Shown one piece after another: positions 1-39,272 of a DNA stretch of 39,272 nt. The DNA is taken from contig CAISJD010000087.1 of assembly GCA_903885605.1 (NCBI GenBank), positions 1-39,272 on the forward strand. The letters run 5' to 3'. This DNA is from an uncultured Chthonomonas sp. (GTDB taxonomy: Bacteria > Armatimonadota > Chthonomonadetes > Chthonomonadales > CAJBBX01). Both the position numbers and the translations under genes were made by a program. Each line of letters opens with the position of its first letter. Within the stretch, counting starts at the first letter, position 1. Below the pieces are notes generated by a model that made no database searches, was not told the origin of the DNA, and was given only the letters and a program-made list of their open reading frames with translations.

Positions 1-242
1 ATGTGTACCAGCACCCACGTCTGCCCGCCGTCGCACAACGCGACCTCGGCCAAACGGTCGACCGCTCGCAACCCGGCCCGTGCGCCGCGGGCGACCCGCG
101 CGAACTCCTTGTCCAGGAACCGAACCGGAACGCTCCAGTCGATCTCGCGGTGCGCCGCCGGGATGAACATCTGGATGAACTCAGGGAAGAGCGCCTCGAT
201 GATCGTCTTCCAGGGGCTGTCATACCTGCGCCGGCTCGCCAT
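1..242 (-). CDS. Rpn/YhgA-like PD-(D/E)XK nuclease family protein, 5' part only
   Basis: The gene runs off the left edge and its first 80 residues are visible. The N-terminus (MASRRRYDSPWKTIIEAL, then FPEFIQMF, IDWS, FLDKEF and DRLAEVALCDGGQTWVLVH) matches the N-terminal layout of the Rpn/YhgA-like group, also met as DUF4351-containing or RpnC/YadD-like proteins, whose members carry FLDKEL and a VHIEVQ active-site strand. These proteins belong to the PD-(D/E)XK nuclease superfamily and some promote recombination by cutting DNA. The ATG at 242 is preceded on this strand by AGGAGGG at about 8 nt. The start is divergent from the propeller gene at 396. The second half of the nuclease core lies outside the window, so activity cannot be judged. 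The family call rests on motif recall. Confidence 0.8.
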   Translation of the reverse strand, partial: MASRRRYDSPWKTIIEALFPEFIQMFIPAAHREIDWSVPVRFLDKEFARVARGARAGLRAVDRLAEVALCDGGQTWVLVH

Positions 243-395
243 GCTCTGCACCCTCCTGCTGCGGCGGACTAGCTACCATTCTACAGTCGCAGGCCTCCGC
301 TGCCGCAATGGAGGCGCCCCGTGACTGCCATACTCTAGGCTACGCAACGAGGGTCCGGCATCACGCCGCGCCCAGTCACGCTATGAGGTGAACGC

Positions 396-1295
396 ATGAT
401 CCGATCCGGCCTGCTCCACATCGTCCTTCTGCTCGCCGCCGTTGCCGCTATGGCCGCTCCGCCTGCCTCCCGCCGCATGCTGTTGGGCGACTACACCGGC
501 GGCCGCGTCGTCATCCTCAGCGCCGACGGCAAGGTGGAGTGGGAGACGCCCGCGCCCGGCGTCACCGATGTCTGGATGCTCCCGAACGGCAACATCCTCC
601 ACAGCCACTACGGCGGAGCTAAGGAGCTGACCCTCGACAAGAAGCTCGTCTGGGAGTACAAGACCGGAGAGGGCGACGAGGTCTACACCTGCCAGCGGCT
701 GCCGAACGGCGACACCATGGTGGGCGAGCTCAAGGACTGCCGGCTGATCGAGGTGGGCAAGGACGGGACCATCCACAAGACCGTGAAGGTGCCCACAAAT
801 GCCCCCGACCAGCACAGCCGCTTCCGCAACGCACGCAAGCTGCCCAACGGCCACTACCTCATCGCCTGCACCGGTGAGAACGTGGTGAAGGAGCTGGACC
901 CCGACGGCGCCGTCCTCTCCTCCGTGCCTGTGCCCGGCAACGCCTTCGGGGCCATCCGGCTGAAGAACGGCAACACGCTGGTCTCGTGCGGCGACGGACA
1001 CCGGCTGGTTGAGATGGACAAGGACGCGAAGATCGTCTGGTCCATCGATGAGAATGAGCTACCCGGCATCCCGCTCCGCTTCGTCGCCGGCGTACAGCGC
1101 CTGCCCAACGGCAACACGGTCGTCTGCAACTGGCTGGGTCATGGGTTCATCGGCAACGGCACCCACATGTTCGAGATCACACGCGACAAGAAGGTGCTCT
1201 GGACCAATGTGGACCACGCCACCTTCAAGACGCTCAACACCGTGCAGCTACTGGACGTAAAGGGCGACTGCATCAAGGGGCAGATCGTCCGCTAG
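396..1295 (+). CDS. Secreted beta-propeller protein with LPNGN-type repeats
   Basis: This 299-aa protein has an N-terminal signal peptide (MIRSGLL, a hydrophobic run, then AAMAAPP near residue 21). At least five blades are marked by the repeated turn [LK]xNGN/D: MLPNGNILHS, RLPNGDTMVG, KLPNGHYLIA, RLKNGNTLVS and RLPNGNTVVC. Most repeats are followed by a strand such as LVEMDKDAKIVWS. This resembles the PQQ-like or arylsulfotransferase-like propellers common in secreted proteins of environmental bacteria. No catalytic residues were recognised, so the role is probably binding or scaffolding outside the cell. The ATG at 396 has GAGGTGA about 4 nt upstream. It is the first gene of a plus-strand run and lies 29 nt from the start of the thioesterase gene. 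Confidence 0.8.
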   Translation: MIRSGLLHIVLLLAAVAAMAAPPASRRMLLGDYTGGRVVILSADGKVEWETPAPGVTDVWMLPNGNILHSHYGGAKELTLDKKLVWEYKTGEGDEVYTCQRLPNGDTMVGELKDCRLIEVGKDGTIHKTVKVPTNAPDQHSRFRNARKLPNGHYLIACTGENVVKELDPDGAVLSSVPVPGNAFGAIRLKNGNTLVSCGDGHRLVEMDKDAKIVWSIDENELPGIPLRFVAGVQRLPNGNTVVCNWLGHGFIGNGTHMFEITRDKKVLWTNVDHATFKTLNTVQLLDVKGDCIKGQIVR

Positions 1296-1324
1296 TGACG
1301 CCGGTAACGCCAGGAGCCCACGCC

Positions 1325-1753
1325 ATGAGCAAGACCCCGGAGCCACAGGCCGGTCCCAGCCACGAGACGACACTGCGCGTCCGCTACGCCGAGACCGACC
1401 AGGGCGGCGTGGCCTACCACGGCAACTACTTCGCCTGGTTCGAGGTGGGGCGCGCCGCGCTCTGCCGCGCCCAGGGCTTCAGCTACCACCGGATGGAGAC
1501 CGAACTGGGCATCCTCCTTCCGGTGGCGGACTGCGCGTGCCGGTTCCTGAAGTCTGCGCTCTACGACGATGTGCTGACGATCCGCGCCACCATCACGCGG
1601 CTCACCCGGCGCACCGTCACGTTCCAGTACCGGGTCTCCCGCGAGGGTGAGACGCTCGCCACGGGACACACGACGCACGTAGCCGTCCACCGCGACAACT
1701 CGCCCGCGTCGCTCTCCGCGGCCGCCCAGGCGGCTCTCGCCAAGCGGGTGTGA
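1325..1753 (+). CDS. Acyl-CoA thioesterase, 4HBT/YbgC hotdog family
   Basis: This 142-aa hotdog-fold protein is of normal length for the family. The signature [20 protein letters not shown] (residues 21-40) matches the YbgC/4-hydroxybenzoyl-CoA thioesterase pattern YxxTDxxGxxYHxxYxxxxE, with D25 as the expected catalytic acid. These enzymes hydrolyse short acyl-CoA or aromatic acyl-CoA thioesters in the cytoplasm, but the substrate cannot be told from sequence. The ATG at 1325 is preferred because AGGAG sits about 9 nt upstream. An in-frame GTG at 1295 overlaps the stop of the previous gene and lacks such a site. It sits between a secreted propeller and a prepilin-like protein, which says nothing about its pathway. 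Confidence 0.88.
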
Positions 1754-1779
1754 CGCATGGCGGGCAAGGGATGGCGCCC

Positions 1780-2526
1780 ATGATGCACAGCACCGTGCGT
1801 GGCCGGAGGGCCGGGTTCACGCTGATCGAGCTACTGGTGGTCATCGCTATCATCGCGATACTGGCGGCCATCCTCTTCCCGGTCTTCGCCCAGGCCCGCG
1901 AGAAGGCGCGCCAGACCACCTGCAACTCCAACATGCGTCAGCTCGGCATGGCCCTGGAGATGTACATTGAAGACTACGACGAGACCTGCTTCTTCTTCGG
2001 GCACAACAGCCAGCTGAGCCGCGCCAACCCGGCGGCCCCGCTGGGCGCCACGCGGGAGAACCGGTGGTGGAACCAGATCCGCCCCTACGGCAACGGCGGC
2101 GGCGGCCTGCTGGTCTGCCCGTCGGACGCCGGCCGCACGCCGCACGCGCTGGAGGACGGCCAGGCCGGGCGCCCGCTCGTCCCGCGCTCCTATGTGGCCA
2201 ACCGCATGGCCGAATCGCTGGGACTCGCCGCGGTGGAGACGCCCGCGGAGGTCATCGTGATCACCGAGAAGGGGCCGCGCTTCGACGACTCCTGGTTCGA
2301 GCCGCCCAAGAACCTCTACGACAAGGCCGGCTACGACGAGCCGGTACTGGGCCTGACGCGCCACAGCGTGGGCGTGAACGCCGCCTTCTTCGACGGCCAC
2401 GCCAAGTGGATGGGCCGCGGAACGCTCCTCTCCAACCCCTGCGGCGAGCCCTGGTCCGGCGTCGACCTCATGCGCCGCTATCCCATACCGGGCGCCGCGC
2501 CCTGGCACGCCAACTGCCCCGGCTGA
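1780..2526 (+). CDS. Prepilin-like protein, type II secretion/DUF1559 style, H-X9-DG
   Basis: This 248-aa protein has a class III (type IV pilin-like) signal. After a short basic leader ([12 protein letters not shown]), prepilin peptidase would cut before F13, with E17 as the conserved Glu+5 and a hydrophobic helix to about residue 34. [13 protein letters not shown] and a [11 protein letters not shown] segment follow. The C-terminus carries [12 protein letters not shown], the H-X9-DG motif of a large family abundant in Planctomycetes, Lentisphaerae and Armatimonadota. The protein should be a membrane-anchored pseudopilin or surface subunit. In-frame starts exist at 1750 (GTG), 1771, 1780 and 1783. 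AAGGG at 1766-1770 favours 1780. No pilus or secretion machinery is encoded nearby, and a second paralogue lies at 27083. Confidence 0.9.
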
Positions 2527-2548
2527 GCCCGGGAGCGAGGAGCTCATC

Positions 2549-5500
2549 ATGAAGGTTCCCGTCGTGATTGCCGTCCTCGCCGCCCTGGCCCCGACCTCCT
2601 CGGCCCGGGCCGTCGAGACGGAGACGCTGTTTGACGGTCGGGTCCGCACCGAGTGGCAGACGCGACGCGACGCCGCCCGGATTGAGCAGGAGCTGGCCGT
2701 CTCGCAGGTGGAGAGCCTGCCCGAGGCCGGCGAGCTCCGGTGGCGCTTCGCGACGAAGGGCCCCGCCTTCAACGACCTCTTCCTGGCCAAGCCCATCGAC
2801 GGCCCCTTCGCCGGCATCCGCTTCCGCGTCCGGTGCGCCGGCGAGCCGCTGACGCTGGCGTGCAAGGCCGTCGATGCCCGCGGGGCGGAGTGGACCGCCT
2901 CGCAGGTGAAGCTCCAGACCGACGGCGCCTGGCGGTGGGTGGAGATGCCCGTGGCCGACTGGAAGGTCGCCTCCTGGTCCAAGGACGGCGACGGTCGCAT
3001 GGACTTCCCGCTCTCCATGCTGGCCATCATCGCCTTCGATGTGCGGCCCGGCGTGGCCTACGACCTCCGCGTCTCCCAGATCGACGTGGTCCGGCCCGAC
3101 CGGCCCGTGATCCAGGTGAGCAGATGCGCGCTGCCTGCGCAGATGACACACGGCAAGACCTACCCGACGCCGCTGGCATTCACGGTGAGCAAGCCCGCAG
3201 CCGTGGACGGCGCGTGGCTGGTCTTCACGCGGGGCGCCTCGGAGGCGTTCCGCCTGCCCGTTCCCCTGCCCGCTGCCGCCACGGCCCTGAAGCCGGGGCA
3301 GGAGGTCCGCCTGCCCGCGTTGAAGCTCACCGTGCCGGAGTTCGCGTCGGGAGGCCGGATCAAGGTGACCCTGCATGTGGGCGACGGCCGCGCGCCGATC
3401 CGCGTGGGCGCGAAGGGAGGCGACGGCATGGTGCAGGTCGAAGGCCGTAAGCCCGGTACGGTGACGGCTGCCGTGAAGCTCCACAACGGCACGCCCACGC
3501 TCCTCATCAACGGCAAGCCCCACACGGGCATGATGTACACCGCCTATGGCCCCTCGCGGCAGGTCTTCGAGGAGTTCGCCAGGGCGGGGGTCGACCTCTT
3601 CTCCTTCTCAGCCACTCCCACCGAGGCCGGCTACGGCCTGAGCAAGACCGTCTGGAAGGCGCCCGGCGTCTACGACTACTCGGAGCTCGACGAGCGGGTC
3701 GCCATGGTACTGCAGGCCAACCCCAACGCCCGCTTCTTCCCGCGCCTCTACCTCCACGCGCCCAGGTGGTGGAGCGAGGCGCACCCCGATGACATCGTGC
3801 AGATGGACCCCGGCGACGGCAAGCCGGTGCCCTTCATCCACGCCGGAGAGAAACCCGCGCCCAGCTGGGCCTCGGAGGCCTGGCGCCGCGACACGGCCGA
3901 CGCCCTGCGCCGCCTCATCGCCCACGTGGAGGCCTCTCCCTACGCCGACCGCTGCATCGGCTACCACATCGCCTCGGGAACCACCGAGGAGTGGATGATG
4001 TGGGGCGGTAACGAGGACCAGTGGGTCGACTACTCGCCGGCCAACACAAAGGCCTTCCGCAAGTGGCTCCGGGCGAAGTACGGCTCCGATGACGCGCTCC
4101 GCAAGGCGTGGCGCCGGCCCGAGGCCGCCCTGGACTCCGCCGCCGTGCCCACCAAGGGCGCACGCATGGCCGCGTCCGGCGCCCTGCGCGATCCGGCCAC
4201 CGACCAGCCTTCCATCGACTACGCCCTCTACACATCGGACCTCGTGGCCGACACCATCGCGCACTTCTGCCGCGTGATCAAGGAGGCCACTCACGGCGCC
4301 AAGATCGCCGGCGCCTTCTACGGCTACCTGCTCCAGCTCTGCGGCGAGCAGCGGCAGCAGAACGCGGGCCACCTGGCGCTGGAGAAGGTGCTCGCCTGCC
4401 CCGACCTCGACTTCATGTGCAGCCCCACCAGCTACGCCTTCCGCGAGATCGGCGGCAAGGGCACCAGCCACTTCATGTCGCTCTTCGGCTCCATCAAGTT
4501 CCACGGCAAGCTCTGGTTCAACGAGAACGACATCCGCACCTCGATCTCGCAGGGCGCCGTGGGTGAGTGGGGCCGCCCCGCCGACGTGGCCGCCGACATC
4601 ATCCAGCAGGACAAGGAGAGCGGCCACGTCCTGGCCCAGGGCGCCGGGCAGTGGTGGTTCGACGTGGGCGCCAACCGGTACGACGCGCCGGAGCTGATGG
4701 CACGCATCGGCCTACTGAACCAGACGGCGCTCCGGGCGCTGCCGCAGGACAAGACCCCCGCCGACCAGGTCGCCTTCGTGGTCGATGAGGGGAGCCTGAC
4801 ACGCCTGCGCGTGCCCGACGTCATGGGAGCGGCCTTGCTGGTGCTCCAGTTGCCCGCCCTGCACCGCATCGGCGCGCCCGTGGGCCACTACCTGCAGTCG
4901 GACCTGCCGCGGCTGGCCGACCGGAAGCTCTTCATCTTCCCCACCAGCTTCGCGCCCACTGCGGCGGACCGCAGGTGCATCGAGGCCCTGAAGGGCGGCG
5001 GCCGCGTGCTCGTCTTCCTCTACGCCCCCGGCGCCTACCGCGACGGCGAGCTGGACGAGGCCGGCATGGAGGCGCTCACCGGCATCCGGCTGCGGCTCGA
5101 CCGGGCGCCGCGGGAGCTGAAGGTGGCCCTGACCCCCGGCGACGCCCTGATCCAGGACCTGGGCCTCCCCGGCTTCGGCGGCGGCTACCTGCACAGCCCC
5201 TCGGTGCGGGCCGACGACCCGGCGGCGGTGACGCTGGGTAGCTACCCCGACGGCGCCGCGGGCTTCGTGGTGAAGCGCTTCAGGGATTGGACGGCGGTCT
5301 TCTGCGGCGCTCCGCAGCTCCCGGCGTCCCTGCTGCGGCGGCTGGCCCGGTCCGCCGGCGTGCACCAGTACGTGGAGGGCGATGACGTCGTGTGGGCCTC
5401 GCGCGGGGTGGTCTCGGTCTGCGTCGACGCCCCCGGCGAGAGGACCATCCGCCTGCCCGGCCGCTCCCGCGTGACGGACCTCACCACAGGCGCCACCCTG

Positions 5501-5581
5501 GCACAGGACGCCGCCGAACTCCGCCTGCCCTTCGCGCAGGGCCAGACGCGCATCTTTGGGGTGACGCCGCTGGGAAGGTAG
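2549..5581 (+). CDS. Secreted GH42-like glycoside hydrolase (beta-galactosidase-like)
   Basis: The protein is 1010 aa with a signal peptide (MKVPVVIAVLAALAPTSSARA). Residues about 25-180 look like a galactose-binding or beta-sandwich domain, and residues about 305-680 a TIM barrel. The barrel shows LLINGKPHTGMMYTAYGP at its start, YHIASGTTEEW (E480/E481, likely acid/base) and KLWFNENDIRT (E659, likely nucleophile), an arrangement like GH42 and related GH-A families. About residues 740-905 resemble the trimerisation or glutaminase-like domain of GH42 enzymes (FVVDEG, KLFIFPTSFAPT, KGGGRVLVFLYAPGAY). A small C-terminal beta domain follows. The likely role is cleaving beta-galactosides or similar glycosides outside the cytoplasm. 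GAGGAG precedes the ATG by about 7 nt, and the gene lies 22 nt after the prepilin gene. The exact family is uncertain. Confidence 0.78.
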   Translation: MKVPVVIAVLAALAPTSSARAVETETLFDGRVRTEWQTRRDAARIEQELAVSQVESLPEAGELRWRFATKGPAFNDLFLAKPIDGPFAGIRFRVRCAGEPLTLACKAVDARGAEWTASQVKLQTDGAWRWVEMPVADWKVASWSKDGDGRMDFPLSMLAIIAFDVRPGVAYDLRVSQIDVVRPDRPVIQVSRCALPAQMTHGKTYPTPLAFTVSKPAAVDGAWLVFTRGASEAFRLPVPLPAAATALKPGQEVRLPALKLTVPEFASGGRIKVTLHVGDGRAPIRVGAKGGDGMVQVEGRKPGTVTAAVKLHNGTPTLLINGKPHTGMMYTAYGPSRQVFEEFARAGVDLFSFSATPTEAGYGLSKTVWKAPGVYDYSELDERVAMVLQANPNARFFPRLYLHAPRWWSEAHPDDIVQMDPGDGKPVPFIHAGEKPAPSWASEAWRRDTADALRRLIAHVEASPYADRCIGYHIASGTTEEWMMWGGNEDQWVDYSPANTKAFRKWLRAKYGSDDALRKAWRRPEAALDSAAVPTKGARMAASGALRDPATDQPSIDYALYTSDLVADTIAHFCRVIKEATHGAKIAGAFYGYLLQLCGEQRQQNAGHLALEKVLACPDLDFMCSPTSYAFREIGGKGTSHFMSLFGSIKFHGKLWFNENDIRTSISQGAVGEWGRPADVAADIIQQDKESGHVLAQGAGQWWFDVGANRYDAPELMARIGLLNQTALRALPQDKTPADQVAFVVDEGSLTRLRVPDVMGAALLVLQLPALHRIGAPVGHYLQSDLPRLADRKLFIFPTSFAPTAADRRCIEALKGGGRVLVFLYAPGAYRDGELDEAGMEALTGIRLRLDRAPRELKVALTPGDALIQDLGLPGFGGGYLHSPSVRADDPAAVTLGSYPDGAAGFVVKRFRDWTAVFCGAPQLPASLLRRLARSAGVHQYVEGDDVVWASRGVVSVCVDAPGERTIRLPGRSRVTDLTTGATLAQDAAELRLPFAQGQTRIFGVTPLGR

Positions 5582-5602
5582 GCAAAGAACGGAGGTCTGC
5601 CC

Positions 5603-7672
5603 ATGCTACGAACCCTAGGCGGCGCTGTGATGGCCCTGATCCTCCTGTCGGCGGCCGCAGCGCCGGTTCGGGCCGACGACGCTGCGGTCGTCTGGCAGCC
5701 ATGGGAGCGTGCGCTCGTCAGCGGCAGGCCTTACGACAGCCCTTGCACCGATGTCCAGGTGCGGGTACGGTTCGATGGCCCCGGCGGTGCGGCGCGCACG
5801 GGCATGGCGTTCTGGGACGGCGGCACGCGTTACGTGATCCGATGCTGCTTCCCTGCGCCGGGCGAGTGGCGCTGGCGCACGACCTGCACAGACAGCGCCA
5901 ACCGGGGGCTCCATGCCCAGGCCGGCGTCGTGCGCGTCGGCCGCGCGGCCGGCGGCGCCAACCCCCTCACGCGGCACGGCTACCCGCGGGTCTCCGACGA
6001 CCGCCGCACGCTGGCCTACGCCGACGGCACTCCGCTGCTCTGGATCGGCGACACCTGCTGGGCCGCGCCGGTCCATGCCACGGACAGCGACTGGGGGTCG
6101 TACCTCGCCAACCGGGCGAGGAAGGGCTACACGGTCCTGCAGATCTCCATCGCACCGGACTGGGCTCTGGCCGAAGCGAGGCGCCCCGTCGCGCCGTTCC
6201 TATCGACGCTCCCCGATATCACGAGGCCGAACCCCGCCTACTTCCAGCGGCTCGACCGTATGATCGGTGCGGCGAACGGCTGCGGCCTCGTCGTGATGAT
6301 GGTCGGGCTGATCGAGACGCCGTACCGCTACCCGCCGCCCGCGCAGGTGGCGACGTTCAGCCGGTACGTTGCCGCGCGGTACGCCGCCCACGCGGTCATC
6401 TTCTCGCCCAGCTTCGACAGCGGCATCCGCGAGGCCGAGACGCCGGCATCCGCCGAGGCAGTGCGGGAGGCCGCACCGTCGAGCCTGGTGACCATGCACA
6501 TGGGCACAGGCGTCGGGCCCCGGTTCCACAGCGCCGATTGGCTCTCGTTCGACATGGTCCAGAGCGGCCACAACGGCGGCGACGCGCGGCGGCAGTCGGC
6601 GCGGGCTGTCGGGATGCCGGCTGAAGTCCTCGCCTTGCCCGGCCGCAAGCCGGTGATCAACGGCGAGGCGATCTACGAGGGCGACCTCGGGGGCGCGTAC
6701 GACGTCCGGCGGACCGCGTGGCTCAGCGTCCTCTCGGGCGCCGTCGGTTACACCGCAGGCATCAACCAGCTATACCGGTGGGACGACGACGCACCGGCCA
6801 TGATGGATGTGCCCTCCAGCGACGAGGTCGCCCTGCTCGGGCGAGTGCTGCGGGCGACCCCGTGGTGGACGCTGGAACCCACGCCGGGCCGCATCCTGAA
6901 CCAGCCGGAGGATCGCGCACGGCTGATGGCCTTGGCGGTCACATCGGACAGGTCGCTGGCCCTGGGGTACCTCCCCGGCAACGCCACGATCGAACTCGAC
7001 CTCTCCGGGCTACCCACGACTTGCCGGGCGCTCTGGGTCAGTCCATCGACCGGCAGGCGGCGGCCCGGCGTGAGCATCACGCCGTCGGCGAAGGTCAGCC
7101 TCACCCCGCCGGATGGGCGCGACTGGCTCCTTTTGCTGGCGCCTTCGGGATCGCCGGTGGTGGCACGCTTGACGAAGGCCCTGGACGCCGCAGCCTACCG
7201 CGCGGTCGGCCCGAAGGCCTCGATCACGTTCAGTGCAGGAGCTCCGCCCAATGGTCTGGTTCGCAAGGAGCCGCGCGACGGCGAGTTCGTTCGCGCATCG
7301 GCCGGCGGCGTGGCGTGCATCGTGAACGAGAACCCGAAGCGGAACGGGTACCTGTACCTCGACATCGACGACCGCATCGTGTTCCGTGGCGGTGCGCGCA
7401 GCATGGCGGTGGAGGTGCGGCTGCAGTCAAACGACGGGTTCGACGGCATCGCACTGGAGTACGATGCGACAGGCGCCGGAGGCGACGCCTATCGCTCGGT
7501 CTTGCCGGCGTCCCAGAAGCAGGCAGGCGGCTGGACCACCCTCGCGTTCCAGGCCGACGCGCCGTACCTGGGCAATCGCCAGAACTCCGGCGCCGACCTG
7601 CGGATCCACCTGAACGGCCACCGGTGCCGGGTGGCGTCGGTGGAGGTCCGGCTGGAGGGTCTCACGCGCTGA
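5603..7672 (+). CDS. Secreted DUF5060-DUF4038 (apiosidase-like) glycoside hydrolase
   Basis: This 689-aa protein has a signal peptide ending near residue 24 (APVRADD). Residues about 28-115 match the DUF5060 N-terminal domain (VWQPWERALVSGRPYDSP, FWDGGTRYVIRCCFPAPGEW). The DUF4038/GH140-like barrel begins at GYPRVSDDRRTLAYADGTPL, followed by LLWIGDTCW, and runs to about residue 430. FSPSFDS (D272) and INGEAIYEG (E355) are the probable acidic catalytic pair, by analogy with GH140 apiosidase. From about residue 520 there is a separate beta-rich C-terminal domain. The family acts on pectin side chains such as apiose of rhamnogalacturonan II, but many members have other or unknown substrates. GGAGG lies 7 nt before the ATG at 5603, and the gene starts 22 nt after the GH42-like gene, so they are probably co-transcribed. 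Confidence 0.82.
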   Translation: MLRTLGGAVMALILLSAAAAPVRADDAAVVWQPWERALVSGRPYDSPCTDVQVRVRFDGPGGAARTGMAFWDGGTRYVIRCCFPAPGEWRWRTTCTDSANRGLHAQAGVVRVGRAAGGANPLTRHGYPRVSDDRRTLAYADGTPLLWIGDTCWAAPVHATDSDWGSYLANRARKGYTVLQISIAPDWALAEARRPVAPFLSTLPDITRPNPAYFQRLDRMIGAANGCGLVVMMVGLIETPYRYPPPAQVATFSRYVAARYAAHAVIFSPSFDSGIREAETPASAEAVREAAPSSLVTMHMGTGVGPRFHSADWLSFDMVQSGHNGGDARRQSARAVGMPAEVLALPGRKPVINGEAIYEGDLGGAYDVRRTAWLSVLSGAVGYTAGINQLYRWDDDAPAMMDVPSSDEVALLGRVLRATPWWTLEPTPGRILNQPEDRARLMALAVTSDRSLALGYLPGNATIELDLSGLPTTCRALWVSPSTGRRRPGVSITPSAKVSLTPPDGRDWLLLLAPSGSPVVARLTKALDAAAYRAVGPKASITFSAGAPPNGLVRKEPRDGEFVRASAGGVACIVNENPKRNGYLYLDIDDRIVFRGGARSMAVEVRLQSNDGFDGIALEYDATGAGGDAYRSVLPASQKQAGGWTTLAFQADAPYLGNRQNSGADLRIHLNGHRCRVASVEVRLEGLTR

Positions 7673-7685
7673 GGCGCCTTACGGT

Positions 7686-7752
7686 CAACCCGGCCAACAA
7701 GGTCAACAAGGTCATAAAGTCTTTGACGTTATTGACGTTGTTGACCGGGTTG
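7686..7752. terminator. Long inverted repeat with 9-nt internal periodicity, between convergent genes
   Basis: Arms of about 32-34 nt meet around 7719. CAACCCGG (7686-7693) pairs perfectly with CCGGGTTG (7745-7752). The inner part pairs with a few isolated mismatches (7694/7744, 7701/7737, 7707/7731, 7710/7728). The left arm contains AACAAGGTC twice in tandem, and the right arm has three 9-nt units beginning TTGAC. It fills the gap between two convergent genes, so a bidirectional terminator is the simplest role. Its size and internal repeats also fit a dispersed intergenic repeat. Confidence 0.7.
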
Positions 7753-7766
7753 TCAATGACAGGGAA

Positions 7767-8453
7767 TTACCTGGTCTTTAGCTCCTTGAGCTTAATGTTG
7801 CGGAACTCGATGCGGTAGCCCTCGCCCTCGACGCCTACGACGCCGCGGGCCTGGCCGCAATCCCTCACTTCGCAGGTCACGGCGCCGTTCACCCAGAGGC
7901 TCAGCGTGCCGCCCTGGGCGGTGATCTCCACGGTGTTCCACTCGCCGGCGGGCTTCACGCGGCCGTCCTTCACGCTTCCGGCGGTCTGGAAGAAGCGCTT
8001 CTTGCCGTCGGCGCCGGGGGTCTCGCCGAAGAGGTAGCCGCCCGAGGCGTCGCCGATCTGCGCCTGGTGCCAGATCGAGCCGTCCTTGTTGTTCCGCACG
8101 TAGATGCCGCTGTTGTAGCCCGACTTGCCCTCGATGCGCGTGTAGCGGAACTCGATGTGCAGGATCGCGTCGCCGAACTCGCGGTCGCAGAGCAGCATGT
8201 CGTGGCCGCCCTCGCCGTCGCAGACCAGCATGGGGCCGGCCTTGTCCACGCTCCACTGCGCCTTGCCCAGCGGCGCGCCGGGCGGAACGGGCACGCGGGT
8301 CCAGCCCTTCAGGTCGGGCTTGGGCATGATGCTCACCCAGCCGCGCGGGTTCGTCTCCATGGCGCTCTTGGCGGCCTCGGTCTGGGCGGCGGCCATGCCG
8401 GCTGCCAGGGCGAGGCTCAGCGCGGCGGCCAGGGTTGCTGCGGGGCGGTTCAT
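7767..8453 (-). CDS. Secreted DUF1080 (3-keto-disaccharide hydrolase-like) protein
   Basis: This 228-aa protein has a clear signal peptide (MNRPAATLAAALSLALAAGM, cut near AAAQ). It shows the DUF1080 beta-jellyroll features: a DLKGWT-type opening, FGDAILHIEFRYT, SGYNSGIYVRNN, QIGDASGG and a closing YRIEFRNIKLKEL. Many family members are annotated as 3-keto-disaccharide hydrolases, and others may simply bind sugar. The start at 8453 is chosen because it gives the signal peptide and has AGGAGAG about 6 nt upstream. A longer reading from 8543 has no comparable site. It is divergent from the aldolase-like gene at 8588 and convergent with the DUF4038 gene across the large hairpin. A cytosolic-looking paralogue lies at 35137. 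Confidence 0.88.
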   Translation of the reverse strand: MNRPAATLAAALSLALAAGMAAAQTEAAKSAMETNPRGWVSIMPKPDLKGWTRVPVPPGAPLGKAQWSVDKAGPMLVCDGEGGHDMLLCDREFGDAILHIEFRYTRIEGKSGYNSGIYVRNNKDGSIWHQAQIGDASGGYLFGETPGADGKKRFFQTAGSVKDGRVKPAGEWNTVEITAQGGTLSLWVNGAVTCEVRDCGQARGVVGVEGEGYRIEFRNIKLKELKTR

Positions 8454-8587
8454 GGGGCTCTCTCCTTGGTCATCGAATGCCGGTCGGCGGCGCGCCACTG
8501 GGCCGCGCCTGATGGTTGAGGGTACCTCAGGAGCCGCCGACACGCTTCTTGTGCGACAATACAGGTCCTATCACGCCAGCAACGGAG

Positions 8588-9577
8588 ATGCCCGTGCCGG
8601 ATAACGCTCCATGGATCACCTACAGGCCCGAGATCAAGGTGCTCGACTGCACCCTGCGCGACGGAGGCCTGGTCACCAATTCCCACTTCAGCGACGACTT
8701 CGCGAAGGCTCTCTACGACACCTGTCTGGAGGCCGGCATCGATATGATGGAAGTGGGCTACCGCAACTCGCCCGACGCCTTCCCCGAGCCGAAGTACGGC
8801 AAGTGGCGACACAGCCGCGAGGAAGACTTGCGCCGCGTCTTCGGCGACCATGACGCCGCGCGGACCGGCCTGACGCTCTCGGCCATGGTAGACGCCGGAG
8901 GCAAGTCGGACTGGCGCAAGCACGACATCCCCGCCTCCGAGAGCGTGCTGGGGCTCATGCGCGTGGCCTGCTACGTCCACCAGATCTCCGAAGCCGTGGA
9001 GATGGTGCACCACTACCACGAGTTGGGCTACGAGACGACCATCAACATCATGGCCATCTCCATCGTCGGCTCGGCCGAGCTGGCGCAGGCGCTGGAGGTG
9101 GCTGCGCGGACGCCCACCGGCACGCTGGTGGTGGTGGACAGCTTCGGGAACCTCTACCGTGAACAGGTCGACCAGCTGGTGCAGCTCTACCAGGCCGCGG
9201 CCGGCGCCGGGCGGCACGTGGGCATCCACGCGCACAACAACCTGCAGCTTGCCTTCGCCAACACCATCGAGGCCATCATCCTCGGCTGCAACCGGGCCGA
9301 CGCCTCCATGATGGGCCTGGGCCGCGGCGCGGGCAACTGCCCCATGGAACTGCTGCTGGGCTGGCTTCGCAACCCCAAGTTCAAGCTGCGGCCGGTGCTG
9401 AAGTTCATCCAGGAGCAGATCCTGCCCCTCCGCGGCCAGTACGACTGGGGCCCCAGCGCGCCCTACTATATCACGGGCCTCTACAACCAGCATCCGCGCG
9501 CCGCCATCGCCATGCGTGAAGGCCCCACGCCGGACGAGTACGTGGAGTTCTACGACAGCACCACCGCCGAGCTGTAG
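8588..9577 (+). CDS. DRE-TIM metallolyase / HMGL-like aldolase-family protein
   Basis: This 329-aa protein belongs to the DRE-TIM metallolyase superfamily (HMG-CoA lyase, isopropylmalate synthase, 4-hydroxy-2-oxovalerate aldolase). Visible motifs are VLDCTLRDGG (R24, D25; general base and metal region), VVVDSFGNLY (D184, S185) and GIHAHNNLQLA (H214, H216 as metal ligands, N217). GLGRGAGNCPMELLL closes the barrel. Short proteins with TLRDGG and a single lyase domain often resemble 4-hydroxy-2-oxovalerate aldolases, but the C-terminal communication domain is not evident and the substrate is unknown. GGAG directly abuts the ATG at 8588, while a GTG at 8594 has GGAG 6 nt upstream. The true protein may therefore begin two codons later. 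A convergent hairpin follows the gene. Confidence 0.85.
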   Translation: MPVPDNAPWITYRPEIKVLDCTLRDGGLVTNSHFSDDFAKALYDTCLEAGIDMMEVGYRNSPDAFPEPKYGKWRHSREEDLRRVFGDHDAARTGLTLSAMVDAGGKSDWRKHDIPASESVLGLMRVACYVHQISEAVEMVHHYHELGYETTINIMAISIVGSAELAQALEVAARTPTGTLVVVDSFGNLYREQVDQLVQLYQAAAGAGRHVGIHAHNNLQLAFANTIEAIILGCNRADASMMGLGRGAGNCPMELLLGWLRNPKFKLRPVLKFIQEQILPLRGQYDWGPSAPYYITGLYNQHPRAAIAMREGPTPDEYVEFYDSTTAEL

Positions 9578-9629
9578 GCCGGAGAGGTGGCATGCAACGC
9601 GGCGCCTCACCAGGGCGTCAGGCCACGTC

Positions 9630-9668
9630 AAGAGTGCCGCCTTCCTAGGTCCAAGAAGTGGCGCTCTT
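9630..9668. terminator. Bidirectional terminator-like hairpin
   Basis: AAGAGTGCC (9630-9638) pairs with GGCGCTCTT (9660-9668) as a 9-bp stem with one G-T pair, followed by T and flanked by A/T on both sides. It lies in the 103-bp gap between the convergent aldolase-like gene and the PQQ-propeller gene. The 21-nt loop is longer than usual for an intrinsic terminator. Confidence 0.5.
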
Positions 9669-9680
9669 TAGCCGGGTAGC

Positions 9681-10943
9681 CTACTTCGTCTCGATCCGGT
9701 AGACGGCAGCCTTGGTGCGCACGAAGAGCGTCTTGCCGACCGCCACGGGCGAGGCCATGCAGCCTTCGGGCAGTTCGCTCTCGGCAATCACCTTGAACTC
9801 GGGACCGGGGTCCAGCACGTAGCCGCGGCCCTGCTCGCTGAACAGGTAGATGCGGCCGTCGGCGAGGATGGGGCTGGATGAGTAGGTGCCCGTGAGCCGC
9901 TCCTTGTAGACGGCCTTGCCCGTGGCGGCCTCAAGGCAGGTGAGCGTGCCGGAGTCGGCGATCACGAGGATGCGGTCTCCGAGCAGGATCGGCGAGGGCT
10001 TGCTGGGCATACCCCGGTCCAGCTCCCACGCCACGTGGGTGGCGGTCACGTCGCCGCTTCCGCCCAGACGGATCGCCAGCATGTGCGACGAGTCGAAGCC
10101 CGTGCTGACGTAGACGCGCTCGGCGTCGACCAGCGTGCGCGAGGCGTTGGAGTAGCCGCCGTGCCGCACGCGCCAGATCTCCTGACCCGTGGCCGGGTCA
10201 TAGGCGAAGACGCCCATGGCCGCCTGGCAGATGAGCTGCTGCTTGCCCTGGTAGCCGGCGAGCACGGGCGTGTTGAAGCACTTGCGGCGGTCGAAGGCCA
10301 CCGAGGCGGCGGGGCCGCCGGTGCGGTCTGCCGTCCAGACCGTGGCGCCGGAGGTGAGGTTCAGGCAGTAGGTTCGCTGCGTGTCGGTGCCGTCATACGT
10401 CAGGAAGAGGCGGTCGCCCACCAGCAGCGGCGAGGAGCCGGGGCCTACCATGTGGTCGCAGTTCAGATCCGTGCGCTGCCAGAGCTGCGCCAGGGTCTTG
10501 TTGTCGAAGCAGGCCGTGCCGTGGGTGCCGAAGTGGACCACCACGCGCCCGCGGCCCGCCACCGGAGACGGCGACGCCCAGCTGTTCGTGGGGTTGAAGT
10601 CGCCCGGCGACGCGGGCTGGAAGAGGACCTTGTCCAGCAGCACCTTGCCGCTCTGGCGGTCGAGGCAGAGCACCGACATGGCCTTGCCGTCCTCGGTGGC
10701 CGTGGTGAGCCAGAGCCGTTGCCCGTAGACCACCGGCGTCGACCAGCCGCGGCCGTGGACAGGCGTCTTCCAGACGATGTTGCTCGTTTCGCTCCACGCG
10801 GTGGGCAGGCCCTTCGCCACAGCGGCTCCGGTGCGCGCCGGACCACGGTACTCGGGCCATTCCGGCTCGCCGGTCTGAGCGCCCACACAGGACGCCGCCA
10901 GCGACAGGCCGGCCACCAGCGCACTCATCACTGCAGACTTCAC
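9681..10943 (-). CDS. Secreted PQQ-binding-like beta-propeller protein
   Basis: The protein is 420 aa from a GTG start at 10943, chosen because GGAGGAG lies 9 nt upstream and the following residues form a signal peptide (VKSAVMSALVAGLSLAASCV, then GAQ). The mature protein opens with EPEWPEYRGPARTG, close to the WPQWRGPxRxG opening of PQQ-like propeller proteins. Blades with tryptophan-docking-type repeats follow (IVWKTPVHGRGWSTP, LVGDRLFLTYDG, IWRVRHGGYS, LLGDRILVIADSG, LADGRIYLFSEQG, AVGKTLFVRTK). Such proteins assemble outer-membrane machines or bind ligands, and few are true quinoprotein enzymes. No quinone-site cysteines or metal ligands were recognised. It is divergent from the GH36 gene across 119 bp that would hold both promoters. 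Confidence 0.85.
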   Translation of the reverse strand: MKSAVMSALVAGLSLAASCVGAQTGEPEWPEYRGPARTGAAVAKGLPTAWSETSNIVWKTPVHGRGWSTPVVYGQRLWLTTATEDGKAMSVLCLDRQSGKVLLDKVLFQPASPGDFNPTNSWASPSPVAGRGRVVVHFGTHGTACFDNKTLAQLWQRTDLNCDHMVGPGSSPLLVGDRLFLTYDGTDTQRTYCLNLTSGATVWTADRTGGPAASVAFDRRKCFNTPVLAGYQGKQQLICQAAMGVFAYDPATGQEIWRVRHGGYSNASRTLVDAERVYVSTGFDSSHMLAIRLGGSGDVTATHVAWELDRGMPSKPSPILLGDRILVIADSGTLTCLEAATGKAVYKERLTGTYSSSPILADGRIYLFSEQGRGYVLDPGPEFKVIAESELPEGCMASPVAVGKTLFVRTKAAVYRIETK

Positions 10944-11062
10944 GGGTCGTATCTCCTCCGGCGGATGGTTCACCTTGCGGGCGGAGGATACCCCACCTCG
11001 GAGGAGTGGCGTGCAGGTGACGAGCGCTCCGATGCCGAACCTTCGGGCAGAGGTACGCGCCC

Positions 11063-13555
11063 ATGCTTCCATGCATCGCAGGATTGGGAGGTCTACTGGC
11101 CATGAGCCCCGCCCGACCGGTCTGTCTGCCCACTCCGGCCGAGATGGCCGACGCACGCGACTGGGTTGCGGCCCACCTTCGGAGGCCCTCCGCTCCCGCG
11201 CGGAAGGCGGCGCCCCTCGCCCCTACGGCCGGGCTCACCGTGCTGGCGAACCACGGCCCCGTGCAGCCCAACGCCCGAGGCGGCGCGCCGCTCCGCATCG
11301 GCGGCGTGGACTACACCCACGGGCTCTACTGCCACGCGCCGAGCAGGGTCGTGGTGCGGCTGCCCGGTCCCGGAGAGCGGCTCACGGCGCGCATCGGCAT
11401 CGACGACCATGCCAACGGCGGCACCGTCGTCTTCAGCGTGCGCGTGGGCGGGGTGCAGGCCTACCGTTCCGGCGTGGTGACCTGCGGCAAGCCCGCCGAG
11501 GCCGTCGACGTGCCCCTCTCCGGCGCCTCCGAGTTCACGCTGGACGCAGGCGACGCGGGCGACGGCATCTCCTGCGACCAGGCCAATTGGGCCGACGCCG
11601 TGGCAACGCTGGCCGACGGCCGGTCCGTGCGGCTGGGAGACCTGCCCCTGGCATCCGAGGCGCCGCGGACGCGGACGGTCTACGGGCTCCCCTTCTCCTT
11701 CACCTACGGCGGCGTGCCGTCTGATGAGCTGCTGCCGGCCTGGCAGTTCGCGAGCGCCACGGCCAAGCTGCCCGGCGGCCGCACACGACGCACCCTCACC
11801 TTCACCGAGCCGGGCCTGGGGCTTGAGGTCACCTGCACCGCCGTCACCTACGCCGACTACCCGGTGGTCGAGTGGACGCCGGCCTTCCGCAACCGGTCCG
11901 AGGCCCGATCGCCCGTCATCGAAGGCGTCCGCTCGCTGGACGTGCGCCTGGATCGCCCCGGCAAGGGTGCTCTGGAGCTACGCCGCTGGCTGGGCAGCAT
12001 CTGCGCCGCCAACGACTACGAGCCCATCGTGGAGCCGATGGCGCCCGGTTCGACGCGCCACGTGGCCACGCAGGGCGGCCGGCCCACCAACAGCGACATG
12101 CCCATGTTCAACCTCGCCGGGCCCGGCGGCGGCGCGCTGGTCGTGATCAGTTGGGCCGGACAGTGGTCCGCCGACTTCCTGCGCGACGCCTCCGGCCGCC
12201 TGCGGGTCTGCGGCGGACAGGAGCGGACGCGGTTCGTCATGGAGCCGGGCGAGGAGCTGCGGAGCGCCATGGGCGTGCTCCTCTTCCATCGCGGCGACCC
12301 GGACCGCGCGCAGAACCTCTGGCGGCGCTGGATGGTGGCTCACAACCTGCCCCAGCCCGACGGCAAGCCGATCAAGCCCATGCTCTCCGCCTGCAACGGC
12401 AACCACTACCCCGGCATCATCACGAACGCAGCCGAGGAGCAGCTCTTCCTGAGCCGATACCTCGAAGAGGGCGTACGGCCCGAGTTCTGGTGGCAGGACG
12501 CCGGCTGGTACCCCTGCGACCCGGACGGCTGGCCCAAGACCGGCACGTGGGAGGTGGAGCCGAGCCGCTGGCCGAAGGGCATCCGCGGCGTCAGCGACTG
12601 GGCTCGGCAGCGGGGCATTCGCACCATCGTTTGGTTCGAGCCCGAGCGCGTGGCGGCGGGCACCTGGCTTGCCGAGCGGCGTCCGCAGTGGATCATCGGC
12701 GGCAAGGCGGGCGGCCTCCTGCGGCTGGGCGACCCCGAGTGCCGATCCTGGCTGGCCCAGCACATCGACCGGCTGATGACTGATCAGGGCATCGACCTCT
12801 ACCGGCAGGACTTCAACATCGACCCGCTGAGCTACTGGCAGTCGGACGACGCCGACGACCGCCAGGGCGTGGCCGAGATGCGCCACGTGGCGGGCTACCT
12901 CGCCTACTGGGACGACCTGCTGCACCGGAGGCCAGGGATGCTCATCGACTCCTGCGCCTCGGGAGGCCGCCGCAACGACCTGGAGACGTTGCGCCGCGCG
13001 GTTCCGCTGCTACGCAGCGACTACACCTTCGAACCCGTGGGCGAGCAGTGCCACACCTACGGCATCGCCTCCTGGATCCCCTTCCACGGCACGGGCTTCC
13101 TGACCTGCGACAAGTACCTCATCCGCAGCCAGATGTCGCCCGAGTTCACCATGGGCGTGGATACGCGGCGCAAGGACCAGGACTACGACCTGCTCCGCAA
13201 AATGGTCGACGAGTGGCGGCGCGTGGGCCCCTGCCAACTGGGCGACTACTGGCCGCTGACGCCCTACAGCAAGGCCAACGACGCCTGGATGGCCTGGCAG
13301 TTCGACCTGCCCGAGGAGGGCCGAGGCGTGGTGCAGGCCTTCCGCCGCGCCGACTGTCCCACCGATAGCCTGCGCGTGAAGCTGCGCGGCCTCGACCCCG
13401 CATCGGTGTACGCCGTGGACGACATGGACGGCGGCCCGGCCCGCACCCTCACAGGCGGCGCGCTCATGGACGAGGGGCTGGAGATACGCGCAGCGGAGAA
13501 GCCCGCCGCCGTGACGTTGTGCTACGCGGCAAAGAAGCCGGAAGGCGGGAGGTGA
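11063..13555 (+). CDS. NPCBM-domain GH36 alpha-galactosidase
   Basis: The protein is up to 830 aa. Residues about 55-190 form an NPCBM-like domain (GGVDYTHGLYCHAPSRVVV, ANGGTVVFSVRVGG), a putative carbohydrate-binding module. Residues about 200-430 are the GH36 beta-supersandwich, followed by the catalytic barrel. The barrel shows WWQDAGWYP, RTIVWFEPERV, LYRQDFNIDP (D583, expected nucleophile), IDSCASGGRRNDLETLRRA and LLRSDY (D653, expected acid/base). The enzyme should release terminal alpha-galactose from oligosaccharides. An alternative ATG at 11102 has GGGAGG 10 nt upstream and removes 13 residues. Neither start gives a convincing signal peptide, so export is unclear. The next gene begins 4 nt after its stop, consistent with co-translation. 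Confidence 0.9.
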   Translation: MLPCIAGLGGLLAMSPARPVCLPTPAEMADARDWVAAHLRRPSAPARKAAPLAPTAGLTVLANHGPVQPNARGGAPLRIGGVDYTHGLYCHAPSRVVVRLPGPGERLTARIGIDDHANGGTVVFSVRVGGVQAYRSGVVTCGKPAEAVDVPLSGASEFTLDAGDAGDGISCDQANWADAVATLADGRSVRLGDLPLASEAPRTRTVYGLPFSFTYGGVPSDELLPAWQFASATAKLPGGRTRRTLTFTEPGLGLEVTCTAVTYADYPVVEWTPAFRNRSEARSPVIEGVRSLDVRLDRPGKGALELRRWLGSICAANDYEPIVEPMAPGSTRHVATQGGRPTNSDMPMFNLAGPGGGALVVISWAGQWSADFLRDASGRLRVCGGQERTRFVMEPGEELRSAMGVLLFHRGDPDRAQNLWRRWMVAHNLPQPDGKPIKPMLSACNGNHYPGIITNAAEEQLFLSRYLEEGVRPEFWWQDAGWYPCDPDGWPKTGTWEVEPSRWPKGIRGVSDWARQRGIRTIVWFEPERVAAGTWLAERRPQWIIGGKAGGLLRLGDPECRSWLAQHIDRLMTDQGIDLYRQDFNIDPLSYWQSDDADDRQGVAEMRHVAGYLAYWDDLLHRRPGMLIDSCASGGRRNDLETLRRAVPLLRSDYTFEPVGEQCHTYGIASWIPFHGTGFLTCDKYLIRSQMSPEFTMGVDTRRKDQDYDLLRKMVDEWRRVGPCQLGDYWPLTPYSKANDAWMAWQFDLPEEGRGVVQAFRRADCPTDSLRVKLRGLDPASVYAVDDMDGGPARTLTGGALMDEGLEIRAAEKPAAVTLCYAAKKPEGGR

Positions 13556-13558
13556 ACG

Positions 13559-15841
13559 TTGGCTGCATCGGTATGGGCAATGGCTGCGGCGCTGGCCTGC
13601 GCGGCGCCGGGCATGTCCGCTGAGGCGGCGCCCTTGAGGGGCTTCCGAGCGGCAACCGGGGAGTACTCCGTGGCCTTCGAGCCCGGCAAGCCCTGGGTCT
13701 CGATCAGCCGACGCGGCAGCGCGGGCGAACTCCGATGGGCTCCGGGCGGCGGCTCCGAGGCGCTGCCGTTCCTCCAGGGCGCCAACCTGCAGGAGGTGAA
13801 GCGAACGCGAGACCGCACCGGCGTTACCTACACCCTCGCCGGAAAGCTGGGCTGGACTCGCTACACCGTGGGGATCGCGCTGCCCGCCGGTGCGCCGGGG
13901 CTCATCCGAACGTGGCTCGACCTGGCCGACGCCGAACCGAAAGCCGCCCGCGAGGCCCTTGGCCGCGCCCTGCCGGAGCTCTGGTACGCCGACATTGCCG
14001 ACGGCCCGGCCGACCCGCACGCGGCCTTCTACTTCGAGACACCCGTGCCGCACCCGATCAAGATCTGGCACTGGCGCCGCGATATGAACCAGTTCGTCCA
14101 CTTCGGCGACCGGCGCATCCTCCGCTCCACGCTGCTCTACTACGCCGACTTCACAGCGATGGATGCCGCCTTCCAGGCCTGCGGTACGGCCATCTACAAG
14201 AGCGTGACCGGCTGGGAGGTGCATGACGACATCGTGGCCCAGCCGCCGGGCGCCTTCGGCGAGGCCGGCGGCGGACCGTTCCGCTTCGGCCTGCAGATCC
14301 CCGCCCCCAAGCAGGAGCCGACGGCCCGGAACTTCCGCGTCTCGGCGTCCATGCTGAACCTCGAGCCCGGTGCGCCGGAGGTTGCCCCCACGCCGGAGCC
14401 CGCCCGCCGCTTCTTGCGGGGCTACCGGCGCATCTTCGCCCAGGCGCCCAAGCCCGAGTACCGGTTCCGTAACTGGGAGGAGATCGGCCGCACGCTCTAC
14501 CGGCAACTCGGAGCGCGAAAGGACCCGGACTGGGTCTACTGGACCCTTGCCACGCCCCACTTCAACCAGCTTCCCTTCATCGACTACGTGCGCCGGTACA
14601 TGCCCGAGGTGGAGGCCAAGACCCTCGACATGGCTGTGCGGCAACTGAAGCCCGGCTTCGCGCCGAACTACGTCAACGACTTCGGCAGCAAGGGCGGCTA
14701 CGGCTGGTACCCCACTCGCGAAGCGGCGGCCAAGGTGGACTTCTGGCAGGGCTACCTCTGGCCGATCTACATCCTGAACGAATACGCCATGGCGCAGGGC
14801 GACGGCGACCTGAAGAAGGCCTCGCTGGGCGTGACGCCCGTGCTGCTCGACCTGGGCCGCAGGATGGACTACACCTGGGGCGTCTTCGTCGACCTGAACG
14901 CCGCACGCAACGTGGAGACCGGCTACGACCTCGACTACGGCGTGGCGGGCCTCTATGCGGCGGTGATGCTTCAGTACCACCGCCTCACGGGCGAGGCCCG
15001 CTACCTGCGGGAGGCCCGGAGCGCCGCCGACAGGCTCACCGGCTTCGGCTACGGCGCGGGTTTCGAGATCCAGATCCCGGCCCTCTCCGCCCTGACGCTG
15101 CTCCGGCTCTACGAGCTCACCGGCGAGAAGCGCTACCTGGACGGCGTCGATGTGCAGCTCGCAGTGATCATGAAGCATACGTGGCTCTTCAACCCACACT
15201 ATGGCCAGTTCGTCGGGCGCGACCTCTTCGGCCTCACCAGTTGCCGGGCCAACCTCTGCTATGCCAACGGCGCCGAAGAGGGGATGCTCATGCGGCTTCT
15301 GCGCGCCTGCCTGGACGAGGGCCGCGACCGGCTGGAGCCCGCGAACCGGCGGCTCATCGCCGACCTGCTCCGGTGGAAGGCGCACAGCTGGGCCGACGCC
15401 CTGGCGGCGCTGCAGCCCGACAAGTCGGTCCTCTTCATCGGCCAACCCGAGAACTGGGACCCGGTCCAAGCGGACAGCGTGGTGCCGCTGGAGCCCTTCG
15501 GCTACAACCTGGACGGCAAGAAGCTGGGCTTCCTGAACGAGTGCATCTACGGCTGCAACCTCATCGCCGAGGCGGCGCTGATGCAGTTCCACCCCGTGGG
15601 CGGCGGACGGCTCTACACGGAAGGTCCCGTCGACCTGACCGCGAGCGACGGCCGATGGAGACTGCGGCTACCGGTGGCCTCAGGTCCCATGCGTGTGGCC
15701 TTGCAGGCCCCCGGCCTGGAAGTGCGCGCCGCCAACGGCCGCCCCGCCCCGCGCGACACCCGCCCCGGGGAGCCGGGCTGGACCTGGTACCTCCTGCAGC
15801 CGCATAGGAGCTACGCAGTAGGCAAGGCGACCGGCCGGTGA
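13559..15841 (+). CDS. Unclassified secreted (alpha/alpha)-toroid hydrolase-like protein
   Basis: This 760-aa protein is read from a TTG codon with GGGAGG 6 nt upstream. Its N-terminus is signal-peptide-like (MAASVWAMAAALACAAPGMS). Residues about 25-250 look like a beta-sandwich. Residues about 280-650 have paired helices with conserved aromatics (YDLDYGVAGLYAAVMLQYHR, RYLREARSAADRL, LSALTLLRLYELTGEKRYLD), typical of alpha/alpha-toroid glycoside hydrolases and lyases. A short beta domain follows. I cannot assign a named GH or PL family and no catalytic residues are proposed. Its start lies 4 nt after the GH36 stop, so it is almost certainly co-expressed with the alpha-galactosidase and may act on the same glycan. 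Confidence 0.75.
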   Translation: MAASVWAMAAALACAAPGMSAEAAPLRGFRAATGEYSVAFEPGKPWVSISRRGSAGELRWAPGGGSEALPFLQGANLQEVKRTRDRTGVTYTLAGKLGWTRYTVGIALPAGAPGLIRTWLDLADAEPKAAREALGRALPELWYADIADGPADPHAAFYFETPVPHPIKIWHWRRDMNQFVHFGDRRILRSTLLYYADFTAMDAAFQACGTAIYKSVTGWEVHDDIVAQPPGAFGEAGGGPFRFGLQIPAPKQEPTARNFRVSASMLNLEPGAPEVAPTPEPARRFLRGYRRIFAQAPKPEYRFRNWEEIGRTLYRQLGARKDPDWVYWTLATPHFNQLPFIDYVRRYMPEVEAKTLDMAVRQLKPGFAPNYVNDFGSKGGYGWYPTREAAAKVDFWQGYLWPIYILNEYAMAQGDGDLKKASLGVTPVLLDLGRRMDYTWGVFVDLNAARNVETGYDLDYGVAGLYAAVMLQYHRLTGEARYLREARSAADRLTGFGYGAGFEIQIPALSALTLLRLYELTGEKRYLDGVDVQLAVIMKHTWLFNPHYGQFVGRDLFGLTSCRANLCYANGAEEGMLMRLLRACLDEGRDRLEPANRRLIADLLRWKAHSWADALAALQPDKSVLFIGQPENWDPVQADSVVPLEPFGYNLDGKKLGFLNECIYGCNLIAEAALMQFHPVGGGRLYTEGPVDLTASDGRWRLRLPVASGPMRVALQAPGLEVRAANGRPAPRDTRPGEPGWTWYLLQPHRSYAVGKATGR

Positions 15842-15872
15842 CGCTCCCAGACGCGGCGCGGGAGATGCGCCC

Positions 15873-15929
15873 GAGGCCTGGCCTTTGACCTTACTGGCAC
15901 CAATGACACTGAGGGCAGTGGGGTCGAGG
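15873..15929 (+). repeat. 57-bp direct repeat, upstream copy
   Basis: It begins GAGGCCTGGCCTTTGACC and ends GGGGTCGAGG. All 57 bases recur at 18304-18360 in the same orientation, 2431 bp downstream, and identity stops exactly at both ends. Within it CTTTGACCTTACTG (15883-15896) pairs with CAGTGGGGTCGAGG (15916-15929), giving 14 bp with four G-U pairs and a 19-nt loop. It lies 31 bp after the stop of the 13559-15841 gene and 60 bp before the start of the orphan gene. Confidence 0.95.
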
Positions 15930-15989
15930 AAAAAACGGGTAAAGTAGCTCAGGCGAGCCCGACCCCCCGAGACCTGTGGAGGTGCTGAA

Positions 15990-18305
15990 GTGGACCACCC
16001 GGACCGTGACTTGACGCCGTTTTTCGCCGACCTGCTGCTGATGCCCGCCGCACAGGCGGCGGTGGCGAAGGCGCTGGCACTCGACACGGCCGCCGTCGCC
16101 CCCGGCGCGGCGCGTGAGGCGCTGCTGGCCGAGCATGGCGCCGAGGTGCGAAGTGCGCTTGATGCTCTGGTCCTCGCCGAAGCTGAGCCCGTCTACACGC
16201 TGGGCGGCTACGGCAACCTCGACCTCACCGTGATGCGCTACGGCCCCGTCTGCTTCGTTACGGCTGAAGGGCATGAGCCCTCCGGTTACATGGCCGACGC
16301 CGACACCGCATGGGACTGGGCGATGGAGCAGCACGCCGATGATATCCAGCCGCCGGACGACAAATGCCCGGTCTGCGGCACCGCCACCAACTACGAGCGC
16401 TACCGCGCCAAGCCCTGCGGCCATATGTTCCTGACGTATGACGTGACCTCCGGAGGCGAGTACTCCGGAGGCAATCCCTTTCGCGTGATGTGCGCCGATG
16501 GCATCGTGTTCGACACACCTGACCTTGATGTCCTCGCCCGCTCCTATCGGGCACTGCCGGAGTGGGTTCCCTACGCCATGATCCACGAGCGCGCCACAGC
16601 ATGGCACTGGCCGGATCAGCTAATCGGCGACCTGATGATCGAGATCACGGCGCCCAACGAACAAGGGGACGAGCGTGACACCGGGCAGGACTTCCGAGCT
16701 ACAGAGACCTATCTTCGGGATGTCATCGACGATCTGACCGGTTACGCCTACTGGACAGCCGTTGGTATCGATGTCCCAATGGTGAGTCGGTCGTTTGCAG
16801 TGCTCTGGGTAGACGACCCGGCATCGTTGGACACCGCGCTTCGTGCCAGAGTCGTCGAGCATACGAACGCGGTACTGGAGTTCGTCAGTGCGGTCACGTC
16901 AGATCGTGCGATAAGCTTCCGGGAGGAGACGTTCCTCAATGCCGACGACCTGCTGTACCGTGGCTGGACCCTTCCGATGATCCGCGAACTGATGCCGGAA
17001 CCCGATGGCGACGGGCCTCAGTACTACGAGCAACGCGTGAACGCCATCGAGGCGACGGCGAGGTTCCGGATGCGCGTCCGCGCCGCGGTGAAGGCCGGCG
17101 ACCTCGACGATGTCATTGCGCAGGAGATACTGGATCGGTCCGACGAGATGAAGCAGGCCGGAGCGGTCTGGCCGTTGCCGGCGCACAAGCCGGAGCCCAC
17201 CGTGGTTGCGGCGGCACGGTGGCAACGAACTGCCCTCGACACCGGATTCGTCTGCTCGGTCACCTTCCCTGGGTTTCTCGAGGATGATGAGTGCGACATT
17301 TACTATAGTAACACGGACGTAAAACAGATTTTATACACACGTTGGGGTTCAGGAATTACCGTTGAGCGACCGGGCTGCCTTGCTGTTGTGGACGCAGTGA
17401 ACGCGATGATGCCCGAGATGGTTCGGTCACTCGTCCTGAGCGGCCATCAACCCAGGTTCGGCGGCGCGGGCATTGTAAGCGCCGACGCCTTCCACGCGTG
17501 GGAGGTCGAGGCGGTCCGAGAGCGTGAGGCTACCCGGGTGGCCAATGAAGCCAACCGGAGCTCACCGATCGTGCAACTGGCGGAGAAGCTTGGGTTGCAT
17601 CCGAAGCCGAGCGAGTGCACAGCAGACCTCTGGGAGGCTGCCGGCCCAGACGGGCGGTGCGGCCTGAGGCTCGACACGAACCATGGCATGTTCAAACACC
17701 CCACCAGTGCCCGAACCGGCGACGGCGAAGCGCTGCGCAACTGGGTGGCAGACGTGGCAACAGCGAAGGCCGCGTTGCGAGCGGAGAACGAACGCATGCG
17801 TGCCGAACCGATCGTGCAGGCAGCCATGCAGGCGGGACTGGAGCCATATCCGAGCGACTCGGGGAACGGCGTCTGGTACGCCTCATGCCCGGCAGGTCAC
17901 CGCCTGATGGAGTTGAGGCCGAGGGACAGCAGGTTCTACTGCGTCTGGTGCAAGAGCGGGGGCACAGCACGCGGCTTGCCGGCTTGGGTCAATGCGAAGC
18001 GTAGAGCCCCCGCCGAGCGTGCTGCCGCCGAGGCCGCAAGGCGGGCCGAGCAGGAAGCAGCCGCCGACGCTATGCGCGCCGCCAACGCGGCGGATCGCGA
18101 GGCACAGATGGTCCGGTTGGCCGTTGAACTCGGGCTTGCGCCGGAGCCGAGCGACAGGACCGCAGGTCTCTGGCTCTCCCCTTGCCCCGCCGGCGGACAC
18201 GAGCTTGAGATTCGGCCGCGCGAAAGGGTTTTTGACTGCGCGCACTGCCGCAGGCGCGGCGGCGTGAACGCACTGGCCCGGTTCGTGGCAGAACGCCGGG
18301 GCTGA
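15990..18305 (+). CDS. Orphan protein with N-terminal zinc knuckle and tandem CHC2-like zinc modules
   Basis: This 771-aa protein is not a family I recognise. It starts at a GTG with GGAGG 7 nt upstream. C126-x2-C129 and C143-x-H145 form a probable zinc knuckle. Residues about 315-360 (LLYRGWTLPMIRELMPEPD) look like a small helix-turn-helix-like module. The C-terminus has three related modules at about 525-586, 606-667 and 706-767. Each begins with a helix and LGLxPxPS or a close variant. Modules two and three carry zinc-ligand sets C633/H637/C651/C654 and C732/H737/C750/C753. That order, followed by a small GG turn, resembles the CHC2 zinc finger of DnaG-type primases. The first module has lost the set. 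Alanine- and charge-rich helices link the modules. Nucleic-acid binding is inferred and no nuclease, polymerase or ATPase motif was seen. The gene is less GC-rich than its neighbours, with an AT-rich patch near 17300-17340, and 57-bp repeats bracket it. Confidence 0.85.
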   Translation: MDHPDRDLTPFFADLLLMPAAQAAVAKALALDTAAVAPGAAREALLAEHGAEVRSALDALVLAEAEPVYTLGGYGNLDLTVMRYGPVCFVTAEGHEPSGYMADADTAWDWAMEQHADDIQPPDDKCPVCGTATNYERYRAKPCGHMFLTYDVTSGGEYSGGNPFRVMCADGIVFDTPDLDVLARSYRALPEWVPYAMIHERATAWHWPDQLIGDLMIEITAPNEQGDERDTGQDFRATETYLRDVIDDLTGYAYWTAVGIDVPMVSRSFAVLWVDDPASLDTALRARVVEHTNAVLEFVSAVTSDRAISFREETFLNADDLLYRGWTLPMIRELMPEPDGDGPQYYEQRVNAIEATARFRMRVRAAVKAGDLDDVIAQEILDRSDEMKQAGAVWPLPAHKPEPTVVAAARWQRTALDTGFVCSVTFPGFLEDDECDIYYSNTDVKQILYTRWGSGITVERPGCLAVVDAVNAMMPEMVRSLVLSGHQPRFGGAGIVSADAFHAWEVEAVREREATRVANEANRSSPIVQLAEKLGLHPKPSECTADLWEAAGPDGRCGLRLDTNHGMFKHPTSARTGDGEALRNWVADVATAKAALRAENERMRAEPIVQAAMQAGLEPYPSDSGNGVWYASCPAGHRLMELRPRDSRFYCVWCKSGGTARGLPAWVNAKRRAPAERAAAEAARRAEQEAAADAMRAANAADREAQMVRLAVELGLAPEPSDRTAGLWLSPCPAGGHELEIRPRERVFDCAHCRRRGGVNALARFVAERRG

Positions 18306-18360
18306 GGCCTGGCCTTTGACCTTACTGGCACCAATGACACTGAGGGCAGTGGGGTCGAGG
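18304..18360 (+). repeat. 57-bp direct repeat, downstream copy
   Basis: It is identical to 15873-15929. Its first two bases are the last two of the TGA stop of the orphan gene (18303-18305), so the repeat begins inside the stop codon. The hairpin arms are 18314-18327 and 18347-18360. The next gene starts 95 bp further on, at 18456. A gene that ends where the repeat begins recalls the layout of gene cassettes. Confidence 0.95.
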
Positions 18361-18455
18361 GCATGGGCGGCGGCGGGGCGTTGCTGCCGTTCGCCTCGCC
18401 TCGCTTCGAAACGCCGACCGACGGCTTTCCGTCTACAGGATGGAGGGCTCTCACC

Positions 18456-19322
18456 ATGACCGGTTTCGGGATACCTACGCCGGGCGAGGAAGGACGACAG
18501 CCGTCGCAGATCGGCTTCCAGGCCCGGCGAAGGCCTGCGCGGATGCTGGTAGCGGCCCTGCTCGCCTCCGTAATCGCTGTGGCCCTGGCGACGCTCATCA
18601 CGCACCGGGCCAGTCGCGAGGTCGCCGTCGAGGCGCAAGTCTGGCCACCGTCCGGCGGGCCTACGGCCGTGGCGCCTGCTCGGACGACCGAGAGTGTCTC
18701 AATCGTCACCGAGGAGCCGAGCGCGGGCATCGTCTGGGTCCCCCTGGTGCTGGTCGGCGGGCTGGGGGTCGCCTTCGCTGTCTGGCGGTACCGCTCAAGC
18801 TCTCGCATGCGCTTCCTGGGAGAGGTGACGGATGTGGCCGTCGCCGGACGCCTGGCACAAGCGCTCTGGCAGGGCGACCTCTACCTCGCCACCGAGGCCG
18901 AGGAGGCGCTCATCGGACTGCTGCCCCGCTTCAAGGCGTCCGACGCCGGTTGCCTGTCGGATGCGCAGCGCGCCTGCCTGCACCGCACACTGCGCGCTCC
19001 CAAGCGACGGCGCGAGGCCGACCTGATCGTGGCCGTCATCGGCGCCCTGACCGAAATCGGCGACGCCAAAGCCCTGCCGCATGTGGAGAGGCTTGCCGAG
19101 GAGAGCGCCCGCACCGAGGCCCAGCGGCTGGTGCAGCGCGCCGCCATGGAGGCGCTACCCGCCCTGCGCGACCGCATCGAGCTGGCCCGCGCCGCCCGGA
19201 CGCTCGTGCGGCCCGCCCAGGCCGGTCCGGGAGCCGACACGCTGGTGCGCCCCGCGGCACCCAGCGCGGACACTCCCGTTGAGCTGCTCGTGCGTGCCTC
19301 CAGCGCCCCGCCCGAGGCCTGA
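18456..19322 (+). CDS. Two-TM membrane protein with HEAT-like cytoplasmic domain
   Basis: This 288-aa protein starts at an ATG with GGAGGG about 9 nt upstream. A hydrophobic segment at about 29-46 (MLVAALLASVIAVALATLI) and a second at about 90-108 (GIVWVPLVLVGGLGVAFAV) flank a periplasmic loop. The rest is a helical domain with paired repeats resembling HEAT repeats (ALIGLLPRF, ALTEIGDAKALPHVERLAEE, RAAMEALPALRDR). The tail repeats a TLVRPA motif (RTLVRPAQAG, DTLVRPAAPS). HEAT-like proteins are protein-interaction scaffolds, and no enzymatic residue was seen. It directly follows the 57-bp repeat. Before insertion of the repeat-flanked cassette it may have followed the 13559-15841 gene. Confidence 0.7.
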   Translation: MTGFGIPTPGEEGRQPSQIGFQARRRPARMLVAALLASVIAVALATLITHRASREVAVEAQVWPPSGGPTAVAPARTTESVSIVTEEPSAGIVWVPLVLVGGLGVAFAVWRYRSSSRMRFLGEVTDVAVAGRLAQALWQGDLYLATEAEEALIGLLPRFKASDAGCLSDAQRACLHRTLRAPKRRREADLIVAVIGALTEIGDAKALPHVERLAEESARTEAQRLVQRAAMEALPALRDRIELARAARTLVRPAQAGPGADTLVRPAAPSADTPVELLVRASSAPPEA

Positions 19323-19398
19323 CCCGCGCCGGACCCTCCCGGGATCGCGTATACTCTGCCAATCCGGCCGCTGCCGTCCGGCCACCCGGGAGATGCCC

Positions 19399-21768
19399 AT
19401 GTTCGCCGTCGCCCTGTTCTGCTCGCTCGCCGCGCTTGCGTCGCCCCTCGCCGGTCCGCCGGCCGTCTCCGTGGAGCCCATGGGCTACAGGGACGCCGCC
19501 CACGCCGCCCGAACGTGGCGCCCCTCGGAGTGCGCGGGCCCGGTATCGTTGGCCGCGGGCAAGCTGGTCCTCCCCTGCCGCATGTCGCAGAAGGGCCAGA
19601 GGGCCTACTGGGACAGGGACCTCCGCCTGAACCTGAGCGCCACATCACGCATCGCGTTCAAGATTCGCGTGGTGGGCGAGACCTCGGGCATCTCGGCCTG
19701 CACGCTCTACTTCCGGTCGGGCGAAGGCTGGTATGGCGGCGAGTTCGATGCCGGCGCCGGCGACTGGACCACCGTTCGGCTGGACCGCTCCTCCTTCGTG
19801 CCCGAGGACACGCCCGCCGGCTGGGGCCAGATCGACGGCATGCGGATCGGCTTCTGGAAGGCCGGTCCCGTGGATGCGCGCGTGGAGCTGGGCGCCGTCG
19901 CCGCCGAGAGCGCCGACACCGTGGTGGTGCGCTGCACGGCTCCGGGCGCCGACCGGTCCTCTGCCGACGGCATGGTGAAGCTCCTCCGCTCCGCGGGCAT
20001 CGACGCCGGCGGCATCGACGACACCGACGTGGCCGCGGGAATGCTGGCAGGGCGGCGCCTGGCGGTATACCCGAACAACCCGGTCATCGGCGAGGCCGAG
20101 GCGCGGGGCATCCGCGACTTCGTGGTAGGCGGGGGCAAGGTGGCCGCCTTCTACGCCCTGCCCCCTTTCCTGGCTCAGTTGCTCGGCCTCCTCAACACAG
20201 GATGGACCCGGGCCGCCTACGCCGGCCAGTTCAGTAGCATCCAACCGGTAGTCAGCATGCTGCCCGGAGCCCCACCGTACACCTACCAGGCCAGCTGGAA
20301 TATCCAGCGCGCAGCCCCGGCGGATAACACCACGCGGGTCGCCGCCACGTGGCTGGACGGCGACGGCAAGCCCACCGGCGAGGCCGCCATCCTGATCGGG
20401 CGGAACGGCTCGTTCATGACCCACGTGGCGCTGGACGACGACCCGGCCCGCAAACGGACGCTTCTCCGGGCGCTGCTGGGCGCACTCCAGCCCTCCGTCA
20501 TGCGCGATGCCGCCGCCACTGCCGTGGCAGAGGCCCAGGTCCTGGGCGACTGGCCCGACCTGCCCGCCGCTCGCAAGGGCATCCTCTCGCCGGCCGGTTC
20601 CGGCCCCGGAGCGGCGCAGGCGCGCAAGGGGATCGCCGCGGCCGAGGGTCTCTTCAAGCAGGCGTCGGGGCTTCTGAAGAAGCAGGACTACAGCGGAGCG
20701 ATCCAGACCGCGGAGAAGGGCCACGCCGCCCTCGAAGCCGCCCACGGCTCAGCCATGCCTGGGAAGCCCGGTGAGTTCCGCGCCTTCTGGTGCCACTCGG
20801 CCTACGGAGTGCAGGGCTACACCTGGGAGCAGACCTGCGCCAAGCTCGCCGCCGCGGGCTTCACGGCCGTGCTGCCCAATATGCTCTGGGGCGGCGTGGC
20901 CGACTACGCGAGCGAGGTGCTGCCCGTCTCCGAGGCCTGCAAGGCCCAGGGCGACCAGATCGAGGCGTGCCTGGCCGCGGCGCGCAAGCACGGCCTGCAG
21001 GTCCACGTCTGGAAAGTGAACTGGAACCTCGGCGCGGCGCCCGAGGGCTTCGTCACACGAATGCGGACCGAAGGTCGGCTGCAGGCCGATGCCCAGGGAC
21101 GCGAGGGCGCATGGCTCTGCCCCTCCGACCCGCGCAACCGCGATCTGGAGCGCGATGCCATGGTCGAGGTGGCCCGCAAGTACGCCGTGGACGGCGTCCA
21201 CTTCGACTACATCCGCTACCCCGACGCGAACCACTGCTTCTGCGTCCATTGCCGCACCCGCTTCGAGGCGCGGCTGGGCCGCTCCGTGGCCGCCTGGCCC
21301 GCCGACGTGCTGCGCGACGGCCGCGACCGCGAGGCCTACCTGGAGTTCCGCCGCTCCAACATCACCGCATTGGTGGAGGCCGTGGCGGTGGGCGCTCGCG
21401 CCGTGCGGCCGGGCATCAAGGTCTCGGCGGCGGTCTTCCCCAACTGGCCCGCATGCCGCGACGAGATCGGCCAGGACTGGGCCGCCTGGGCCAAGCGGGG
21501 CCTGCTCGACTTCGTTTGCCCCATGGACTACAACGGCTCCACGGCGCAGTTCCGTGCGCGCGTCCGGTCGCAGCGGCCTGCGGTGGCCGGTGTGCCGCTC
21601 TACCCCGGCATCGGCGCGTCGGCGCCTGGGCTGAACGCCTCGCAGGTGCTGCGGCAGATCGAGGCGGCCCGGCAGGAGAAGGCCGACGGCTTCACCATCT
21701 TCAACCTGGACCGCCGAACGCTGGACGAAATCGCACCGGTACTGGCCCTGGGCGCCACCCGGCGCTAG
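19399..21768 (+). CDS. Secreted GHL10-like glycosyl hydrolase
   Basis: This 789-aa protein has a signal peptide (MFAVALFCSLAALASPLAG). Residues about 20-170 resemble a galactose-binding beta-sandwich, and residues about 175-345 a Rossmann- or glutaminase-like unit (RRLAVYPNNPVIGEAEARGI, VVGGGKVAAFYALPPF). Residues about 455-780 match the GHL10 (DUF187) barrel: EFRAFWCHSAYG, FTAVLPNMLWGG, DGVHFDYIRYPD (D603, likely catalytic), KVSAAVFPNWP, DFVCPMDYNGS (D710) and DGFTIFNLD. GHL10 proteins are related to GH13/GH5-like barrels, and their substrates are poorly known. GGGAG abuts an ATG at 19393 but lies 6 nt before the ATG at 19399, which I take as the start. TATACT at 19350-19355 is a possible -10 element without a convincing -35. 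Confidence 0.82.
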   Translation: MFAVALFCSLAALASPLAGPPAVSVEPMGYRDAAHAARTWRPSECAGPVSLAAGKLVLPCRMSQKGQRAYWDRDLRLNLSATSRIAFKIRVVGETSGISACTLYFRSGEGWYGGEFDAGAGDWTTVRLDRSSFVPEDTPAGWGQIDGMRIGFWKAGPVDARVELGAVAAESADTVVVRCTAPGADRSSADGMVKLLRSAGIDAGGIDDTDVAAGMLAGRRLAVYPNNPVIGEAEARGIRDFVVGGGKVAAFYALPPFLAQLLGLLNTGWTRAAYAGQFSSIQPVVSMLPGAPPYTYQASWNIQRAAPADNTTRVAATWLDGDGKPTGEAAILIGRNGSFMTHVALDDDPARKRTLLRALLGALQPSVMRDAAATAVAEAQVLGDWPDLPAARKGILSPAGSGPGAAQARKGIAAAEGLFKQASGLLKKQDYSGAIQTAEKGHAALEAAHGSAMPGKPGEFRAFWCHSAYGVQGYTWEQTCAKLAAAGFTAVLPNMLWGGVADYASEVLPVSEACKAQGDQIEACLAAARKHGLQVHVWKVNWNLGAAPEGFVTRMRTEGRLQADAQGREGAWLCPSDPRNRDLERDAMVEVARKYAVDGVHFDYIRYPDANHCFCVHCRTRFEARLGRSVAAWPADVLRDGRDREAYLEFRRSNITALVEAVAVGARAVRPGIKVSAAVFPNWPACRDEIGQDWAAWAKRGLLDFVCPMDYNGSTAQFRARVRSQRPAVAGVPLYPGIGASAPGLNASQVLRQIEAARQEKADGFTIFNLDRRTLDEIAPVLALGATRR

Positions 21769-21805
21769 CCTCGCTTCCGAACGACGCACCTGGAGGTAGC
21801 GCACC

Positions 21806-23875
21806 ATGCGACGCACCTTGCCGATGCTGACCGTCTGCTGCGTAGGCCTCCTCGCGGCGTCGGCGCTCCAAGCCGGTCCGAGCGCGCCGCCCGTGCCCCT
21901 GCTGGTTGGCGGCGCGGCCCACGGGTCCGAGTTCATCGATGCGCTGGCGGATCTGGGCGTGGGCAACTTCGTCTGGGTTCCCAAGTGGTGCGATCCCACG
22001 TCACCGGCACCGTGGGACGACAAGCACACAATCCTGGACGACGCGGACGCCTGCGTGCGCCGCGGCATGAGCTTCATGATCAGCCAGCGCCGGGGCCTCG
22101 GGCGTGCGTGGAAGCTCGGAGGCAACGAGTACGGCGGCGACACCGAGACGGAACTCCACAGCGCCGCGACGGTGCGCGAGATCTCCCGCCGTGCCGGGCC
22201 GCTCTTCGCCGGGCTCCAGGCCGAGGAGATGGATGCCGACCTGCTGCAGAGCGCGTTCCGGGTCAGCGCCCGCACACGCATCCCGGAGATCTACCGGTTC
22301 ACGGATCGTGCCGGTGGACGCCGGAGCTTCGAGGGCGAGTTGGCCCGCATCGCGCGGGTCTACCATGGCTACGGCCCGGGCATCCGGTACTGCCCCAACC
22401 TGTGCGTCTCGCTGCACCATAGCGGGTTCCGTGCGGGCGGCGACATCGTGATGGCCGAGCTGCTGGAGGCGCTGCCCAACACGGAGATGCAGCTCGCCTA
22501 CCTGCGCGGCGGCGCACGGCAGTTCGGCAAGGAGTGGGGTGTCTGGGTGTCGCCCTGGTACCGCGGCCGCGTGCCGGGCGAGGACAAGGGGCTCTGGAAG
22601 GGCGACTACGCCCAGCCTACCGGGGCCCATACGGCTTCGTCGCTACGGCGCTGCCTGTACCTCTCCTACGGCTCGGGCGCGCGCGTCCTGACCGTTCAGC
22701 AGACGGAGCCGCTGCTCGCTCGCAAGCCGGGCGGCGGCTACCAGCTTGCCTCGTGGGGCCGGGAGCTCAAGGGCTTCTGGGACTATGCCAGGCAACACCC
22801 GGAGCCGCTCCGCCCCATGGTCCCGCTGGCGCTCCTGGTGGACAAGGACAACGGATGGGCGCCGGGCCACCTGCATGGCGACTGGCTCGACCACCAGACG
22901 ATCTGGGGCAAGCTGCCTGCGGAGCGGTCCGACACCATGCTGGCAGCCTTCCTGGATGTCCTTCTGCCGGGGTTCGAGCGCGCGGAGCCCGACTGGTGGA
23001 AGGAGGAGGGCCGCTTCTATCCCGGCTACTTCTCCGCCACGCCGGCCGGCGCATTCGACATCGTCTCATCCGACATACAGACATCCAGGCTCGCCCAGTA
23101 CCCCGCCGTCGTGCTGATGGCCGATGTCGACATGACGCCGAGGCTGCTGAACACGCTCCGCGCCTACGTCAAAGGCGGTGGCGCCCTCTACATCAACGCC
23201 TGCCAGATGCGCCACAAGGAGGACTTCGTGCAGGACCCGAAATTCCTCGGCGCCACCATCGGCATGGCGAGCTACTTCGACAAGGTGCCGCAGACGCTGA
23301 TGTCCACCCGCCGTAACTGGACGCCGAACCGGATCGTGCGCCGCCTGCCGGTGGCCGGAGTGACCGAGGGCGAGATGCTCGGGCCGTGGTACGTGGCGCA
23401 GGACGTGCAGCCGACCACCGCCGCAGTGGTGGCCGACGACGGAGCGGGGCATCCTGTCCTGCTGCGCCACCGGTTTGGCCGTGGCACGGTGTACCTCTCG
23501 ACGCCCGAGTACATGATGGAGGGCTTCAACGGGATCAAGTCGCCGCTGAGCTTTTTCGCAGGGCTGGTGCGAGGTCTGGCATCGTCGGGCCAGGTGTCGG
23601 TCACGGGCTCCGGGACCGATCGGCCGGCGGAGGATGTCTCCTGGGTGGCTGCCCGGCAGGGGAACGATACCGTCATCACCCTGGCCAACCATGGCAAGGC
23701 GCAGCGAGCCATTGATGTGGCAACCAGCGGAGGCGGCGCGGGAGCGTCTCTGGAAGTCGGCTCAGGAACGGTAGCCGTCCGGCAGGCGCCGCCCAAGGCG
23801 GTCTACTCCATCACCGTAGGGCCCGAAGACGTGGCCGTCGTGCGGATCCGGAAGGTGCGCTCGCCAAGCACTTGA
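21806..23875 (+). CDS. Unclassified secreted hydrolase-like protein with glutaminase-like domain
   Basis: This 689-aa protein has a signal peptide (MRRTLPMLTVCCVGLLAASA). The first 400 residues look like a TIM barrel (FIDALADLGVGNFVWVPKW, GLQAEEMDADLL, GPGIRYCPNLCVSLHH, LSYGSGARVLTVQQTEPL). Residues about 415-600 contain a glutaminase-like Rossmann unit (LAQYPAVVLMADVDMT, LRAYVKGGGALYINAC, RFGRGTVYLSTPEYM), as in beta-galactosidase trimerisation domains. A C-terminal beta domain follows. E135/E136 in LQAEEMD is a candidate catalytic position, by position only. No named family was recognised. GGAGGT lies about 8 nt before the ATG. The gene lies 37 nt after the GHL10-like gene, so they are probably co-transcribed, and its 3' end is 6 bp from a convergent oxidoreductase gene. 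Confidence 0.72.
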   Translation: MRRTLPMLTVCCVGLLAASALQAGPSAPPVPLLVGGAAHGSEFIDALADLGVGNFVWVPKWCDPTSPAPWDDKHTILDDADACVRRGMSFMISQRRGLGRAWKLGGNEYGGDTETELHSAATVREISRRAGPLFAGLQAEEMDADLLQSAFRVSARTRIPEIYRFTDRAGGRRSFEGELARIARVYHGYGPGIRYCPNLCVSLHHSGFRAGGDIVMAELLEALPNTEMQLAYLRGGARQFGKEWGVWVSPWYRGRVPGEDKGLWKGDYAQPTGAHTASSLRRCLYLSYGSGARVLTVQQTEPLLARKPGGGYQLASWGRELKGFWDYARQHPEPLRPMVPLALLVDKDNGWAPGHLHGDWLDHQTIWGKLPAERSDTMLAAFLDVLLPGFERAEPDWWKEEGRFYPGYFSATPAGAFDIVSSDIQTSRLAQYPAVVLMADVDMTPRLLNTLRAYVKGGGALYINACQMRHKEDFVQDPKFLGATIGMASYFDKVPQTLMSTRRNWTPNRIVRRLPVAGVTEGEMLGPWYVAQDVQPTTAAVVADDGAGHPVLLRHRFGRGTVYLSTPEYMMEGFNGIKSPLSFFAGLVRGLASSGQVSVTGSGTDRPAEDVSWVAARQGNDTVITLANHGKAQRAIDVATSGGGAGASLEVGSGTVAVRQAPPKAVYSITVGPEDVAVVRIRKVRSPST

Positions 23876-23881
23876 GGCCGC

Positions 23882-24931
23882 CTACTCGTCCCTCCACTGC
23901 ATCGCCAACACCTGGCCCTGCTCGCTGCCGGCGGTGATCGTGGCGATCAGTTCGTCCACCACGTAGCCGTCCCAGCCTGACGGATAGCCGGGCTCGCCTG
24001 CTTCGAAGCGGCGCACCATCTCGGCCATCTCGATGTCGAAGGGGTTCACAGCCGGGTAGCGGTACTCGGTGGTCTTGCCGGACACCGCATCCTCATGGAC
24101 CAGCAGGGCGCCGTTGCGGGTCGGATGGTCCCATAGCACCGTCGATAGGTTCAGCCGCCCGGCAGGCGTGTTGATCTCAAGCCTCTCGTCCCAACCGTTG
24201 CGCTCGTAGCCGGCGTGGCGCATAGGGTGCCAGAACGCCTCGAAGTGCGCCATGCCGCCGTCGCGAAGCCACAGCAGGGCGTTGGCCTGCCGGTCTACGT
24301 CCATTCCCTCGCGGGACTGCAACTGGCCACAGACACGGGTGGGCCGGCCGGCGATGTGGTGGATCAGGTCGAGGATATGGCTTCCGCCGCACACCAGGAC
24401 GCCGCCGCCGTAGTTACGAGCGATGACGGAGGGGCGCTCCCTCAGGACAGGATGCAGCTCATCCTCCCAGAGCATGGCGTAGGGCTGCCACGTTCTGGCG
24501 TGCAGGCTGGTGACCGGGCCCATCTCGGCCAGCAGGCGCATGGCCTGCTGCGTCGCCGGGAAGTAGTTCTTCATGTAGGCCGTAGCCAGGAATACGCCCG
24601 CCTTGTCGGCCGCCTGGGCCATCTCGAAGGAGTCCGCGGGGTTGTCGGAGAGCGTCTTCTCGCAGACGACCCCCTTGCCTGCCGCGATGGCGGCAAGGAC
24701 GATCTCCTTGTGCGCCGACGAGATCGTGCAGACGCTGACAAGGTCCACCTCGGGGTCGGCCAGGAGCTGATGGTAGTCGGTGGTCGCCTTCGCGCCGTAG
24801 AGCGCGGCGGTCTGTTCGGCGGCGTCGCGCCGCAGGTCGCAGACATGCGCCACGCGCGCCCCGGCGCGGTGGTAGCCCTCGTGGTGGAAGTGCGAGATCG
24901 ACCCGCAACCGACGATGCCGACACGTGTCAT
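23882..24931 (-). CDS. Gfo/Idh/MocA family NAD(P)-dependent oxidoreductase
   Basis: This 349-aa protein is of typical length. The N-terminal Rossmann fold shows VGIVGCGSISHFH (glycine-rich dinucleotide loop at residues 4-16), and VVCEKTLSDN holds E91-K92, the family's cofactor and catalytic EK motif. The C-terminal alpha/beta domain includes YGGGVLVCGGSHILDLIHH, where the histidines fit the GGGxxxDxGxH-type active site. Such enzymes oxidise or reduce sugars, inositols and sugar derivatives in the cytoplasm. Its ATG overlaps the stop of the upstream dehydrogenase gene as ATGA (24928-24931), indicating translational coupling. The pair may pass a sugar-derived substrate between them, which is inferred from context. 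Confidence 0.93.
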   Translation of the reverse strand: MTRVGIVGCGSISHFHHEGYHRAGARVAHVCDLRRDAAEQTAALYGAKATTDYHQLLADPEVDLVSVCTISSAHKEIVLAAIAAGKGVVCEKTLSDNPADSFEMAQAADKAGVFLATAYMKNYFPATQQAMRLLAEMGPVTSLHARTWQPYAMLWEDELHPVLRERPSVIARNYGGGVLVCGGSHILDLIHHIAGRPTRVCGQLQSREGMDVDRQANALLWLRDGGMAHFEAFWHPMRHAGYERNGWDERLEINTPAGRLNLSTVLWDHPTRNGALLVHEDAVSGKTTEYRYPAVNPFDIEMAEMVRRFEAGEPGYPSGWDGYVVDELIATITAGSEQGQVLAMQWRDE

Positions 24932-26001
24932 TCCGTGGCTCCTTCTCCGGCCAGTTCAGCAAATCGAGCATCCGGGATGACCATGGCCTTGCGGGTCGTG
25001 TCCCGTTCCGACGCCACGGTGCGCAGCGCGTCGCCCAGCCGCGATAGCGGGAACCGATGCGATACGATCGTCTCTCCCGGCACCACGCCGGCCCGGAGCA
25101 GGTCCAGGGCCATCGGCAGGAACAGGGCGGGCGACGCGAAGGAGGGCCGGAGCTGGACCTTGCCCAGGTGCATGGCGGTCGTGTCGATGGTCACCTTGCC
25201 GCCCTCGCCCCAATCGAACCCGATGAAGACCACGCGGCCCTCATACGCCGCGGCGGCGATCGCTCCGGGCAGGCTGCTGGGCGGCGCGCTCACCAGCAGC
25301 GCATGGAACCCGCCGTGGCGCCGGCCGATCTCCGGCAAGGGCGCCTCGCTGCGCGCGTAGACGGCGTCGGCGCCCAGTTGCGAGGCGACGGCCAGCCGCC
25401 CGGGGTTACTGTCGACCGCCACGACCTCGCCGCATGTCGCCTTCCGGGCCATGGCCAGCGCCATCAACCCGATCGGCCCGGCGCCGACCACGAGCACACG
25501 GTCCGTCATGCCGATCTCGGCCAGCCGGATCATATCCACCGCCACGCCGCACGGCTCGGCCAGCGCTGCCACGGTCGGGTGGAGCCCGACGGCAGGGACC
25601 ACCACGCGCGCCGGCGCCACCAGCACATCGGCGAAGGCCTGGACGGGCTCCGCGCCGATGCCGAGCAGGTTCCTGCAGAGATCGACCCGGCCGTTCCGGC
25701 ACACCGCGCAGTCGCCGCAGAACGCCGAAGACTCGAGCACCACCGTGTCGCCCACAGCCACATGCGAGACGCATGAGCCAATCTCGCGGACCCGGCAGCA
25801 GGTCTCGTGTCCGAACGGTCGCGGCTCGGCGGCAAGGTGGCCTGCGATCTCCATGTCATAGCCGCAGATGCCGGTGGCCAGTACCTCCAGCAGGACGTCA
25901 TGCGGGCCCACGTTCCGAAGCGGAACGTGGCGAAACTCCACGGCGTAGGGTGCGGTGACATACGCCGCGGTCGCCGTCACGGGATCAGACGATGGGCTCA
26001 A
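24928..26001 (-). CDS. Zinc-dependent alcohol/polyol dehydrogenase, MDR superfamily
   Basis: From a TTG at 26001 the protein is 357 aa, a normal size. The GroES-like domain contains GICGYD (C46, catalytic zinc), PFGHE (H65, E66) and the structural-zinc set CGDCAVCRNGRVDLC (C95, C98, C101, C109). The Rossmann domain shows VLVVGAGPIGLMALA. The enzyme should oxidise a secondary alcohol or polyol with NAD(P), as in sorbitol or threonine dehydrogenases. The start is uncertain. The TTG has GAGG 9 nt upstream, a GTG at 25980 lacks a site, and a longer reading to 26277 runs through low-complexity palindromic DNA and is rejected. It overlaps the Gfo/Idh gene by ATGA. Confidence 0.9.
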   Translation of the reverse strand: MSPSSDPVTATAAYVTAPYAVEFRHVPLRNVGPHDVLLEVLATGICGYDMEIAGHLAAEPRPFGHETCCRVREIGSCVSHVAVGDTVVLESSAFCGDCAVCRNGRVDLCRNLLGIGAEPVQAFADVLVAPARVVVPAVGLHPTVAALAEPCGVAVDMIRLAEIGMTDRVLVVGAGPIGLMALAMARKATCGEVVAVDSNPGRLAVASQLGADAVYARSEAPLPEIGRRHGGFHALLVSAPPSSLPGAIAAAAYEGRVVFIGFDWGEGGKVTIDTTAMHLGKVQLRPSFASPALFLPMALDLLRAGVVPGETIVSHRFPLSRLGDALRTVASERDTTRKAMVIPDARFAELAGEGATE

Positions 26002-26085
26002 TGGGGATTGCCTCACTTGGTTCGTGGCTGTACCCTCATGTTGGCACAAGGCCGGCGATCCGCAGGCCATCGGCGCGCTGCCGCT

Positions 26086-26154
26086 CCCTCTCCCAGCGTC
26101 GACTGCGTGCTGGTCCCGCCGATCTGGCTCGCTGGGAGAGGGTTGGGGTGAGGG
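26086..26154 (+). repeat. Palindromic repeat, left flank of the DUF559 gene
   Basis: CCCTCTCCCAGCG (26086-26098) is perfectly complementary to CGCTGGGAGAGGG (26130-26142), a 13-bp stem around a 31-nt loop. It is followed by the tail TTGGGGTGAGGG (26143-26154), which points toward the DUF559 gene. The sequence style (CTCACCCCAACCCTCTCCC on the other strand) is that of REP-like palindromes scattered through many bacterial genomes. Confidence 0.85.
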
Positions 26155-26200
26155 CCGACGGCCGGGGCGTAGCGGCGCCGGAGCCGCCGAACTCAGCCGA

Positions 26201-26584
26201 TCACTCCTCCCATCGTACTCCGCACATGTCACCGATCGCAGCCAGCACACCCTCCAGATTACGTCTGACATCGTCATTCATGAACCGAACGACCCGAAAG
26301 CCCCGCTGTTCGAGGTAGCCCGTGCGCGCATCGTCATATGCCTGCGTGTCGTCGTGGGTCGCACCGTCCAACTCCACGATGATCCGCCGGGACACACAGC
26401 AGAAATCCGCTATATACGGCCCAATCGAGTGTTGACGACGGAACTTCAGGCCGGCAAGCCCGCCACCCCTCAGCCGGCGCCAGAGAGTGGCTTCCGCCGG
26501 GGTCAATGGGTTGCGCAGGGCACGAGCGCGCCCAATTGCTTGGCGCCGGTCCCTATCGTAGTCTGAACTGCTACTCTCAGTCAT
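26201..26584 (-). CDS. DUF559 domain endonuclease-like protein
   Basis: This 127-aa protein matches the DUF559/Vsr-like endonuclease layout. The N-terminal ALRNPLTPAEATLWRRLRG is followed by LKFRRQHSIGPYIADFCC and IIVELDGATHDD, then GYLEQRGFRVVRFMNDDV. D60, E71, D73 and H77 are at the positions of the expected PD-(D/E)XK-type active site (YIxDF, VELDGxxH). These small proteins resemble very-short-patch repair nucleases, and their biology is unknown. The ATG at 26584 has GAGGG about 12 nt upstream, a longer spacing than its neighbours. The gene sits alone between two palindromes in mirror orientation and is transcribed opposite to the prepilin gene. Confidence 0.9.
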   Translation of the reverse strand: MTESSSSDYDRDRRQAIGRARALRNPLTPAEATLWRRLRGGGLAGLKFRRQHSIGPYIADFCCVSRRIIVELDGATHDDTQAYDDARTGYLEQRGFRVVRFMNDDVRRNLEGVLAAIGDMCGVRWEE

Positions 26585-26647
26585 CGGTGAAGGCTACCCT
26601 CAGGCGGCGCCGACGGGCAAGTGCCGGCTCCTCGGGAACGGCTGCGG

Positions 26648-26715
26648 CCCTCACCCTACCCTCTCCCGCGCTCATGGGTCGTGCGAAGCGCAAGGCTGTG
26701 AGAGCGCGGGAGAGG
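26648..26715 (-). repeat. Palindromic repeat, right flank of the DUF559 gene
   Basis: CCTCTCCCGCGCTC (26660-26673) pairs perfectly with GAGCGCGGGAGAGG (26702-26715), a 14-bp stem around a 28-nt loop. The tail CCCTCACCCTAC (26648-26659) lies on the side facing the DUF559 gene. Its reverse complement is nearly the tail of the left palindrome, so the two units form a mirror pair enclosing the gene. Confidence 0.85.
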
Positions 26716-26975
26716 AGTGGCGCCGATACGTGGTCGACCTCCTGTTCGGGTCTTATCTGGCTTGCAGGGCTGAGGGTCACCGGGACGCGCAGGAGGGCCA
26801 TGAGCGGCTCCCAGGGATCGGGCCCCACAAACGCAGCCAGCGCGCAGGCTTCGGGCGGGGCTGTGGCGCCATTTGGATCCAGTATGCCTCCCGGCAGCAG
26901 CGTTGTTCCGGCGGCTCCGTCGATCTCGCCCGAAAATGGCCGTAGATTCTAGGACGCGCGGAAGGAACATCCGGT
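26716..26975. other. Intergenic stretch with no recognised gene
   Basis: Between the right palindrome and the structured leader of the prepilin gene I see no convincing reading frame, ribosome-binding site or repeat. It would contain the prepilin promoter, but no -35/-10 pair stood out. Confidence 0.5.
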
Positions 26976-27024
26976 GCCGGGGGTGAATCAAATCACTGCT
27001 TGGGAGTGAGTCTGAAAGCCCGGC
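26976..27024 (+). promoter_or_regulatory. Possible structured 5' leader of the prepilin gene
   Basis: GCCGGG (26976-26981) pairs with CCCGGC (27019-27024). Inside, GTGA (26983-26986) can pair with TCAC (26993-26996), or TCACT (26993-26997) with AGTGA (27005-27009). The two are mutually exclusive. It ends 59 nt before the start codon. It does not match a riboswitch class I know, and chance pairing is possible. Confidence 0.3.
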
Positions 27025-27082
27025 CTCCATGCCGTGAGCGAAGACCTCCACTGCAGGCTATCACATCGTTCGGAGGATGAAC

Positions 27083-27832
27083 ATGAGCAAGGGTGCGCAG
27101 AAGCGCGGTTTCACGCTCATCGAGCTCCTGGTGGTGATCGCGATCATCGCGATCCTGGCCGCGATCCTGTTCCCGGTCTTCGCCAAAGCTCGTGAGCAAG
27201 CACGCAAGACTTCCTGCCTGTCCAACCTGAAGCAGCTGGGCCTGGGCTTCATGATGTACGCACAGGACTACGACGAGACGCTGCCGGGCGTTCGCTTCGG
27301 CAACGGCGCCGGCCAGAGCTGGCCGTGGGCCGTCTGGCCCGGTACGTACGACTGGACCGGCGTCTTCACGTTCGCCATGCAGCCGTACATCAAGAACAGG
27401 GCCATCCTGCAGTGCCCCAGCGCCACCGAGAATGACCGCTGGTCCGGCGCCAATGGCCTCTCCTACTGCTACTCCGAGTATTTCTACAACACCGACCAGG
27501 GCTGGACCAAGCTCGCCAAGGTCGGCAACGCCCCCGAGGGCGTGGCCAAGGTCTCCATGCTCAGCGAGTGCTTCTCGTCGGGTATCTACATGGACTGGGA
27601 AGGCTGCTCCGGCGAGCCCACCCTTGACGGCGGCGTCTGCGACGGCCTGAACCGGATCCGGTACCACACCTGGAATCCGTGGCAGCCCAACCACGAAGGC
27701 ACTAACATCACCTACGCCGACGGCCACAGCAAGTTCGTTGCCAAGGGCGCCATGCGCAGCTACCGGATGCCGTCCAACTGGACCGACAACCGCCAGCGCC
27801 CCGTGGTCTGGCCGGGTTCGACCGAGCCGTAG
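27083..27832 (+). CDS. Prepilin-like protein, type II secretion/DUF1559 style
   Basis: This 249-aa protein has the leader MSKGAQKRG, a predicted prepilin-peptidase cut before F10, E14 as Glu+5, and a hydrophobic helix almost identical to that of the 1780-2526 paralogue. [20 protein letters not shown] follows, then [16 protein letters not shown]. The C-terminus has [12 protein letters not shown], in which the His-to-DG spacing is 8 rather than the usual 9. Four or more cysteines in the C-terminal half suggest disulfides. The likely role is a membrane-anchored pseudopilin or surface subunit. GGAGG lies 6 nt before the ATG at 27083. The ATG at 27077 touches it and is less likely. A small lipoprotein gene follows after 24 nt and shares its terminator. 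Confidence 0.92.
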
Positions 27833-27856
27833 GCTAGAGGCACGCAAGGAGTTAGC

Positions 27857-28051
27857 ATGCAGCGCAAGAAGATCGCGCTCTGGGCACTCTGCGTAGTGGC
27901 CATGGCGATGGTGGCCGGTTGCGGCCCCAAGCTGACCGATCAGGAGAAAACCCTCGGTCCGCCGCCCAGCGCCAAGAACGTGCGCGGCGGGTACGTACCG
28001 CCGCCGCCGGGCGCCAGCACGGCCGCGCCTCCCATGGCGACGGGCCGCTAG
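27857..28051 (+). CDS. Small lipoprotein
   Basis: This 64-aa protein has a lipoprotein signal: MQRKKIALWALCVVAMAMVA, then G-C with C22 as the lipidated cysteine (lipobox V-A-G-C). The mature part is about 43 residues and rich in Pro, Gly and Ala (PPPSAKNVRGG, PPPPGAS), so it is probably disordered. AAGGAG lies about 6 nt before the ATG. It lies 24 nt after the prepilin-like gene and is followed by a strong terminator, so the two form a short operon. The lipoprotein may help anchor or localise the pilin-like subunit, which is inferred from position only. Confidence 0.85.
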   Translation: MQRKKIALWALCVVAMAMVAGCGPKLTDQEKTLGPPPSAKNVRGGYVPPPPGASTAAPPMATGR

Positions 28052-28075
28052 TCGCCCTGGTTCCTGTTGGTGATC

Positions 28076-28110
28076 GGGCCGTCCGCACTCCGCGGGCGGC
28101 CCTTTCCTTT
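28076..28110 (+). terminator. Rho-independent terminator after the prepilin-lipoprotein operon
   Basis: GGGCCGTCCGC (28076-28086) pairs with GCGGGCGGCCC (28092-28102), 11 bp with one G-U pair and a 5-nt loop, followed by the T-rich tail TTTCCTTT (28103-28110). Confidence 0.85.
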
Positions 28111-28127
28111 GCCGGGCGCTACGGGTA

Positions 28128-28157
28128 GACTGTGAATCCATGAAGAACATCACAGTC
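28128..28157. promoter_or_regulatory. Palindromic operator overlapping the antitoxin start codon
   Basis: GACTGTGA (28128-28135) and TCACAGTC (28150-28157) form a perfect 8-bp inverted repeat with a 14-bp spacer, so the half-site centres are 22 bp apart, about two helical turns. The antitoxin ATG (28140) lies in the spacer. This suits binding by a dimeric ribbon-helix-helix antitoxin. In mRNA the same repeat could form a hairpin holding the start codon in its loop. No clear ribosome-binding site precedes the ATG. Confidence 0.55.
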
Positions 28158-28394
28158 ACAGTGGATGATGACCTCTACTATCGGGCTCGGCTCTGCGCCG
28201 CGGAACGCCGGACCACGCTCTCCGCCCTGGTTCGCCAGTTCGTGCAGGGCATGGTAACCGAGGAGACGCCCTTCCAGCGCATGCAGCGGGAGCAGGACGA
28301 GATCCTCGTGCGGATCCATGCCGCGGGCGCGGGGCCCTCGGCCTCCGGCCGGCTCAGTCGGGAGGAGGTCCATCGGCGCGATGCGGTTCGTTGA
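28140..28394 (+). CDS. vapB: VapB-type ribbon-helix-helix antitoxin
   Basis: This 84-aa protein begins with a beta strand and two helices typical of CopG/Arc-like ribbon-helix-helix proteins (KNITVTVDDDLYYRARLCAA, then LSALVRQFVQGM). The remaining charged tail would neutralise the toxin. It lies directly upstream of a PIN-domain gene and overlaps it by 14 nt, the usual order and coupling for VapBC. By family knowledge the antitoxin binds the toxin and represses its own promoter. The palindrome over its start codon at 28128-28157 is the candidate operator. The subfamily name is tentative because RHH antitoxins pair with several toxin types. Confidence 0.87.
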   Translation: MKNITVTVDDDLYYRARLCAAERRTTLSALVRQFVQGMVTEETPFQRMQREQDEILVRIHAAGAGPSASGRLSREEVHRRDAVR

Positions 28395-28800
28395 CACCAA
28401 CATCCTCCTCTACGCCGTCAGCCTCGATCCCGCCGAGGCCGCCAAGGCGGCGATAGCGCGTGCGTTGCTCAACGAGACCGATCTCGCCCTGTCGGTGCAG
28501 GTGCTGCAGGAGTTCTACGTCCAGGCAACGCGGCGAACGTCGCCCTCACGCCTGACGCACTCTGACGCGACGGCCCTGATCACCTCATGGCTTCGGTTCC
28601 CGGTGCAGGAGACCTCGGCGCCCCTCGTCACCGCCGCACTCGCTTCACAGCAGCGCTGGGCCGTCAGCTACTGGGATGCCGCCATCGTTGAAGCCGCAAG
28701 GATGCTGGGCTGCTCCGTGCTGCTGTCCGAGGACCTGCAAGACGGGCAGGATTTCGGCGGTGTGCGCGTCCACGACCCGCTGGCCGCACCCACGGCCTGA
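28381..28800 (+). CDS. vapC: VapC-type PIN-domain ribonuclease toxin
   Basis: This 139-aa protein is of normal VapC length. The PIN acidic residues are in place: D5 in FVDTNILLY, E44 in VLQEFY, D99 in SYWDAAI and D118 in LSEDLQDG. Such toxins are metal-dependent ribonucleases that cleave tRNA or rRNA and inhibit growth until bound by the antitoxin. The ATG at 28381 overlaps the antitoxin gene by 14 nt, implying translational coupling. The catalytic set is complete, so the toxin looks functional. The pair is an accessory insertion between the prepilin operon and the carbohydrate genes. Confidence 0.93.
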   Translation: MRFVDTNILLYAVSLDPAEAAKAAIARALLNETDLALSVQVLQEFYVQATRRTSPSRLTHSDATALITSWLRFPVQETSAPLVTAALASQQRWAVSYWDAAIVEAARMLGCSVLLSEDLQDGQDFGGVRVHDPLAAPTA

Positions 28801-28863
28801 CATCGCCGGCAACCCGTGCGTTCGCTTTGCTCCCGAGCGGCGGAGTCGTTCACAATAGGTGCC

Positions 28864-31722
28864 ATGCACACCCGACTCGCAATCCTCTTTGCATTGGCCC
28901 TGGCGTTGCTCACGGCGCCGATCCGCTCCGCCACGCCGCAGAAGCCCGCCGAACGCGCCTACACCGTCGATGAGCTGACCGTCATGAACGGCATCGGTGG
29001 CTTCGGCGACGTGGGCGTCATCGACGCCGACCGAGACGCCGTGGCGGTCGGCAACAAGCTGGGCTTCTCGGTACGCTTCGAGTTCACGGACCGGCCGGGC
29101 GAACCCAGCTTCTGGTCCGTGCGGCAGGGCTTTCCGCCGGGACAGGACGTCACGCAGGTCGACGGCCTCGAGTTCGACCTCCGCGTGCGTCGGAGCGACC
29201 GGTGCAACCTGGCCCTCTACCTGGTGGAACCCACCGACAACCGCTGGGTCTGCTGGACCGGCAAGCTGGATGAGCAGCCGCGCGATGCCTGGGTCCACAT
29301 CGCCGTGAAGCGGCCGCAGATGGGCAAGTGGAAGCTGGCGTCCGTGGAGCACGACTGGGACACGATCTCGGCCATCGGCATCGAGGCCTCCAGCGGTTCG
29401 GCCACCTTCAACCTCGACAACGTGCGGCTCACGCGGCGGTCGGGCCCGGCCATCGAGCTCTTCAGCCCAACCGACGACGGCTGGGCTCCCCTGCCCGGTC
29501 CCGCACCGGCGCTGCAGGGCGCCCCATCGGCGGGTCGCGCCTACTTCCCCTTCGACCAGGCGCGCTTCGGCGACCCGGCCCTACAGCTCACCCCGCCGGG
29601 CTTCGCCCAGCTCTTCGGCCCGGTGGGTACGCCCCTTGCCGGCGTGGGGCCGCGCCTCCCGGACCATGTCCGCCGCATGCGGGCGCTGGGCGTGCCGGTC
29701 ATCGCCTACAGCACCTTCGGGTCGGGCTATACGCGCACCTTCACCCGGCGCGGCGCGTGGGATAGGAACCTGGCGGGGACCTCGCTCAACACCATGCCCG
29801 GCCCGCGCACGGGTTGGGACTTCCAGCACGCCTACGCCGCCGCGCACCCGGCCGTCTTCGAGGCCCAGCAGCATCGGATCGACGCGCTCATCAGCGCGGG
29901 CATCTCGACCTGGATGGTGGTGGACTACACCTTCCCCTGGATGGGCGCGCCCTGGGGCTACTCCGACGTGATGGTGAAGGCCTTCCGGGATGACCTGAGC
30001 GGCGCCGACGAGGGGCTGCACGTGGTCTCGAAGGGGCGCACCCGCGTCATGCGCTTCGCCGACTACTTCCGCGAGCACAACGGCTTCGCGCCGAAGCCCG
30101 CCGACCTGGGCCTGACCGACTGGGCTCAGTTCACGCCTCCCGGCGCGACGGACACCGACGCCCGGCGCGGCGTCCGGCAGACCCTCTTCCTCTACCTGCG
30201 ATCCTACGAGTGGCTCAAGCTGCCCGACCGGGTGGGCCGCCACTACCGCTCGCGTGGAGGGCAGCCGCTCTGGATCATCCCGAACCCCGAAGACAGCTGG
30301 GGATCGAGCAACTACCGGTACCTGATCCGCTCGGAGGGCGTGGGCAACCTCTTCCCGGAGTGGTTCGGCTGCATCGGCTTCGCCGCCGAGGCCGGCTACG
30401 CGAGCCTGCCGGGCCTCCGCGAGGACGCAACCGACGCCGGGCACAGGCTCTCCATCATCCAGGAGACCGGCGCCGGCGGCCACAGCGCGCCCTATCTCGA
30501 TTGGCGGCTTGCCTACAACGGCGTCTATGCCCTGGCGGCGGCGGGCCGGATGGATGACTTCGACAACGACTTCCTGGACGAGGCCACGCTGGATCAGATG
30601 CGGTACCCGGAGAAGAACGCCACCCAGTTCAACCGCTTCCGCGACGGCGCGGCCAAGGCTCTCGCCTTCCGGCAGGCGCTCACCGAGAGGCCCATGCGGC
30701 CCACGGCGCGCATCCTCTGCGTCACCGAGACGCCGCCCGCGCGCTCCTGCGGCAGCATCTACTTCTCGCTGAACCAGCCCCACACGCTTGCCATGGGCCT
30801 GTCGCGGGCGCACCTCGTCTTCGACCTGCGGGACAGCGTCGACCTCGAGCGCGTGCTGCCCCGGTACGACGTGGTGGCCTACTCGCCCTGGGCGGCCCGC
30901 GTGGGCGACATGGCCCTGCTGCGCCGGTGGCTGCAGGCCAAGCCGGGCCGGGTGCTGGTGACGCACAGCTTCGTGCCCACGCGCGATACCCGCGAATATG
31001 GCGGCACGGACCCGTCGGTCCGCTTCGGCGTGGCGGGCGGCGGAGCGGCGCTGGGCCTGGGGAGCATCGCGGCTGGGACGCCCACATCCGAGCCGGTGAC
31101 ATGGGCGCAGGGCGGCTGGGCGTCGGTCCTGCGGTCCGGCTCCGACGTGAAGGCCCTGGGCGCACTGGCCTCGGCCACCGGAGGCAGGCCGCTGGTGCGC
31201 TGCGGCAAGCAGACACTGATCTCCGAGGCCCGCGTGGGCAAGGGGCGCGTGGTCTACCTCCACTACACGCCCGGCGACAGCGAGGCCGTGCAGCAGGTCG
31301 ACGCAGACGTCCTGCGCGAGGTCTGCCGCCAGGCCGGCATGCCGTCCACGTGCCGCACGGACTTCGGCGCGTCGGTGCAGCGGTTCGGCGTGGCGGCCGG
31401 CCAGACCGTCATGGCGTGGGACACCCCTGCGATGTCGCGCTGGACGTTCCGCTACGAGCCGGGCATCGCGCCCATGGAGTACGCTGAACCCACGGTGGAC
31501 CGCACGGTGCGAGTGGCGGCCGGGCCGGGCGTCTGCCTGGTCTACGACTTCTGGAACGACACCATGCGGCGAGCCAAGCCCGAGGGCGGATCGGTCGGCC
31601 TGGCCATGAAGGGCGCGGTCACGTCGCTCTGGTATGTGGGAGTGGATACGCCCGCCTTCCGCCGCACGGTGGGCGCCGCACGGGCGCTCCGGGCGAAGAT
31701 GCGCTCCATGGGATTCGGATAG
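28864..31722 (+). CDS. Large unclassified secreted hydrolase-like protein
   Basis: This 952-aa protein has a signal peptide (MHTRLAILFALALALLTAPI, cut near RSA). Residues about 30-195 resemble a galactose-binding or CIA30-like beta-sandwich (GLEFDLRVRRSDRCNLALYL, ATFNLDNVRLTRR). Residues about 215-610 look like a TIM barrel (HVRRMRALGVPVIAYSTFGS, ISTWMVVDYTFPWMG, QPLWIIPNPEDSWGSSNYRY, LSIIQETGAGGHSAPYLDW). Residues about 615-830 contain a glutaminase-like unit (YDVVAYSPWAAR, GKGRVVYLHYTPGDSE) as in GH42-type enzymes. The overall plan recalls GH42-like beta-galactosidases, but I found no confident catalytic pair. The ATG at 28864 gives the signal peptide; only a weak AGGTG precedes it. It leads the run 28864-35883, with 14 nt to the next gene. 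Confidence 0.75.
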   Translation: MHTRLAILFALALALLTAPIRSATPQKPAERAYTVDELTVMNGIGGFGDVGVIDADRDAVAVGNKLGFSVRFEFTDRPGEPSFWSVRQGFPPGQDVTQVDGLEFDLRVRRSDRCNLALYLVEPTDNRWVCWTGKLDEQPRDAWVHIAVKRPQMGKWKLASVEHDWDTISAIGIEASSGSATFNLDNVRLTRRSGPAIELFSPTDDGWAPLPGPAPALQGAPSAGRAYFPFDQARFGDPALQLTPPGFAQLFGPVGTPLAGVGPRLPDHVRRMRALGVPVIAYSTFGSGYTRTFTRRGAWDRNLAGTSLNTMPGPRTGWDFQHAYAAAHPAVFEAQQHRIDALISAGISTWMVVDYTFPWMGAPWGYSDVMVKAFRDDLSGADEGLHVVSKGRTRVMRFADYFREHNGFAPKPADLGLTDWAQFTPPGATDTDARRGVRQTLFLYLRSYEWLKLPDRVGRHYRSRGGQPLWIIPNPEDSWGSSNYRYLIRSEGVGNLFPEWFGCIGFAAEAGYASLPGLREDATDAGHRLSIIQETGAGGHSAPYLDWRLAYNGVYALAAAGRMDDFDNDFLDEATLDQMRYPEKNATQFNRFRDGAAKALAFRQALTERPMRPTARILCVTETPPARSCGSIYFSLNQPHTLAMGLSRAHLVFDLRDSVDLERVLPRYDVVAYSPWAARVGDMALLRRWLQAKPGRVLVTHSFVPTRDTREYGGTDPSVRFGVAGGGAALGLGSIAAGTPTSEPVTWAQGGWASVLRSGSDVKALGALASATGGRPLVRCGKQTLISEARVGKGRVVYLHYTPGDSEAVQQVDADVLREVCRQAGMPSTCRTDFGASVQRFGVAAGQTVMAWDTPAMSRWTFRYEPGIAPMEYAEPTVDRTVRVAAGPGVCLVYDFWNDTMRRAKPEGGSVGLAMKGAVTSLWYVGVDTPAFRRTVGAARALRAKMRSMGFG

Positions 31723-31736
31723 GGAGGAGACCCGTC

Positions 31737-33872
31737 ATGATGACCCTGACACCGCCTGCCCCGCCGCCGCGCCTGGTGTTCGTCTGCCGGGCCGAGAACG
31801 ACCTCTACCGGGCGATCTGCACGGGCATGAAGCGCCGCTTCGCGCGGTTCGACGCCGCCGGCCCGGCGCTGGCCGCCGCGCCGGACGGCGGGTCGCTGCT
31901 GCTGCTGGCCGATCGCTACCCGGCAGTCAGGACGCAGGTTCCGCAAGACCTGCCCGATCGTGCCGCGGAGCGTGGCGTCCGGCTCTTCCTGGAGTACCCC
32001 GAGCGCGGTCCCGGCGTGGGCGACGGAGCCGCGCAGGTCGCGGGCTGGCGTCGGGCCGTGGTTGCCACGGAGGCCCTGCCCGGCCTGCCGAAGCTGCGCA
32101 TCCTGGGGCTGCACAACTTCCGCTACGCGCCCGCCACGGCAGAAAAGGCCGACCTGGTGGCGGCCCGGGTGGCGGGCTTCGACAAGGCGATCTTCGGGCT
32201 CCCGACCGACGCGGCGCCGCTTCTCTACACCGACGCGGCGACCGGTGCAGTGGTGGCCACCACATCCCTCAGCCGCTTCGCGTCGGGCCGCTACGCGCCG
32301 ACGTCGGCTTGGGAGCCGCTCTGGCAGGCCGTCATCGGGCGCCTCCAGCCCGGCTGCGCGCCGGTCAAGCTCAAGTGGACGCCTTCCGTGGCGCCCGCCC
32401 TGGGTCCCGACGGCCCACTGCCGCGGTCGGCGGAGCTGACGGCCCTGCGCCTCTCGGCCGCCTGGTTCCGCGACTCCGGCATGCTGCTCGACGCCGACGC
32501 GGCCCGCGTCTACGACGGGCCGGCGGCTGCATGGCCGGATCGCATCGGCCCCGCGCCGCCCGCCCGCGCCACCGGCGACGGCTCGCTGGGCCTGCTGGAG
32601 GGGTTCAACGCGGCCGTGGAGCCTGACGGCGCGCAACCTGTGCGATGGTGGCGGCGCGGCGACTGCAACGGGGAGGCCGCAGGAGCGCTGGCCATGGCCG
32701 GCCTCGCCCTGGGCGACCGCGAGCTGACCGCCATCGGAAGCCGCCTCGGCGACTGGTACCTGGGGCGATCCATCATGGCAGGCGGCGACCGGGCCGACCC
32801 GTCGCACCCGGCTTACGGGCTGCTGGGCTGGAACGACGTGAAGCTCTACTGGGGCAACCTGGACGGCTACGGCGTCTACTACGGCGACGACAACGCGCGC
32901 GCGATCCTCGGCATGTGCCTGGCCGCCTCGGTTCTGAAGACCGACCGCTGGGACCGGCGCATCCTGCAGGCGCTCTTCGCCAACGATCGCCTCACCGGGC
33001 CTCGGGGCTTCCAGCCCGACCGCGTCGATCAGCCCGACCTGGTGCGCCAGGGCTGGAGCGCCTACAAGGCCGCTCCTACCGTGAGCTACTCGCCGCACTA
33101 CCAGTCCTACATGTGGGCCTGCCGCCTCTGGGCCGCCGCGCGGACCGGCCACGCACCTTTCCTGCGGGTCACCGAGAAGGCGATCCGCGACACGATGGAG
33201 GCCTACCCCGACCGCTGGGCGTGGGTGGGTAGCGCACAGCTCGAGCGCTCACGGATGCTCCTCTGCCTGGCCTGGCTCGTGCGAGCCGAGGATACGCCGG
33301 AGCACCGCGCCTGGCTGCGGCGCATGGCCGGCGACCTGCTGGCCCATATGCACCCGTCCGGCGCCATCCTGGAGTCGCTGGGAGCGCCCGCCAACAACCT
33401 TCCGCCGCCGGCATCGAACGAAGCCTACGGCACCGCCGAGACGCCCATCATCCAAACCAACGAGGACGCGGCGGCCGATCTGCTCTACGCCTGCAACTTC
33501 GCCTTCCTGGGCCTGCACGAAGCGCACGGCGCCACTAACGATGTGTACTATAAGGATGCCGAGGACCGGCTGGCAGGCTTCCTTTGCCGGGCTCAGGCCC
33601 GGAGCAAGGCGCATCCGGCCCTGAACGGGGTATGGTTCCGTGCCTTCGATGTGGGCGGCTGGGGCTACTGGGCCTCGAACGCCGACGCGGGCTGGGGCGC
33701 GTGGGCCGTGGAGAGCGGATGGACGCAGACCTGGATCAGCGCCGTGCTGGCCATGCGCCGCCGCCGGACCACGCTCTGGGATGTGACGGCCGGCAGCAAG
33801 ATCGGCGCGCACCTGGCCGCGGTGAAGGCCGAAATGGGCGTATCCGGAACGCAAGAGGGGAATAAACAATGA
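31737..33872 (+). CDS. Unclassified cytosolic alpha/alpha-toroid protein
   Basis: This 711-aa protein has no signal peptide. The first 270 residues start with a Rossmann-like strand and helix (RLVFVCRAENDLYRAIC, SLLLLADRYPA). Residues about 285-690 form a helical-repeat region with conserved aromatics (WWRRGDCNGEAAGALAMAGL, DGYGVYYGDDNARAILGMCL, YSPHYQSYMWACRLWAAART, IIQTNEDAAADLLYACNF), like the alpha/alpha toroids of glycoside hydrolases and epimerases. D and E residues in YYGDDN and QTNEDAA are possible active-site positions. No named family was recognised. GGAGGAGA lies about 6 nt upstream, and its TGA overlaps the next ATG (ATGA, 33869-33872), so it is coupled to the aldo/keto reductase. 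It may process glycosides that enter the cell. Confidence 0.75.
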   Translation: MMTLTPPAPPPRLVFVCRAENDLYRAICTGMKRRFARFDAAGPALAAAPDGGSLLLLADRYPAVRTQVPQDLPDRAAERGVRLFLEYPERGPGVGDGAAQVAGWRRAVVATEALPGLPKLRILGLHNFRYAPATAEKADLVAARVAGFDKAIFGLPTDAAPLLYTDAATGAVVATTSLSRFASGRYAPTSAWEPLWQAVIGRLQPGCAPVKLKWTPSVAPALGPDGPLPRSAELTALRLSAAWFRDSGMLLDADAARVYDGPAAAWPDRIGPAPPARATGDGSLGLLEGFNAAVEPDGAQPVRWWRRGDCNGEAAGALAMAGLALGDRELTAIGSRLGDWYLGRSIMAGGDRADPSHPAYGLLGWNDVKLYWGNLDGYGVYYGDDNARAILGMCLAASVLKTDRWDRRILQALFANDRLTGPRGFQPDRVDQPDLVRQGWSAYKAAPTVSYSPHYQSYMWACRLWAAARTGHAPFLRVTEKAIRDTMEAYPDRWAWVGSAQLERSRMLLCLAWLVRAEDTPEHRAWLRRMAGDLLAHMHPSGAILESLGAPANNLPPPASNEAYGTAETPIIQTNEDAAADLLYACNFAFLGLHEAHGATNDVYYKDAEDRLAGFLCRAQARSKAHPALNGVWFRAFDVGGWGYWASNADAGWGAWAVESGWTQTWISAVLAMRRRRTTLWDVTAGSKIGAHLAAVKAEMGVSGTQEGNKQ

Positions 33873-34753
33873 CCATAGGCAACGAGGCCGGCGCGCCTGA
33901 ACGCCGCAAGCTGGGCCGAACCGGCGCCGAGCTCTCCGTGATCGGGTTCGGCGGCATCGTGCTCATGGGCTACGAGCAGCCCGAGTGCAACCGCATCGTC
34001 CGCATCGCGCACGACGCAGGTGTCAACTACTTCGACGTGGCCCCGAGTTACGGCGCGGGCGAAGCCGAGGAGAAGCTGGGCCCTGCGCTGGTGGGCCTGC
34101 GCGACGCCTCCTTCCTCGCCTGCAAGACCGCCGAACGGGGCAGGGACGGCGCTCGTGCCGAACTGGAGCAGTCGCTGCGGCGCCTGAAGACCGACCGGTT
34201 CGACCTCTACCAGCTCCACGGACTCGCGAATATGGACGAACTGGACCGCGCCACGGCCCCGGGCGGCGCGCTGGAGGTCCTTGCCGAGGCGCGGCAGGAG
34301 GGGAAGGCCCGGTTCCTCGGCTTCTCGGCCCACTCCGTGGAGGTCGCGCTGGAGGCTATGGCCCGGTTCGATTTCGACACGGTCCTCTTCCCGCTCAACT
34401 ACGTCTGCTGGCACCGGGGCGGGTTCGGGCAGGAGGTGGTGGCCGAGGCCGTGCGGCGGGACATGGGCATCCTGGCACTCAAGTCGCTGGCCAAGCGCCC
34501 ATGGTGCCACGGTGAGGAGCGCAAGTACGGCAACTGCTGGTACCACCCCATCGACGACGAGGCGGAGGCGGCCGACGCGCTGGCCTTCACGCTCTCGTTG
34601 CCCGTAGCGGCCCTGCTGCCTCCCGGCGATGCGCGCCTCTTCGACCTGGCGCTGGGCATCGCCTCCCACACGGCGCACTGGACCGCCCCCGATCTGGACC
34701 GGCTGCTGCAGCGGTCCGACGGCGTTGAGCCCATCTTCAAGCGCTCGGCCTGA
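33869..34753 (+). CDS. Aldo/keto reductase
   Basis: This 294-aa protein has the AKR barrel and a complete tetrad: D56 and Y61 in NYFDVAPSYG, K86 in LACKTAERG, and H117 in DLYQLHG. The opening ERRKLGRTGAELSVIGFG is the standard AKR start. It would reduce or oxidise a sugar or keto substrate with NADP(H) in the cytoplasm. It lacks the C-terminal iron-sulfur extension of some relatives, but a separate 2Fe-2S ferredoxin gene begins 21 nt downstream. It overlaps the toroid protein gene by ATGA. Substrate and partner are inferred. Confidence 0.93.
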   Translation: MTIGNEAGAPERRKLGRTGAELSVIGFGGIVLMGYEQPECNRIVRIAHDAGVNYFDVAPSYGAGEAEEKLGPALVGLRDASFLACKTAERGRDGARAELEQSLRRLKTDRFDLYQLHGLANMDELDRATAPGGALEVLAEARQEGKARFLGFSAHSVEVALEAMARFDFDTVLFPLNYVCWHRGGFGQEVVAEAVRRDMGILALKSLAKRPWCHGEERKYGNCWYHPIDDEAEAADALAFTLSLPVAALLPPGDARLFDLALGIASHTAHWTAPDLDRLLQRSDGVEPIFKRSA

Positions 34754-34774
34754 GCCGGGCAGAGGAACAAGACC

Positions 34775-35095
34775 ATGGCCAAGATCACCGTTGAGGGGTT
34801 TGGCGTCGTCGAGGCGCCCGTCGGCACGAAGCTGGTTCTGGCCCTCGAGGACGCGGGCGTCGATATCCTCCACCGCTGCGGCGGCAGGGGGCTCTGCACG
34901 ACCTGCCGCGTCGAGGTGCTGGAAGGGGCCACAGAGCCCATCAGCGACCTGGAGCGCGAAACGCTGGAGAAGCACGAGATCGACGACGCCTCGCGCCTCT
35001 CATGCCAGATGCGCGTGCTGGGCGACATGGCCGTGCGCGTGGCTCGCAGGGCCTCGGTTGAGGGGCTCGAGCCCGGCCCGCGCCCTCAGGACTGA
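34775..35095 (+). CDS. 2Fe-2S ferredoxin
   Basis: This 106-aa protein has the plant-type 2Fe-2S pattern C35-x5-C41-x2-C44, in HRCGGRGLCTTCRVEVLEG, and the fourth ligand C77 in SRLSCQMRV. Its length and fold match small soluble ferredoxins with a beta-grasp domain. It should carry single electrons in the cytoplasm. AGAGGAA precedes the ATG at 34775. It is separated from the aldo/keto reductase by 21 nt and is the only electron carrier in the window. The reductase is a nearby candidate partner, although AKRs normally need only NADP(H), so the partner may be elsewhere. No ferredoxin reductase is encoded here. Confidence 0.95.
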   Translation: MAKITVEGFGVVEAPVGTKLVLALEDAGVDILHRCGGRGLCTTCRVEVLEGATEPISDLERETLEKHEIDDASRLSCQMRVLGDMAVRVARRASVEGLEPGPRPQD

Positions 35096-35136
35096 CAGTG
35101 ACAGCCGCCCCGAAGGCGGCAGCAAAGGAGCACGGA

Positions 35137-35883
35137 ATGGCGAATATCGGTTATGACGACACCCCGGTCCTGCCGGGCATCGGCTTCAAGGTCCACGGCA
35201 GCGAGCGGCCCCAGCCGCCGGTGATCACCCCGCCCACGCCCAGTACGCAGTCGGCCCCCGGCGCCCCGCCGTCGGATGCCGTCGTCCTGTTCGACGGCGC
35301 CACGGTGAACGGCTGGGTCTCCTGCCGCGACGGTAGCCCCGCCGGCTGGAAGGCTGAGGAGGGCGTGCTGCACGTCGTGCCCGGCACCGGCGACATCCGG
35401 ACGTTGGCGGAGTTCGGCGACTGCCAGCTGCACATCGAGTTCGCGGCGCCGACCGAGGTGAGGGGCGAGAGCCAGGGACGCGGCAACAGCGGCGTCTTCC
35501 TTATGGGGCTCTACGAGATCCAGGTGCTGGACTGCTACGACAACCCCACCTACGCCGACGGCACCACGGGCGCCATCTACGGCCAGTACCCGCCGCTGGT
35601 GAACGCCTGCCGCAAGCCCGGCGAGTGGCAGTGCTATGACATCATCTGGGTGGCGCCCAAGTTCGACGGCGACACGCTGGTAAGCCCGGCCCGCGTCACG
35701 GTGATGTTCAACGGCGTGGTCCTGCACCACGACACGGTGCTGCAGGGCCCCACGCAACACCGGACACTGGCGCACTATGAGCCGCAGCCGCCCATCGGGC
35801 CGCTGACGCTGCAGGACCACGGCGACCTGGTCCGCTTCCGCAATATCTGGTACCGCCCGCTGGCTTGCTACCCCACGCCGTAG
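35137..35883 (+). CDS. DUF1080 (3-keto-disaccharide hydrolase-like) protein, no signal peptide
   Basis: This 248-aa protein is read from the ATG at 35137, which has AGGAG 6 nt upstream. A GTG at 35098 is in frame but lacks a site. After a Pro-rich leader of about 45 residues with no signal peptide, the DUF1080 jellyroll begins (VVLFDGATVNGWVS). It continues with FGDCQLHIEFAAP, GRGNSGVFLMGLYEIQVLD, TTGAIYGQYPPLVNACR and LVRFRNIWYRPL, which are strongly conserved family features. It appears cytosolic, unlike the secreted paralogue at 7767-8453. It is the last gene of the 28864-35883 run, and 3-keto-sugar chemistry would fit neighbouring oxidoreductases. That link is inference. A hairpin follows at 35908-35943. 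Confidence 0.9.
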   Translation: MANIGYDDTPVLPGIGFKVHGSERPQPPVITPPTPSTQSAPGAPPSDAVVLFDGATVNGWVSCRDGSPAGWKAEEGVLHVVPGTGDIRTLAEFGDCQLHIEFAAPTEVRGESQGRGNSGVFLMGLYEIQVLDCYDNPTYADGTTGAIYGQYPPLVNACRKPGEWQCYDIIWVAPKFDGDTLVSPARVTVMFNGVVLHHDTVLQGPTQHRTLAHYEPQPPIGPLTLQDHGDLVRFRNIWYRPLACYPTP

Positions 35884-35907
35884 CGCGCCGGTCGGTTCAT
35901 CCGGCAC

Positions 35908-35943
35908 GCGGCCCCATCCCAGTCGCCCGGGGGACGGGGCCGC
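35908..35943. terminator. Terminator-like hairpin between convergent genes
   Basis: GCGGCCCC (35908-35915) is perfectly complementary to GGGGCCGC (35936-35943), an 8-bp GC-only stem with a 20-nt loop. It lies in the 68-bp gap between the DUF1080 gene and the convergent hydrolase-like gene. No T-tract follows, so termination strength is uncertain. Confidence 0.5.
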
Positions 35944-35951
35944 GCTGCATC

Positions 35952-38363
35952 TCAGGGCGTCTGGGCGGCGGCGAGTTCGGCCTGGGCGCGCGCAAGAAGC
36001 TTGTTCAGGTCCGAGGCGGCCGGACCGGTGCAGCGGGCCCGCAGCGGCGCCACGCGGTCGGCCGTTGCCCGCATCGCTGCGGCGTCGCTCCCCGAGGCGG
36101 CCAGCGCCGCGGCTACGCTCCGGGCCTCGCCGGCCCAGTCCTGCCCCGCTCCCGTAGCGGCATCGGCGGCTCGGCGCAGCGTGGCGGCGGCCAGCCGCAC
36201 CGAGTGCTCGCGCAGCATGGCCCGCGTTCCCACCCAGTAGGCCGCGGAGCCCTGCGGCGGCAGCGCCACCTCCCACCTTGCCGGATCGATGCGTCGCCAC
36301 GAGGAGAGCCCCTGTAGCAGATCGCAGGCGCCGACCTCGCCGTCAGACAGCCCGAGCGCCGCAGCCTCCAGCCGCACCACGCCGGACGCAGACTGCAACG
36401 TGGGGTTGCGGAACGTGAAATGAAGGTCACAGGCAGCCGCCTCGCCGAACCGCTCGCACCAGGGCGAGGGAGCATCAGCTCCCGGCGTCGGCTGCTGCCC
36501 GCCCACGGTCCACGCGGCCGAGGCGTGCGTGAGGGGCCGCCAGCCCGCGGCGTTGAGCTGCTCGATGGCTGGGACGTAACGGCGGTACAGGTCGCGCACC
36601 GGCTCCAGCGTCCGTTGCATCGAGGCGATGGTCCCCACGGGCGGGAAGAAGCCGCATCCCAGCGCCCGGTCCAGCGTGGCCTGCACCTCTGCGCGCCCAC
36701 CCGGGCGCGGCGCGCGCCAGAGGCGCCACGACTTGCCGCCGCCGATGAACCGAAGATAGCGGTCGGTGCGGTCGGAACGGCCGAGCTCGCCGATCCCCTC
36801 CATCATGGGCACATCGCAAAACGGCGCACAGAAGGCCACCAGCGTGTGGCCCATGTTCCCCGAGGTGGCAAAACCGAGCCGCGTGGTGAGCTCGTGCGCC
36901 ACGCGCTGGAACTCCCACGCCCCGTCGTGGAGGCCTATGGCGCGGTTGCCGGCGCCGTACGTGGGCGGGATCGTCGATGCTTCAATATGCTCGCGCCGGC
37001 AGTTCAGGGCGCGTAGCCCCGCAAAGGCGTCGGCGGTGACCAGCCAGCTCCATCGGGCGAAGCCCGGGCGTGCGGCCGACTTCTCCAGCGTCCCTGTCGC
37101 CTCGCCGAGCAGGACGGGCGATACGGCCGGGTTCTCGCAGACCAGGAAGTTGAGGCCCCATCCCGGCGCATCGGTCTTGTTGTAGCCCGTGTGCGCGGGC
37201 CAGTACTGCGTGTCGCCGTTGTAGAGGATCTGCCCGTCGGGGCCCTCCATCAGCTTCTTCAGGGTCTCGTCCGGCGGCACATAGCCCGTGCCGGCGCCCT
37301 GCTGGGCGAGGAGGCGCAGGGCGGCCCGGGCCTCGGCGTCGGTGGGCTGCGGATTCTCCGGCGCGGAGACCATGCGGAAGTCGTACATGCCGTGCATATG
37401 CCACGCGGTGGGCCGCGCGTCGCCGAAGTCGGAGATGTCCTCCACCTCGATGCCCGCCACGCGCAGGCGGCGGGTGCGGGGGTCGCAGGTCTCGTCGAAG
37501 CCGTAGCCCAGGTAGGTCGTCGCCGGGCCGCGCTTGTCGAAGTCCGCGGCGTGGAGCGCCCTGTACCTCTCGGCTGAGCCGCGGAAGCCCTGGGAGGGGT
37601 CGTGCCTGTATAGCTCGAAGCTGAAGTCGGCGGCTCCCGGCGACTTCCGGTAGGCCGGCGTGAGGCCCAGGTAACAGGTGATCCGCAGCGCCTGCTCCTC
37701 GGGGGAGAAGTCGAGCACGGTGACCCGAGGCCCCTGCCCCAGCGGGAGGCCGAGGCTGATCCCCTCGCCCGGCGAGCTGACGCAGGCCCAGGGATAGGGG
37801 GAGCACTGGCCGTCGCCCCACATCACGGCCTCGGTGCGGCGGCAGACGGTTCCGGGCGTCGCGGGATGGAAGACCTCGGCGTCGTCGTGCCAGACCCAGT
37901 CGGCCCGGCGCAGCGGCACCGTGCAGCGCACGGCCACGGCGCGGTCGCGACCCGAGGCGTCTTCCACGCGGCAATCGAACAGGATACAGGCGCCCGCGGC
38001 GGATAGCGTCGCCTTCGCGCGGACGCCGTCGGCGCCGGTCAGGTCCAGCTCAGCGCCCTGAGCCACGCCGGATGCCCGCCCTCGAAGGGGCAGGAAGCCG
38101 TCGTCGAGGCCCCGGCCGGGCCGGGCGGTGCGGTCCGCCAGCGAGAAGCCGCCGGGGATCGCCGCCGGCCCCGCGCCGGTGGAGGCGTCGAGGAGCGCGC
38201 CGTCCTCCGCGACCCGCAACAGCAGGCCGTCGCCGCTGCGGAGCTCCAGCGGCGGGGCCGCACAAACAGCGGCGGGCGCGACCGAAGCCGCGCCCGCCAT
38301 GAGAAGGAATACCGAGACCCGTGCGCGGAGCGACCCCGCGCGGCGCGTCCTACGGAACCACAT
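35952..38363 (-). CDS. Unclassified secreted hydrolase-like protein
   Basis: From the ATG at 38363 the protein is 803 aa. A basic N-terminus (MWFRRTRRAGSLRAR) and hydrophobic run (VSVFLLMAGAASVAPAA) form a signal peptide ending near CAAPP. The first 250 residues of the mature protein look like a beta-sandwich. Residues about 255-620 look like a TIM barrel (TTYLGYGFDETC, GYVPPDETLKKLMEGPDGQ, LNFLVCENPAVSPVLLGE, FATSGNMGHTLVAFCAPFC). The final 120 residues are beta-rich and then helical. Possible acidic residues include the E in VCENPAV and those in PMMEGIGE, but no family was assigned. A further in-frame ATG at 38402 would increase the overlap with the upstream gene from 14 to 53 nt. No good ribosome-binding site is visible for either, suggesting coupling to the Ig-repeat gene. 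Confidence 0.72.
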   Translation of the reverse strand: MWFRRTRRAGSLRARVSVFLLMAGAASVAPAAVCAAPPLELRSGDGLLLRVAEDGALLDASTGAGPAAIPGGFSLADRTARPGRGLDDGFLPLRGRASGVAQGAELDLTGADGVRAKATLSAAGACILFDCRVEDASGRDRAVAVRCTVPLRRADWVWHDDAEVFHPATPGTVCRRTEAVMWGDGQCSPYPWACVSSPGEGISLGLPLGQGPRVTVLDFSPEEQALRITCYLGLTPAYRKSPGAADFSFELYRHDPSQGFRGSAERYRALHAADFDKRGPATTYLGYGFDETCDPRTRRLRVAGIEVEDISDFGDARPTAWHMHGMYDFRMVSAPENPQPTDAEARAALRLLAQQGAGTGYVPPDETLKKLMEGPDGQILYNGDTQYWPAHTGYNKTDAPGWGLNFLVCENPAVSPVLLGEATGTLEKSAARPGFARWSWLVTADAFAGLRALNCRREHIEASTIPPTYGAGNRAIGLHDGAWEFQRVAHELTTRLGFATSGNMGHTLVAFCAPFCDVPMMEGIGELGRSDRTDRYLRFIGGGKSWRLWRAPRPGGRAEVQATLDRALGCGFFPPVGTIASMQRTLEPVRDLYRRYVPAIEQLNAAGWRPLTHASAAWTVGGQQPTPGADAPSPWCERFGEAAACDLHFTFRNPTLQSASGVVRLEAAALGLSDGEVGACDLLQGLSSWRRIDPARWEVALPPQGSAAYWVGTRAMLREHSVRLAAATLRRAADAATGAGQDWAGEARSVAAALAASGSDAAAMRATADRVAPLRARCTGPAASDLNKLLARAQAELAAAQTP

Positions 38364-39272
38364 TGAACGACAAGGAGCCCGAGCCCGCAACATACCACGC
38401 ATCGCCGGCGAAGGCGGCCGTGGCGGTGTGTGCGCCCAGGGGCTCGTCGGCGGGCATGGCCCACGTGGAATTGGCCCAGCCGTCGGCGCCCACCACCCCT
38501 GTGCCGACCTCCGTGCCGTTGACGCTGAAGGTGATGCTCTTGCCGGGCAGGATCACGTAGTCCGGCAGGCTGCGGACGTAGGCCTTCAATGGGTGGTTGG
38601 CCCCAACTTTGGCTGAGCGGACATAGGTCCAGATGTAGATATCGGCCTTGTTGGCGGTGAGCTTTCCGGTGCCGGTCGAGGCCAGGTAGCCTCCGTTGCC
38701 GGCCCATTCGCCGGTGATGGTGCGAATGCCCGAACCGGCGGCCAACGGGACCGTGTATCCGAGCTGGGCGTAGCCGGCCGCGCGCGTCGTGTCCGTCCCC
38801 ACGGTCGTGCCGTCCACCTTGATGACCATGGCCTTGCCGCCCACCGGCGTGTTGTTGAGCAGGTAGAGGTAGGCCTTCAGCACGGTGTAGGTCTTGATCT
38901 TCGCGGTGCGGTCGATCACGTAGACCTTGGTGGCGAACGAATTCGCGGTCAGCGTGGCGGACGCCGAACCGGAGCGGTAATCAGGGTCGTAGCCGAACGA
39001 TGCGGTGATCGTCCGGGTCGCCGGGCCGTCGGTGATGGCCCAGAGGAGCGCGGCGGCGCCGGTGGCGTCGGTCACGGCGTCGCCCACGTGAGTGCCGGCC
39101 ACCGCGAAGGAGAGCGTCCGCCCGGCGAGGGGTGCGCTGGTGGCATCAACGTAGAGGTAGCCCTTCAACGCAACCTCCTCGGTGATGACACCGATCCGGT
39201 CCGGCGCAAAGAGCTTGGTCGCGATCCTGGGCTTCTCAATCACCGTGAAGCCCGCCACGGCCGTGGCCGACC
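38350..39272 (-). CDS. Ig-like repeat protein, C-terminal part; runs off the right edge
   Basis: The reading frame is open to the end of the window, so the N-terminus is outside. The visible 307 residues are three Ig-like (Big-type) repeats of about 100 residues, beginning ATKLFAPDRIGVITEEVALK, ATKVYVIDRTAKIKTYTVLK and ADIYIWTYVRSAKV. Each has an LKAYL/LKGYL-type strand and a G-x-T/G-rich closing strand (TITASFGYD, TITGEWAGN, TATAAFAGD). Such repeats form extracellular stalks or adhesive domains of surface proteins. The last 14 nt overlap the start of the next gene on the same strand, suggesting a shared transcript. An internal GTG near 39258 is probably not the true start because the frame continues upstream without a ribosome-binding site. 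Confidence 0.85.
   Translation of the reverse strand, partial: SATAVAGFTVIEKPRIATKLFAPDRIGVITEEVALKGYLYVDATSAPLAGRTLSFAVAGTHVGDAVTDATGAAALLWAITDGPATRTITASFGYDPDYRSGSASATLTANSFATKVYVIDRTAKIKTYTVLKAYLYLLNNTPVGGKAMVIKVDGTTVGTDTTRAAGYAQLGYTVPLAAGSGIRTITGEWAGNGGYLASTGTGKLTANKADIYIWTYVRSAKVGANHPLKAYVRSLPDYVILPGKSITFSVNGTEVGTGVVGADGWANSTWAMPADEPLGAHTATAAFAGDAWYVAGSGSLSFNVVP

Follow-up and report, generated by a model that had tools for sequence, protein, structure and literature searches.

Two identical direct repeats of 57 bp bracket a single orphan gene in a 39,272-nucleotide stretch of DNA from an uncultured Chthonomonas sp. (the whole stretch is called the window here, and its genome G000), which raises the question of whether the bracket is the footprint of the gene's arrival. 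The arrangement is as an initial sequence-only reading had described it: the copies have the same orientation, differ at 0/57 positions and are spaced 2431 bp apart (15873-15929 and 18304-18360), with one ORF between them (15990-18305, 771 aa, GTG start), and the downstream copy overlaps that ORF's TGA stop codon (18303-18305) from the second base of the codon onward. The lower GC content claimed for the gene also held, at 65.3% (GC3 0.77) compared to 69.6-72.4% (GC3 about 0.90) in its neighbors. The features discussed below are as follows.

7720-7764, + strand: intergenic and weakly matching member of the TTGAC nonamer family (14.5 bits, E 0.25)
11063-13555, + strand: melibiase-like (GH36) gene, immediately ahead of the single palindrome in G002
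13559-15841, + strand: left neighbor, GH127-like by a sub-threshold match only; block inverted in G001, missing from the G002 locus
15873-15929, + strand: upstream 57-bp copy, palindrome core 15882-15929; neither G001 nor G002 shows a counterpart
15990-18305, + strand: orphan gene (771 aa) with a distant phylum homologue of its N-terminal domain and three related C-terminal repeats
18304-18360, + strand: downstream (older) 57-bp copy, palindrome core 18313-18360; orthologous single palindromes in G001 (L008, about 1655-1702) and G002 (L020, 10025-10063)
18456-19322, + strand: right neighbor; kept in both G001 and G002, where it immediately follows the palindrome

Both copies sit after stop codons, and each contains a hairpin that the sequence-only reading had not mentioned. 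In the downstream copy, the stem runs beyond the right edge of the repeat (past 18360), and its predicted fold is the stronger of the two (-45.6 kcal/mol, z -4.6, versus -30.9 kcal/mol, z -2.3, upstream); this predicted in-context stem is a first hint that the downstream copy may be the original. There was no third copy of the 57 bp in the 5.6-Mb G000 genome (211 contigs) and no match in viral contigs, and we therefore rejected the sequence as an exact dispersed repeat. As all other exact direct repeats of at least 50 bp in the 339 kb of G000 that we searched were confined to one local duplicated region, the window pair is not a product of chance. In that region (L067; G000 C4, 10945-15240), locally duplicated segments are spaced 2.45-2.5 kb apart and match exactly over stretches of up to 128 bp.

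The protein encoded between the repeats has few recognizable relatives. Searches against Pfam, NCBIfam, PADLOC, PHROGs and PDB sequences returned nothing significant, homologues of the gene gave no usable match on plasmids, phages or viral contigs, and the four-helix-bundle suffix domain TIGR04258, which recurs below, had no match in it. The N-terminal portion of the protein is similar to a small free-standing ORF from another Armatimonadota family (31%, E 1.8e-6). The C-terminus consists of three related repeats that are 32-39% identical, two of them with CxxC-type zinc-ribbon motifs. A full-length structure model was too poor to use (pLDDT 41.5); for a model of the C-terminal part (pLDDT 66.7), the top PDB match was a DNA primase zinc-binding domain, a match that is not significant (E 0.19). 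A nucleic-acid-binding role for the product would be a guess.

The history of the locus can be read from two relatives in the same genus, G001 and G002. These are about 94-95% identical to one another in shared stretches, and each is about 83-90% identical to the window; being closer to each other than to the window, they make G000 the outgroup of the three. The G002 locus runs from the melibiase gene straight into a single palindrome and on to the 18456 gene, and it lacks both the 13559 gene and the orphan. (The overlapping frame 18440-19282 was rejected as a protein: it is probably not coding, having stops in both relatives, and 18456-19322 is the coding frame.) G001 carries the block 9671-15845 in inverted orientation, and one inversion breakpoint falls in the gap that contains the upstream copy in G000. 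A remnant of the orphan persists in this genome: the segments corresponding to window positions 16005-16050 and 16090-16158 are kept (87-89% identical) and joined to the stop region, and they are followed by one palindrome directly before the orthologue of window position 18399 onward. Also in G001, what reads by eye as a decayed 3' end of a melibiase gene lies after the orthologue of the 13559 gene (L009, 11250-11420), which suggests an earlier duplication at this locus.

Because G001 still has part of the gene's 5' end and its stop region, followed by a diverged palindrome, the orphan was present at this place before the split of G000 and G001. The downstream copy is the old one, because both sister species carry a diverged single palindrome at that position. 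Orthologous downstream palindromes differ at 15/48 positions, whereas the two window copies differ at 0/57, so that either the upstream copy is recent or the pair has been homogenized. Barring gene conversion, the upstream copy would be a recent duplication that did not arrive with the gene. The sequence-only reading had stated that a repeat found nowhere else, together with a gene conserved in place across the clade, would refute its gene-capture proposal; that outcome did not arise cleanly, as the exact repeat indeed occurs nowhere else, but the gene is absent from G002 and reduced to a remnant in G001.

The 57-bp repeat belongs, as a diverged member, to a palindrome family confined to this genus, whose intergenic palindromes are ~44-48 nt long and built of nonamers of the TTGACNNNN type. 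Like the other members checked, the repeat forms a TTGACC...GGTCAA palindrome with a nonamer period and lies between genes. Family palindromes read as about five nonamers each, for example TTGACCTTA TTGACAGTA CTGACAGTA TTGTCAGTG AGGTCAA, and a pattern search found three more in G001, all 44 nt long. We trained a covariance model (R1) on four palindromes, one of them the window sequence, whose score of 69.4 bits is hence high by construction. At E <= 1, R1 had 11 matches in G000, 11 in G001 and 19 in G002, whereas nine further genomes from the same bacterial family yielded almost no matches. Most sites contribute a match on each strand; among the 150 candidates scored per genome, the threshold leaves about 6-15 sites in each. 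Members independent of the training set include C24 and C17 in G002 and C142 in G000. Arrays of at least four TTGAC-type words exceeded the Markov expectation, and all palindrome copies checked were intergenic. Rfam gave no match, and pair counts from four sequences are insufficient evidence that the stem is under selection.

Elsewhere in the genus, palindromes of this family stand in occupied and single states. At C24 in G002, a 252-aa gene lies between two palindromes, gene and palindrome forming an 813-bp unit, while at the equivalent sites G000 (C79) and G001 (C118) carry a single palindrome between matching flanks that are collinear over kilobases. Insertion in G002 is the simplest reading, because the outgroup and the sister both lack the gene. 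Its product combines the TIGR04258 suffix domain with a topoisomerase-type zinc ribbon, and relatives that are 81-82% identical lie between palindromes in different surroundings at C97 in G000 and C160 in G002; all three bracketed genes match TIGR04258. We rejected C97 as a second clean empty site, as its flanks are on separate contigs in both relatives. Tandem units of about 140 bp each precede a four-helix-suffix gene at the end of G002 C30 (L177), the start of C160 (L097) and G000 C97 (L087, 8911-9316); each unit comprises a palindrome and a stretch that we read as similar to the 3' end of a type I specificity-subunit gene.

At C17 in G000 (L080, about 116-1055), a DUF4926-DUF6883 gene pair is enclosed by 109-bp direct repeats that are identical at 103/109 positions, and the counterpart in G001 (C96) has one palindrome. 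A 234-aa orphan at C55 in G002 abuts one palindrome with no second one, and G000 C142 and G001 C157 have the palindrome without the gene. A lone palindrome of about 45-50 bp at G002 C116 (17147-17192) is absent from the collinear position in G001 (C18, 5856-5859), and one further site, C64:55514 in G002, is collinear with G001 C52 and unchanged. An indel or rearrangement thus coincides with the palindrome at 5/6 testable sites (C24, C55, C17/C96, C116/C18 and the window, but not C64:55514/C52), although the window and C24 led us to the family and are hence not independent; 3/4 sites changed when both are left out. At a random point, an alignment break falls within 70 bp in about 1.5% of cases (249 kb of compared contigs). 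Intergenic gaps, however, gather indels anyway, for which we estimate a rough 10% chance of a break per gap.

Genes with the four-helix suffix domain are also linked to nonamers beyond the genus. They occur in 47/291 Armatimonadota genomes, and a strong 9-bp DNA period was found around or inside 21 of 30 sampled suffix-domain genes compared to 14 of 183 control stretches drawn from 18 other gene loci and random G000 windows (Fisher p 3e-13, which is indicative, as these loci had already been inspected once when the threshold was set). Lags of 6-8 and 10-12 showed no comparable excess at these genes. Strict 9-bp arrays with lineage-specific units, such as ATAGGTCCT, GGTCGGATC and GGGACGACA, are seen at the TIGR04258 loci L134-L163. 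An open-access search found no description of nonamer arrays beside four-helix genes, and we came across no described role for four-helix-suffix proteins; if functional, the link would give these proteins a testable role.

These data favor a model in which the 57-bp repeat is a REP/MITE-like family palindrome with an ancestral downstream copy and an upstream copy that is recent or converted, the palindromes being hot spots of insertion and rearrangement; we consider this model probable. The downstream palindrome would have been resident behind the orphan gene, and in the G000 lineage a recent copy of it, extended by 9 bp of adjoining left-hand sequence, would have been placed upstream of the gene, unless an older upstream copy was homogenized by gene conversion. 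The palindromes probably extrude as hairpins. As hot spots, they would promote strand exchange, template switching and insertion, and single genes may in this way be gained or lost beside or between them; recombination between repeats could also delete a bracketed gene. We infer the hairpin extrusion, the copying mechanism and any factor acting in trans. By comparison of the three genomes, the bracket is therefore not the footprint of the orphan's arrival; most likely, an older gene became enclosed when the palindrome was recently copied nearby. Gene conversion could nevertheless keep two old copies identical, in which case the bracket would be ancestral. The palindrome family would flag points of single-gene turnover in a phylum that has received little study.

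We weighed this model against several others. Gene and palindrome might have entered as one cassette-like piece at a resident palindrome, through homologous or site-specific recombination of a circle. The 813-bp unit at C24, facing one palindrome and collinear flanks in G000 and G001, fits such an entry, as does the DUF4926-DUF6883 pair between its 109-bp repeats (103/109) with one site in G001; but the window orphan predates its identical repeats, C55 lacks a second palindrome, no homologue of the window gene was found on plasmids or phages, and the 57 bp contain no attC core, leaving this entry unlikely. An undescribed gene-capture arrangement, as the sequence-only reading had suggested, fares unevenly: it is weakened for the window gene, which is older than the identical repeats, and it is strengthened elsewhere in the genus, where palindromes bracket or abut single genes and relatives are gene-free with one palindrome. 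A gene-capture system in the genus is possible. One specific form of it, in which nonamer palindromes would be recombination sites of a non-integron hairpin system, four-helix-suffix proteins would help to move these sites, and the window orphan and the DUF4926-DUF6883 pair would ride in trans, each between two palindromes, we regard as doubtful.

It is very unlikely that the bracket is an assembly artifact, whether from 57 bp joining non-adjacent pieces or from a collapsed tandem unit. The repeat length is near common short-read k-mer lengths and G000 is in 211 contigs, yet G001 supports the downstream junction (remnant, palindrome, 18399 onward), and the repeat-gene-repeat structures at C24 and C17 have non-identical copies, which is impossible for joins at a shared k-mer. 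Similarly improbable is a hairpin that serves twice as a transcription terminator, with function keeping the copies identical. Both copies do follow stop codons and have a strong predicted hairpin, but no T-run follows the stem, no terminator-like prediction was obtained here, identity reaches 9 bp to the left of the hairpin, and orthologues differ at 15/48 positions. The model of a resident palindrome copied around an older gene thus remains the one we prefer.

Among described systems, integron cassettes share with these loci a single gene with an imperfect palindrome and occupied and empty sites in relatives. Unlike them, the palindromes here form no array; the attC core sites RYYYAAC and GTTRRRY are missing from the 57-bp repeat, as the sequence-only reading had stated, and there is no integrase among the window genes scanned. 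The 23S rRNA intervening sequences of Coxiella, in which an S23p ORF has tandem GACAGAT heptamers upstream (PMC4990558), likewise place a four-helix-bundle gene beside inverted repeats, along with short GAC-containing tandem repeats, but our palindromes are intergenic with nonamer arrays, and the window gene does not encode a four-helix protein. Bacterial MITE-like repeats (PMC2229807; MITEs of P. syringae, PMC3189936) are also small non-coding inverted-repeat units dispersed between genes; unlike those, the palindromes here have no known related transposase ends, and neither window copy is flanked by a target-site duplication readable from the sequence. REP elements (GTAG/CGTC superfamilies, PMC3733652) are, like the palindromes here, short, intergenic, often downstream of genes, lineage-limited and suspected to be small mobile elements. 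Our palindromes differ in their far fewer copies and nonamer build, and both strands of the 57 bp are free of GTAG and CGTC, the tags that are the REP hallmark; no enzyme was connected with the palindromes, and Y1_Tnp matches number two in G000, one in G001 and two in G002. Collectively, the best reading is that the palindromes are REP/MITE-like in kind.
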